Source of the DNA: Oryzias latipes
Lineage: Eukaryota; Chordata; Actinopteri; Beloniformes; Adrianichthyidae
DNA: 64,000 nucleotides
Reading direction: 5' to 3'
Assembly (NCBI RefSeq): GCF_002234675.1
Contig: NC_019876.2
Coordinates: 22,545,398 to 22,609,397, forward strand
Made by a program: the position numbers and the translations under genes. Shown piece by piece: positions 1 to 64,000 of the stretch (its first letter is position 1; each line of letters begins with the position of its first letter). Under the pieces are notes generated by a model. The model saw nothing but the letters and a program-made list of their open reading frames with translations. It did no database searches and was not told the DNA's origin.

Positions 1-549
1 TCTATTTTAGTTTACTATCATATGGGTGTCATCTTTATCAGGTTAACAAATCCATCAGGGAGCATACAAACCTTTCTGCAGTTTCACTTAAGAACTCACC
101 TGCAGTATCAGAGAAATCCCATACTCATTTACACAAATCAAAGATAATTACCAAAATTATTAAAAAAAGTTATCATTGATGAAGACAGATCTGTGAAGCC
201 AGCAGAAATGTTTTCATGCAGTTGTATTGCTTCTCTGATAAATGTTAGACATCTCTTATCATTTGAAGTGGAAGATTTTGGAGAACTGGTGACTTGTCTT
301 TTTTGTTTTGTTTAAATTTTGAGGACCAAACGCCTGTCTAACAAATCTTTACTTTCACCAACTGTGAAACCTGAGGAGCTGAACTGACGTCTGGTTGTTT
401 TGTCAGAGTGTCACTGGCGTCAGACGTGCTACCACACCCTCCTCATCCTTAGCACAGGATCCAGCATCACGTACGTAGCAGCATGTTTCAATTCTTTCCG
501 AATGAGGACAAAAATGACAGCCTTGTCCTTTTCTTCATAGTTTCTGAAG
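1..549. other. No recognisable gene
   Basis: AT-rich sequence with no clear coding potential. A possible exon starts after TGTCAG at 407 and resembles one at 9283, but its reading phase could not be fitted. Confidence 0.3.
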
Positions 550-3500
550 CTGCACCGGGGGATTTCTCTGCTGGCATGAAGGTAAAACTGATTTCAGAAG
601 AACAGAAGTTCATGCTGGCAGGAGCTGCTTAACCCTTGTGCTATCTTAGATGACCCCACCCTCACATTGAAGTGTTCTCCCTACCATGACAAAGGTGGAT
701 AAAGGTGGAAAGATTTCATGTAATCCATGGACACCAGTGAGGTTCACAAATCATTGAAGAAAAGAGGTTCAGAGCACTGTCTAGTGGGTCTAGATGACCC
801 AAATCCCAATGGTAAAGTGCCTAGGATAGCACAAGAGTTACGGCTGTCACTGTGTTTGTGGACACTGCTGAGCTCCTCACACATACAGGACATCCAACTT
901 TAACATTACCCTTTTCATTACTGTAATCATAAACTTCTCTACACATTTCTCCAACATAAACTTACATTTATCCTCCACAAAACACAGAGAAAGAACTTAG
1001 CTTATTGTAATATTTTGTAGACGTTCTCCAGTGATACTTTGGTCTAATTCCCAAAGTTCCAAAGATGTGATAAAAAGCTGTACTTTTTCACAAGAACTGA
1101 AGAACTGCATTATTGAGTTCAGACATTAATTTAAAGGAAAACTAATACTGGATAAAATATTCAAAAGGCAGTTAGAAGAAGTAAAAGCCTTATAAATTGT
1201 CCTGCCATGCCCTAGACCAAACTCATTACCACTATCAGTGCACCCACCATCTGTTATAGTCCTGTTCCTCTTTAATTGATTACATATTCAGGATGAGGTG
1301 CTTCTGTTTGTTTTCTTTATTTAAAGAAAAAAAATGTCTTCTTCAGCATCTCAGACCTTTATATTTTCAAGGATATTTGCAGTTGTTTTACTTATAGGAT
1401 CTATTTTCTTCTATTTTCATAGAAGCTAACAAGTAACAGGATCATCCTATCATACGGCCCAGATTGTTGTGTTAAAGGAGAAATGGTTTATCTTTAACTA
1501 CCTTGAATTTTGAAGCTGAAGTGGTTTGATGCGCATTTGCATCAATAGTCGTCAAGTGGTTAAATCCCCACTGTTGGTGCTTTACCCTCGACTTCCTGTT
1601 TTTATGGTTGAAAACGTTAATCAATCACCAGCGTTTCACGATCTCTTATTTTCAGTACGTCAAAAAACAACAAGTAGTGATCACCCAAAGCATCAATATG
1701 TGACATGGAGGGAGATCCCTGTCCACGCGTCAATATTTCACAAATTGGGTGAGAACGTGTCGGCTCCTTATGCTGGTTTAACTGCATCTTGGCCTCTTTC
1801 AGGTGAAGGATCTGGCGCAGATGTTTTCAGGAATGTCAGCCAAAATTGGATCAAACAAGAAGAGGGAACCCAAAGAAGTACACCAGCTCTCACAGGTAGC
1901 AGATCCTCTAAAATCCAGATGTAATCCTAATTTAAGACCAGATTAAACAGCCTTGTTATAAACTCAGAAGAAGAAATTCACTTTCCTTCTTTTATTTTCT
2001 GCTTTTGGGTTTATAAGTGGAACCTCTTTACCTCAATGAGTCCAGCTGTTCTCACAGTTATCAATAGCAGTTTTAACTCACGTGTCATCCCATCATGTTT
2101 TTAGAAGTGCTGTTGTTCTCCTTTAGTTAAAAAGCCTACTTTGGATTTATCACCAGTTAGAAATTTGACATTTCTTTTTGTTTCAGAAGTTCTTAAAAAG
2201 GTATTTTATAGTCAACTGATGGTCTTTTTAGAAGAGTACACTATCCTTGAGGTTTTTCTGTCTGGGTTTAAAGATTTTCACAGTCCAGAATCAGATGTGG
2301 TAATAGTTATTAATTTTTAATTAATTTTTAGCTATAGATTCAGGGCATATTCATATCCCATGATAAGACACATATACCGAAATTGTTCCAGAAGACATAT
2401 TCTATTTATTCAAGAGTATGACTTGGAAAAACTCTGCCTGAATATTAATACGCCTTTCAATGTAATAAAATGGTCAAATTTATTGTATGTAATGATCATA
2501 ATGTTAAGCACTGCAACTGTATCTCATATACAAGTTGCTTTTACCTATGTAAGCAAATTCATAGTGCTTTTATTTTGGAAACGTAATATATATTTGTTCT
2601 TAAACGGAACAGTCAACATTGTCTGATTTTTACAACAAATATTTTTCAGTATAAGCTGCAGCTCCGCTTTCTCACACATGGAAGTAAACACATATTTTAC
2701 CGCTCATCACTGCAATGGTTGTTAGGTTTGGAGTTGCTGGACCCAAAAAGGCAGACGAGGACTTGGTTTGATTTAGTGAGTTTTATTGTAGGATGAAACA
2801 GATGATGTTGGGCGTTGGATTTTTGGTGTTGGTCTTGGTTCTTTTGGGTTTTTGTTCTTTGGAGGAGGATTCAGAGTTTCTTGCGAAATTTTGATCTGGA
2901 GGCTTGGGTTCTTGTGGCTTCGGTTCTGGTGGCTTTGGAGTGGACGTTGGCTTTGGCGTTGGCTTGGGCGTCGGCTTGGCTTGGTGTGGACTGTGGGCGT
3001 TAGCTTTGGCTTGACTTGGCTTGGCTTTGGATTTGGCTTGGGTTTCGGCGTAGGTTTGAGCGTAGACTTCGGCTTTGGCCTTGGTGAGGGCTTTGGCGTA
3101 GGCTTTAGTTTGGCTTTGGCTTGGATCGGCGAGTCCTTCATTAGGGCAGACGAACCGACAATGGCTGGAGGGCCAGATGGACTAAATAGGGTCCCTGATT
3201 GGATGTTGAGCAGGTGTGCGAGACCGGATCATCACGCAGGTGTGCGGGGACGACCCCGACGCCTGACAGTACCCCCTCCACAAGGGACGCCACCTGGCGG
3301 CCGAAAACGGTCAGGGTGCAGAAGACGGAAATCACGCACAAGACCATCATCCAAAATTAAGGAGCGAGGCACCCAACACCGCTCCTCCGGGCCATAGCCC
3401 TCCCAATCAACAAGATACTGAAACCCACGACCCCGACGGCGCACATCCAGGATGCGACGAACCGAAAAAGCAGGATGGCCATCCATGAGCCGGGCGGGCG

Positions 3501-6500
3501 GAGGGGGCACGGACGGAGGGCACAGCGGACTGGTCACCACTGGCTTGAGGCGGGACACGTGGAACACTGGGTGGACTCTCATGGAGCGGGGAAGACGGAG
3601 CTTGACAGACGCCGGATTGATGATGGAGTCAATCTCAAAAGGGCCAACATAACGGGGAGACAACTTCCTGGACTCTGTGAGCAATGGCAGATCCCTGGTT
3701 GACAGCCATACCTGTTGCCCAGGTGTATAAGCAGGGGCAGCAGTGCGACGCCTGTCCGCAACCGTCTTAGTGCGGTGAGAAGTGCGGAGGAGAGACTATT
3801 TGGTTGCTGTCCAGATCTTACGACAACGACGGATATGGGCTGTCACCGATGGCACTGCCAAATCCAACTCCTCAGAAGGAAAAAGAGGAGGCTGGTATCC
3901 CAGTGATGCTTCAAAAGGAGAAAGGCCAGTGGGAGAAGAAACCAGAGAATTATGAGAGTATTCCACCCAGGCCAGGTAATCAGACCAAGACGAGGGGTTC
4001 TGGGAGCAGACACAGCGGAGAGCGGACTCCAAGTCCTGGTTGGTGCGCTCTGTCTGACCATTGGTTTGAGGATGGAAGCCAGAGGACAGACTGGCCGTGG
4101 CTCCCAGAGCTTGGCAAAAACATTTCCAGACCTGGGATGTGAACTGGGGCCCCCGATCCGAGACTATGTCCGAAGGAATACCATGAAGGCGGAACACATG
4201 GATGGAGAGAGCACTGGCAGTGTCAGCGGCGGTGGGAAGCTTGGGCATAGCCACGAAGTGAGCAGCCTTGGAAAAACGGTCGACTATGGTGAGTATGACT
4301 GTGTTCCCCTTAGAAGCGGGGAGACCGGTGACAAAGTCGACAGCGATGTGAGACCACGGCCGGGAGGGGATAGGTAGAGGCTGGAGGAGCCCGGCGGGTG
4401 CTTGATGGGTGGACTTGCTGGTAGCACACACAGTGCACGCCGCCACGAACGACCTGGTGTCCCTGACTATAGTTGGCCACCAGAAACGCCGTTGAATCAA
4501 AGACAGAGTACGACGGAGACCCGGGTGGCAAGAAAAACGAGAAGCATGGATCCAAGACAGCACTTGAGACCGAACAGCTGCAGGAACAAATTGGCGGTTG
4601 GTCGGTCCCCCTCCTGGGTCGGGGTCGGTGGTCAGAGCATCATTAATGGCCGTCTCTATCTCCCAAGTTAGGCTGGCCACCACACACGAAGAAGGGAGAA
4701 TTGGATTTGCCGAGAGGTCAGGGTCATTAGGGCGGTGTAAACGCGAAAGTGCGTCGGGCTTGAGGTTGCGAGATCCAGGACGGAAGGAAACTGTGAAATT
4801 GAAGAACAAGGCTCATCGAGCTTGGCGAGGGTTAAGTCTCTTGGCCGAGCTCAGATACTCCAAATTTTTGTGGTCGGTCCAAACTAAGAAGGGATGTTCA
4901 GCCCCCTCCAACCAGTGGCGCCACTCTTCGAGGGCCAGTTTAATGGCCAATAATTCCCGATTTCCCACGTCGTAGTTTCGTTCGGAGGCTGAAAGCTTAC
5001 GGGAGAAGAAAGCACATGGATGGAGTTTGCCGTCCTCCGCGCGTTGGGAGAGAACGGCTCCCACCCCGGTATCTGAGGCGTCAACTTCCACAACGAACTG
5101 ACGGGTGGGGTCGGCTTGGGCCAAAACTGGGGCTGAGGTAAAAAGCTCCTTGAGATGTTTGAAGGCCTCCTCCGCCCCCTGGTGCCACAGAAAAGGCCTT
5201 TTGGTGGATGTTAGGTTGGTCAGGTGATTTACTAAACTGCTATAGTTGCGTATGAAACGGCGATAAAAGTTTGCAAAACCTAGGAAGCGCTGTAGGTCTT
5301 TTCGTGTAGTTGGTTTGGGCCAGTCCTTGATTGCGGAGACTTTAGTTGGGTCCATATTCATTTTCCCCCTTTCGATAATGAAACCCAGGAAAGAGACTCT
5401 GGGAACATGAAAGTCACATTTCTCCGCCTTGACAAAAAGTTTGTTTTCGAGTAATCTCTGCAGGACCAAGCGGACATGTTGACAGTGGGTCTCGAGTGAG
5501 GGTGAATAGATGAGTATGTCATCAAGATAGACAAAAACAAAGCGGTTCAGGAAATCACGTAGGACATCGTTAACAAGAGCCTGGAACACAGCAGGGGCGT
5601 TGGTTAAACCAAAGGGCATAACTAGATATTCAAAATGGCCCAATGGGGTGTTGAAAGCTGTTTTCCATTCATCCCCTTCCCGAATTCGCACCAGGTGATA
5701 GGCGTTTCGTAAGTCTAACTTACTGAATACTGAAGCACCCTGGAGGTATTCGAAAGCAGAGTTCAACAAGGGCAGGGGGTATTTATTTTTGACAGTGATT
5801 TTATTTAACTGGCTGTAGTCAATACAGGGACGAAGTGTTTTGTCCTTTTTCTCGACAAAGAAAAAACCCGCTGCCAGGGGGGAGGAAGATGGTCGGATGA
5901 TCCCAGCCGCCAGCGATTCCTTGATATAAAGTTCCATGGCTTGGAGCTCTGGTTTCGAAAGGCGGTAGAGGCGAGAAGTGGGCAAGGTGGCCCCCGGGAT
6001 CAACTCTATGGGACAGTCATATGGTCTGTGAGGAGGAAGAGTAGATGCTTTTATTTTACTAAAGACAGCCGCCAGGTCAATGTAGATGGGAGGGACGCCG
6101 GACAGATCTGGGACCTCTGGAGGAGGTGTGGTCATGGGTAAATCTGGATATGCAGAGCGAAGACAGGTGGAATGACAATATGGACTCCAGCTCATAATGC
6201 TGTTAGACTGCCAGTCGATATGGGGATTGTGTTGACACAGCCAGGGGCGACCCAAGATTATTTGTCTGGAAGGCGCCTGGAAAACATAAAACTGCAGGGT
6301 TTCCACATGGTTGCCCGAAACACAAAGGAGAACTGGAGCAGTTTGGTTATTAATAACTGTGAGGGGTTGCCCATCTGCCGCACTTACTCTTAGAGGAGGG
6401 TCTAACGGAACGAGTGATAAACCAGCCTCGAGAGCCAGGTCCTCATTGAGGAAGTTTCCTTCCGCACCAGAGTCAATCAGGGCCGAAACAGAACCAGACC

Positions 6501-9500
6501 ACGAACCAGAGGAAAGAGAAACCAGGAATTCTGAACTTGATGGGGTGAGGCTTTGAGAGTCTTTGCCCCTCAGTGACCCCATTATCACTGAGGGGCTCTG
6601 TCTTTTGGTTTTACAGGACAGACCGCCACCCTGTGTGTATTACTGCCACAATAGAAGCATTCACCTCTTGTCCATCGATCCTGTCTTTCCTTTGGAGTCA
6701 AACGAGTCCTCCCCAACTGCATCGGTTCCTCTGTTGATGACGTGGGAGCTGAGGATTCAAAAAAACTGGGAGGGGGCGTTACCTGCCGTGACGTAGGTTT
6801 CGGAAAGGTCTGCTGGGATTTGTAGTTCCGGGATGAGCGGCGCTCTCGAAGGCGGTTGTCAATTCTAATGGAGAGAGAAATAAGAGATTCCAGGGAGTCA
6901 GGTTTGTCGTAATGCAAAAGCTCGTCCTTTATGGAATCGGATAAACCGTTGTAAAACACTTCTAGAAGCGCTCTAGTGTCCCAACCCACCTCCGTGGCCA
7001 GGATGCGGAAGTCAACTGAGTATTCGGCCACGGAGCGTTTGTCTTTGCGCAGGGTCAGCAGTTTGCGGGAGGCGTCGTGGTATCTTTCTGGTGTCTCGAA
7101 TACTTGTTTAAAGTGGCCCATAAAATCTTGAAATGATAACGCCGTCATGTTGTGGTTCGCTAAGAACGCTTCGGCCCATTCAAGAGCTCGACCGCGTAAC
7201 AGTCCGGTAACATAGGCTATCTTGGCTGCGTCGGAGGAATACATGCTGCCTTGTTGTGAGAACACCTGCGAAGACTGGAGGAGGAATCCCCTACAATGGT
7301 CGGATGTTCCCGAAAAAGGATCCGGATTGGGGATGCGAGCTTCCAGGACAGGTGAAGCATGAGGTGGCGGAGTCTGCGGCATAGGAGCCACGCCGGCGGA
7401 GTCAGGTGAGCGTGAATCGGCAATGGTTTGGAGCAATGAGTGGAGCTGGGACAACTGCTGTGAGATGGCTTGTTGATTTCCCGAAAGGCTGTGAAGCATT
7501 TGTTCATGTCTGTCCATGGTGGAGGCGTGGGAGGACAAAGTCTGGTTCACGGGGTCCGGGCCTGCTGGGTCCATGTTGGTCGGTTCGTTCTGTTAGGTTT
7601 GGAGTTGCTGGACCCAAAAAGGCAGACGAGGACTTGGTTTGATTTAGTGAGTTTTATTGTAGGATGAAACAGATGATGTTGGGCGTTGGATTTTTGGTGT
7701 TGGTCTTGGTTCTTTTGGGTTTTTGTTCTTTGGAGGAGGATTCAGAGTTTCTTGCGAAATTTTGATCTGGAGGCTTGGGTTCTTGTGGCTTCGGTTCTGG
7801 TGGCTTTGGAGTGGACGTTGGCTTTGGCGTTGGCTTGGGCGTCGGCTTGGCTTGGTGTGGACTGTGGGCGTTAGCTTTGGCTTGACTTGGCTTGGCTTTG
7901 GATTTGGCTTGGGTTTCGGCGTAGGTTTGAGCGTAGACTTCGGCTTTGGCCTTGGCGAGGGCTTTGGCGTAGGCTTTAGTTTGGCTTTGGCTTGGATCGG
8001 CGAGTCCTTCATTAGGGCAGACGAACCGACAATGGCTGGAGGGCCAGATGGACTAAATAGGGTCCCTGATTGGATGTTGAGCAGGTGTGCGAGACCGGAT
8101 CATCACGCAGGTGTGCGGGGACGACCCCGACGCCTGACAATGGTGGTCTTTTTTTAGAGCGTTGTACACATCACTCTGATCCATCAGGTCGCTGAACTAA
8201 AATCTATTGCTGGAAGGTTCTGCAGAACTGTGGCCCACTTTGCTGATAGCATTTTGGCTGGTGCTACGTGCATTAGCCGCTGTGCAGCTGCAGTGCTTCA
8301 CTCGTTCTTATCTGAGTCCGCTAAAAAGCACTGCAATCTGTGCTTTTATATGATACTGGCAGCAACATGGCTCAGAGTTTCGGTTCGGTTTCCATCCTAA
8401 GTAAAAACTAAGTAGTTCATGTCTCATAACAACAAAACAAGCTGCGCCTTACTGAGATCTTGTTGTTGTTTGGTGCGGTGTAGAGCTGCTCAGAGAGGCT
8501 CCGTGTGCTCTGCTGCCAACTAGCTGTCGGAGATAAGATTGGAAAACAAGAGTCAGACGCTGAAGGACTCTCATAAATAATTAGATATCTTCCTGACCGC
8601 ATTTTGAATCGATACAAGTATCGCCAAATGCATTTTTTTTACACCCCTACTATTAGACCTGTCGGCTCCATTTGCAATATGAGCGGTTGGAGAGCTTGGC
8701 CTGTAGGAAATTGGCCAGTGAGTGTAAGTGGCCTTTTTGCCCCGTGTCACTGGGAATCAGAGGTCCCTCACCGCCAAAACTTATTTTTAAATTGACTTAA
8801 TAGTAAAGAGGACTTTGACCAATTTTTCTATCATATCTTATTTTAACACCAACACGTCTGTAGTTACTTTATGTAGTTTTAGCATACTATATGTATTTGT
8901 ATATAACCCCTTGTGATGATACAGATATTAAGGTTTATGGAAATTGTTAAAGTGCTATATAGATTAAATTGGATTGGACTGAATTATGTTTTGCTCTCCT
9001 TGATTTGGTTTGATCACTCTTGTTTTTTTTTTACAATGTATAAGTGTATTTCTCTCTATTTTTTTATTCATTGTTGAGTTTATTTTCATAAAGTCGTGTT
9101 TGGTAACTTTCCAGTTATCAGTGACTCTCCTTTCCCTTCAAAATGATGTTGATTTGTTTATGAAAAACTTGTTTATGACTTCCCAGTCTCATTCACCAAA
9201 AAACATCCCAGCACCTTCTGTTCTATGTATGTCTGACATTTTGTACCATGTTAGATGACTACTTTCATCTTTTCTTTGTCAGAGTGTCAAAGAAACCACA
9301 AGCACAGCGGAGTCCTCCCAGACTGAAGTCTCTCAGGAGGTTCCATTATTATGTATGTTTGAAAACTACTTTTCTTTTAATTCTGAAGAAATTGACAGTA
9401 ATATGGTTGTCTTTTTTTCCATTTGAAGCTGAACCACCCACTCTCATTACTGACATGAAGGTAAAGCAGATACATAAAGACATTCTTAAAAATGAAAACT

Positions 9501-10735
9501 GAATTTTCCACAGACTGACTGAAACGGTAAACTTGTTTCAGGTGAAGGAGCGGCTTCAGATGTTTAAAAGTCTGGAAAGCAAAACTCCTAAAAAGAAGCA
9601 GCAACTCTTCCAGGTGATGGAGACTGAAAATGTTCCTGTTGTCTTTTGGATCTTTTAAAACATTCTTGCTTTTATATAATTTGACATGATTATTTCCTGC
9701 CTCCTGTTGTTCAGGTAAAGACTCATGCTCGTGGAATTTCATTTGCCACTAAGGAGGAAACAATGCTGGCGAAAAAGACAAACAGAGAGGAGCAAAAAGG
9801 AGTGAAGGTGGTCATAATCTGCTGTTCTACTTTCATCTCTTCATGCAGCTGCACAGACTTAAAGACAAGCAGCTATAAATACTGACCAATCGTTATATAA
9901 CAGACAGGACAATACAAGTATGTAAAGTAAACACATTCAAGTTTGCATGAATCTATAAACTAATAAAAAGTAAGTAAAAGCTGGGTTTCAAAGCCAGAGT
10001 TAAGAAGGTCATAAGGTGTGATGTCTGTACGCTGTGGAAGCCCCGCCCTCCTCTAGATGACTAGTTGACCTGGATGACCATATGGAACTCTTTCTTATTA
10101 TTCACTAATAAATGTAAAAATGAATTATTGATTTAAAAACATGTATTTTTTAAAACATAAAGCAGGATTTCTGGAATTAGATGCTTTAGAAATAAGACTG
10201 AGTGACTAAAATGATCGATTAGTCACCCAATCTTATTTCTAAAGTATCTAAATCTGCTTTATTTTGAATTTTCTTTGGAAAACGCAGCAGGAAGAAATGC
10301 AGCTTTAAATTATGTTTTTTTCATTTTTTTTTTTTTTTAGATTTCCTTGTAAATACTTATTTTGCTGTGTTTGAAAAGGAACCAGCCTCAACATTAACTA
10401 ACGTGGGAAACAGTAAAAGCGTCAGAAAATCACAAACCAAGCTGCCCAACTGTGTAAACTTGTGATTTGCTACAGGTTTTCTACAGCATTTATCCATGAC
10501 CTATTTACTGTGATTTGAGGTCAAATGTTTTTATAATTTATAAGTAAATGAGTTACAGAGGTTCCGAAATTCCCTCCACTAACCTGAACCCTTTTTTTTT
10601 TTTTTTTTTTTCTTACTATGTCTTTATGTTTACTCATGTTTTACTCTGATAATTTCTTATTGACGTTTTATTCTGTTTTTCTTATTTTAACCTTGTACAG
10701 CGACCTTGGGTGACCTGAAAGGCGCTTGAAATAAA

Positions 10736-10775
<40 letters not shown>

Positions 10776-11333
10776 TTGCCTTTGCAAAGGAGCGCAACAG
10801 GACAGAAATAGGAGCGATGTTTAAATGGATTGATCTTTGTGGGTGAATGGCCTCAAAAACACACACACCTGTACACACACACTGCTCCTTTTTTAGGACA
10901 AAAAATAAGTGAGAAAGCTGCAGGTTTGCAAAATAAAAACAATTTAAGGAGATTAGAAAGTCTGGAGAACAACTGCTGCACATTTGTTTCAATAAAGTTT
11001 GGTTCTTTTGAAGCATAATCAAAACAAATGATGGATAAATGTAGACAAGTGCTAAAGGAATCAGTGTTTAAGGGGTTTCAGCTGTGCATGTCTGGTCTTC
11101 TTTCTTGACAGACGTTTGGAAATCTCGTCACTGCTGTCAGCAAACAGAATTTATCTGCAGTCAAACCCACAGCGGGGAGGAAAGCCACAACAAGCCTGAA
11201 GGTATGGAGTGGCTTCATGTTTGCATGCTCTCCACAGAGCTTCTGTCAGGGTTTGAACCTCCTATGCTCTTAAATGTCTCAGGTGAAGGACCTCGTGCAG
11301 ATGTTTTCTGCTTTATCAGTTCCACCAAAGTAG
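550..11333 (+). CDS. Unidentified multi-exon host gene with repeated exons (partial)
   Basis: I do not recognise this gene. Candidate exons with AG/GT borders are 550-581, 1803-1895, 9429-9460, 9542-9613, 9715-9807, 11112-11201 and a last exon 11283-11333 ending in TAG. Three exons begin with the same motif: VKDLAQMF (1803), VKERLQMF (9542) and VKDLVQMF (11283). Two others (550-581 and 9429-9460) are both exactly 32 bp, start after GAAG and end in ATGAAG, so a two-exon module looks duplicated. The exons are lysine-rich and phase 0 at their joins. The intron between 1896 and 9428 holds a hAT element with a gypsy element inside it. A candidate poly(A) signal lies at 12747. Upstream exons near 407 and 9283 are possible, but I could not fit their reading phase. 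The 5' end is outside the window or not recognised. Confidence 0.45.
629..841. mobile_element. Short MITE, piggyBac-like ends
   Basis: About 213 bp with terminal inverted repeats. The left end reads TTAACCCTTGTGCTATC and the right end is its complement GATAGCACAAGAGTTA with one change. The TTAA at the left edge and CCYTT start resemble piggyBac-type non-autonomous elements. The right TTAA has decayed to TTAC. It lies in an intron of the repeated-exon gene. Confidence 0.5.
842..1802. other. Intronic sequence, nothing recognised
   Basis: AT-rich stretch between candidate exons of the repeated-exon gene. No repeat with clear ends and no coding potential seen. Confidence 0.3.
2345..2719 (-). mobile_element. 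hAT element, distal half (split by gypsy insertion)
   Basis: Diverged reverse-complement copy of the hAT element that lies intact at 56937-58106. Shared stretches include the segment with TATCTCATATACAAGTTGC and the segment CTTTCTCACACATGGAAGTAAAC just before the gypsy LTR. The other half continues at 8140. No open transposase frame remains, so it is non-autonomous. Confidence 0.6.
2720..3268 (-). repeat. 3' LTR of gypsy element
   Basis: 549 bp. Read in element orientation it begins TGTCAGGCGTCGGGG and ends CCTAACA. It is rich in a repeated CCAAAGCC/GCCAAAG motif. The last 37 nt of pol run into it (pol stop at 3232). Confidence 0.95.
3232..6588 (-). pseudogene. pol: Pol polyprotein with two in-frame stop codons
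   Basis: About 1,118 codons in one frame. In order: aspartic protease ([11 protein letters not shown]), reverse transcriptase (catalytic [13 protein letters not shown]), RNase H ([16 protein letters not shown]), and integrase. The integrase has a zinc-binding N-terminus ending CTVCATSK and core residues in [19 protein letters not shown] and [13 protein letters not shown] chromodomain follows ([20 protein letters not shown]). The frame is broken by TGA at 4813-4815, between RNase H and integrase, where the second gypsy copy in this window has Trp (RQARWCLFF). It is broken again by TAG at 3796-3798, after the integrase core. There are no frameshifts. The ATG at 6582 overlaps the gag stop region. 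The last codons lie in the 3' LTR. Confidence 0.9.
3269..3281 (-). other. Polypurine tract of gypsy element
   Basis: In element orientation the bases just before the 3' LTR are TGGAGGGGGTAC, a purine run at the expected site for plus-strand priming. Confidence 0.6.
6585..7574 (-). CDS. gag: Gag polyprotein of Tf1/sushi-like gypsy element
   Basis: 329 aa, uninterrupted. It forms the capsid-like particle that holds the element RNA. Residues about 80-240 match the retrotransposon-gag fold ([13 protein letters not shown], then [14 protein letters not shown], then [13 protein letters not shown]). A CCHC zinc knuckle, [14 protein letters not shown], lies near the C-terminus and binds RNA. The same gag family gave rise to the mammalian domesticated PEG10 and RTL genes. 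The start ATG is 16 nt inside the LTR boundary. The stop TGA is directly followed by TAATG, and pol continues in the -1 frame, so Pol needs either a -1 frameshift or reinitiation. I see no canonical slippery heptamer. Confidence 0.9.
7579..7588 (-). other. Putative self-priming primer-binding site
   Basis: Two nucleotides after the 5' LTR, in element orientation, lies ACGAACCGAC. It is exactly complementary to GTCGGTTCGT, the predicted first 10 nt of the transcript (8030-8021). No tRNA-like TGG site is present. Tf1-type elements prime reverse transcription with the 5' end of their own RNA, and this layout fits that mechanism. Confidence 0.6.
7644..8012 (-). CDS. Lys/Pro-rich 122-aa ORF inside the LTR (possible upstream ORF)
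   Basis: Starts at the first AUG after the predicted transcription start (18 nt downstream) and ends near the poly(A) signal. The protein is a low-complexity Lys-Pro repeat (for example [11 protein letters not shown]). The ORF is open in both LTRs, and the single LTR difference is a silent Ser codon change. It is in the same frame as gag but separated from it by two stops. It could be translated as an upstream ORF or simply follow from the repetitive GGCTTT composition. I know of no function. Confidence 0.3.
   Translation of the reverse strand: MKDSPIQAKAKLKPTPKPSPRPKPKSTLKPTPKPKPNPKPSQVKPKLTPTVHTKPSRRPSQRQSQRPLQSHQNRSHKNPSLQIKISQETLNPPPKNKNPKEPRPTPKIQRPTSSVSSYNKTH
8030..8073 (-). promoter_or_regulatory. 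Gypsy LTR promoter: CCAAT, TATA-like box and predicted start
   Basis: On the minus strand the 5' LTR contains a CCAAT box (8073-8069) and a TATA-like CTATTTAG (8060-8053). The sequence GTCGGTTCGT begins at 8030, about 29 nt downstream of the TATA box. That spacing is right for a transcription start. This start is also supported by its complementarity to the primer-binding region at 7588-7579. Confidence 0.6.
8140..8650 (-). mobile_element. hAT element, proximal half, ending TACACCCCTA
   Basis: Continuation of the hAT copy interrupted by the gypsy element. It matches the reverse complement of the hAT at 56937-58106, including the region around CTGATCCATCAGGTC. It ends near 8650 in ACACCCCTA, the complement of the TAGGGGTGT terminus typical of hAT elements. 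It is clearly older than the gypsy insertion inside it. Confidence 0.65.
8651..9282. other. Intronic sequence with a weak LINE-tail-like fragment
   Basis: No gene seen. The stretch around 8940-8985 (GTTAAAGTGCTATATAGATTAAATTGGATTG, given here by its parts GTGCTATATAGATTAAATTG) resembles the 3' end of common fish retroposons. The rest is AT-rich single-copy-looking sequence. Confidence 0.25.
10159..10264. repeat. Imperfect inverted repeat (hairpin MITE-like)
   Basis: The arms AGATGCTTTAGAAATAAGA..GTGACTAA and TTAGTCAC..TCTTATTTCTAAAGTATCT pair over about 31 bp around a 9-nt loop. Pairing extends outwards through AAAGCAG/CTGCTTT. Intronic, with no coding potential. Confidence 0.5.
10590..10771 (+). 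mobile_element. 3' end of a non-LTR retrotransposon with (ATT)n tail
   Basis: A T-run precedes sequence with CTTGTACAGCGACCTTGGGTG and GAAAGGCGCTTGAAATAAAA (both shortened here), then an (ATT)n tail. This is the layout of 3' ends of L2/CR1-type fish LINEs. Only the untranslated tail is present. Confidence 0.5.
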
Positions 11334-12746
11334 AGGCTGGAAGGAAGCAGGAAACCAGCAGCGCACACGATAACCCGCCCTGAACCTACAGCTGTGAGGG
11401 GAGACAGGAAGTGAAAGTCCTCTGCTGTGGTCCTAATGCGAACGCTTCACAAAATGTGTTTAGAGCAGCAGCAGTTCAGCTGCATGTATGTAACTTTAGG
11501 ATATGTCTCAGCCATGAAACCTTTGCTGATGTTCCTCAACTGCTTCACCCTCAGGTTTCTGCCGGCACAGCTTAAACATGCAGAAGTTAGAGATTAATGC
11601 GTGCTTTAAGCTGTTTGATTTTAAAGTGGAGACTTTTATTCAGAAGAGGTTACTTGTCCAGAAAATGTCAGATAAGAAAACATCAGTTTACCTTAAGGAT
11701 AATGGAGAACATAAAATATCAAACCAGTTAGTGATTAATTCATTTTGTACATCTATTTATCAGGAACTCAAAAACAGGAAATAAAAAAGAAGGAAATGAA
11801 TTGTTCATAGTTCTGAAGATGCTGCAAAGCTCCAAATCTAGTCCTTTCCGAACTCTGATGGAGATCCATCAGCGGTTCTGAGAGTCTGTGTGTGTCTGTT
11901 CCCATCACTTCTTCAGAACCTTGTTGGCTGAGCGCCAGCCTGAAAGCCTGAAGGAGCAGGACTTTTGCTGTGAGCAGCCTTTCTGCTGGGAGTAACTCAT
12001 TACTAAAGGACCGAATCACAAAAACACACAACTTTTTGCTTTGATAAAGTACAGGAAGGAATTAGTGCAATATTCTTCCAAAGAATTTTTGACTTTTTAC
12101 ATCAGACCAGTCGCTTAAAGTTTTAAAAAAAGAGACAAAGAGGCATTTCCTAAAGAAGAAATGACACAAACCGAATCTGTTTAAAGATCATGCTCAGGCT
12201 GTTTAGGCTTCAATAATCCAAAAATGTTTGTGTTCCTAATAAATGTATCCATTTCTGTTTGTATCTTTCTGCTTTATCCATGCCTGTACTTCTTTATTTG
12301 ATCTTTTTATCTAAAGATTCAAGATCAAAAATTGTTCTTCAAGCAAATAGCCTTTATTTTCATTCGTGTGGACTAAACTGCTTTCATTTGACTAAAAAAG
12401 AGGATTTTTTTTAACTTTATATTTTTTTTATTTACTTTAAAGAAAAGGGGGATTTTAATAGTAATACGTTTACCATAAACCTTCATCTTAATGTAAAACT
12501 CTACATGGTATGTTTGTCATTTTAGACTAATGTATAGAAAGCTACTTGAAAGAAGGTGCAGGACTTTGAATTTTATTTTAAGGAATTACTTTTGAACAAT
12601 AATAAGAAGTCATGTGGAATGTATTACAGTTTGGAAGTTCCCTGTGATCTGTTTTTCTTTTCCTGGCTGCTGTGCGGCTGGACCGCTGCTGGCTTTCACT
12701 GCTCGTGTTTATTTTTGCTCCTTCCTCTGGTTTTTTATCTGCCCTA

Positions 12747-12752
12747 AATAAA
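12747..12752 (+). terminator. Candidate poly(A) signal AATAAA
   Basis: AATAAA about 1.4 kb after the last candidate exon (TAG at 11331-11333), followed by a T/G-rich stretch. It is the most plausible 3' end for the repeated-exon host gene, though an AATAAA near 12237 is also possible. Confidence 0.3.
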
Positions 12753-13004
12753 GGCTCTGTGTGTTTGCTCCATGTGAGCCGTCGGAAGCCTGTCCCATTT
12801 CAAGGAGTTTCTATATTATACTGCATGCAGAGCTAACCATTATTTTATGACATCTAACAAAATTAATCACACCAAAGATCTTATGAAATGTAAAAAAAAA
12901 ATCAAAGGAATAAAAACCTGATTTGATGGTTTTGAAAACTAAAGCTATGTTTTTTCATTTCCTGGATTCCTAAATAAAATATACATTGGGAAAATACATC
13001 CATC

Positions 13005-13262
13005 CATTTTTTGAACCTGCTAAATCCCTTTTGGTGTCATGGGGTTGCTGGAGCCAACCCAGCTGGGTACTCACATGCACACCTAGGGACAAATTTAAAG
13101 TCACTAATTAACCTATGAAGGCTCTTTTTTTTTTTTTTTTGGACTGTGGGAAGAAGTTGGTGAAAACACAAACTTGCACAGGAAGAACCCCGCTAGGATT
13201 TGAACCAGGGTCGTCTCGCTGTGAGGTGAGAGCGCTAACCACTACATTATCATGCAGCCCCA
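13005..13262 (-). mobile_element. tRNA-derived SINE, minus strand
   Basis: The reverse complement begins with a tRNA-like head: A box GGTTAGCGCTCTCACC and B box GGTTCAAATCC. It continues with the GTCCAAA..AGGTTAATTAGTGAC body common in fish genomes and ends in a (TGGA)n-type tail (ATGGATGGATG). A T-run of about 18 nt has expanded within the body. Fragments of the same body occur at 20030-20165, 28885-29060 and 55185-55360. Confidence 0.6.
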
Positions 13263-14474
13263 CAATTATATATAATATCTTAAATCAAACTTGAACAATT
13301 ATTAATCGTATTTTTTATTGTTTCTTCTGGCATAAAACTGCAGAAAAAAAAACAAGCCCCACAACAGGAATTCAATGATCTATAAACAAGTGCTTCTCAA
13401 AAATGCATTTAATTAAAAAAAAAAAAACACGCCAAGCTATATTCTGTTACGGACCCAACCCAATGAAAATTTTGTTTTTTGTAGCATTTTTCTCATGATG
13501 GATGACACCTATAAAGAAAGTTAAGATTAAAATTGCGTTTCTGAGTATTTCTTTATTCAAATCATAAATCTGGAGCAGACAAAAATGTGCAGAGTGAAAA
13601 CGCTCGGTGGTTACATAAAATCTACAATTTGTGGGCAAACTCCCTGCTCCTCTTCATTCTGATCCATCCGCTGGTTGAAGATTAGATCCATGTACGTCTT
13701 TGTAACAACTGACGCTGACGGAAGCTGATAAATAATTAAATAAATAATGTCTTGACAGCAAATAAATCGATGCAAGTATCGTCAGTTGAAATAGCTCGAT
13801 ATATCACCGAGTTGATTTTCCTCTTTCCCTAATGTATACGATCAAATTACATATTCATTTATAAATGTTCATAGATTCACAAAAAACTACTTTATTTATG
13901 GCTCTAAGTGGTATTTTGGTAGTTTAATTATAGGATCAATATTTGCTTAGTATAAATTTCCCCAAATATCACTGCTATACTAAAAGTATAAAACGCATTT
14001 TTGTGTCCGGCGGTGTCTTGTTTTTTATATATCTGTGTATAATATATCAAAGTTATCTTTTTTTTTTTGGTCAGAGTTAAACTACTTCATTATAATTAAA
14101 TAAACTGCAATATGTCATATAAATATCAGGACAAATCACAGCAGCCATACTGACCTTTGGAATTAAACAAACTTCCTCAGTTAAAGAGTCTGCAGACTCA
14201 ACACTGGGATCACTGAAAGACTTTCCATGCAATCTGCCATTGAGGCTCAATTGCTTTACAGCTAAGACACTGATCTTTTCAGAATTGCCTGGATTAAATG
14301 GGAAAGTCACATTCTGGAATATTGGCAAGGATTTAGTATATAGGAATAGGGCAAAGCCAACATGTTCTGCTACCCCGGTGCAGAGAAAATGCAGGCTTAA
14401 AAGGGGGGCAGGCTTATGTCTGACAGAGAACAGATAATTTTCAGTAAAATCTCATTTAATTTAATCTGTCATTC

Positions 14475-15335
14475 TTAGCTGAGCAGGAAACCACTGAAGG
14501 TGGTCACAGAGCCATAGCCCCAAACATGCGTGTTTGCAGCTAAATTCACAGAAACTCGATCTCCTTGCTGCAGCTGCAGAAATGCAGCATTGCCTCCATT
14601 ATCTGCTCCATCGTGTGATGTCTGGTGGTCATAAATTCCTACAATATATTCCTCATTCTTCATGAGTCTGAGACTTGTGAGGCGATTTCCTCCAGAGTGA
14701 CAGAAGAAACTGAAGTAGTAAATGCCATTAACAGGCGCAGTGAAGATTCCTGTGGAGACAATGTTTAATCCAGGATTATAGGCGATGAAACCAGAAAATA
14801 GGAAAAACATTTCTTACTAAGAATTTGTATCATTTTTTTGATTTCCCACATCATTTTCTCTTCTGTGACAGAGTAGTTATACCTGCATCATGGCATATGA
14901 AAGCATCTGTGCTTACCTGTAGATGGGTTGTAGGCCTGGCCCACATTTGTTATGGCCGTTTTAAAGAGGATGTTTGTGTTGGTGCTGAAGGGTCCGATGG
15001 CTCCACTCTCAGCAGTTGTAGCAGTAAAAACTACTCTGGTTGGTGCTACAAAAAACACATCAACCAAACTGAATAAAACATTTCTCTGTTCCGATTGAAA
15101 ATGTGCCGGCATTAAGAGGAGCGCAGATGTTTCAGCCACCTTTACTCATCAGTTCTGCGATCTGGCTTTTGGCCTCTGTCAGTCCGGTTTCCAGAGATCT
15201 TTGCCTGTCGGTCAAAGCAGCAAGCTCATTCTGCAGTCTGCATACATCTGCACAGGAGGAAGAGGCTTTGTTGACCTCTGCTGCAACACCGTGGACAAAA
15301 TGAGCGCCACAAAGCAACAACGTCAACAACAACAT
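14475..15335 (-). CDS. C1q-domain secreted protein (C1q-like/cerebellin type), three exons
   Basis: Exons 15335-15140, 15045-14917 and 14749-14475 join with matching phase (1 and 1) into 199 aa. All introns have GT/AG borders. An N-terminal signal peptide (MLLLTLLLCGAHFVHGVAA) is followed by a short coiled-coil stretch (about residues 25-63, CRLQNELAALTDRQRSLE). A C1q globular domain runs from about residue 67 to the end: RVVFTATTAESGAIGPF, then GIFTAPVNGIYYFSFF, then the C-terminal TTFSGFLLS. There is no collagen region, so it belongs with the C1q-like/cerebellin-like secreted proteins, which form trimers outside the cell. These are a large expanded family in teleosts, often linked to innate defence, but the ligand cannot be told from sequence. 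All exons look intact. Confidence 0.9.
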
Positions 15336-15379
15336 GGTGGAGCTCAGGCTTCTGCAGTCCTGATCTCATGTTCCAGCTG

Positions 15380-15387
15380 CTTTTATG
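15380..15387 (-). promoter_or_regulatory. TATA box of the C1q-like gene
   Basis: CATAAAAG on the minus strand, about 45-50 nt upstream of the ATG at 15335. A start of transcription about 30 nt downstream would leave a 5' untranslated region of roughly 20 nt. Confidence 0.5.
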
Positions 15388-15559
15388 TTGTCTCAAGTTT
15401 GTTAATGTTTGACAGGGAGTTAACAGGATGGTGCAAGACGAAAGAGGAGAGGAATTTCTACATACAGGACAATCGACCCAGAAGCCTTCAAACACACACG
15501 ATTTCTACACAACCTATCCATTTTTATTCCGTTTTATACTTCATGATGAATACTTACAT

Positions 15560-16759
15560 TTGAATTGATGAATCTTTAGGTTCTTGCAGAAAATTCAGCT
15601 CAGAATTTCTAAACATGTTCCAGCGTTTTTCTCTTTTCTAATCCTCGGAGTTTAGAGCAAATAATGATGAGCAAATTGACCATTAAGCCACAATTTGGCT
15701 CACTCTATCAGACTAAAAGAGAAAAAAAAAAGCCTTTAGTTGCAAACTATACTCACTTCTCATCCTGGTCTCCGTCTGATAGTGAAAAAGTCTCCAAAAC
15801 GAGGTAGTTGGTTAAACCTAGAGTACTTTTTTGATTGCACTAATCAAAAAATATTAGTAAAAACTTGATAAAACATAATAATCACAACCATACAGTACAT
15901 TGAAACAAAGATTTTCTAACTCTGTAACAACCTATGTTTTTTTATTGTACCAATATAAGATAAGATTAGATAAAGATACTTTATTGATCCCAGTCTGGGA
16001 AATTTGATTGTTGCAGCACCAGTGAACAGGTTCAGTAAACAGACAACATAAACACTGGGAATAACGAAAATCAGTTCTCCCAAATCACATTACATGAATG
16101 AATATCAATCAAACCCAGGACGGTCAGATTTCTAAGGCCAACAGCTCTCAAGCCGAATTGTACATAACAACTAAACCACTTGTCTAACCAAATAAACTCT
16201 AAATCTGTATCAGAAGAAATCAGCAGTGTTGGGCTGCCACACAGGATCCGCTGACCTCAGTTAGAGGCCTCAGTTAGCCCCTTTCAGGAGGACAGCGGAG
16301 TGTCAGAATGCTCATATAAGATAAAAACCCAGAAACATCTGGCAAGAATAGAAAATGTCCCCCATCTATCCTTTGCACCTCCTGAATCCCTTTTAGAGTC
16401 ATGGGACTGTCAGCCACATGTGATGTGGCTTATTGCAAATGAAACAAGGTGAAAGGAGATTATTCTTACTTCATCTCTCCAGAAGAGAGTGCTGAAGCTT
16501 GGAACGAAGGTGATGTTCAGGAATGAAGTGAGGAAGTTCCCTGCAGAACGTGATCCTAAGAGGATTTCGATGAGAATCCGCCAACAAGTTATTCTAAGAT
16601 AATGGTCCAAAAAGTGGCATGGTTGAATAGGCTCGGGGCGTTGTTGAAGACAGGAGTAGAGTCAAAGCCCCTTTAAGGCCACAGGTGGAAAGCAAGAAAC
16701 CATAGAAGTTTGTCACTTTAGCCTTCACAGTGTTCTCGTCGTGTCCCAGGTAAAAAGCT
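15560..16759. other. Intergenic, with a short fish retroposon fragment
   Basis: Around 15960-16050 the sequence GATACTTTATTGATCCC followed by GGGAAATT is a motif of common fish retroposon 3' ends. No coding sequence recognised in the rest. Confidence 0.35.
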
Positions 16760-17330
16760 TCAGTGAACGTGCAAAGGCGGTCCAGGGCGGTGATCTGGGT
16801 GGGCCCGGTAGAAATCCTCAATGAGCGATGGATCCAAAATGAGAGAGCGGGAGATCCAGGACCGCTCCTCCAGACCGTAACTCTCCCAGTCGACCAGGAA
16901 CTTGAATCCACGACCCCTACGCCGGACATCCAAAACCCAGCTGACCGTGAAGGCAGGGGTGCTGTCGATGATACAGCTGGGCGGCGGGGAAGGGGACAGT
17001 GGGCACAGAGGACTGTCCAGAACTGGCTTAATCTGGGAAACATGGAAGGATGGGTGTAACTTGAGCGCCTTGGGCAGACGAAGACAGAGACAGGTAGGGT
17101 TGATGACCTTGTCAATGAGGTAAGGTCCAATAAACCGAGGAGCCAGTTTCCGAGAGGTTGCTTGGATAGGATGGATGTTCTTGGATGTTCTGAGTCGAGA
17201 GCCAGACCCTCTGTCCTGGTTGGTAATCGGGTCCCACCACCCTACGAGGCGGCGGTTGTTTTCCTTGGTGTGGAGGAGAGCAGTCCTAGTCTGATGCCAA
17301 ACGCGTTGACAGCACCGTAGGTCTTTTGGT

Positions 17331-17847
17331 GTGTATATGTGTGTGTTGTATGTTTGTGTGTGTGTGGTTGTGTGTGTCCTTTGCAGAAGCCCCCACCACA
17401 CCACTTGACTTCACCTCCTGCAGGAGATGACTGCGGCCTCCTTCCCTCCTCCAATCACCATGCTGGGCGGGGAGCATAAAAGCCTCAAGCATCTCTTGTT
17501 CCAATGGCAGCTGAATTCCTGGGAGGAATCCGTTTAATCAGCTGGGCCCTGTTGTTGGACTTGGCATTAGAGCCTGTGGAAACTGCCTGGTTTTCACCTC
17601 TGCTTGTGATCTTTGTTTTCGGCTTATGCTTTCTGTTTTGTGTCTTGGTGACGTCCATCTAGTTTAAGTTTCACTTTGGTTTTGTTATTTATTGCATTAG
17701 TGCCTGAGCATTTAAGTTTGTTACCTTCTTTACTTTTGCAGCTGTCAGTCAAATAAACGGCTGCACTGACAGCCTTTAACCCTTACCGGCTTAAACTTAT
17801 TTCTTTATGTTACCTATTTTCTCCCTCCCTTGGGGTGGGATGTGACA
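17331..17847 (+). mobile_element. Probable solo LTR inserted in the second gypsy copy
   Basis: Interrupts the gypsy coding sequence. Its right edge is GGGATGTGACA at 17847. The left edge is blurred by a (TG)n tract. On the plus strand it holds a TATA-like CATAAAAG near 17477 and a poly(A) signal AATAAA at 17752-17757, the signature of an LTR. No clear target duplication was found, so the left boundary and the class are tentative. Confidence 0.45.
17741..17773 (+). repeat. Hairpin presenting AATAAA in its loop
   Basis: The perfect 9-bp stem GCTGTCAGT / ACTGACAGC encloses a 15-nt loop containing AATAAA. Hairpins around the poly(A) signal are known in some LTR elements. Confidence 0.5.
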
Positions 17848-19170
17848 GTGATGTTGGACTGAGGGCACCACCAGATCGAGTTCCTGCGATGGAAACAAAG
17901 GTGGTGAGTCCCCTAGGGCGGCCTCGAACGGGGACACCCCAGTAGCTGTGGAAGGATGAGTATTGTGAGCATACTCGAACCACACCAGAAACTGGGACCA
18001 GTCCTGTTGGTTCTGTGCCGCCAGACAGCGAAGAGCTGCCTCCAATTCCTGGTTCGCTCTCTCCGCTTGGCCATTGGATTGCAGGTGTTATCCGGAAGTG
18101 AGGCTGACCGTGGCCCCCCAAGGCAGCGCAGAATGCCTTCCAGACTTGGGAAACAAACTGAGGGCCACGGTCAGAGACAATGTCAGAGGGGATGCCATGA
18201 TTTCGGAAGATGTGATTTACAATGATATCAGGAGTTTCTGCGACAGTGGGTAGTTGGAGTAATGGGATTAAATGATCCATCTTGGCGAAGCGATAGAATA
18301 TGGTAAAAATGACAGTATTACCTTGAGAAGGAGGTAAACCAGTAACAGTTTATAGCCAGGTGAGACCAGGGACGGTTAGGAGTTGATAGGTGATGAAGGA
18401 GTCCAGCTGGGGCAGAGGATGACGATTTGGAACGGGCACAGGCGGAGACGTATTCTTGGACGTCCTTCTCCATAGAGGGCCAGAAGGACCTCCTCCGGAT
18501 GAGATTTAGAGTCCGGTGCACACCTCCATGACACGCCACCCAGGATGAGTGTCCCCATGACATGACATCGTACCTGATTGATGATGGTACGAACAGGGTG
18601 CCCCTAGGACAAGGTGGATGATCAGGTTCCTCACCTTAGGCTTGCTGGACCTTGGTTTCCACGTCCCACGTGAGATTTCCAACTATACAGGTGGAGGGTA
18701 GAATGGTGGTGGCACGTTCCGTGGGACTGTATTTGCGTGAGGGGGCATCCGGTTTTATATTGCGGGTTCCTGGTCTGTAAGTGATAGTAAAACGGAATCG
18801 ATCAAAAAAGAGACACCAACGAGCTTGCCTGGTCAGTCTGGTCACTGATGGCGCCCCATTAAAGGTCAGGAAGAAGGCAGGTGTTGTCATAAAATTCAGG
18901 CAGCCAACCAGGAAAAGATTTCTGGACATTTCATTGTGTTTTTCACACATGAATGACAGTAAATGTGTTTCTGCACAGGATCTGAAGTCTGATATTGATG
19001 GACGGGTGAAGTTTCAGGAGAGGAATGAGGTTAACTCCAAATTCTTAAGTTCACAAATGTTTGCAAGACCTTTTTTTTAAGTGAAATTAATTGTATTTAA
19101 GATCCATTGGCTTCTGTGAATGAATGTGTAATAATAAGTGATTAGGCTAATGTGTTAGTTGACAAATTAA

Positions 19171-19418
19171 GGAGCCGGTTTAGCTCGTGCTGGTATGCGG
19201 CGCCTTCCGTCCGTGTAACCAGGGTTCGAATCCGGGTTCCGCCCTATTCCCTTTTCTGCTTCTGTGCCGCTCCCAAGCCCGGATAAATTGAGAGGGTTGC
19301 GTCAGGAAGGGCATCCGGCATAAAACATTGCCAAGTTAACCATGCGACTCATCCTCGAAGGAGAGGTTGCTTCGCTGTGGCAACCCCTGATGGGAAAAGC
19401 CGAAAGAGAAAGAAGAAG
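19171..19418 (+). mobile_element. tRNA-derived SINE with long target duplication
   Basis: tRNA-like head with A box (TTAGCTCGTGCTGG) and B box (GGTTCGAATCC at 19223). The body contains AGGGCATCCGGCATAAAAC, and the 3' part ends GCCGAAAGAGAAAGAAG. It is flanked by imperfect direct repeats of about 25 bp (AGGCTAATGTGTTAGTTGA at 19144 and AGGCTAATATGTTGGTTGA at 19416), consistent with LINE-driven insertion. Confidence 0.75.
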
Positions 19419-19442
19419 GCTAATATGTTGGTTGAGAAATTT

Positions 19443-21506
19443 TATCCAATTGAGAAAATTAACAAAAACAAAGATGTTATTTTGCCTTTTTGTTACTGGT
19501 TTGGCCCACTTGAGATCAGACACCCCTGTTCTTAAAGATGTAAAAAAAGTTAAGTTAGTTTTCAGGAATAATTTTTGACTAAATTATTTGTAATTTTACC
19601 CTGGTAGTATGGAGTCCTATAATGTTCATAATTAAATAAATAAATACAACTTCATGCAAATACACAATCAACCAATAAATCTCTGAAATGAAATTGTGAA
19701 AAACCTGCACACAGATTTTAAACTAGCCATTATATTTTTCAATATATTTCATTTTTGCTTTAAAAACCTGTTCATCATTTTAAAACAGCATTTTAAAATA
19801 TTCATTTTTAATCATGTTGAATATTACTATAATTCAATGTCTTTTTTCAGAAACTCGGATTTCAAAATCAATATTTTCCAAATTAGCTTTGTTTATATTT
19901 CATGTTTCTGTTTTTCAGAATGACTTATTTATTTCATAAGTTTTATCGGCAGAAAAAGTTTAGATTTATTGGTTGGTTATGTATTTGCACAAGGGCATAT
20001 CTTTATTTATTTATTTTATTATGAACACGACTCCGGCTTCCTCCCACCATCCAAAAAACATGCTTCATAGGTTAATTGGTTAATCTAAATTGTCTATAGC
20101 TGGGAATGTGAGTGTACATGGGTGTGTGATATGAGAGGCAACCTGTCCAGGGTGTCCCCTGCCTTCGCCCAAAAGTCAATACCAAGATGGCAGCATGCAC
20201 TCTGTCTGTCTGTCAGCGTACTGTGAATGAATGAGTTTTTACGACTTTTAAGCTATTTTAGATTTCATATTTATAGTTTTTGTTTTGGGCCTTTTTAGAA
20301 TGATATTTTGTTGAATTTGTTTTTCAACTACCGTTCTCGTTTTTAGTAAGGCTATTTTTAGAAAGGCTTGCTCAGAAACTGTGTAAGTCAAAGCAAATTT
20401 GATTCATTAAGACCCAAACCCAGGGTTGGGTCCCTGTGATTTACGAAGGAACGTTCCATTTTTATTCAACGATCATGAACTGTATGCAATCTGCGGTTAT
20501 CTGATTTTCCTGGCGTGACGAACCTTTGACGGGCCTTATACTTCATCAATAAAGGGAAGTCGCAATTTACTTTCTTTCAAAGCTGGCGCACTAATATATA
20601 TTTTTTTTGCCAACGTTGAGATGCTGCTTTCCTGTAGCACCTGTGTGTTATGCCCCTAATCTAAAGCGGACTCAGGAGCGCTTGGCTGGTTGATGAGCTT
20701 GCTATCTTTGTGGGAAGGAAAGTTCTTGATTCAACCCTCGGATCGTGTGATCTATACACATTTAAAGTTGAACAAGATTGGGCAACAATTCGCTCTTTTT
20801 GCCCGCAGCTTTCAAGTTCCGTGTTACTTCCTGTTTGTGAGGCACGTCACGGGAGAACGTCTGACAAAAAAAAAAAAAACAGTTCTTGGTGTATCCTGAA
20901 CTGGATTCTGGCAGAAATCTGGACTGAATGGTGCCATTTAAACACCTTCCTTCGAAGCCCCCAAAAAATAATATCAAGGGCTAAACTATTCTTCCTGCTA
21001 ACATTGGCCTTATTTTTCATTGGAGACTTTGGCATTGCCATAGTTCTTAACTGGACGGGAGTCATCTGACAACCGTCCAGTTAATCCACTGTATTGTGTA
21101 TTTGTGACACAGGTAGATTCTAGTGGATCAGATTCTGTGTAAGGAGCTGAACAACCAGATGCAAGTTTTCAAAATGTTTATTGTGTCCAGTCCTATAGTG
21201 TCCGGCCTCCAGCAGTCCAAATGCTCCAGGATGATTAGAGAAGCATGCAGTCCAAACCCCATCTAATAAATAAATCTCGCTATTGAGATTCTAGTTTCGT
21301 GTTTTTTACTCATAATAGGTGATGAAATCTTAGTAACAAGATTTAATATCTTATTGAGATAATCAAGTATCATAACTCTTAAAATAAGAAAACTTATCTA
21401 GTATGAAAGCTACTGATTGAGAAGAATTATCTTATCATTAAAAAATAAGCATGTATATGCTTGATTCAAGATATTTTATCTCACTTAGATTTCAGTTTTT
21501 GCAGTG
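19443..21506. other. Intergenic, no gene recognised
   Basis: AT-rich sequence. A fragment of the fish SINE body lies at about 20030-20165 (CTCCCACCATCCAAAAAACA, AGGTTAATTGGTTAA, CCAGGGTGTCCCCTGCCTTC). Nothing else was recognised. Confidence 0.35.
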
Positions 21507-21507
21507 T

Positions 21508-21536
21508 GCTGCTGCTGCTGCTGCTGCTGCTGCTGC
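21508..21536 (+). repeat. (CTG)n microsatellite
   Basis: About nine to ten GCT/CTG units. Open frames across it are low-complexity artefacts. Confidence 0.9.
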
Positions 21537-21899
21537 AAAACACCACACGTGCAGCCTCCGTCCTGGTGCTCCAAAACACCACGCGTGTGGCTCCCATCGC
21601 TGGTATTCCAACACTGCTTGTGCAGCTCTTGTGGTGCGCCTCTTTTTTTCCGCCCCAAGTCCAGCTGTTCATCCTTTTTAAAGGATCAAAACTCCAACCC
21701 ACCTTGATCACACACACCTGTGACTCATCACCAGATTTGCCATGAGCCATTCAAGGGCCCTTGGAGTTTTAGGTTGCACAACCAGGATCAATAAAACAAA
21801 AAAGATTTAAAAAACCAAATTGTAAAGGTAGGAAAAAAGAATCACCCCGTTACATATTTCATGCTGGAACAAAAACTTTTATTCATGAATGTTATAATG

Positions 21900-23893
21900 C
21901 TTACTCGCCTGTGTGTCTCTCAGACAATCCAAATGAACTACTGCACTTCAGCTGTGTATTGGCTCTCCAGAAGAATTTTACTATAAACTCTATAGCCTTC
22001 TTAAAAATGTTCCCCTCTCTAGGACCTTCAAATTCAGTATCTAAGAAACCACAACTTCAAAGACGCCTCATCTTTTTATTGTTGTTAATCTCCGAGAATA
22101 TTCCACCAAACCCTGGACCAGATAGTCCTATTTTTAGTACTCCTGAAGATTTTAAATCTCGTAATGGTCTTGGATTCATTCATCTCAATGTAAGGAGTTT
22201 ATTGCCTAAAATGGATATGATACGCATTTGGGCAATATCAACTGAAACAGATGTAAGTGTTGTTTCCTGAACCATGGTTAAACAAGTCAATAACTGACTT
22301 TGACATACATATCATTGGTTATAATGTTTTTAGGGCTGACCATACCAAAAGAGGTGGAGGTATAGCCATATATATCAAAACTAGACTTAATACAAAAGTT
22401 CTTATGCAAACATCAATGTCAAAGAAATTCTAACTTTTAGCTCTTGATCAAGAGATCTCTGATTCTCTGCATATTACCTTAGTTGGTTGCTATAGAGCAC
22501 CCTCTGCTGATAGCTCCGCTCTTCCCTCTTTAATGGAACTGCTGTCTTCCTTAAAATATAATGAAGTTGTGATAATTGGGGATTTAAACTGGAACTGGTT
22601 GCAACCTGTTTCTGATGATTTTAAATCTTACTGTGATTCTTTGAACCTGTTTCAATTAGTAAATGATCCTACTTGACCTAACCCCAAATTTCCGGAGAAA
22701 TCCTTGCTAATTGATTTGATTCTTACAAATTCTCCCTAAAAGTATTCAACTGCTGCTGTATTTGCAAATGATATAAGTGATTACTGTATCATTGCTACTT
22801 CGAGAAACACAAAAATGCCCAAAACCAAACCACACATTATCATAAAGCGCACTGTCTAGCAATTTTGTGAACAATCCTTTTGTCAGGATCTAAATGAATT
22901 TAACTGGCAAACGATGATGGAAATTGATAATGTTGAAATGGCCTGAAGTTATTTCCATAATGAATTTACAAAAATCTTGATAAACATGCTCCTATCCGGC
23001 ACTATAAAGTGAAAGGTCGTAATAATCCGTGGTTTAGCTCAGATCTGGCTAACCAGCTACATGAAAGGAATGTACCATAGGCAAAAGCAAGACATTTTGA
23101 TAATGCATCTAACTGGCTGGCATTCAGAAAACTAAGTAATGCTTGCACTACTGCAATTCGAAATGTGAAATCTGACCATTTTTTTAAAAATACCACAGAA
23201 AATTTAAATAATCCCTCAAAGTTTTGGAAGATAGTTAAGGCCCTAAAAGAAAATAATTCAGGTGTTGAGCTCCCTTCAAGTATAATGAAAAACACTTGTA
23301 ATATAATAGACAAGACAGAGATGCTTTCATGTTTTAATGAGCATTTTGTTTCTTCTGGATCATTATTTAATTCTATAAAACACTCATCTGAGTACTCCCT
23401 CCCTGTGAATCACAAAGACTTAACACATAATTTCTCATTTTCCCCCTTCACATCTTTAGAAGTCTCAAAAGCCTTTAAACTCCTTGATCCTACTAAATCT
23501 GCTGGTCCTGATGATCTAGAACCATATTTTATAAAAGCTGCAGCAGACTCTATTGCACTTCCACTGAGCTATTTATTTAATTTGTCTTTGTCCACGAACA
23601 CCATTCCGCATGTATGGAAATCGGCTTATGTGTTACCGCTACTTAAAGGCGGTGACCCAACAAATTTGAATAACTATAGACCAATTTCCAAGTTACCCAT
23701 TTTGGCAAAAGTTTTGGAAGGTCTTATAAGTGTACAATTAAAAGAATTTCTCATTTCAAATAATATTTTAAGCCAGCCAACCGCAGCTCTTAAAGTTTTA
23801 AATGACATATCTGAATCCCTGGATGACAAACACCACTGTGCCGCCCTCTTCATCGACCTCTCTAAAGCCTTTGATACTGTGGCCCATAGTAGA
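21900..23893 (+). pseudogene. Non-LTR retrotransposon (L2/CR1/Rex-like), decayed and truncated
   Basis: Recognisable in order: an N-terminal NIPPNPGP motif and the start of an AP-type endonuclease (LGFIHLNVRSLLPKMD, 22170). Then come endonuclease motifs ETDVSVVS..EPWLNKS, VVIIGDLNWNW (22570) and SDYCII (22780), followed by the first half of a reverse transcriptase (KSAGPDDLEPYFIK, NNYRPISKLPILAKVLE, AALFIDLSKAFDTV, 23490-23880). The endonuclease has several stops and frameshifts. The RT ends abruptly after motif A, where unrelated GC-rich sequence begins, so the catalytic DD motif and 3' end are absent. Confidence 0.85.
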
Positions 23894-24566
23894 GGTAAGA
23901 TCGGGGCTAAAAAATCCAGCCCGACCCGACACAGGCCAGCGGGCATTAAAGCCGAACCCAGCCTGAACCCGACCAATTAAATTGATTTGCAGGCCTGAGC
24001 TCGAAGCAAACCCGAAATTTCAATTAATCCCATAGTATTTTTGGCAGAAAAAAAACACAAGATTTCTTAAAATAATCTACATATTTTTATGATCATGATA
24101 ATTGCATTTGCACAACGAAATAACGCTGGAACACAGAATAACAGGCCAGAAAAAGAGAGTGAAAGAGAGATCTTGATGCGCACTCGCTTAATTACGCGGA
24201 GAAATCCTGCAACTGCGGCAGTGCGTGTTTGCCTTTTCCGTTCCCCTGTCTTAAGTTTATCCTTGACTTCTTGCTGCTCCATGTCGGGGATACCTAAACA
24301 AAATAGATGCGGACTTGCGGAGTGAAGATTACATTCACGACACGTGCGCAAAGTGCGCCTTAGCTCTGCCTCTGCGCTTCCTGTTTAGTAGTAGTTATAT
24401 AGCAATTACTTTACAGCGCCTTCTCTGTTTTTACCAAATTATTTATTTATAACAAGTATTCCTTAGTTTAGTATCCACACATCGTTCTAGTATACATTTT
24501 GATAAACATATATTTATTTAAAAAGTCAGCGAGAGAGAAGCCCAGCCCGACCCGACCCGAACGTAA
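23894..24566. repeat. Segment bounded by CCCGACCCGAC direct repeats
   Basis: AGCCCGACCCGAC occurs at about 23919 and again at about 24543, at the two edges of a 0.67-kb segment joined directly to the truncated LINE. The type of element is unknown to me. No open reading frame of interest. Confidence 0.35.
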
Positions 24567-24570
24567 TAAT

Positions 24571-25714
24571 TGTCATTTTAGTCATTTAGACATTAATTAG
24601 CATGAGTAATGTGGTATTAATCAGATTATAAAGACATTTACTAGTATTTGTTAATCCTTTATAAAGTATTTGTTAGCATTTGCAATTTTATACAAATACC
24701 TTATAAGATAATAATACATGTAATAATTGTGTTCTTGTTCACAGTTTGAGTATTTTGGAGCGCCCCAATCTAGAGCGTGACCAAATAGGGGTTCATATTC
24801 ACAAGCCATTTATAAATATGGCTCGTATGGGATTTGTTTTCTTTTTTGGGAGGTTAGTTTGATTCAAATTGACAATTCATACTTAATTTTCTAAATAGAT
24901 GTTGTCATCAGCCTGTTAGTGGTTAAAGCATTTTTCAACTGGAGCACAATCTGGTTTCACATGAAAAGACAATTCCAGGAACAGCAGCTGCATCCTCATT
25001 TCTGACACTTGAGGGGGAAAAAAGTGTCACGTTGGTACAATCATATTGAAAACCAATTCAAGCAATTGAGTAAAACAAAAAAGAATACATTTACAAGATA
25101 TACATTTAAAATTGCTATATTCTTCAATCCCTAAACAATTCTTTATCAACGTATAATAACATTTAAAACTTTAGAATAATCTTTTTGGAGTAATATTTAC
25201 TTTAATGTTTCATGTCAAAGTCAAAGAATTTTCAAGGACACTGCAGGGAGTTGAACCCCGTCTAGCTGAAGCCAGAGTACCATCTACCATTGCCTTTGCT
25301 TTTTTGACTGAACATGGAAGGCAACAAAAAGCCTGTAGTCCAACCAGCATATATCCCCTCTCCATTTCTATGGGCTTGGGACCATCACAGAAAGTACACA
25401 AGTTTGTGACTATCTGAGGCTGGGTTATATATATGTTTTTTTTTTAGTTTTTTTTTTTTATTTTTGTTTTTTTATTTTTTTGAAAACACATTTTTTATTA
25501 CAAACTAAAAACTATCTAGTTATTGAACATTATATACATTTTTATACATACATGGAAATAAAACCTAATACAGTTTTAATAAATGACTTGAAATAAACAC
25601 TTTTGTAGAATTTATTCAAAAAATACATGTTATTAAAATCTGTTTTAATGTTTTCCTGGATATTACCAGTGTCTTGTGTCATTACGTCTAAGAATCTTGA
25701 TTTTCCCTTTTTGT

Positions 25715-25745
<31 letters not shown>

Positions 25746-26032
25746 GGGGACTGGAGCACCCAGAGAAAACCCCACGCATGCATGGAAAGAAAACGCCAAT
25801 TTAACCATGCAGCCCGTTTTTTTTGGAAATGGTTCAAGTCCGTTTATTTGATCTAGAAGAGGATGTAGCAGATGTTGAAGTCCTTTTAGCAGTGATTGTT
25901 GTACAGTCCTAATGTATTTTTTTGATTGTGGGGGGAAACTAGAGCACCCAGAGAAAACCCCACGCATGCATGGAAAGAAAACGCCAATTTAACCATGCAG
26001 CCCCTTTTTTGAATTCTGCGCAGTCGCTTGCT
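24571..26032. other. Block A left flank, repeats only
   Basis: No gene. Contains a tRNA-like relic on the minus strand near 25230-25300 (B box GGTTCAACTCC), a (TG)n(G)n tract at about 25713-25750, and two copies about 180 bp apart of a segment containing GCACCCAGAGAAAACCCCAC (25757 and 25944). Confidence 0.4.
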
Positions 26033-27124
26033 TTACTTTTTCAAGCAAAACAATCTGCGGCAGAATTTGGTGAAGGAAAACCTCTTGACCTTCTTTCCTT
26101 TCTTTGATTTCACTTCTACTTCAACCTGTTGTTCTGTTTTCTCCCTGCTTTCAAGGTTCTTGACAGAAAGTTCCTCTTGGATTTCTTGAGGATCTTCCTT
26201 TATTCCATCACTCTCCTTTTCAGCCCTTCCATCATTTTCTGTGTCAGGAGAGTTTGTTTTTTCAACCTCTGTTGTCTTTTTCACAGTCTGATCTATGGGA
26301 TTTGTGGTTTCTCCCTCTTTGGTGATGCATTCCTGATTCACAGAGTCAGTCTGTACAGAGGCTGATGTCTTCTCTTTGTTTGCCTTCAGTTCTTCCAACT
26401 CCCCTTTTGCATCTTCAGTTTCTTTTTCCTTTAGTTTGACCAATTCAAGGAGTGCCTTTTTTTCCTCCTCATGTGTCTTCAGTTGCTGTTTCAGCTCAGC
26501 GATAGTGGATTCATGCTGAGCAGAGACCTCCAGTTTCTTGTTTAAGTCAGCCTTTTCTTTCTCCAAATCTCCAAATTCATCAACCAGAACTTGATATTCT
26601 GCCTTTAATTCTTCATTTTCTTCTTGAGACTCTTGATATTTTCTTTTAAGGTCCTCAAAGGCTTGATTGTTGTCTGGTTTGGGTCCTTTGCCTCCCTTTG
26701 CAGCCTTCTGCTCTTTGAAATCTTTAAGCTGCTGTTTCAGCTTTTTGATGCAAGCTTCATTTTTGTCATTGATGTCCATTTGTTGGACCAACACGGCCTT
26801 GCACTCTTCAAGTTCCCAGACCATGTCAAGGTTGGCCTGTTTCAGGGTCAAGTGTTCTTCACTCGTCTGATATTTCTCTTCTTTTAAGTTTTTGAATTTC
26901 TCTCTCAACTCTTTGGTGTCAGTTGAAACAGCAAGTTCTTCCAGTTCTTTCTTCAATTGAGCATTTTCACGCTCAAGAGCTACCACCTTGGTAGAAAGAC
27001 CCTGGCCTTTTTTGTCCTGGATGAGGTTTTCGTGGGCCTTTTTCAGCGTGTTGAGCTCCTCCAGAACCTCACTGAGTTTTGGGCTTGGATTTTTGCGCCT
27101 GTTTGCCTTGGTTTCACGGGGCAT
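26033..27124 (-). CDS. Intact intronless coiled-coil protein carried in block A
   Basis: 363 aa, single open frame from an ATG (MPRETKANRRKNPSPKLSE). Residues about 15-240 are an almost continuous heptad-rich coiled coil (VVALERENAQLKKELEELA, EECKAVLVQQMDINDKNEA, LKRKYQESQEENEELKAEY). An acidic, Thr-rich linker follows, and the C-terminus is basic and aromatic with two Cys residues (KRFSFTKFCRRLFCLKK). That tail could bind membrane or a partner. No catalytic domain. A second copy at 52438-53418 has a shorter linker. I do not recognise the family. The lack of introns and its place among transposon genes suggest a captured or retroposed host gene, or an accessory gene of the element. Tandem CRE-like motifs lie upstream. 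Confidence 0.8.
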   Translation of the reverse strand: MPRETKANRRKNPSPKLSEVLEELNTLKKAHENLIQDKKGQGLSTKVVALERENAQLKKELEELAVSTDTKELREKFKNLKEEKYQTSEEHLTLKQANLDMVWELEECKAVLVQQMDINDKNEACIKKLKQQLKDFKEQKAAKGGKGPKPDNNQAFEDLKRKYQESQEENEELKAEYQVLVDEFGDLEKEKADLNKKLEVSAQHESTIAELKQQLKTHEEEKKALLELVKLKEKETEDAKGELEELKANKEKTSASVQTDSVNQECITKEGETTNPIDQTVKKTTEVEKTNSPDTENDGRAEKESDGIKEDPQEIQEELSVKNLESREKTEQQVEVEVKSKKGKKVKRFSFTKFCRRLFCLKK

Positions 27125-27339
27125 TTTTACCAGTCGTTCGGTTTAAAATAACTGTGAAATGACAGAGTTTACAGAAAGTTTCAGAAACAAAAGCTTTTTG
27201 TCCCTGCGAAGAATGTGCTCCAAGTGCGTTTTCAAACTACTCTTTCGAGAGCAATGACCTTTGATCTCTTCGACCACAGCGAATGTTTTGACTAGAAGTC
27301 TGAGATGTATTTCTGGACTAGAGTGCCCAATCTGCATGA

Positions 27340-27525
27340 TGTCATATGAAATCATTTGATGTCGTATGATGGCATAAACTAGTATCATGTGCTCTGACAT
27401 CATCATTACATAAGATCACTGATGTCATATGATTACATGATGACCTAAACTAGCATCATTTGCTCTGACATCATCATTACATAAGATCACTGATGTCATT
27501 TGAAATCTATGACATCAGTAAACCC
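27340..27525. promoter_or_regulatory. Tandem repeat with TGATGTCA/TGACATCA motifs upstream of the coiled-coil gene
   Basis: A 71-bp unit containing GCTCTGACATCATCATTAC (at 27391 and 27462) is repeated about twice, with a further partial copy to the left. TGATGTCA or TGACATCA occurs about six times. The motif is one base from the CRE/ATF site TGACGTCA. The block is also present at 53630-53822. It could be an upstream promoter array; this is inference. Confidence 0.4.
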
Positions 27526-29194
27526 TGATTCTATTCGTGGTAACTTTAGAATTGTATACATTTACCTCTTGTTGTTTTTCTTCTTTTTTTAAAACTTAAT
27601 TAGTAATTAACATAGAACAAATCTTCCTTACAAAAAATAATGCAATTTTAATATGTAAAGTCAATTATGAATAAGTTTTTAATCATGAACACCCATAAAT
27701 TTGTTTTAGCCTGGAGGTGGTGCTGGCAGTGCAGACTCCTCCTGCAAGGAGCGGTTTCCCAATTTTGTGATGTCACAATGTGAGAACCTTTTCATTTTCT
27801 GGGATTGGGAGGGGCTGGTGCTCAGAGCACAGGTTTTTAGAGGAATACTCAGAGATGAGTGGATGGATCACAATACAGCTTTGTTTTTTTTTTGTTTTTT
27901 GAGGAATTAACATTATCATACGCCTAATATTCATGTGCCATATTATGAATTATTGCATAGTTGTTAACAGATGCGATTTTTCGTATAGACAATATGGGCC
28001 GTTACCCAACGGGGTATTTTTTCAGGCAGTCAATGCTACATTGCATAAGCAGAGAAACAAGATAAAATGTTGAGCTTTTATTTTGAACCACATAACATTG
28101 TAGATTGCACCATAGTGATCATCCTTTGCTCCCCACACTTATGGTGGAAAAAAAGAAGTAAACACAACAGGATGAAATAACTAAGGGTGAAACAACATAA
28201 AACAGCCACATGAAAGGGCACATGGGCAAAAGAAAAACCTGTGCTCAACCCCATTTTGACCAGAGAAGGCAAAGGGGATTGTATCCCACAATTCCCCGCT
28301 CTGCCGGCTCCGACAGCAGACCCAACGTGCACGTGACCGCCACTACATCTGAAGGTTTCATTTTAAATGTTACACGGCGCCCTCTGCTGCACGACACTGA
28401 AACTTGCGCCCTCTCGTCAGTACTCTTTGGCAACTATCCCTGGCTGCAGCCTGCGGAACGGGCGGAGCTCAACATTTTACTCTGCCCACGTTGAGCTCAG
28501 CCCACTCTATGCCTGTTCCATGTGCAATATGCCTCATACCAGATTAGGGAGTTAATTCAATTAAGGCTCAACATGTACTTTTTTATTTTCTTTTTTGGGA
28601 GGTTAGTTAATTTCAAATTGACTATTCACACTTAATTCTCTAAATAGATGTTGTCATCAGCCTGCATATCCCTGGCAGCAGCCTGCAGAATTGCTCAACA
28701 TCGCGGAATGCTGAAACGCTGTGGAATGTGAACATGCTGTGGAAGTTAACCCACAGACATTGTGTAATAACTGTTGTGTATTTATGCTCAGTCTCACACA
28801 ACTCAAGGAGTGTAATGTCTCAGGTGGGTTAAACATGGAAAGTAAAACCCCTGACCTCTTGCTAGACATGCATGTGTGGGTTTTATCCGGGCCTTCCTCC
28901 CACCGTCCAAAAACACTCTTAATAGGTAAATTGGTCACTGTAAAGTGTTCATAGGTGTGATGTGAATGTGTGTATGATTGTGGTAATGCGACAGGCTGGC
29001 GAGCTGTCCAGGATTTCTCCTGCCTTCACCAGGTAGTGGCCAGGATACGCTCCAGCAGCCCGGTGACCCCAAAAGGAATGAAACGGAATATAAGATGAAT
29101 GAATGTAATGCTACAGTCATTATAGCATTATACATATACAAATATAGACCAAAAAACATTTTTTTTAAAACAGCAGACACTGATTTAGTGTTCT
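27526..29194. other. Block A interior without a recognised gene
   Basis: Contains the repeated CTATCCCTGGCTGCAGCC segment (28434), a CTGTGGAATGTGAACATG segment near 28722 that recurs inverted at 51079-51110, and a fish SINE-body fragment (28885-29060). ORFs conserved between copies here (for example 28210-28494) look like by-products of recent duplication. Confidence 0.35.
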
Positions 29195-29530
29195 TCAAAA
29201 CACACACAAACCTTTAATTTTTGATTGTCCATGATTTTTTGAACAAAATGCTTCAAAGTCACAGAAAAACTGAAAAGAAAAAACAAAAAGCTCCATCAGT
29301 TCCATCATTCTCTCGTCATCTTCCCTCATGAGGGAGCAGGTTTTGTGCTCTTTAAGTATCTCCTGTTCTCCTTCATCCACCTTCAAAACATCAGGGAGGG
29401 AACATCTTCCTTTAAAGGTCTGCAACTTGCACCATTTGCCTGCCTCAATGGTGCCGTGTTGCAAGGCATCTTCTTCTTGCACAGAAAAAAAGGTACCGTA
29501 ATTCTTAGAGTAGATACTGAAGATGCACAA
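29195..29530 (-). pseudogene. Exon-like ORF of unknown function in block A
   Basis: Encodes an acidic stretch (HGTIEAGKWCKLQTFKGRC, DVLKVDEGEQEILKEHKTC, EDDERMMELMELF). The copy at 55493-55855 has a better splice acceptor (CTGTGCAG) just before GAAGAAGATGCC, so this is probably one exon of a gene of the Zisupton-like unit. I do not recognise it. Confidence 0.3.
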
Positions 29531-29576
29531 ACGGTGAGTTCAAAAAGATCCATACTTTCCTTCCTGTCCCCACTGC

Positions 29577-29624
29577 TAGGGGAAGGTGACATGACAACTA
29601 TAGTTGTCATGTCACCTTCCCCTA
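29577..29624. repeat. Perfect 48-bp palindrome
   Basis: Two 24-bp arms (TAGGGGAAGGTGACATGACA.. and its exact complement) meet with no spacer. The second copy of the unit (about 55876-55900) has only one arm. Confidence 0.95.
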
Positions 29625-29857
29625 CAAAGAGAATAGAATGACAATGAAAAGATAAAAATGACACTAAAGAAAGATCCTGGAAATCCCATCTCCTAAACTT
29701 TTATAATAAATACAATATTATACTATATTTGAAGGGGCATCTCAAGTAACCTAAATAATCTATCAGACAATGAAAGCATGCAGAGAAGATTTCAGAGTGG
29801 CCTATTCTTGTGGCCAGTCTAAGGCACACCTGTGCAATAACCATGCTGTCTAATCAG

Positions 29858-30356
29858 CATCTTGATATGGCTCACCTGCGAGGTCGGATGGATTGTCTTG
29901 GGAAAGGAGAAGTGCTCACTATCAAAGATTTAGACAGATTTGTGAACAATATTTCAGGTAACTGGTTATTTTGTGTATGTGGAAAATGTTTCACATCTTT
30001 GAGTTCATACCATAAAAAAATGGGAGCAATAACAAAAGTGTTGCGTTTATATATTTGGTCAGTGTAGAATCCATGTGACATTTCTCAATGTTATCTTTAT
30101 ATACCATGGTCACTTACAAAATAAATAAATGTTAACCTTAATTCTTGTTTTCACTTTTTAATGCTTCTCAAGGAGAGGAAGCACTGGTAAGAGCAACATA
30201 TGCAACTTGATTATTGACATTGTAATAAAGTTAGGTATATGTTGAATTGATCTTTATTGAGGGGAACATTAAATGACCATGGTCATTTCTAAACATTTAT
30301 TTGTTTTTGAACAGACATGGTCTGACCATTATGACAAACACGACAAGTTTATTTGA
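29858..30356 (+). CDS. Possible 3' end of a plus-strand gene with a 14-nt microexon
   Basis: Exons 29858-29957, 30173-30186 (14 nt) and 30315-30356 have AG/GT borders and matching phases. They read ..DLDRFVNNIS | GEEAL | TWSDHYDKHDKFI stop. The same exons exist at 56135-56234, 56450-56463 and 56592-56633. Upstream exons were not found and the family is unknown. The fit may be chance, although all three phases agree. Confidence 0.35.
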
Positions 30357-31349
30357 GCACCCTTGATATGCCAGACCCTGGGGGTGTGGGAACAAAAGTT
30401 TTGATTAAAGGATAGTAAGCAAATAGAAAATTTTAGCTAATGCAATGACAAATCAAACTGGAACATCATTTCTGTCTCCAGAAGTGTCCTCCAGGGTCCA
30501 GGGGAGAGGAGGTGTGCAATGTGTCTGGAAAAAAGCACAGTGTAACAGAAGAAAATAAAGGTGCAGCATTTTCATATATTTACACAAGAACTGCAATTGA
30601 AGCGAACTCAGGAAAAGGTGGGAACTGAAGTCATTTATTTAATCGGGCTCAATCAGAACAAGGGGTGTAAGAAAAAATCGATTCAGCAATATATCGCAAT
30701 ACGTCATTTGGCAATACTTGTATCGATTCAAAATGCTCCCAGATCGATATGCATTTAATTATTTCTGAGCGTCCTTCAGTGTCTGACTGTAGTTGTCCAC
30801 TTCACCCTCCGACCGCTAGTTGGCAGCGGAGCACACGGAGCCTCTTTGAGCAGCTCTACTCTGCACTAAACAACAGGAAGACGGCAGCCAGAGGCAGTTT
30901 TGTTGTTATGAGACATGAACTACTTCGTTTTTACTTGAATGGATACCAAACAGAAACTCTGGGCCATGTTGCTGCCAGTAAGATATGAAACCGTGGATTT
31001 CTGTGCTTTTTAGCAGCTCAGATAAATAAGATAGACAATGAAGCACGGCAGCAGCTAATAGGCTAATGCGCTTAGCATCTGCTAACATGCTAGCAAAGCG
31101 GGCTTCTGCAGAACCTCAAAGCAATGGATTCTAGTTTAGGGACCTGATGGATCAGAGGGATGTGTACAATGCTCTGAAAAAGGCTGACGTTGTGGTGATC
31201 AGCTTTACCAGTTTACTTCCGTGTGTGAGAAGCGTGGCTGCAGGTGCAACAGAGCAGATATGTAAACAAAGCCCCTTTTTTGTCACATTAAAGCAACTTT
31301 CCTTCGTTCTGTCATGCTGCCTCATCATCACAGTTTATTGTTTCTGGAA

Positions 31350-31358
31350 AGAATCAGT
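31350..31358 (+). other. 9-bp target duplication, left (AGAATCAGT)
   Basis: Identical to 43833-43841 and present once at the empty site 57633-57641. Confidence 0.95.
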
Positions 31359-31399
31359 ATGGCAGGCCATTTTAACATTAAAAGGCTAAGTTTGACTAT

Positions 31400-31745
31400 C
31401 CGGAATGAACATTGTAGATATCAGCAACGTATTTCTCACTAGTCGTAATTACATTTTGGATAGTTGGAATTGTAATTCAAGATATCTGTAACGTAATTGT
31501 GACTAGTCGAAACGACCGATAGAGATATCTATAATTCAGTTTTGCCTAGTCAAAACTGAATTACAGATATCTGCAATGACGTCATTGAAAAACGACATTC
31601 AACTCGTCACACATCTTAAATGACAATTGTAGATATCTGTAATTCAGTTTTGCCTAGGCAGAATGCAAAGTAAAGATATCTCAAACGTCATCATCCCTAG
31701 TGTAAATGTTTGTGCATGACGTTGCTCTATTGAGGATATCCATAA
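31400..31745. repeat. Left subterminal array of AGATATCT motifs
   Basis: Seven GATATC sites, mostly inside AGATATCTGYAA-type units, interspersed with CTAGTC / GACTAG and ACGTCA motifs. Probably transposase-binding repeats. Confidence 0.8.
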
Positions 31746-31818
31746 ATACGCAATTTCCCTTATGGGAAGGGGATAATCACGTCCTTATTTCTATGAACAG
31801 AGGCAGAAAGAAGCAGTC

Positions 31819-34225
31819 ATGGCGTTGGCTGTAATCGAAAAAAACACCAGAAAATGGCATGAAATTCAACGAGCCCTCACACAGGGGATTTGTGGAGAGA
31901 GAGAACGTCGTTCTATTGAAAACTGTGAAAGAAATCTCGGAAGAATTGAACATTTGCTGTCACCAGACACGAATAATGAACTCAAAAGCAGTTTGGCTCA
32001 ACTGAAAACTATAATAGACGCAAATTTCCATGCTGGGGAAGACAGAAGTTTCTCTGTCAGGCGCGTTAGTTCAGGTGAGTCTCACTGTATTCATGTTTTA
32101 TACGCATTAAATTTAAAGGGGAAGTCCGGCCGTTTTTAGCAAATAAGGTTTTCAGCGAAACACGTGAATGTTTCACTTTACGCGGAATGTTTCAACCCAG
32201 ACCACTCTACGTTTTATTTATGTTTTAGTCCATTTAATAACTTTTTTATGTAGAAGAATATATGATCATTTAACATGGGCCATGTTATCATATATTCTTC
32301 TGCCAAAAACAGTATAGAAACCATAAAATAATTAGACCACCATTTACTTACATTTAGCGACTCTATTGTTATTTTTATAATAATATTAATACAATTGTTA
32401 TATAATGTAATGCCACACTTATATATGTGAATGATATTATCAGAAAACTGAACATTTGGCATTGTCAGTCTTTTATTTGTGCTTAATGAATAAAACAACA
32501 GTGCCGTGCATTTATGGCTATACTAACTAGAAATAATTATTTAGATTTATTAATATGTGCAATCATTAAATGTGTTGGTCTTACACCACTCTTATGTCCA
32601 CTGGTCACAGCAATAAATATTTGCATTTCCACAAGTCTCTCCATTTCCAGTGTATCTATTTTATTCATTAACAATATTTTATTTTAGTGCATGTATGAGA
32701 ATTAGTATGATGATACATTAAAAAAATAAACAGTCCACTGCTGCTTAAAGGCTTCAACTTAGTTTACTTTTTCTTTTTGTAGGGAGAAGAGGCCGACCAG
32801 CCATTGATGTTTCCCGAGAACAGATTGAATTTCTGCTGAAGCAAGGCCATACAATTTCAAAAATCGCTGAAATCCTGGGATGCTCCTCATCATTTTTGTA
32901 CAAGAAGTCGAAGTTGTTGGGTTTACCTGTTAGAAGTATGCTGTCTGCAATAAATGATGGGGAACTAGAACAACATGTTAGGCAACTTCAGAGCCAATAT
33001 CCTAATTCTGGAAATGAGGTAATTGGAGGTCTTCATCTTTAGGCTGTATTTCATTCACATTTGTGTGCTATTGTTCTGGGAATATCATGCCAATTTAGAT
33101 ATTTTGACAAATCTGTTGCAGATGATCAGAGCCCTGTTGCGTGCACAGGGTGTGCTTGTTACACGGTCCAGGGTGCGTGAGATGTTGACACGGGTCAATC
33201 CTACTGCTGCTGCAAGGAGATGGAGCCAGACAGTTGCAAGACGTGTTTATCATGTACCTTACCCCAATAGTTTGTGGCACATTGATGGGAACATGCGTCT
33301 CATAAGGTTATTATTACTATACTTGTCATATTTTTTTATATTTTGAAAATACCTTCAGCAAGTAGAAAAAGTTTACAGCTATATTGTTTCCAGACTACTG
33401 TCAATAGTATTATAATCTTCTAGTAATATATGTTTTGTAACCTTTCTTTCTAGATGGGGTTTTGTGATTCATGGTGCAATTGATGGATACTCCCGTCTGA
33501 TTACTTACCTCAACTGCAGCACAGACAATCGTGCCACAACAGTGCTTTCCCAGTTTTTGAAAGCAACATGCCTCTATGCCCTACCATCAAGAGTCAGATC
33601 TGACCATGGTGGTGAAAACGTCCTCGTTGCTTTTTTCATGCATCTAGTTCAAGGACTTGAACACAGAGGGTTCATAACCGGACGATCAGTTCACAACCAG
33701 AGAATTGAACGCCTTTGGCGTGATGTATTTCTGCATGTGTTGCAGCACTTTTACCTCATGTTCTACTCCTTAGAGGATTCAGAGGTTCTAAACCCAGATG
33801 ATAATGTCCACAGACTTTCACTGCAGATTGTTTATCTTCCTGAAATTCAAAAAAGACTGGAGCAGTTTAGACAGGCCTGGAACTTCCACCCGTTGCGAAC
33901 AGAAAATAATCGCACACCATCTCAACTCTGGACAGAGGGCATGCTCAAAAACATTGCAACAGACAGCACAGCTGTCAACAATGTGTTTGGGGAAAATCCT
34001 TACAGCGACCAAAACATTGATGCCATCCTAGCGCAGTATGGAATTCAAACACTGCCTCCACTTGAGGAAGAGTTCCCAGCTGTTCATGTAGAGCCACCTC
34101 AACTCATCCTCACTCAGCAACAACAGACATCTGTACACAATGCAATCCAACACCTTTCGGATCTAAAGTTAAAATATCAGGCTTGCTGTACTGCTATTAT
34201 CAGTATTTTGCAAACACAGGTATAG
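31819..34225 (+). CDS. Integrase-like DDE transposase, four exons
   Basis: Exons 31819-32074, 32783-33018, 33122-33306 and 33454-34225 join in phase into 482 aa; all introns are GT-AG. The N-terminal exon is helical and charged. Residues about 90-135 form a helix-turn-helix (RPAIDVSREQIEFLLKQG, ISKIAEILGCSSSFLYKKS) that should bind the ends. The core has Asp219 (LWHIDGN), Asp276 (VRSDHGGEN) and Glu311 (SVHNQRIERLW), with 34 residues between the last two, as in retroviral/IS3-type integrases. The C-terminus (LTQQQQTSVHNAIQHLSDL) may be a coiled coil. It would cut and join the element ends in the nucleus. The neighbouring UBX-HECT gene converges on it. No damage seen. The family is not certain; eukaryotic IS3-like transposases are one candidate. 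Confidence 0.85.
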
Positions 34226-35194
34226 TTGAATTCCAAGCCCAGAGACAAAAGTTCATTGGCTGCATATGTGATCCAGGAGTGAAAGACTGCTTTGAAGTTT
34301 GATTTTCTGTTAAAATAAGGTGGTATAGGCAGTGCAGCTGATGGAGCTAATGCTAGGTGTGCTAAATTTAGCACACTTTTGGTGCTGTATTATGTTTTGT
34401 GTTTGTTTTTTTTGTAGTACTGTTGGCTGACAATATTTGTATGATTCCTTTCTACTTCCATTGTTTTCCAATTTGTAGAAAAAGTGGAAAAGCATCTCAT
34501 CTCCTTTTCAATGAGATTGAAATTGAACAAAACTTTATATATGAAAAATTGGATTGAAAAGATTAATAAAAAAGATGAATAAACTGGTAATGTATGAAGA
34601 ACAATGTTTAATGGTTTGAATGAGAATTTTAGATTAACAGTTGAGGAGAGAGGTTTAACTGCCAAAAACACCCTAACTTCAATCCACAAGTGGGAACAGA
34701 CTGAGTGGAGATGGGGACAGGTTACTGTGACAACAGTTGAGGTTGACATCCAGCCAGACTTTGTTTGCCTTCTCTGTACTCACCGTTGTACATTAACCAA
34801 ACATACTGGCTGTTATGAGTGATTTCAAACTTACCAAATTATAAGCCAAATAATTACAGTTTGTTAATAAAGGATATCTAATTCGTTAGATCAACCTCAG
34901 TGTTCTCATAGTAACCATGAACCATAAGCCCAATATGTGTCTCGTATAATCTAAAGAAAAAATACATCTTCAAAAAAAATAAGATATATAAACATAACTT
35001 AAAAATAATTTAAAGACAAAAAAAACTAGACAAGTTTGAGCTAGCTCAAAAAGCTCAATATTCAATCAACTGAATTGAACTGTTACTCATGGAAAATGAA
35101 CAGGATTACTGTTCCTACATTTTTGTTGAAGTGACCTGCTTCAACAGACAAAAACAGATCCAAGTTGTGGATCTATGTTTTACACACTGTGACA
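34226..35194. other. Intergenic region between convergent genes
   Basis: AT-rich. Plus-strand AATAAA signals at 34565-34570 and 34578-34583 can end the transposase mRNA. No clear AATAAA was seen for the minus-strand gene. Confidence 0.4.
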
Positions 35195-38100
35195 TCATGC
35201 AAGTCCAAAGGTTGGAGCTTGCAAAATTCCCTCAATCATGTGTTGTTTGAAGGCTTCATAGGAAGAGTGCAGTGGCAGGCGGAGTACAATAATACAAGTA
35301 TTTGCTTCTGGGAAGATTCTGTTGCCCTCATGAAGGAACTGAATTTGTGGACGGTGTGGAAATCCCAGTGGAGGCACTGTTGAAGCTCCAGATGTAAACT
35401 CCAATACCTTCTCTAGGGTGACTGGACTGCATTCTCCTTCTGTAACACAAGAAAGTGGTGAGAAACCGGATTTTATGTTTAGGCCACAACGTCTAGCCCT
35501 AACCTTTGGTATGCGTTACTTTGGAGCAATGGGCACACTGACAGGGGACCACAAAAGCCTCAGTGTTATTATAACAAATAATAAATAGCATACCTTCAAT
35601 ATCAATTAACCAGTCACGCCAAAAGCATATTGTCATGTTTTCTCGGTCTCTCCTGTTGCTGCCTTGCACAGAGAAGTCCACATCAAATAAAGTGCATAGG
35701 TCCTTCGCCTGCAGTGGAATCTCCTCACTGACAAACATATTGTAGAACACTGCCGGATTCTTCCTCAGCTCGTCCAGTAAACCAAGTGTTTTTAACCCCT
35801 CAACAAACCTATACAAACATTTTAGAATGTGTGAATCGTCCTGTACAAATGAGTTTAATTTTTCAGACAGGTAAGACAGGTGAGGCACTTACTGGTCCAG
35901 GGCAGTCGCCAATCTTCCATTGACGAAGAAGTCTGCAGCTGACTGGACAAGGGAGTCCTTCTCCTCCATGCTGGACACATGTCTTAAGGCACCTATAATG
36001 CTGAGACTATCTGCTGCCTCTGCAATTGCACCGTTCGCCTCTCGGACTGTTGTTGCTTCCTGTATCTAAAAAGAAAGACGCAGGGAAAACAAAAAAAAAA
36101 GAGAAAAAAGATAGTGAGTGGCTTGTAAAGATACCTTCCCTCTATAAATGAGATGTTTAAGCAATAAAGCACTGGTGTTCATGAGAATGTTCATGGATAT
36201 CCTAACGGCTATGGTTCGGCCACAGCCATGAGGCTGAAGGCCAAGTGGTGCAGGTAACCTGCACACGTTTGAAGCCATTCATAAATCATAGAAAATAAGG
36301 CTGTTTCACTGTACTGTCTATTCAATGTATAACAACTTTTCCCTGCTTACTTTTATTAACTGTTCCCTGAAAGCATGGTCACCAACTTCATCCACCGTGG
36401 CCGGGGGGGTTGGTATCCCACAGATTTGATTGAAAAGTCTTTCGGAAAAGAAATGTGGACCGACTCCTCCATGGACCACACACACAGCAATCATTTTTGC
36501 CACCCACATGTACAGTTTAGTCTGCAAAGCTAAAATGAAAGAAAGAACAGTCAAATCTTGCTCTGCTGTAATGCTTGTTCATTTAACACCTTCAAATGCT
36601 CTGATTAATAATAGTGCTACTACAACTTTATTGCACCTTTCAAACCATGCTTCAAAAAGGTGATTCAGTACATTAAAGAAATGAAGAATCATGGAAAAAT
36701 CCTAACCAAGAGTTAACAAATTCATGGCAAAATAACTAAAAAGACAATAAACAAATGAAGAAACCTGCCCAATACATAAAAAAACAATCAGAACAAACAA
36801 ATCAGAGGAGAAATAAAGGAGCAATCATGTTTCAGTGATATACATTTCTAGAATTGTGCCAGTTGAAGGAGTACAGTCCTAAGAATTTGGGCTTCCCTAC
36901 CTTGAGTATCAAGAGACAACTGCCGGTCTTTCTCGTGTCCCTCAAAAATATTTGACTGGTGGACGGCCCTCATCAACAGCCTTAGGTACTCTCTAGTCGG
37001 GCCACCTTCATCAACTGCCCCTTCACCATTGTCATCTTCATCCACAAACACAACATCCAATTTTGCTTCAGGGTTGAAGAACCTACGCTTGAATGCCCGC
37101 AGGCTACAAAGTAAAACATTATCCCTGCACACATTTATTTGGTTGCTTGTTGGACAGAATCTCTCATCAACTTTGCTGACCATTTTTTTCAATATGGTCT
37201 GTAGATCAATTCTGCAAACAAAGAAGTTAATGCATTTTATTTTACCACCTGATTAAATGTAAAATGATATAGAAAAAACATCTACATACACTAGAAAAAT
37301 ATAAAATCAACTTAATGAGAAAAACTCACTCATCCACAGGTCCTCCGATGTGATGTGTTGATACACGTGATTGATTTTGTGAAACAGACTCATCTTGCTC
37401 ATCAAGAATAATGATTGGTTCTTGGACAGAAGAAGGAGAAGGTGATGGTTCATCATAAAGAGTCAGGATTTCTGGTGGTTGTGAGAACAGAGTGAGCAGT
37501 GGCTGGGTGGAGGGCTCAGGCAGCAGAGAGCGGTCGCAGGGCTCAGGCAGCAGAGAGCGGTCGCAGGGCTCAGGCAGCAGAGAGCGGTCGCAGGGCTCAG
37601 GCAGCAGAGAGCGGTCGAAGGGCTCAGAGAGACTTGGCTGGGTGGAGGGCTCAGGCAGCAGAGAGCGGTCGCAGGGCTCAGGCAGCAGAGAGCGGTCGCA
37701 GGGCTCAGAGAGACTTGGCTGGGTGGAGGTCTCAGGGAGTGATGACTGACTGTGAGATGTAGGGTGTAGGGCATAAGCTCCAGTTTGTTGATCTGAGAGA
37801 ATTTCCTGAAGACAAACATGCAGAATACATGAGCTTGCACAAATGAAAACACATTCAGTTTTCATTTGAGTCAGGAAATAAAAATGCAACACATTTACCT
37901 GTACATCCTTATTTGAAAACCAAAGCACATATAGAGTTGAGGATGCTGTAATACCATAATCCATTATTGACCCAGAGGAACTGCTCCCAACTGATCTTGA
38001 TGATGCAGCTTCTTGCACCACAAAGATTTCACTGGCAATATCATCTTGTCCCACAAAGTCAAACAAGATCTAAAAAGATGTGAAACAGTCAAGTTTTATA

Positions 38101-41100
38101 ACCCATTGAACCACTGAGAAGACACTAGATATTTTCTTAAGCTGAACACACATCACCTGGATTGGCTCTGACAAACGAAATTTCCTCATATTGGTGTGTC
38201 CATTTGGATATTTAAATTTGATCAACACCCCATCTGAGGGTTCCTCACATGCAGACATTCGCTGACGTCTTGCCTCAATAGCCTGAAATGCGATCTCATT
38301 TAAAAAACAAACAAAAAAAACCCACCCTTCCTCTAGTTTATCAAACTAATTTATTATAGACAAACCTTTTGACGTCTTTCCTCACAAGCCTGATAGACTA
38401 GTTTCTTCCTCTCCTATTAAAATACCACATTAAAGGTATGCATACATTATGTACGAGAATATAAATCATACGTAAAACTTGGAAGCATTACCTTCTCCTC
38501 ATCCACCAACAAACTTGTATTATAGTCTTGGTCTTGCTGTGCACGTATTGCTCGCCATTCTTGGAGAGCCTAAAGTAGAAAAAAAAAGGCATCGCTCAGA
38601 AATCACCATTAAATAGTAGGCTACAGGCACATAAAATGGATAAATACTATTCATTCTATACAGTGACAAAATCGGTTACCTGATTTGCAACCACACTTTG
38701 AGCTTGGGTACTCTCAGCCACAGGCCCGGTCTCATCTTGTACCAGAGCAATTGAGAGTGGTGGGAATGAATTTATGGATATGGCAGAGGATGTGGATGCC
38801 ACCTGGTTGTACACAGAAAATCCAAATGTTTTCACCTTCAGCCAGAGAACACACACTCATAGTGGCAACAAAATAAATCATTAGAAAATATCTATAAGTA
38901 GTAAACATATATATATATACATACATACATACATGTATGTGTATATATATGTGTGTGTATATATATCTATATCTATATCTATATTTATATCTATATCTAT
39001 ATCTATGCATAGTAGACATAAAATCCATTAGATATGCAATCATTTTAATATGGACCTGATCTGAAACCACTTGAGAGGTCTCATCTACTGCTGGAGCTGC
39101 GAGTGGTGCGAATGACTTCAGGGACATGGCAGAGGGTGGTGATGTTACCTGAGCATAGAGAGGGTAACTTCAGTTATAGGTATAGACATTACAGAGAACA
39201 CATTTATATGATTGCAGTGTGATTTAAATCCCTGTGTATACTTCCATACCTGCAACACAGTGGCTCGTGGCACGATGTAAAGCCTGCTTTTGCCAACAAC
39301 AGCTTTAAGTTCCTTCACAGAACTAACTTGCAATTTCTGGATCTTGCGTCCTTTGCCGGTCCTTGCCAATTCAAAGCCTACCAAATTTAAACTGATGCGA
39401 GGGTAGCTTTGGCAAACAAAGTTGTTTAATTCAGATAAACTCCAGTTTAACCCAATCTTTGAGTTGGTGCGTCCGGCCTCCATTGACTCGTGCACAGGTT
39501 TTCCTAAAAATGGAAGTGTAAACATCAGTATAATCAGTTCCTAGTGGCAAAGTAACAAATCACAGTGTTGCCAAACCCCAAAAGTAGAGCTGAGTGACTT
39601 CTACAGTTAACCTAAAATCATTTGTGTTTCTACCAAGTTTACAGCTTTGAAACTAAATTAACCCTACACTCCAAAGAAAATTGCATAACATATGACAGAA
39701 GAAAGAACCTGGTCTCACTCACACACCCATCACACATTTGACCATATGTGAAAGAACATTAACATACAATATATGGTGTAGCTTAGTGTCTGAATGCACC
39801 GCCCAGATCCTCACACTAACCGTAACCACCATTGACTAACTTCCGATAGATGATGCAAAAGGATTCATATGGAAGTATTCCTGGACACTTTCAAAGTGAT
39901 GCCTTGGCATGAGAAAGTATTGCATAGGTGTAACTATTAAAATGGCTACATGGAAACTTATGGAAATGCATCAAAAAGTAAACTTCTCTGCAATATTTCT
40001 TTAAAACAAATGCTAAGTGTATTAATATATTCAAATGTTTGCCAATATATACAGTATAACAAATCGGACCATACAGGCTCAAGCGAACATAAAATCCAAA
40101 GCAGCTCATTCTATAGCTTTCTTTGCAAGATGGTTAGATAATAAGGTGTAAAAGTAAATAATTCTAATCTGCTTCAATCTCATGTTTACCTAATCCATGT
40201 TTTGCCAGTTCCTCAAGTACTGTTGTGGGGGGCAGAAAACCATTATCTGGCCCTGGAAGGAGGAAAAGTTTTGCCTGCCAAATAGGGTTTTCCCTGCGGC
40301 CACCAGATCCTTCTGTAAAACAAATACATAATGGTCAGCAGTGATTCTTGGATAAATTGTGCCTGTGCGTCTATGAGAGAGATTCACACTAATACACTTT
40401 ATTAATGATGCTGACATGCACGATATTCTTGTTATTTTAAATGTACGAGACTATGAAACTTTCCATTTTATTTTGTCATGGAAGCTGATCTTTAACAGTG
40501 ATGAAAGTCAGGCAAGGAAAAAAAATCCCTGAACTTTTCTTTGAGCAATATGACGGGCGTGGAGCGAAATTTTTTAAAAATACATGGTCGTAGATGCATT
40601 CTGTTACATTCTGGCAGCTAGTTATTCACTTCTTAATCAAGAAACTAAGACTAATTGGAGCATCATGATTTGTCATTCAAACCCCTAGTTTGACTTCTTA
40701 AAAGAGAATTTAAGTAACACAATCCTTCAATCTAAGCTTTTCCTAAAAGCTGCAAAACATACAATTGCTCAAATATTATTACATCAAAGCCCCAAATAGC
40801 AAAAAGAACACCAATAACTGATATTCTATGAAAGTACCTCATTTATTTGAACGATTTCTGCTTTAGAAACACGGTTTTCTCAAACCATCATTATATCAAA
40901 ATATGGGATCTGCTTTAAACTATCTTTCTATAACATAATACATCAATATTTAACACCAATACTTAGTAATCTGGGAAATATTAAAAACACACACGAAATT
41001 AAACATTGTAAACATTTTTTAAGGGAGTGTGGGTCCAAACCACCAAATACTTACGACGCTGAAGTTGGCTTCCGATTCACAGCTTCCGATTCGCGAAGGC

Positions 41101-43060
41101 ACTAAAGAAACATTCCGCTGCATTTTTCGCATTAAGATCACCCAAAACCGGGTCCTGTTCAAAAACCGCTGGACCTGGACTGCTCAAACCTGGATTAAAT
41201 TATACATTAGATACTAAAGAACACATTAAACACAGTTTCTGATTTGTGAAACCTTCCTCTGATTTGTGAAAATCTGAAATAGGTTGATTTTTTATCGCAT
41301 TTTACGCACTGAGTCCACTTCGGACTAGGTCCTGTTCAAAAACCACTGGACCTGGACTGCTCAAACCTGGATTAAATTATGCATTAGATACTAAGGAATA
41401 CATTAAATACAGTTTCTGATTTGTGAAACCTTCCTCTGATTTGTGAAAATGTGAAATAGATTGATTTTTACAGCATTTTACGCCCAGAGTCCACCTTAGA
41501 CTAGGTCCTGTTCAAAAACCACTGGACCTGGACTGCTCAAACCTGGATTAAATTATAATTAAGATAGTAAAGAACACATTAAACACAGTTTCTGATTTGT
41601 GAAACCTTCCTCTGATTTGTGAAAATGTGAAATAGGTTGATTTTTATAGCATTTTACGCACTGAGTCTCAAAATCTCAACATACAAAAGAAACTGGGAAA
41701 CAGATGTCAGATTGGACAAATATATGGTCATGGTTAGCATGTACCCCTGACTTAAGTTTTGTTTTTTTGTTCAATATTTCTTGGTTTGTTTTCTGATTTA
41801 CTTTAAAGTTCCTGTTATGGTGTTTTGCTTAAAGTTGTCCTTCCCTTGTCCCCAATATCCTTACATTGCATAAAATTCGATGAAATGATACTATTTCCCA
41901 CAGCGGTGTTTGAACAGGACCCGGCCTGAAGTGGACTCAGTGCGGAAAATGCGATTAAAAATCAACCTATTTCACATTTTCACAAATCAGAGGAAGGTTT
42001 CACAAATCAGAAACTGGGTTTAACGTGTTCTTTACTATCTAAATTATTATTTAATCCAGATTTGAGCAGTCCAGGTCCTGCGGTTTTTGAACAGGACCTG
42101 GTCTAAGGTGGACTCAGTGCGTAAAATGCGATAAAAATCAATCTATTTCAGATTTTCACAAATCAGAGGAAGGTTTCACAAATCAGAAACTGTATTTAAT
42201 GTATTCCTTAGTATCTAATGCATAATTTAATCCAGGTTTGAGCAGTCCAGGTCCAGTGGTTTTTGAACAGGACCCGGTTTTAGGGTGGTTTTAGTGCGAA
42301 AACTGCAGCGGAATGTTCCTTTAGTGCCCTCGCGAATCGGAAGCTGTGAATCGGAAGCCAAATTCAGCGTCGTCAAATACTTAATTAATGTCAATAATAT
42401 GTTTGAGCAAAACTGAACTAAATAATGGTAATTAGGCATAAATACAAATAAATTAGATAGAGAAATGTATGACCATGGTAAGTGGGTTAATGGCGTAAGT
42501 GTGCGTTATTACTTTTTTAACGCACTTCGCGGAGGCAACCGTCCGACGCGAAAAAAGTAATAACGCACACTTCGTCAGCCATTACCCTTACTTAATCGCT
42601 GCATAATTTCCACCATAACTAATTGTTTTTGAACGGAGAGAAATTCTGAACAACAATTGTACTCACCTCCAACATTTGTTTTGCGAACGTACGTTGAAAA
42701 GAAATCGCCATAGACCGTCACCGTGAAGACAGTCTAACAGTTTTTGTCGTCAATGAATAATAATATCATTTTAAATGAACGTCTGACTCCAGTACATTCA
42801 CAAAGAGACCCTATAAGCATTTTGACAACTGCTTTGCTAAGTTATTAAACAAGTAACGTTTCCCCGAACTTCGGATATAGCACATTAGCAAATGATGTGA
42901 AAAGAAAATTACCTCGAACAAGATGTATTCGCCGGCGAAATAGTCGTCTTGTTGTGGAAAGTAAGGTTGAATCATTACTTGCCGCCAGCTCCTGTCTAGC
43001 ACGTGCTGCAGCATTGAAAAGACGATTAAAAACAGTTTCGACTGCTGGCTGCTCCGACAT
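35195..43060 (-). CDS. UBX-HECT ubiquitin-ligase-like protein, 15 exons (G2E3-like HECT)
   Basis: Exons 43060-42913, 40312-40190, 39503-39250, 39148-39056, 38802-38680, 38569-38492, 38413-38366, 38282-38157, 38069-37899, 37805-37330, 37211-36901, 36529-36351, 36065-35893, 35808-35594 and 35439-35195 all splice in phase into 920 aa without a stop. Residues about 248-306 resemble the charged helix before UBX domains (QDQDYNTSLLVDEEKERKK). About 307-388 is UBX-like (VLIKFKYPNGHTNMRKFRL). A Ser/Pro linker with 9-residue repeats follows. About 550-920 is a HECT domain (VVFVDEDDNGEGAVDEGGP). The catalytic Cys is near residue 888 (ANTCIIVLRLP, codon 35296-35294), about 32 residues from the end as usual. 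HECT enzymes pass ubiquitin from E2 to substrate through this Cys. Fish genomes hold many similar genes labelled G2/M-phase E3 ligase-like. Its role for the transposon is unknown. Confidence 0.85.
37505..37735 (-). repeat. 27-bp coding minisatellite
   Basis: Within exon 10 of the UBX-HECT gene. 27-bp units encode PEPCDRSLL, alternating with PSTQPSLSE units; about eight units in all. The length is a multiple of three, so copy-number change keeps the frame. The plus-strand ORFs over it are shadows. Confidence 0.9.
38909..39006. repeat. Compound (TA)n/(CATA)n/(TATCTA)n microsatellite
   Basis: Simple repeat in an intron of the UBX-HECT gene, between exons 4 and 5. Confidence 0.9.
41053..42373. 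mobile_element. Foldback element with 9-bp target duplication in intron 1 of the UBX-HECT gene
   Basis: 1,321 bp, flanked by perfect CAAATACTT at 41044-41052 and 42374-42382. The termini begin ACGACGCTGAA and stay inverted for more than 80 bp (both include GCTTCCGATTCACAGC). Inside, a unit of about 177 bp containing GGACCTGGACTGCTCAAACC is repeated three times on the left arm and twice, inverted, on the right arm. It has no ORF. Nine-base duplication and long inverted arms resemble non-autonomous Mutator-like elements. Confidence 0.8.
42478..42600. repeat. Long hairpin in intron 1 of the UBX-HECT gene
   Basis: The arms GTGTGCGTTATTACTTTTTT (42500) and its complement (42553) are exact over 20 nt and extend imperfectly through TAATGGC/GCCATTA to TAAGT/ACTTA. 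The loop is about 32 nt of GC-rich sequence (CGCGGAGGCAACCGTCCGACG). Possibly a MITE. Confidence 0.7.
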
Positions 43061-43158
43061 GGTGCTAATCAGTGCTAACTACAAGCAGGTGCGATTTGAA
43101 TGATTACAACAACACGCTCTGCTCCTCCCCTAAAGTGCGATGCGGACCTAATTTGCAT

Positions 43159-43800
43159 ACAGATATCTGTGACGTCATTTCGCCTAGTCAAAACTCTAAT
43201 TCAAGATATCTGTAATTACATTTTGACTATCCTAAATGAACATTACAGATATCTCAAGTTTCAGATATCTCTATTCAAATTTCATTTCAAGATATCTGTA
43301 ACTTGATTATAGATATCTACAATTAAATTATGACTATCCCTAACTCCAGTTTGAGATATCTACAACGTCATTTTGACTAGTCATAATTCCAGTTACAGAT
43401 ATCTACAACGTCATTTCGCCTAGTCAAAACTTAATTTAAGATATCTGAAAAGGAACATGTAGATATCTGAAATTGACTTGAATTAAAGATATCTTTAACT
43501 TGAGTTTTGACTAGTAAGAATGAAAATGTAGATATCTGAAACTTGAATTACAGATATCTACAATTCAGTTACAGATATCCGTAATTCATGAAGTGGATAT
43601 CTGCAACTGAATTGTAGATATCTGTAATTGTAAACCCCATACAAATGAATGGTGAAAGTGATGTCATTTGTCCTAGGAATAATATCTTTGAGGATATCTA
43701 AAATTACGATTACGGATAGGAAGAATGTAGTTGCGGATATCTGAAATGTTCTTTTTGACTAGGCAAAACTCAAATAAAGATATCTGCAACACACATCCAG
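43159..43800. repeat. Right subterminal array of AGATATCT motifs
   Basis: About 19 GATATC sites in 0.64 kb, in units such as AGATATCTGTAATT and AGATATCTACAACGTCA, together with GCCTAGTCAAAAC segments. The same vocabulary as at the left end. It also covers the upstream region of the UBX-HECT gene, so it could influence its promoter. Confidence 0.85.
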
Positions 43801-43832
43801 TCTAGCCTTTTAATGTTAAAATGGCCTGCCAT

Positions 43833-43841
43833 AGAATCAGT
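43833..43841 (+). other. 9-bp target duplication, right (AGAATCAGT)
   Basis: Partner of 31350-31358; directly follows the right inverted repeat ending GGCCTGCCAT. Confidence 0.95.
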
Positions 43842-44314
43842 GTGTCCCCCACCCTTTATTTTTAAAGCACCATTCAGGCTCCTGAACCGTTTAAAAGCAC
43901 TAGAAAAGCTACATTAATGCTGAAAATAAACAGCATTTTATTTCCCCAATAGAAACTTATTGGTTAAGACTCATTCATTCTTTGTTTTTTCTTACACTGA
44001 AAAAATATATATATATCTTTTTAAATCAGACAATGTTGACTGTTCCCTTTCTATATTTTAACTTACCAAAATAAAAGCACTATGAATTTGCTTTGGTAAA
44101 CGCAACTTATATATGAGATACAATTGCAGTGCTTAACATTGTGATCATTAAACCCAATTTGACCATGTTATTACAGTGGAAGACATTAAAATTCAGGTTG
44201 AGTTTTTTCAAAGTCATATTTAAAAAAACAGAAAACACGTTTTGGTAAAATATCGGGATACGTATCGTATCGCAGGGCGTCAGACTCTTGCCAATACACA
44301 CCCCTAATCAGAAC

Positions 44315-44832
44315 TGCCCAACTCAAACGGGATCTATGGTTCTGCTTCAATCGATTCAATGAGTAAAAATTATTAGTAGGGCTTCACAATATGCACGATA
44401 TTCATTAAATACTTCAAGCTGCCATAAGATAGTTTTAGCACATTTAAGGAACCATTTATTGCAATATCTAACGACTTTGCAATATGCGTGTTGCAAATCC
44501 TGTTTTCGCAAAAACAATTTACACTTTATTGTGCATGCCTAATAAATATATATATTTATATTAAACAATTAACACAGAACCATAAATCTTAAAAAAAAAA
44601 AGGCAAGTGGTTTCAAACTGAACTACCACTGTCCAGAACAGAAATTGCCCGGCGCTCCAGAAACCTGATTGGATGTGCTCTACTCTCATCTCTCCAACCG
44701 CTGCAACTTAGGGGATCTAGATAGAAAATCTCTCTTGCCTGTGGCCTCAGTAGCTTTTAAATGTTAAAAGCATACCTATTTCTTTTATATTGTTTGGATT
44801 AATAAGTAAAGAAATTACAAATGTGCTTATAC
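44315..44832. other. Block B, no gene recognised
   Basis: AT-rich stretch between the hAT right end and the last peptidase exon seen. The missing 3' exon(s) of the peptidase may lie here but were not identified. Confidence 0.3.
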
Positions 44833-45381
44833 AGAGGATCCAGTGCCCAGGAACAAAGACAGGGATGATGATCCACTGGAGACTGGCTGCATTGTCCTGT
44901 AAAAAAACAACAATAGCAAAACATTGTTAAAATATCCAATTCAGTATTGACTTACAAAAACAAGAGTTTTACTGGAAGGTTCTCCATCGGGTTTGCTGAT
45001 ATTGTTGGGAACCAAGTGGCAGTGACATGACTGTAAGCAGCAAAAACATGCTCCACTCTCTGTAATGGACAAAGAGTGATTTTCATCTTCACAGCTACAA
45101 TCAATGATAATAATTTAAATTCGTGAAAGAGCTTAAGTACCTTCTCAATGACCTTGAGACAACTGTTGAGGATCTAGTAGAGCACATTACACAGGGGTTG
45201 TAATTTAAAACACTGTAATATTTTTTATGAATAATTATGACACCGTATTCTCTATGCCTACCATCCCATCAACATCCTGTTCTAATCCCAGACTCCAAAA
45301 GTCAGAATGAGTCAAAATCGTGTTGTCCACCATTGCAATGTGGTCTCTTGGACTCTTGTTCTTATCCAGGACCTGGTTCAA
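44833..45381 (-). CDS. Ulp1-like (C48) cysteine peptidase, four exons (partial), block B
   Basis: Exons 45381-45262, 45173-45141, 45059-44973 and 44896-44833, all with AG/GT borders and compatible phases. They read LNQVLDKNKSPRDHIAMVDN.., ILNSCLKVIEK, RVEHVFAAYSHVTATWFPT.., and SLQWIIIPVFVPGHWIL. The last motif matches the segment around the catalytic His of Ulp1/SENP peptidases (hydrophobic strand, then HW). Such enzymes remove SUMO-like proteins and often accompany KDZ transposases. The exon with the catalytic Cys was not found, so the gene is partial or broken. The TSDs of the neighbouring hAT and Tc1 elements show that both inserted near it. An almost identical copy is in B'. Confidence 0.6.
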
Positions 45382-45434
45382 CTAGTGGAGGAAAAAAAAG
45401 AAAACTCTTTAAAAGCTATAACCTGTGTAAGTTA

Positions 45435-47051
45435 CAGCAGGGAAAATAAGTATTGAACACATCAACATTTCTCTCAAAAAACAAATTTATAATCGAGCTA
45501 TTGACATGAAATTTTCACCAGATGTCGGCATCAACCCAAGTAATGCACACATAGAAAGAAATCCAAACATTTATGTCCATAAATGAAGTTATGTGTAATA
45601 AAGTGAAATGGCACAGGGAATAAGTATTGAACACGCTTACTGAAATTTATTTAATACTTAGTGCAAAAACCTTTGTTGGTGATTACAGCCTCAAGATGCC
45701 TCCTGCATGGAGAAACCAGTGGAATACATTGCTCAGGTGTGATTTGGGCCCATTCATCCACACAAACTGCCTTCAAATCTTCAAGGTTCCGGGGGTCTCT
45801 TCTGTGAACACGGATCTTCAGTTCTTTCCAAAGATTTTCAATTGGATTCAAGTCTGGTGATTGACTGGGCCATTCTAGCAGCTCTATTTTCTTTTTCTTC
45901 AACCAGTTGAGTGTTACCTTGGCTGTGTGCTTGGGATCGTTGTCTTGCTGAAAACATCCACCCTCTTTTCATCTTCAGCAGCCTGGTAGATGACAGCAGA
46001 TTCTGATCAAGAATGTCTCGATACTTTTCTCCAGTCATTATTCCTTCAATGATGTGAAGTCTACCAGTACCACATGCTGAAAACAGCCCCACACCATGAT
46101 GCTCCCACCTCCAAACTTGACTGTTGATGTGGTATTTTGGGGGTGATGTGCGGTGCCATTTTTCCTCCAAACATGTTGTGTCTTATGACATCCGAAGAGT
46201 TCAATTTTGGTCTCATCTGACCAGAGTATCTTCTCCCAGAATGTCATGGGTTTATCCAAATGTTGTGTCGCAAACTCCAAACGAGCTTCAACATGCTTCT
46301 TCTTGAAAAATGGAGTCTTGCTTGGTGTGCCTGCATGGAGGCCATGGCGGTTGAGTGCATTACTTATTGTTTTCTTTGAAACAATGGTACCTGCTGATTC
46401 CAGGTCTTTCTGAAGCTCTCCACGAGTGGTCCTGGGCTGTTGGAGAACCCTTCTGATGATTTTTCTGACTCCTCTGTCTGAAATATTGCAAGGAGCACCT
46501 GGCCGTGGCAGGTTTATGGTAATGCCGTGTTCTTTCCACTTCCGGATGATGGCCCCAATGGTACTCACTGGAATTTTCAGAAGTTTGGAAATGCGCCTGT
46601 AACCAATGCCTTTAGTGCGTTTGCAACAATAAGGTTGCGTAGGTCTTTGGACAGCTCTTTGCTTTTACCCATCATGCAATGCTTCTTGTCTAACACCTTG
46701 CTGGTGAGAAGCCTTTTTAAAAGGCATCAATCAGGACTATAGCAGTAGATATTACTTTGCACTGATACGGGGCAGGTTAACCTTCTGAATACTGACAAAC
46801 TCCAGCTGCTTTCTTGGCTTGCCAGACCTTTTTACCCCTCCTTTTCTTCATGTGTTCAATACTTATTCCCTGTGCCATTTCACTTTATTACACATAACTT
46901 CATTTATGGACATAAATGTTTGGATTTCTTTCTATGTGTGCATTACTTGGGTTGATGCCGACATCTGGTGAAAATTTCGTGTCAATAGCTCGATTAGAAA
47001 TATGTTTTTTGAGAGAAATGTTGACGTGTTCAATACTTATTTTCACCGCTG
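45435..47051 (-). mobile_element. Tc1/mariner element, block B
   Basis: 1,617 bp with TA target duplication (45433-45434, 47052-47053). Ends are CAGCAGGGAAAATAAG and its complement CTTATTTTCACCGCTG. Inverted repeats are about 200 bp long and each holds two copies of a GGGAATAAGTATTGAACAC-type motif, the IR/DR arrangement of fish Tc1 elements. It occupies the same site in B' (59235-60842), so it inserted before the duplication. Confidence 0.9.
45651..46676 (-). pseudogene. Tc1-type transposase, frameshifted
   Basis: Reads from MGKSKELSKDLRNLIVA through STIGAIIRKWKEHG (helix-turn-helix) and ILWSDETKIELFG (first catalytic Asp) to [10 protein letters not shown] (second Asp) and [15 protein letters not shown] (third acidic residue, followed by the end). 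One base is missing near 46625 (VAK/RT) and another near 46085 (VWGCF). The second loss is shared with the B' copy, so the enzyme was already dead before the duplication. Confidence 0.85.
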
Positions 47052-47296
47052 TATAACCAGAATTGAATTTTTAAGCACTAAAGATGTCTAATTTATCAGA
47101 GAATTACAAGAAAATTTTCAAGGGCACTGCAAAACTCGCCATGTCTTTTAACACAAACAAATAAATAAAAAAAATAATCAAAACGATAAAAGTGAAGTCC
47201 GCAAAACACTCAGGATATGGTTACAATAAAAAGCCTCTATTAGTACACGGCCATTTGTTGGAAAGCTTGCCTACGTGTTGGAGGCGTGTGTGGATG

Positions 47297-48302
47297 TTAA
47301 CCGCAGGTGTACTCTACCATTAGTTCCTGTTCCTCAACAAGTTTCTGACCCCAGTATGCAATGTCAGGTAACAATCCATGGATACTGGTGACATCCTTCT
47401 GCTCGTTTATGGTGTTTACTAAAAATAACAATGAAATGGAAATTAGTTATAAAATTTCATCTTTGTCTGTACAGTAAATAACAATTACTGACACTCCCGA
47501 GGCTCCTGAGGTGGTTCTTCCTCTTGGTCACTGCCAGAGGTTCCTTTTTGCGTCCCAGCCCGGGCAGGAGCTACAAAAATGTAAAAAAAATGTTTGTGTA
47601 AATTGAGATGAGGAAAAATTTAAACAAAAGTACATGAACATTTAATAAAAAAGCATTCCAAAGACAACCCTCCCATGGATGTCAGTTTGCATCTTCACAG
47701 CCAAAGGAACAATGAGGCCGTACTGGACCATAGCCTTTTGGTTTTTTGCCATATTGTAGTGATGTAGTATATTTTCTTTGAAGAAATATATGGGTTGATG
47801 GGGTTGTCATGTTTAGAAAATAGTTATTTTTCCTCATTCTTGAGAACAGCTGCTCCACACACTGGCTGTTGACAAGTCCAGCAAGCTCAGGCACAAGCTC
47901 AAGTTTCCTTAGAGCGTCTGTTTGGTCTTTGCTGTTGCCTTAATGGAAAACATAATTTAAAGCAAAGTGCTGTGAGGATCCAGTGAGACTGTGTCCATCC
48001 TTGTCAGCTGGCATCTGTGCACTTCTCAGCCACGGCATGTTTACAAGAACCTTGCCCTCTAAGACCCGCTGGATGTTGTGTGGGGTTGGATCCAGTAACC
48101 TTCCATGAAACAGTCCAAATATTCCTGGCTGCCTGCTGTTAGCATGCAATGCCAGTCCCCGTGCATAGTCATAGACTACAACATTAGGGAAGTGCTTCCA
48201 AGACAGCAACGTGTCAACAAACGTGACGTGGACTCTCCGCTCGAAGGTTGAACTTCACCGAGTACACAACTCCACACGGACATGTGATCACAGCCCATCC
48301 AC
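47297..48302 (-). pseudogene. KDZ (Zisupton-type) transposase C-terminal part, block B
   Basis: From the splice acceptor at 48302: CxC-like strand (WAVITCPCGVVYSVKFNL), catalytic-Asp strand (FPNVVVYDYARGLALHAN), LFHGRLLDPTPHNIQRVLEG, and the Glu motif (NSQCVEQLFSRMRKNN). Two small exons follow (47570-47493; 47418-47297, ending TCG stop). Damage: a frameshift near 48240, a TAA after NYVFH at about 47941, and a frameshift after THIFLQ near 47790. It would have been the transposase of the Zisupton-like unit. Confidence 0.65.
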
Positions 48303-48479
48303 CTGTAAGACAACAGACCCAATATATAATGTTTACATCAGTGGTCCAAAGGAATTTCTTCAATAGGTAAAAAAAAACAACAACAATAACATTCCTAATA
48401 TGTAGAGAAACTTATCACTATCACAATTGAAAGTAGTTGATGGAAATTTGATGATCAAATAAGCTTTTCTTCAACATAC

Positions 48480-48614
48480 CAGAGGCACCTTCTCAAACAC
48501 TTTGTTGTAGTTGGACCTATTAGACATCTTCTCCCACAGTCTAAGGACAAGATCCATTTTGGAGCCTTTGCTGTCTACACCACACTGTTTACAAAGTGCC
48601 CTCACTTCCTGAAC
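48480..48614 (-). pseudogene. SAP-domain exon of the Zisupton-like transposase
   Basis: 135-bp in-frame exon (VQEVRALCKQCGVDSKGSK, MDLVLRLWEKMSNRS) with AG/GT borders. The LCKQCG..GSKMDLVLRL pattern fits the DNA-binding SAP helix pair. It is missing from B', where about 560 bp (roughly 48462-49022) is deleted. Confidence 0.6.
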
Positions 48615-49029
48615 CTGTGTTGAAAAGACAGTAGTTATTGTCAAGAATCTGGTAAACACATCATAATAATTTTTGGTCAGCAGGTGGATTTCACAGATAT
48701 TAATTTACCTTTAAGTTTAAAGGTTCATCAGATAGACGCTCTTCGTTAATAAGGTCATATTCCTCTTAGTTGGAATCCTTGGCTATTTTAATTTTTTCAT
48801 ATTCAGTGTTTAGGACTGAATTAGACTGTCTGGTGTGTGGGCCAATCCATGGTGACCAGTGATGATAGCTTGGGGGCACAATGAAAGGGTTCTTCCCACC
48901 AACTTTTTGTTTGTCAAAAGGTAATTGAGCATTTTTAAGATGGACTTGTCATTTGGTGGATAACTGAATGTGCTGCAGCTTGAATTTTCGCTGGAATCCT
49001 GAGATTGGTCAGGTAACTCTGCCTCAGTA

Positions 49030-49564
49030 CTTTTCACCTTCTGAAACAACTCCCCATTTGTGACAAAGAGGTGCCATATACAATGGCTTCATGATTGCAG
49101 GACTGTCTTGCTTTAGAGCATGAACAATGCCAGCTGTTTTGTTTTCTGTCATATGCAACTATCAATCGGCCCAATCTACTATAATATGTGATTTTGGCTC
49201 AAAGACAGAGATATGAATTTTTAATGGTGGACCACCCACAGTCAGCTGCACCGAAAGGGGCACACCCTCAGCAGACTGGCCTTCCGCTCTTCCCCAAACC
49301 ATTTCTGCTCTACCATCCTTTCCAATTTCTCCTCAGAGTGACATGTTGGTTGTCGGCTCGTGGGCAGTACTGTAGAGATCTGACATGGTGGCACTCATAG
49401 GATAGCATTCCGCTTCTGTGGGCAAAGTCCCTATTGAGCTGGCACTGGTAAACCTCACACACAAGTTTATGACTCACCCCCCAGGATTTCTTCACAACAT
49501 GTACAGGCTTTGATGGATCACAGAATGATTTCTCAACAGAAAACACAACATTTTTTACATCCAC
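49030..49564 (-). pseudogene. SWIM-region exons, block B (decayed)
   Basis: 49564-49310 carries VVKKSWGVSHKLVCEVYQC. 49310-49030 carries MVWGRAEGQSAEGVPLSVQL and the remains of the SWIM zinc finger that is intact in B' (62300-62551). Small indels break the finger in this copy. Confidence 0.55.
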
Positions 49565-50423
49565 ACATTGACTGGCTAAAAATCTTTCTTGGGAAACTGA
49601 CTCAAAATGCTGTGTGTTTCCTCCTGCAATGCATTTTGACGTTATTTTTTATTTATTTTTTAATCAGATTTGCAATGAGGAAAAGTAACTGTTTGCGCCT
49701 TACAGCTTTCCTTTAATTTTTTTGCAGTGATGGGGGCTCTGAGTGCCGTTTTGGTGCCAGAGGGTGCTGCGATGGAGCCACTGTTCTGGCCTCTGGTTTC
49801 CATCTAAGTGTTTCTTCTTGAGGCGCTCCCAAATGCTTTAAAAACTGGACCTATCGACCAATGTTGCTGGACAATAGCAACAGTGAAAGTGGGATGTAAG
49901 TTGGCATCCTAAGCCACACTTGATGACTGAATTCTAAATGAGGAATGATAGGAAAATATTATTTATTTCTGTCTTACACTCTTCACATTCATAAGACTAA
50001 GGACTAGTCTATAGACTAAGGTGTTTAATGTATTATTTACTATCTAAATTATAATTTAATCCAGGTTTGAGCAGTCCAGATCTTGTGGTTTTTTAAGAAA
50101 TATCGGAAGACAACGTCGTGGAAAACGCTCATAACAATTAGATTTTAATTTACAAAATCCAGGGCAGTACATATACATAGTCCCGCACTAAAGTTTTTAG
50201 GGATTAGGGTGGGAATTTGGACACAGCCTAGATGTACCTTTGTGTTTCACGGAAGAATGGGTTTCCATGTGTAGGGCCACAGCGGGCTCTGCATCGTTCT
50301 TGAAACAGAAAAATGGACAATGGAAAACGTTGTTTTGTTTTTTCGGCGTTGGATTGTCGTCGTCGACTAAAACTGTAAAGTGTCTCTATATAAATACAGA
50401 AATAATACAGGTGAAATAAACAA

Positions 50424-50545
50424 AGTTTTACCGACATTGGAAGACACAAATATCTTGACAGAAACTGAGAGCCGCAAGCTAAACTATCTAAACTAGCTTC
50501 GTCTAAAACCTCAACCACGTAATTAGAACGGCAGGAAAAAAACAT
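50424..50545 (-). CDS. Possible first coding exon of the Zisupton-like transposase
   Basis: ATG at 50545 opens MFFSCRSNYVVEVLDEASLD..SLACGSQFLSRYLCLPMS and meets a GTAAAA donor. No domain is recognised. The position at the 5' side of the SWIM exons fits a first exon, but this is inference. Confidence 0.3.
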
Positions 50546-50733
50546 TGTAAATACGAAATAACAGCCTCATCTGCAGTGTAACGGAATCATTGTGGTGGAA
50601 AGGCGAGCAATAATCACAACAAGAGTTTTCTTTTCATTAACTTACCGTTTTTTTGTTGATGCGTTCCTCCATTTTGATAATATCTCTGCGCGTGGAAACG
50701 AAGACCGGCCCTGACCCTGTGTCCGAATTAAGC

Positions 50734-51290
50734 TTCTTCTTCTTGTAGTTAAAATGGCGGGCGGCAACAACGACGAGTTGCATTACCGCCACCCATTGTG
50801 TTGGAGTATGGGTCGAAGTGGGGGACTACCTAGCAAAATAAAAACAAAAAAAACTAGAATATTCTCCTTAATAATCTGTTCTGCTCAAAAAACCTACCAT
50901 TGCACTATTCAAAGAACTTCTTCAAACTCAGCCGTTCAACCACTGAGAAAGCTGTCTTCTTTATTCACCATACAATTCACAATGACACAAAATATGCTCC
51001 ACTGATTCCTCCCCTTTTCTGCAATCACAACTGCACTGACGACGAGGAATGCACGGGCTCAATGTGGGCGGGGTTAACATTCCACAGCGTGTTCACATTC
51101 CACAGCGTTCAAGCATTCTACGACGTTGAGCGGCTTAATCACTATCCCTGGCTGCAGCCTGCGGATCGGGCGGAGCTCAACATTTAACCCTGCCCACGTT
51201 GAGCTCAGCCCACTCTATGCCTGTTCCATGTGCAATCTTGCCTCATACTAGATTAGGGAGTTAATTCAATTAGGGCTTAACATGTAATTT
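50734..51290. other. Junction between the two units
   Basis: Not shared with the end of B' as far as the window shows. Begins AAGCTTCTTCTTCTTGTAG and GCATTACCGCCACCCATTG, which resembles a common fish DNA-transposon end. Then comes a segment (51072-51290) homologous, partly inverted, to the internal repeats at 28434-28755. Confidence 0.35.
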
Positions 51291-52437
51291 TTTTATTTTT
51301 TATTTTGGAAGATTAGTTAGATTCAAATTGACTATTCACACTTAATTTTCTAAATAGATGTTGTCATCAGCCTGTTAATGGTTAAAGCATTTTTCAACTG
51401 GAGCACAATCTGGTTTCACATGACAAGGCAATTCCAGGAACAGCAGCTGCATCCTCATTTCTGACACTTGAGGGGGAAAAAAGTGTCACGTTGGTACAAT
51501 CATAATACAAACCAATGCAAGCAATTGAGTTAAAAAAAAGAATACATTTACATGATATACATTTAAAATTGCCATATCCTTCAATCCCTAAACAATTCTT
51601 TATAAACATATAATAATGTTTAAAACTTTAGAATAATCTTTTTTGGAGGACTACTTACTTTGATGTTTCATGGCAAAGTCAAAGAATTTTCAAGGACACT
51701 GCAGGGAGTTGAACCCTGTCTAGCTGAAGCCAAAGTACCGTCTACCAGTGCCTTTTGACTGAACATGGAAGGCAACACAAAGCCTGTAGTCCAACCAGCA
51801 TATATACCCTCTCCATTTCTATGGGCTTGGGACCATCACAGAAAGTACACAGGTTTGTGACTCTCTGAGGCTGGATTATATATATGTTTTTTTGTTTTTT
51901 ATTTTATTTTATTTTTTTGAATTTTTTTTTATTACAAACTAAAAACTATCTAGTTATTGCACATTATATACATTTTTATACATACATGGAAAACCTAATA
52001 CAGTTTTAATAAATGACTTGAAATAAACACTTTTGTTATTCAAAAAATAAACGTTATTAAAATCTGTTTTAATGTTTTCCTGGATATTACCAGTGTCTTG
52101 TGTCATTACGTCTAAGAATCTTGATTTTCACTTTTTGTGTGTGTGTGTGGGGGGAAACTAGAGCACCCAGAGAAAACCCCACGCATGCATGGAAAGAAAA
52201 CGCCAATGTAACCATGCAGCCCGTTTTTTTTGGAAATGGTTCAAGTCCGTTTATTTGATCTAGAAGAGGATGTAGCAGATGTTGAAGTCCTTTTAGCAGT
52301 GATTGTTGTACAGTCCTAATGTATTTTTTTGATTGTGGGGGGAAACTAGAGCACCCAGAGAAAACCCCACTTGCATGGAAAGAAAATGCCAATTTAACCA
52401 TGCAGCCCCTTTTTTGAATTCTGCGCAGTCGCTTGCT

Positions 52438-53418
52438 TTACTTTTTCAAGCAAAACAATCTGCGGCAAAATTTGGTGAAGGAAAACCTCTTGACCTTCTT
52501 TCCTTTCTTTGGTTTCACTTCTACTTCAGCCTGTTGTTCTTTTTTCTCCCTGCTTTCAAGGATCTCGACAGAAAGTTCCTCTTGGATTTCTTGAGGATCA
52601 GTCTGTACAGAGACTGTTTTCTTCTCTTCAGCATCAGAGTCAGTCTGTACAGAGGCTGATGTCTTCTCTTTGTTTGCCTTCAGTTCTTCCAACTCCCCTT
52701 TTGCATCTTCAGTTTCTTTTTCCTTTAGTTTGACCAATTCAAGGAGTGCCTTTTTCTCCTCCTCATGTGTCTTCAGTTGCTGTTTTAGCTCAGCGATAGT
52801 GGATTCATGCTGAGCAGAGACCTCCAGTTTCTTGTTTAAGTCAGCCTTTTCTTTCTCCAAATCTCCAAATTCATCAACCAGAACTTGATATTCTGCCTTT
52901 AATTCTTCATTTTCTTCTTGAGACTCTTGATATTTTCTTTTAAGGTCCTCAAAGGCTTGATTGTTGTCTGGTTTGGGTCCTTTTCCTCCCTTTGCAACCT
53001 TCTGCTCTTTGAAATCTTTAATCTGCTGTTTCAGCTTTTTGATGCAGGCTTCATTTTTGTCATTGATGTCCATTTGTTGGACCAACACGGCCTTGCACTC
53101 TTCAAGTTCCCAGACCATGTCAAGGTTGGCCTGTTTCAGGGTCAAGTGTTCTTCACTCGTCTGATCTTTCTCTTCTTTTAAGTTTTTGAATTTCTCTCTC
53201 AACTCTTTGGTGTCAGTTGGAACAGCAAGTTCTTCCAGTTCTTTCTTCAATTGAGCATTTTCACGCTCAAGAGCTACCACCTTGGTAGAAAGACCCTGGA
53301 CTTTTTTGTCCTGGATGAGGTTTTCGTGGGCCTTTTTCAGCGTGTTGAGTTCCTCCAGAACCTCACTGAGTTTTGGGCTTGGATTTTTGCGCCTGTTTGC
53401 CTTGGTTTCACGGGGCAT
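52438..53418 (-). CDS. Coiled-coil protein, second copy (A')
   Basis: 326 aa from the ATG at 53418 (MPRETKANRRKNPSPKLSE). It has the same coiled coil and FTKFCRRLFCLKK tail as the block A copy, with scattered substitutions. The linker is shorter: the Thr/Glu-rich part of the first copy is replaced by a repeat of SVQTD (SVQTDSDAEEKKTVSVQTD). Both frames staying open after duplication suggests either selection or very recent origin. Confidence 0.8.
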   Translation of the reverse strand: MPRETKANRRKNPSPKLSEVLEELNTLKKAHENLIQDKKVQGLSTKVVALERENAQLKKELEELAVPTDTKELREKFKNLKEEKDQTSEEHLTLKQANLDMVWELEECKAVLVQQMDINDKNEACIKKLKQQIKDFKEQKVAKGGKGPKPDNNQAFEDLKRKYQESQEENEELKAEYQVLVDEFGDLEKEKADLNKKLEVSAQHESTIAELKQQLKTHEEEKKALLELVKLKEKETEDAKGELEELKANKEKTSASVQTDSDAEEKKTVSVQTDPQEIQEELSVEILESREKKEQQAEVEVKPKKGKKVKRFSFTKFCRRLFCLKK

Positions 53419-53629
53419 TTTTACCACTCGTTCGGTTTAAAATAACTGTGAAATGACTGAGTTTACAGAAAGTTTCCGAAACAAAAGCTTTTAGTCCCTG
53501 CAAAGAATGTGCTCCAAGTGCGTTTTCAAACTACTCTTTCTAAAGCAATGACCTTTGATGTCTTCGACCACAGCGAATGTTTTGACTAGAAGTCTGAGAT
53601 GTATTTCTGGACTAGAGTGCCCAATCTGC

Positions 53630-53822
53630 ATGATGTCATATGAAATCATTTGATGTCGTATGAAGTCATATGATGACATAAATAGCATCATGTGCTCTGA
53701 CATCATCATTACATAAGATCACTGATGTCATATGATTACATGATGACATAAACTAGCATCATGTGCTCTGACATCATCATTACATAAGATCACCAATGTC
53801 ATTTGATATCTATGACATCAGT
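53630..53822. promoter_or_regulatory. TGATGTCA/TGACATCA tandem repeat, second copy
   Basis: Counterpart of 27340-27525, upstream of the second coiled-coil gene, with small indels. Confidence 0.4.
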
Positions 53823-55492
53823 AAACCCTGATTCTATTCCTGGTAACTTTAGAAATGTACATTTACCTCTTGTTGTTTTTCTTCTCTTTTTAAAACTTAA
53901 TTAGTAATTAACAAAGAACAAATCTTCCACACAAAAAATAATGCAATTTTAATATGTAAAGTCAATTATAAATAACTTTTTAATCATGAACACCCATCAA
54001 TTTGTTTTAGCCTAGAGGTGGTGCTGGCAGTGCAGACTCCTCCTGGAAGGAGCGGTTTCCCAATTTTGTGATGTCACAATGTGATAACCTTTTCATTTTC
54101 TGGGATTGGGAGGGGCTGGTGCTCAGAGCACAGGTTTTTAGAGGAATACTCAGAGATGAGTGGATGGATCACAATACAGCTTTGTTTCTTTTTTCTTTTT
54201 TGAGGAATTAACATTATCATACGCCTAATATTCATGTGCCATATTATGAATTATTGCATAGTTGTTAACAGATGCGATTTTTCGTATAGACAATATGGGC
54301 CGTTACCCAACGGGGTATTTTTTCAGGCAGTCAATGCTACATTGCATTAGCAGAGAAACAAGATAAAATGTTGAGCTTTTATTTTGAACCACATAACATT
54401 GTAGATTGCACCATAGTGATCATCCTTTGCTCCCCACACTTATGGTGGAAAAAAAGAAGTAAACACAACAGGATGAAATAACTAAGGGTGAAACAACATA
54501 AAACAGCCACATGAAAGGGCACATGGGCAAAAGAAAAACCTGTGCTCAACCCCATTTTGACCAGAGAAGGCAAAGGGGATTGTATCCCACAATTCCCCGC
54601 TCTGCCGGCTCCGACAGCAGACCCAACGTGCACGTGACCGCCACTACATCTGAAGGTTTCATTTTAAATGTTACACGGCGCCCTCTGCTGCACGACACTG
54701 AAACTTGCGCCCTCTCTGTAGTAGTCTTTGGCAACTATCCCTGGCTGCAGCCTGCGGAACGGGCGGAGCTCAACATTTTACTCTGCCCACGTTGAGCTCA
54801 GCCCACTCTATGCCTGTTCCATGTGCAATATGCCTCATACCAGATTAGGGAGTTAATTCAATTAAGGCTCAACATGTACTTTTTTATTTTCTTTTTTGGG
54901 AGGTTAGTTAATTTCAAATTGACTATTCACACTTAATTCTCTAAATAGATGTTGTCATCAGCCTGCATATCCCTGGCAGCAGCCTGCAGAATTGCTCAAC
55001 ATCGCGGAATGCTGAAACGCTGTGGAATGTGAACATGCTGTGGAATGTTAACCCACAGACATTGTGTAATAACTGTTGTGTATTTATGCTCAGTCTCACA
55101 CAACTCAAGGAGTGTATAGTCTCAGGTGGGTTAAACATGGAAAGTAAAACCCCTGACCTCTTGCTAGACATGCATTTGTGGGTTTTCTCCGGGCCTTCCT
55201 CCCACCGTCCAAAAACCCTCTTAATAGGTAAATTGGTCACTGTAAAGTGTTCATAGGTGTGATGTGAGTGTGTGCGGGTGTGTGATTGTGGTAATGCGAC
55301 AGGCTGGCGAGCTGTCCAGGATTTCCCCTGCCTTCACCAGGTAGTGGCCAGGATACGCTCCAGCAGCCCGGTGACCCCAAAAGGAATGAAACGGAATATA
55401 AGATGAATGAATGTAATGCTACAGTCATTATAGCATTATACATATACAAATATAGACCAAAAAAAATTTTTTTAAAAACAGCAGACACTGAT

Positions 55493-55855
55493 TTAGTGTT
55501 CTTCAAAACACACACAAACCTTTAATTTTTGATTGTCCATGATTTCTGCACAAAATGCTTCAAAGTCACAGAAAAACTGAAAAGAAAAAACAAAAAGCTC
55601 CATCAGTTCCATCATTCTCTCGTCATCTTCCCTCATGAGGGAGCAGGTTTTGTGCTCTTTAAGTATCTCCTGTTCTCCTTCATCCACCTTCAAAACATCA
55701 GGGAGGGAACATCTTCCTTTAAAGGTCTGCAACTTGCACCATTTGCCTGCCTCAATGGTGCCGTGTTGCAAGGCATCTTCTTCCTGCACAGAAAAAAAAG
55801 TAATTCTTAGAGTAGATACTGGAGATGCACAAACGGTGAGTTCAGAAGGATCCAT
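55493..55855 (-). pseudogene. Exon-like ORF of unknown function, second copy
   Basis: Counterpart of 29195-29530, with a canonical CTGTGCAG acceptor before GAAGAAGATGCC and a GTTTGTG donor after ATGGACAATCAAAAATTAAAG (last bases only). Function not recognised. Confidence 0.3.
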
Positions 55856-56134
55856 ACATTCCTTCCTGTCCCACTGCTAGTTGTCATGTCACATTCCCCT
55901 ACAAAGAGAATAGAATGACAATGAAAAGATAAAAATGACACTAAAGAAAGATCCTGGACATCCCATCTCCTAAACATTTATAATAAATACAATATTATAC
56001 TATATTTGAAGGGGCATCTCAGGTAACCTAAATAATCTATCAGACAATGAAAGCATGCATAGAAGATTTCAGAGTGGCCTATTCTTGTGGCCAGTCTAAG
56101 GCACACCTGTGCAATAACCATGCTGTCTAATCAG

Positions 56135-56633
56135 CATCTTGATATGGCTCACCTGCGAGGTCGGATGGATTGTCTTGGGAAAGGAGAAGTGCTCACTATC
56201 ACAGATTTAGACAGATTTGTGAACAATATTTCAGGTAACTGGTTATTTTGTGTATGTGGAAAATGTTTCACATCTTTGAGTTCATACCATAAAAAAATGG
56301 GAGCAATAACAAAAGTGTTGCGTTTATATATTTGGTCAGTGTAGAATCCATGTGACATTTCTCAATGTTATCTTTATATACCATGGTCACTTACAAAATA
56401 AATAAATGTTAACCTTAATTCTTGTTTTCACTTTTTAATGCTTCTCAAGGAGAGGAAGCACTGGTAAGAGCAACATATGCAACTTGATTATTGACATTGT
56501 AATAAAGTTAGGTATATGTTGAATTGATCTTTATTGAGGGGAACATTTAATGACCATGGTCATTTCTAAACATTTATTTGTTTTTGAACAGACATGGTCT
56601 GACCATTATGACAAACACGACAAGGTTATTTGA
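56135..56633 (+). CDS. Possible 3' gene end with 14-nt microexon, second copy
   Basis: Exons 56135-56234, 56450-56463 and 56592-56633, the same structure as 29858-30356; it ends KHDKVI stop instead of KHDKFI stop. Confidence 0.35.
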
Positions 56634-56936
56634 GCACCCTTGATTTGCCAGACCCTGGGGGTGTGGGAACAAAAGTTTTGATTAAAGGATAGTAAGCAAA
56701 TAGAAAATTTTAGCTAATGCAATGACAAATCAAACTGGAACATCATTTCTGCCTCCAGAAGTGTCCTCCAGGGTCCAGGGGAGAGGAGGTGTGCAATGTG
56801 TCTGGAAAAAAGCACAGTGTAACATAAGAAAATAAAGGTGCAGCATTTTCATATATTTACACAAGAACTGCAATTGAAGCGAACTCAGGAAAAGGTGGGA
56901 ACTGAAGTCATTTATTTAATCGGGCTCAATCAGAAC

Positions 56937-58106
56937 AAGGGGTGTAAGAAAAAATCGATTCAGCAATATATCGCAATACGTCATTTGGCAATACTTGTAT
57001 CGATTCAAAATGCTCCCAGATCGATATGCATTTAATTATTTCTGAGCGTCCTTCAGTGTCTGACTGTAGTTGTCCACTTCACCCTCCGACCGCTAGTTGG
57101 CAGCAGAGCACACGGAGCCTCTTTGAGCAGCTCTACTCTGCACTAAACAACAGGAAGACGGCAGCCAGAGGCAGTTTTGTTGTTATGAGACATGAACTAC
57201 TTCGTTTTTACTTGAATGGATACCAAACAGAAACTCTGGGCCATGTTGCTGCCAGTAAGATATGAAACCGTGGATTTCTGTGCTTTTTAGCAGCTCAGAT
57301 AAATAAGATAGACAATGAAGGACGGCAGCAGCTAATAGGCTAATGCGCTTAGCATCTGCTAACATGCTAGCAAAGCGGGCTTAAGTTCTGCAGAACCTCA
57401 AAGCAATGGATTCTAGTTTAGGGACCTGATGGATCAGAGGGATGTGTACAATGCTCTGAAAAAGGCTGACGTTGTGGTGATCAGCTTTACCAGTTTACTT
57501 CCGTGTGTGAGAAGCGTGGCTGCAGGTGCAACAGAGCAGATATGTAAACAAAGCCCCTTTTTTGTCACATTAAAAGCAACTTTCCTTCGTTCTGTCATGC
57601 TGCCTCATCATCACAGTTTATTGTTTCTGGAAAGAATCAGTGTGTCCCCCACCCTTTATTTTTAAAGCACCATTCAGGCTCCTGAACCGTTTAAAAGCAC
57701 TAGAAAAGCTACATTAATGCTGAAAATAAACAGCATTTTATTTCCCCAATAGAAACTTATTGGTTAAGACTCATTCATTCTTTGTTTTTTCTTACACTGA
57801 AAAAATATATATATATCTTTTTAAATCAGACAATGTTGACTGTTCCCTTTCTATATTTTAACTTACCAAAATAAAAGCACTATGAATTTGCTTTGGTAAA
57901 CGCAACTTATATATGAGATACAATTGCAGTGCTTAACATTGTGATCATTAAACCCAATTTGACCATGTTATTACAGTGGAAGACATTAAAATTCAGGTTG
58001 AGTTTTTTCAAAGTCATATTTAAAAAAACAGAAAACACGTTTTGGTAAAATATCGGGATACGTATCGTATCGCAGGGCGTCAGACTCTTGCCAATACACA
58101 CCCCTA
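56937..58106 (+). mobile_element. Intact non-autonomous hAT element
   Basis: 1,170 bp, termini AAGGGGTGT / ACACCCCTA, perfect 8-bp duplication ATCAGAAC at 56929-56936 and 58107-58114. It holds the unoccupied 12.5-kb transposon site at 57633-57641. No transposase frame. Confidence 0.9.
57633..57641 (+). other. Empty insertion site of the 12.5-kb transposon
   Basis: GGAAAGAATCAGTGTGTCC contains a single AGAATCAGT; the flanks match both sides of 31359-43832. Confidence 0.95.
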
Positions 58107-58632
58107 ATCAGAACTGCCCAACTCAAACGGGATCTATGGTTCTGCTTCAATCGATTCAATGAGTAAAAATTATTAGTAGGGCTTCACAATATGCACGATA
58201 TTCATTAAATACTTCAAGCTGCCATAAGATAGTTTTAGCACATTTAAGGAACCATTTATTGCAATATCTAACGACTTTGCAATATGCGTGTTGCAAATCC
58301 TGTTTTCGCAAAAACAATTTACACTTTATTGTGCATGCCTAATAAATATATATATTTATATTAAACAATTAACACAGAACCATAAATCTTAAAAAAAAAA
58401 AGGCAAGTGGTTTAAAACTGAACTACCACTGTCCAGAACAGAAATTGCCCGGCGCTCCAGAAACCTGATTGGATGTGCTCTACTCTCATCTCTCCAACCG
58501 CTGCAACTTAGGGGATCTAGATAGAAAATCTCTCTTGCCTGTGGCCTCAGTAGCTTTTAAATGTTAAAAGCATACCTATTTCTTTTATATTGTTTGGATC
58601 AATAAGTAAAAAAATTACAAATGTGCTTATAC

Positions 58633-59181
58633 AGAGGATCCAGTGCCCAGGAACAAAGACAGGGATGATGATCCACTGGAGACTGGCTGCATTGTCCTGT
58701 AAAAAAACAACAATAGCAAAACATTGTTAAAATATCCAATTCAGTATTGACTTACAAAAACAAGAGTTTTACTGGAAGGTTCTCCATCGGGTTTGCTGAT
58801 ATTGTTGGGAACCAAGTGGCAGTGACATGACTGTAAGCAGCAAAAACATGCTCCACTCTCTGTAATGGACAAATAGTGATTTTCATCTTCACAGCTACAA
58901 TCAATGATAATAATTTAAATTCGTGAAAGAGCTTAAGTACCTTCTCAATGACCTTGAGACAACTGTTGAGGATCTAGTAGAGCACATTACACAGGGGTTG
59001 TAATTTAAAACACTGTAATATTTTTTATGAATAATTATGACACCGTATTCTCTATGCCTACCATCCCATCAACATCCTGTTCTAATCCCAGACTCCAAAA
59101 GTCAGAATGAGTCAAAATCGTGTTGTCCACCATTGCAATGTGGTCTCTTGGACTCTTGTTCTTATCCAGGACCTGGTTCAA
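58633..59181 (-). CDS. Ulp1-like peptidase exons, second copy (B')
   Basis: Same four exons as 44833-45381 at an offset of 13,800: 59181-59062, 58973-58941, 58859-58773 and 58696-58633, ending FVPGHWIL. Catalytic-Cys exon not seen. Confidence 0.6.
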
Positions 59182-59234
59182 CTAGTGGAGGAAAAAAAAG
59201 AAAACTCTTTAAAAGCTATAACCTGTGTAAGTTA

Positions 59235-60842
59235 CAGCAGGGAAAATAAGTATTGAACACGTCAACATTTCTCTCAAAAAACAAATTTATAATCGAGCTA
59301 TTGACATGAAATTTTCACCAGATGTCGGCATCAACCCAAGTAATGCACACATAGAAAGAAATCCAAACATTTATGTCCATAAATGAAGTTATGTGTAATA
59401 AAGTGAAATGGCACAGGGAATAAGTATTGAACACGCTTACTGAAATTTATTTAATACTTAGTGCAAAAACCTTTGTTGGTGATTACAGCCTCAAGATGCC
59501 TCCTGCATGGAGAAACCAGTGGAATACATTGCTCAGGTGTGATTTGGGCCCATTCATCCACACAAACTGCCTTCAAATCTTCAAGGTTCCGGGGGTCTCT
59601 TCTGTGAACACGGATCTTCAGTTCTTTCCAAAGATTTTCAATTGGATTCAAGTCTGGTGATTGACTGGGCCATTCTAGCAGCTTTATTTTCTTTTTCTTC
59701 AACCAGTTGAGTGTTACCTTGGCTGTGTGCTTGGGATTGTTGTCTTGCTGAAAACATCCACCCTCTTTTCATCTTCAGCAGCCTGGTAGATGACAGCAGA
59801 TTCTGATCAAGAATGTCTCGATACTTTTCTCCAGTCATTATTCCTTCAATGATATGAAGTCTACCAGTACCACATGCTGAAAACAGCCCCACACCATGAT
59901 GCTCCCACCTCCAAACATGACTGTTGGTATGGTGTTTTGGGGGTGATGTGCGGTGCCATTTTTCCTCCAAACATGTTGTGTCTTATGACATCCGAAGAGT
60001 TCAATTTTGGTCTCATCTGACCAGAGTATCTTCTACCAGAATGTCATGGGTTTATCCAAATGTTGTGTCGCAAACTCCAAACGAGCTTCAACATGCTTCT
60101 TCTTGAAAAATGGAGTCTTGCGTGGTGTGCGTGCATGGAGGCCATGGCGGTTGAGTGCATTACTTATTGTTTTCTTTGAAACAATGGTACCTGCTGATTC
60201 CAGGTCTTTCTGAAGCTCTCCACGAGTGGTCCTGGGCTGTTGGAGAACCCTTCTGATGATTGTTCTGACTCCTCTGTCTGAAATCTTGCAAGGAGCACCT
60301 GGCCGTGGCAGGTTTATGGTAATGCCGTGTTCTTTTCACTTCCGGATGATGGTACTCACTGGAACTTTCAGAAGTTTAGAAATGTGCCTGTAACCAATGC
60401 CTTCAGTGTGTTTTGCAACAATAAGGTTGCGTAGGTCTTTGGACAGCTCTTTGCTTTTACCCATCATGCAATGCTTCTTGTCTAACACCTTGCTGGTGAG
60501 AAGCCTTTTTAAAAGGCATCAATCAGGACTATAGCAGCTGATATTACTTTGCACTGATAGGGGGCAGGTTAACCTTCTGAATAGTGACAAACTCCAGCTG
60601 CTTTCTTGGCTTGCCAGACCTTTTTACCCCTCCTTTTCTTCATGTGTTCAATACTTATTCCCTGTGCCATTTCACTTTATTACACATAACTTCATTTATG
60701 GACATAAATGTTTGGATTTCTTTCTATGTGTGCATTACTTGGGTTGATGCCGACATCTGGTGAAAATTTCATGTCAATAGCTCGATTAGAAATATGTTTT
60801 TTGAGAGAAATGTTGATGTGTTCAATACTTATTTCCCCGCTG
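59235..60842 (-). mobile_element. Tc1/mariner element, second copy
   Basis: 1,608 bp, TA-flanked, same site as in block B. Its transposase is also broken: the loss near VWGCF is shared, the DNDPKH motif reads DNNPKH, and 9 bp are missing near 60350. Confidence 0.9.
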
Positions 60843-61087
60843 TATAACCAGAATTGAATTTTTAAGCACTAAAGATGTCTAATTTATCAGAGAATTTCAA
60901 GAAAATTTTCAAGGGCACTGCAAAACTCGCCATGTCTTTTAACATAAACAAATAAATAAAAAAAATAATCAAAACGATAAAAGTGAAGTCCGTAAAACAC
61001 TCAGGATAGGGTTACAATAAAAAGCCTCTATTAGTACACGGCCATTTGTTGGAAAGCTTGCCAACGTGTTGGAGGCATGTGTGGATG

Positions 61088-62097
61088 TTAACCGCAGGTG
61101 TACTCTACCATTAGTTCCTGTTCCTCAACAAGTTTCTGACCCCAGTATGCAATCTCAGCTAACAATCCATGGATACTGGTGACATCCTTCTGCTCGTTTA
61201 TGGTGTTTACTAAAAATAACATTGAAATGGAAATTAGTTATAAAATTTCATCTTTGTCTGTTCAATATGTAAATAACAATTACTGACACTCCCGAGGCTC
61301 CTGAGGTGGTTCTTCCTCTTGGTCACTGCCAGAGGTTCCTTTTTGCGTCCCAGCCCGGGCAGGAGCTACAAAATTTAAAAAAAATGTTTGTGTAAATTGA
61401 GATGAGGAAAAAATTTAAACAAAAGTACATGAACATTTAATAAAATAGCATTCCAAAGACAACCCTCCCATGGATGTCAGTTTGCATCTTCACTGCCAAA
61501 GGAACAATGCAGCCGTACTGGACCATACCCTTTTGGTTTTTTGCCATATTGTAGTGATGTAGTATATTTTCTTTGAAGAAATATATGGGTTGATGGGGTT
61601 GTCATGTTTAGAAAATAGTTATTTTTCCTCATTCTTGAGAACAGCTACTGCACACACTGGCTGTTGACAAGTCCCGCAAGCTCAGGCACAAGCTCAAGTT
61701 TCCTTAGAGCGTCTGTTTGGTCTTTGCTGTTGCCTTGATGGAAAACATAATTTAAAGCAAAGTGCTGTGAAGATCCAGTGAGACTGTGTCCATCCTTGTC
61801 AGCTGGCATCTGTGCACTTCTCAGCCACGGCATGTTTACAAGAACCTTGCCCTCTAAGACCCGCTGGATGTTGTGTGGGGTTGGATCCAGTAACCTTCCG
61901 TGAAACAGTCCAAATATTCCTGGCTGCCTGCTGTTAGCATGCAATGCCAGTCCCCGTGCATAGTCATAGACTACAACATTAGGGAAGTGCTTCCAAGACA
62001 GCAACGTGTCAACAAACGTGACGTGGACTCTCCGCTCGAAGGTTGAACTTCACCGAGTACACAACTCCACACGGACATGTGATCACAGCCCATCCAC
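61088..62097 (-). pseudogene. KDZ transposase C-terminal part, second copy
   Basis: Same exons as 47297-48302. Here the stop after NYVFH is absent (HQGNSKDQTDALRKLEL continues), but the catalytic Glu motif NSQCVEQLF is changed to NSQCVQ followed by a TAG. The two copies therefore carry different inactivating changes in addition to shared frameshifts. Confidence 0.65.
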
Positions 62098-62287
62098 CTG
62101 TAAGACAACAGACCCAATATATAATGTTTACATCAGTGGTCCAAAGGAATTTCTTCAATAGGTAAAAAACAAAAACAAAAAAACAACAACAATAACATTC
62201 CTAATATGTAGAGAAACTTATCACTATCACAATTGAAAGTAGTTGATGGAAATTTGATGATCAAATAAGTACAGTACTTTTCACCTT

Positions 62288-62815
62288 CTGAAACAACTCC
62301 CCATTTGTGACAAAGAGGTGCCATTTTGCAATGGCTTCATGATTGCAGGACTGTCTTGCTTTAGAGCATGAACAATGCCAGCTGTTTTGTTTTCTGTCAC
62401 ATGCAACTATCAATCGGCCCAATCTACTATAATATGAGATTTTTGGCTCAAAGACAGAGATATGAATTTTTGATGGTGGACCACCCACAGTCAGCTGCAC
62501 CGAAAGGGGCACACCCTCAGCAGACTGGCCTTCCGCTCTTCCCCAAACCATTTCTGCTCTACCATCCTTTCCAATGTCTCCTCAGATAGAGTGACATGTT
62601 GGTTGTCAGCTCGAGAGCATTACTGTAGAGATCTGACATGGTGGCACTCATAGGATAGCATTCCGCTTCTGTGGGGAAAGTCCCTATTGAGCTGGCACTG
62701 GTCAACCTCACACACAATTTTATGACTCACCCCCCAGGATTTCTTCACAACATGTACAGGCTTTGATGGACCACAGAATGATTTCTCAACAGCAAACACC
62801 ATTTTTTACATCCAC
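62288..62815 (-). pseudogene. SWIM zinc-finger exons, second copy
   Basis: 62551-62300 encodes a complete SWIM finger (WHCSCSKARQSCNHEAIAKW, pattern CxC..CxH) after LSVQLTVGGPPSKIHISVFE; 62802-62620 encodes the preceding VVKKSWGVSHKIVCEV region. SWIM fingers bind DNA or protein and occur in KDZ transposases. The frame then fuses directly to sequence beyond the SAP-exon deletion. Confidence 0.6.
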
Positions 62816-63260
62816 ACATTAACTGGCTAAAAATCTTTCTTGGGAAACTGACTCAAAATGCTCTGTGTGTTTCCTCCTGCAATGCATTTTCAGGTTATTT
62901 TTTATTCATTTTTTTAATCAGTTTTGCAATGAGGACAAGTAACTGTGTGCGCCTTACAGCTTTCCTTTAATTTTTTTGCAGTGATGGGGGCTCTGAGTGC
63001 CGTTTTGGTGCCAGAGGGTGCTGCGATGGAGCCACTGTTCTGGCCTCTGGTTTCCATCTAAGTGTTTCTTCTTGAGGCGCTCCCAAATGCTTTAAAAACT
63101 GTGACCTATTGACCAATGTTGCTGGACAATAGCAACAGTGAAAGTGGGATGTACGTTGGCATCCTAAGCCACACTTGATGACTGTGAATTCTAAATGAGG
63201 AATGATAGGAAAATATTATTTATTTCTGTCTTACACTCTTCACATTCATAAGACTAAGGA

Positions 63261-63385
63261 CGACACTGAAGTTAAATCAGAAACTGTGTTTAATGTATTA
63301 TTTACTCTCTAAATTATAATTTAATCCAGGTTTGAGCAGTCCAGATCTTGTGGTTTTTTAAGAAATATCGGAAGACCACGTCGTG
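63261..63385. repeat. Small derivative of the foldback family in B'
   Basis: Begins ACGACACTGAAGTT, close to the foldback terminus ACGACGCTGAAGTT. It contains one partial unit (CCAGGTTTGAGCAGTCCAG) and ends near CACGTCGT. The matching site in block B (50003-50120) has a rearranged left edge. Confidence 0.45.
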
Positions 63386-64000
63386 CAAAACGCTCATGAC
63401 AATTAGATTTTAATTTACAAAATCCAGGGCAGTACATATACATAGTCCCGCACTAAAGTTTTTAGGGATTAGGGTGGGAATTTGGACACAGCCTAGATGT
63501 ACCTTTGTGTTTCACGGAAGAATGGGTTTCCATGTGTAGGGCCACAGCGGGCTCTGCAACGTTCTTGAAACAGAAAAATGGACAATGGAAAACGTTGTTT
63601 TGTTTTTTCAGCGTTGGATTGTCGTCGTCGACTAAAACTGTAAAGTGTCTCTATATAAATACAGAAATAATACAGGTGAAATAAACAAACAAAAAAAGTT
63701 TTACCGACATTGGAAGACATAAATATCTTGACAGAAACTGAGAGCCGCAAGCTAAACTAACTAAACTAGCTTCGTCTAAAACCTCAACCACGTAATTAGA
63801 ACGGCAGGAAAAAAACATTGTAAATACGAAATAACAGCCTCATCTGCAGTGTAACGGAATAATTGTTGTGGAAAGGCGAGCAATAATCACAACAAGAGTT
63901 TTCTTTTCATTAACTTACCATTTTTTTGTTGATGCGTTCCTCCATTTTGATAATATATCTGCGCGTGGAAACGAAGACCGGCCCTGACCCTGTGTCCGAG

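Follow-up and report, generated by a model that had tools for sequence, protein, structure and literature searches.

An IS3EU-type transposon of medaka in which a UBX-HECT ubiquitin ligase gene is very probably a long-standing partner of the transposase

Whether a ubiquitin ligase gene enclosed in a DNA transposon is there by chance or belongs to the lineage of that transposon, and what kind of transposon would carry it, are the questions raised by an element on C18 of the 734-Mb medaka (Oryzias latipes) genome, analysed here in a stretch of 64,000 nucleotides (the window). A preliminary description had placed in the window a DNA transposon whose transposase is integrase-like and which also holds a complete UBX-HECT gene, the two genes being convergent, multi-exon and spliced without a stop; both open reading frames are indeed intact and the splicing was confirmed at GT-AG sites (Table 1). 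The element is very probably a class II transposon of the IS3EU/GingerRoot type, with the UBX-HECT gene a long-standing component of its lineage in fish. Judged by its two open genes it is perhaps autonomous.

Table 1. Features of the medaka element, in window coordinates.
Feature	Position	Strand	Details
Whole transposon, apparently of IS3EU type	31358..43833	.	12,476 bp, TATGG..CCATA; limits set by comparing genome copies
Left target-site duplication	31351..31357	+	GAATCAG, 7 bp; copy comparison
Left terminal inverted repeat	31358..31388	+	31 bp
Left subterminal array	31389..31760	.	GATATC and CTAG palindromes; spacing mostly 21-22 bp
Transposase gene	31819..34225	+	exons 31819-32074, 32783-33018, 33122-33306, 33454-34225; 482 aa
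UBX-HECT gene	35195..43060	-	15 exons, 920 aa, predicted catalytic motif ANTC
Fold-back insertion	41053..42373	.	target-site duplication CAAATACTT; nested within HECT intron 1
Right subterminal palindrome array	43158..43802	.	spacing and conservation in short copies
Right terminal inverted repeat	43803..43833	-	31 bp
Right target-site duplication	43834..43840	+	GAATCAG, 7 bp; copy comparison

The inverted termini are perfect, as had been described, with a length of 31 bp instead of 30 bp (31358-31388 and 43803-43833), and no such termini arose in 100 shuffles. When up to three mismatches are allowed, the inner 30 bases of the repeat match the genome at 67 places and the reversed control at none. 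The window copy and 23 fetched medaka copies with paired termini gave 24 in which duplications were surveyed, later raised to 26 with two additions on C4 and C5 that were scored by eye. A T and an A flank ATGG..CCAT in 22 of the 24 compared copies, and when the ends are taken as TATGG an exact duplication is found in 16 of the 24 (6 bp in 11, 7 bp in five), while ends at ATGG yield an exact 8- or 9-bp repeat in three. With the additions, a 31.9-kb pair on C4 with a 6-bp duplication and a 2.35-kb copy on C5 with no exact one, the tally is 17 of 26 with an exact duplication (6 bp in 12; 7 bp in five, the window included) and nine without. The copies thus fix the ends of the element as TA..TA, and the window duplication exceeds the usual six bases by one. 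The 9-bp duplication of the preliminary description does not survive the corrected ends, with which the window copy has the 7-bp GAATCAG, and 9 bp is seen in no other of the 24. It appeared because an A precedes the left GAATCAG and a T follows the right one, matching the end letters of the element, a match that is due to chance.

Other copies with the exact window termini are mostly gene-less derivatives. The 26 paired copies comprise 12 of 2.3-2.5 kb, four larger ones with the same ends, nine of 112-1460 bp and the window copy. Those of 2.3-2.5 kb retain both end regions of the element (positions 1-343 and 11692-12476, about 96-98.5% identity), and their HECT remnants amount to a 66-bp piece of exon 1 (83-89%) and the first 12 bases of that exon, with a middle that is unrelated to the window element. 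Of 40 stretches fetched for having these termini, one has DNA of the gene interior, a decayed copy on C19 whose transposase DNA matches at 94% and contains a single in-frame stop. Its HECT pieces lie 2.8 kb from the transposase, likewise tail-to-tail, with no stop in 156 compared HECT codons. A further transposase remnant (86%) is located at 25.096 Mb on C18, and two loci of the same family, at 24.15 and 24.17 Mb on C2, have HECT only. Among copies of its own family the window copy is the sole member seen with both genes open. The fold-back insertion in HECT intron 1 is a later passenger outside the element proper.

The dense subterminal palindromes noted previously are borne out: the window has 21 AGATATCT, against 0.97 expected, and 20 of them lie near the two ends of the element. 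GATATC and CTAG, together with the half-sites CTATC/GATAG, are mostly 21-22 bp apart, about two turns of DNA, with the spacing of the right array broken by steps of 16, 26-27 and 55 bp. The Rayleigh value at 21.5 bp is 0.95 on the left (12 sites) and 0.53 on the right (26 sites), where a scan of periods peaks at 22.2. The palindromes are probably binding sites for the transposase or a host factor.

The predicted 482-aa transposase matches the Pfam family rva_4 ('Integrase core domain') with E=1.2e-100, a weak helix-turn-helix match lies N-terminal of this core, and no zinc-finger integrase family is among the nine Pfam families matched up to E=1. The predicted catalytic triad D219, D276 and E311 (D-56-D-34-E) is invariant in alignments of 19 and 39 sequences. 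A gadid protein spans the entire transposase with 88% identity, and the predicted model of this homologue (mean pLDDT 82) resembles IstA, TnsB and the RSV, MMTV and PFV intasome integrases. The transposase has 2281 relatives among the proteins searched, the 120 listed including fish, insects, molluscs, echinoderms and a coral.

The second gene converges on the first, 969 bp separating their ends at 34225 and 35195. Its predicted 920-aa product carries the marks of a HECT E3 ligase, with a Pfam HECT domain over residues 634-919 (E=1.9e-12) and a putative catalytic cysteine within an FPEANTC motif near the C-terminus, and a UBX match of E=4.9e-5 that falls below the cut-off in the loach homologue. 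The NCBI medaka protein LOC105358325 is 100% identical to residues 1-547 of the 920-aa model, its own model ending after exon 10 where the reading enters an intron, and so it is without the HECT half. That half is supported by a loach protein (P0123, 960 aa) with 82% identity across 100% of the 920-aa query, and a structure predicted for this loach homologue (mean pLDDT 62, with long stretches of low confidence) resembles known HECT folds. UBX proteins that bind p97 have an FPR loop motif. No FPR was found in the UBX stretch of 20 aligned homologues, the window protein reading QEAASS there, and a canonical role as a p97 adaptor was dropped on this ground; the UBX part may therefore serve otherwise.

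The place of this gene in the element was examined by a search of the whole medaka genome with each protein, in which loci are matches to the protein queries with the best candidates scored. With the first HECT query, 21 of 28 HECT loci were no more than 15 kb from one of the 74 transposase loci. Uniform random placement, a null model that takes no account of repeat clustering, gave a mean of 0.08 such loci and at most two in any of 2000 trials. Of the 21 pairs, 19 stood tail-to-tail and were separated by 0.7-2.8 kb. A second HECT query raised the paired loci to 23 of 35, 21 tail-to-tail and two head-to-head, the latter on C12 and C19 with partners about 10-11 kb apart. The 21 convergent pairs are spread over many chromosomes, with gaps of 0.7-2.8 kb in 19 and of 4.5 and 9.8 kb in the other two. 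Unpaired at 15 kb were 12 of the 35 HECT loci and 52 of 75 transposase loci, counts that may be too high because only the best candidates were scored. The transposases of 19 convergent pairs (those of the window and C19 excluded) are 33-46% identical to the window one. The preliminary description had held that copies never containing both genes would speak against such an element, and the outcome on this point is mixed. Among the stretches with these termini, DNA of the gene interior is confined to the decayed C19 copy, which has its HECT pieces 2.8 kb from the transposase; at 19 further places, in contrast, more distant relatives of both genes are arranged tail-to-tail. HECT is thus a partner that recurs, and it seems to serve a function in such elements, as opposed to having been taken up by chance. 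Pairs on C24, C1 and C6 have nearly equal scores and gaps of 1452, 1452 and 1458, as have pairs on C2, C5, C1 and C1 with gaps of 1446, 1447, 1445 and 1445; such agreement between chromosomes suggests recent movement of the transposase-HECT pair as a unit. Convergent pairs are located, for example, at 9.53 Mb on C24, 25.84 Mb on C1, 26.15 Mb on C6, 7.14 Mb on C2 and 17.62 Mb on C5.

Co-divergence of the transposase and HECT was not significant in a sample of eight presumed pairs (Mantel r 0.16, p 0.26), seven of which had been picked for records on equal-sized contigs. Records from other fish place relatives of the transposase and of HECT on contigs of the same size, as in Triplophysa rosa (92,196 bp), and in Cirrhinus they bear the locus tags QQF64_029828 and QQF64_029834; these records are consistent with pairing.

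Several other readings of these data have to be weighed. It is unlikely that the HECT gene is passive cargo, acquired in a single capture of a G2E3-like host gene and having no role since. G2E3 of the host type, with zinc fingers, is among the listed relatives with 32-36% identity over the HECT region, and the partners of fungal IS3EU elements are different ones, an alpha-kinase and TET (excerpts of PMC12730594), so that a swap of partners can occur. Likewise, dN/dS against decayed copies of the same family was 0.53-0.93 in four comparisons (C2 twice, C19 twice; codons with a stop or gap removed beforehand), none of which gave a clear signal of selection. Against passive cargo, transposases as distant as those described above are found in the same convergent arrangement with a HECT gene, and the putative catalytic motif, which should decay in cargo, is kept as ANTC or AHTC in all 30 non-G2E3 rows of the HECT tree, the AREL1 outgroup included.

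The pairs might each consist of two separate genes that segmental duplication or nested insertion has placed side by side. This is highly improbable, since in the window a single pair of inverted repeats and one target-site duplication enclose both genes and since the convergent arrangement is found 21 times across many chromosomes; in its favour, the C12 and C19 twins, whose gene order differs, resemble a duplicated stretch, and the distant pairs are defined by the positions of their genes. The first proposal, a new superfamily defined by 9-bp duplications, is scarcely credible: the window copy does read 9 bp if its ends are set at ATGG, yet repeats of 8-9 bp are confined to three of the 24 copies at these ends as against 6-7 bp in 16 of the 24 at TATGG, and the 9-bp duplication was rejected on this comparison of 24 paired copies.

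The HECT domain of the element is, by sequence comparison, related to that of host G2E3. A profile of distant HECT members retrieved 209 proteins, the 120 listed including proteins of fish, a sea cucumber and a frog as well as G2E3-named zinc-finger proteins from sturgeon, skate and turtle. In the close fish HECTs of the tree PEANTC is present in 14 of 14, while in three sampled G2E3 the catalytic cysteine is replaced by S, S and Q (alignment examined by eye). A constraint grouping the other 28 HECTs against G2E3 and Spea was not rejected (p-AU 0.373) in a tree whose AREL1 outgroup is a very long branch, so that capture from G2E3 and donation to G2E3 are both compatible with the data. It is quite unlikely, though conceivable, that the HECT of animal IS3EU elements is a required co-factor of transposition and that a gene fusion brought the now cysteine-less HECT of the vertebrate cell-cycle gene G2E3 from such a transposon. 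In sculpin, a repetitive element that is unclassified has been reported to match G2E3 in blastx (excerpts of PMC5638112).

The tree covers 33 HECT domains. In it the window protein groups with the loach protein (97/86), to which it is 94% identical over the region, and the two nest in a group with butterflyfish and grouper. This grouping departs from the relationships of the host fishes. Because the medaka-loach match is closer than that to other fish in the tree, horizontal spread of the HECT gene is likely, hidden paralogy being possible.

As to activity and function, we infer that the transposase, through its helix-turn-helix N-terminal part and its retroviral-integrase-like DDE core, would bind the termini and the helically phased palindromes and would insert the ends at a target site with a stagger of 6-7 bp, giving a TA..TA-ended copy. 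The HECT domain, its catalytic cysteine kept, would most likely ubiquitylate either a host protein involved in restriction or repair or the element's own transposase, and this putative ubiquitylation may aid or control transposition. If true, the element would represent a rare eukaryotic lineage of DNA transposons with a gene for an enzyme that acts on the turnover of host proteins, a cut-and-paste lineage that would have kept an E3 ubiquitin ligase through deep divergence, and for which medaka supplies a copy with both reading frames open. It may also explain the name 'G2/M phase-specific E3 ubiquitin-protein ligase-like' given to many fish proteins, the 23 paired HECT loci of the 35 in medaka adjoining a transposase gene.

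Complete IS3EU families have been described as always having TA..TA termini, usually with a 6-bp target-site duplication and without an HHCC motif, and IS3EU and GingerRoot as forming a single lineage (excerpts of PMC10045372). The preliminary description had found no clean fit to a known superfamily; once the ends and duplication length are corrected the marks of IS3EU/GingerRoot are apparent, with the outer T and A in 22 of 24 copies, duplications of 6 bp in 12 of 26 and 7 bp in five of 26, and an integrase-like DDD/E core of the rva_4 family that is free of HHCC and has its first D (D219) within the expected 100-300 residues. The element therefore looks like one of the IS3EU/GingerRoot type, a placement by published marks rather than by a tree with reference proteins. 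Searches of a paper collection, Repbase entries being outside their scope, found none that names both IS3EU and HECT and, as judged from titles and the opening lines of abstracts, none on a HECT gene in a DNA transposon of this kind; likewise the excerpts of PMC12763893, PMC9587614 and PMC6431247 have nothing on a HECT partner of a transposon. A fish IS3EU consensus with a HECT gene may already be filed in Repbase.

Ginger1, Ginger2, Merlin and Mutator are likewise DDE transposons, Ginger being integrase-like too. Ginger1 makes target-site duplications of about 4 bp, and was rejected for the medaka element on the 6/7-bp duplication and the lack of a zinc-finger match in Pfam. Mutator and Merlin, with duplications of 8-9 bp, were set aside on the same 6/7 bp, neither transposase family being among the Pfam matches. 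Ginger1 also carries an HHCC integrase domain, and the published tree separates Ginger1 and Ginger2 from IS3EU (excerpts of PMC10045372).

Fungal IS3EU elements end in TAYGG..CCRTA with a 6-bp duplication, and those that are TET-positive bear an alpha-kinase gene opposite the transposase (excerpts of PMC12730594). The medaka element is like IS3EU/GingerRoot in that TATGG..CCATA fits the fungal termini, in its HHCC-less integrase-like DDE core and in the usual 6-bp duplication of its copies, and like the TET-positive fungal elements in having a second gene oriented opposite the transposase; it is unlike the fungal elements in that the partner is UBX-HECT, not alpha-kinase or TET, and in the 7 bp of the window duplication. 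It also has phased palindrome arrays, which are not mentioned for IS3EU/GingerRoot in the excerpts of PMC10045372 and PMC12730594. Styx of Zymoseptoria, which is related to IS3EU, resembles it in a DDD/E transposase, terminal inverted repeats, 6-bp duplications and further coding sequences, and differs in being fungal and in that a HECT gene goes unmentioned in the excerpts of PMC10853768. Host G2E3 shares the related HECT domain (32-36% identity), and unlike the medaka element has zinc-finger domains, no transposase and no cysteine at the catalytic site in the three sampled. Set beside these systems, the surprise lies not in a new superfamily but in the repeated partnership, within one genome, of a HECT ligase gene with distant relatives of the transposase.

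The short derivatives of the element in medaka, 2.3-2.5 kb in length, retain parts of the HECT gene, keeping both its start codon (window 43049-43060) and a 66-bp piece of exon 1 (window 42989-43054). This retention possibly reflects an overlap of exon 1 with a promoter or end-binding region.

Transposase and HECT genes also occur together at twin loci on chromosomes 12 and 19 with a spacing of approximately 10-11 kb, in an orientation that differs from that of the 21 convergent pairs. When the medaka genome was searched with both proteins and the best candidates were scored, no nearby HECT was found for the multi-copy transposase relatives, which have 40-42% identity and open frames of approximately 370 aa. 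On chromosome 4 a 31.9-kb stretch is bounded by the family termini, with a 6-bp duplication, CGCAGA, matching at both ends.

Features of the element and of related loci in the medaka genome
Feature	Position	Remarks
Twin locus, transposase + HECT	C12:15136515-15150087	head-to-head
Twin locus, transposase + HECT	C19:13411471-13425940	head-to-head
Multi-copy transposase relatives	C6:12730941, C23:14821764, C1:34234558, C9:14018521 and others	
31.9-kb stretch bounded by family termini	C4:10360368-10392222	known from its two fetched ends
Fold-back element, 1.3 kb	window 41053-42373	nested in HECT intron 1
Compact inverted repeat, GTGTGCGTTATTACTTTTTT-like arms	window 42500-42575 (approximate)	HECT intron 1
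Coding minisatellite, 27-bp units	window 37464-37766	HECT exon 10

Within the HECT gene, the arms of the fold-back element are made up of 176-177-bp tandem units and the 9-bp duplication CAAATACTT lies on both sides, the fold-back element possibly being Mutator-like. The compact inverted repeat is perhaps a tiny MITE. The exon 10 minisatellite encodes a protein repeat of the SEPCDRSLLPEP type separating UBX from HECT. In predicted proteins from Epinephelus and Xiphophorus (P0148 and P0172), CARD-caspase or MHC class I domains are joined to a HECT domain of the element type. Either the annotation has run across an inserted transposon and fused the parts, or HECTs of transposon origin have become exonised.
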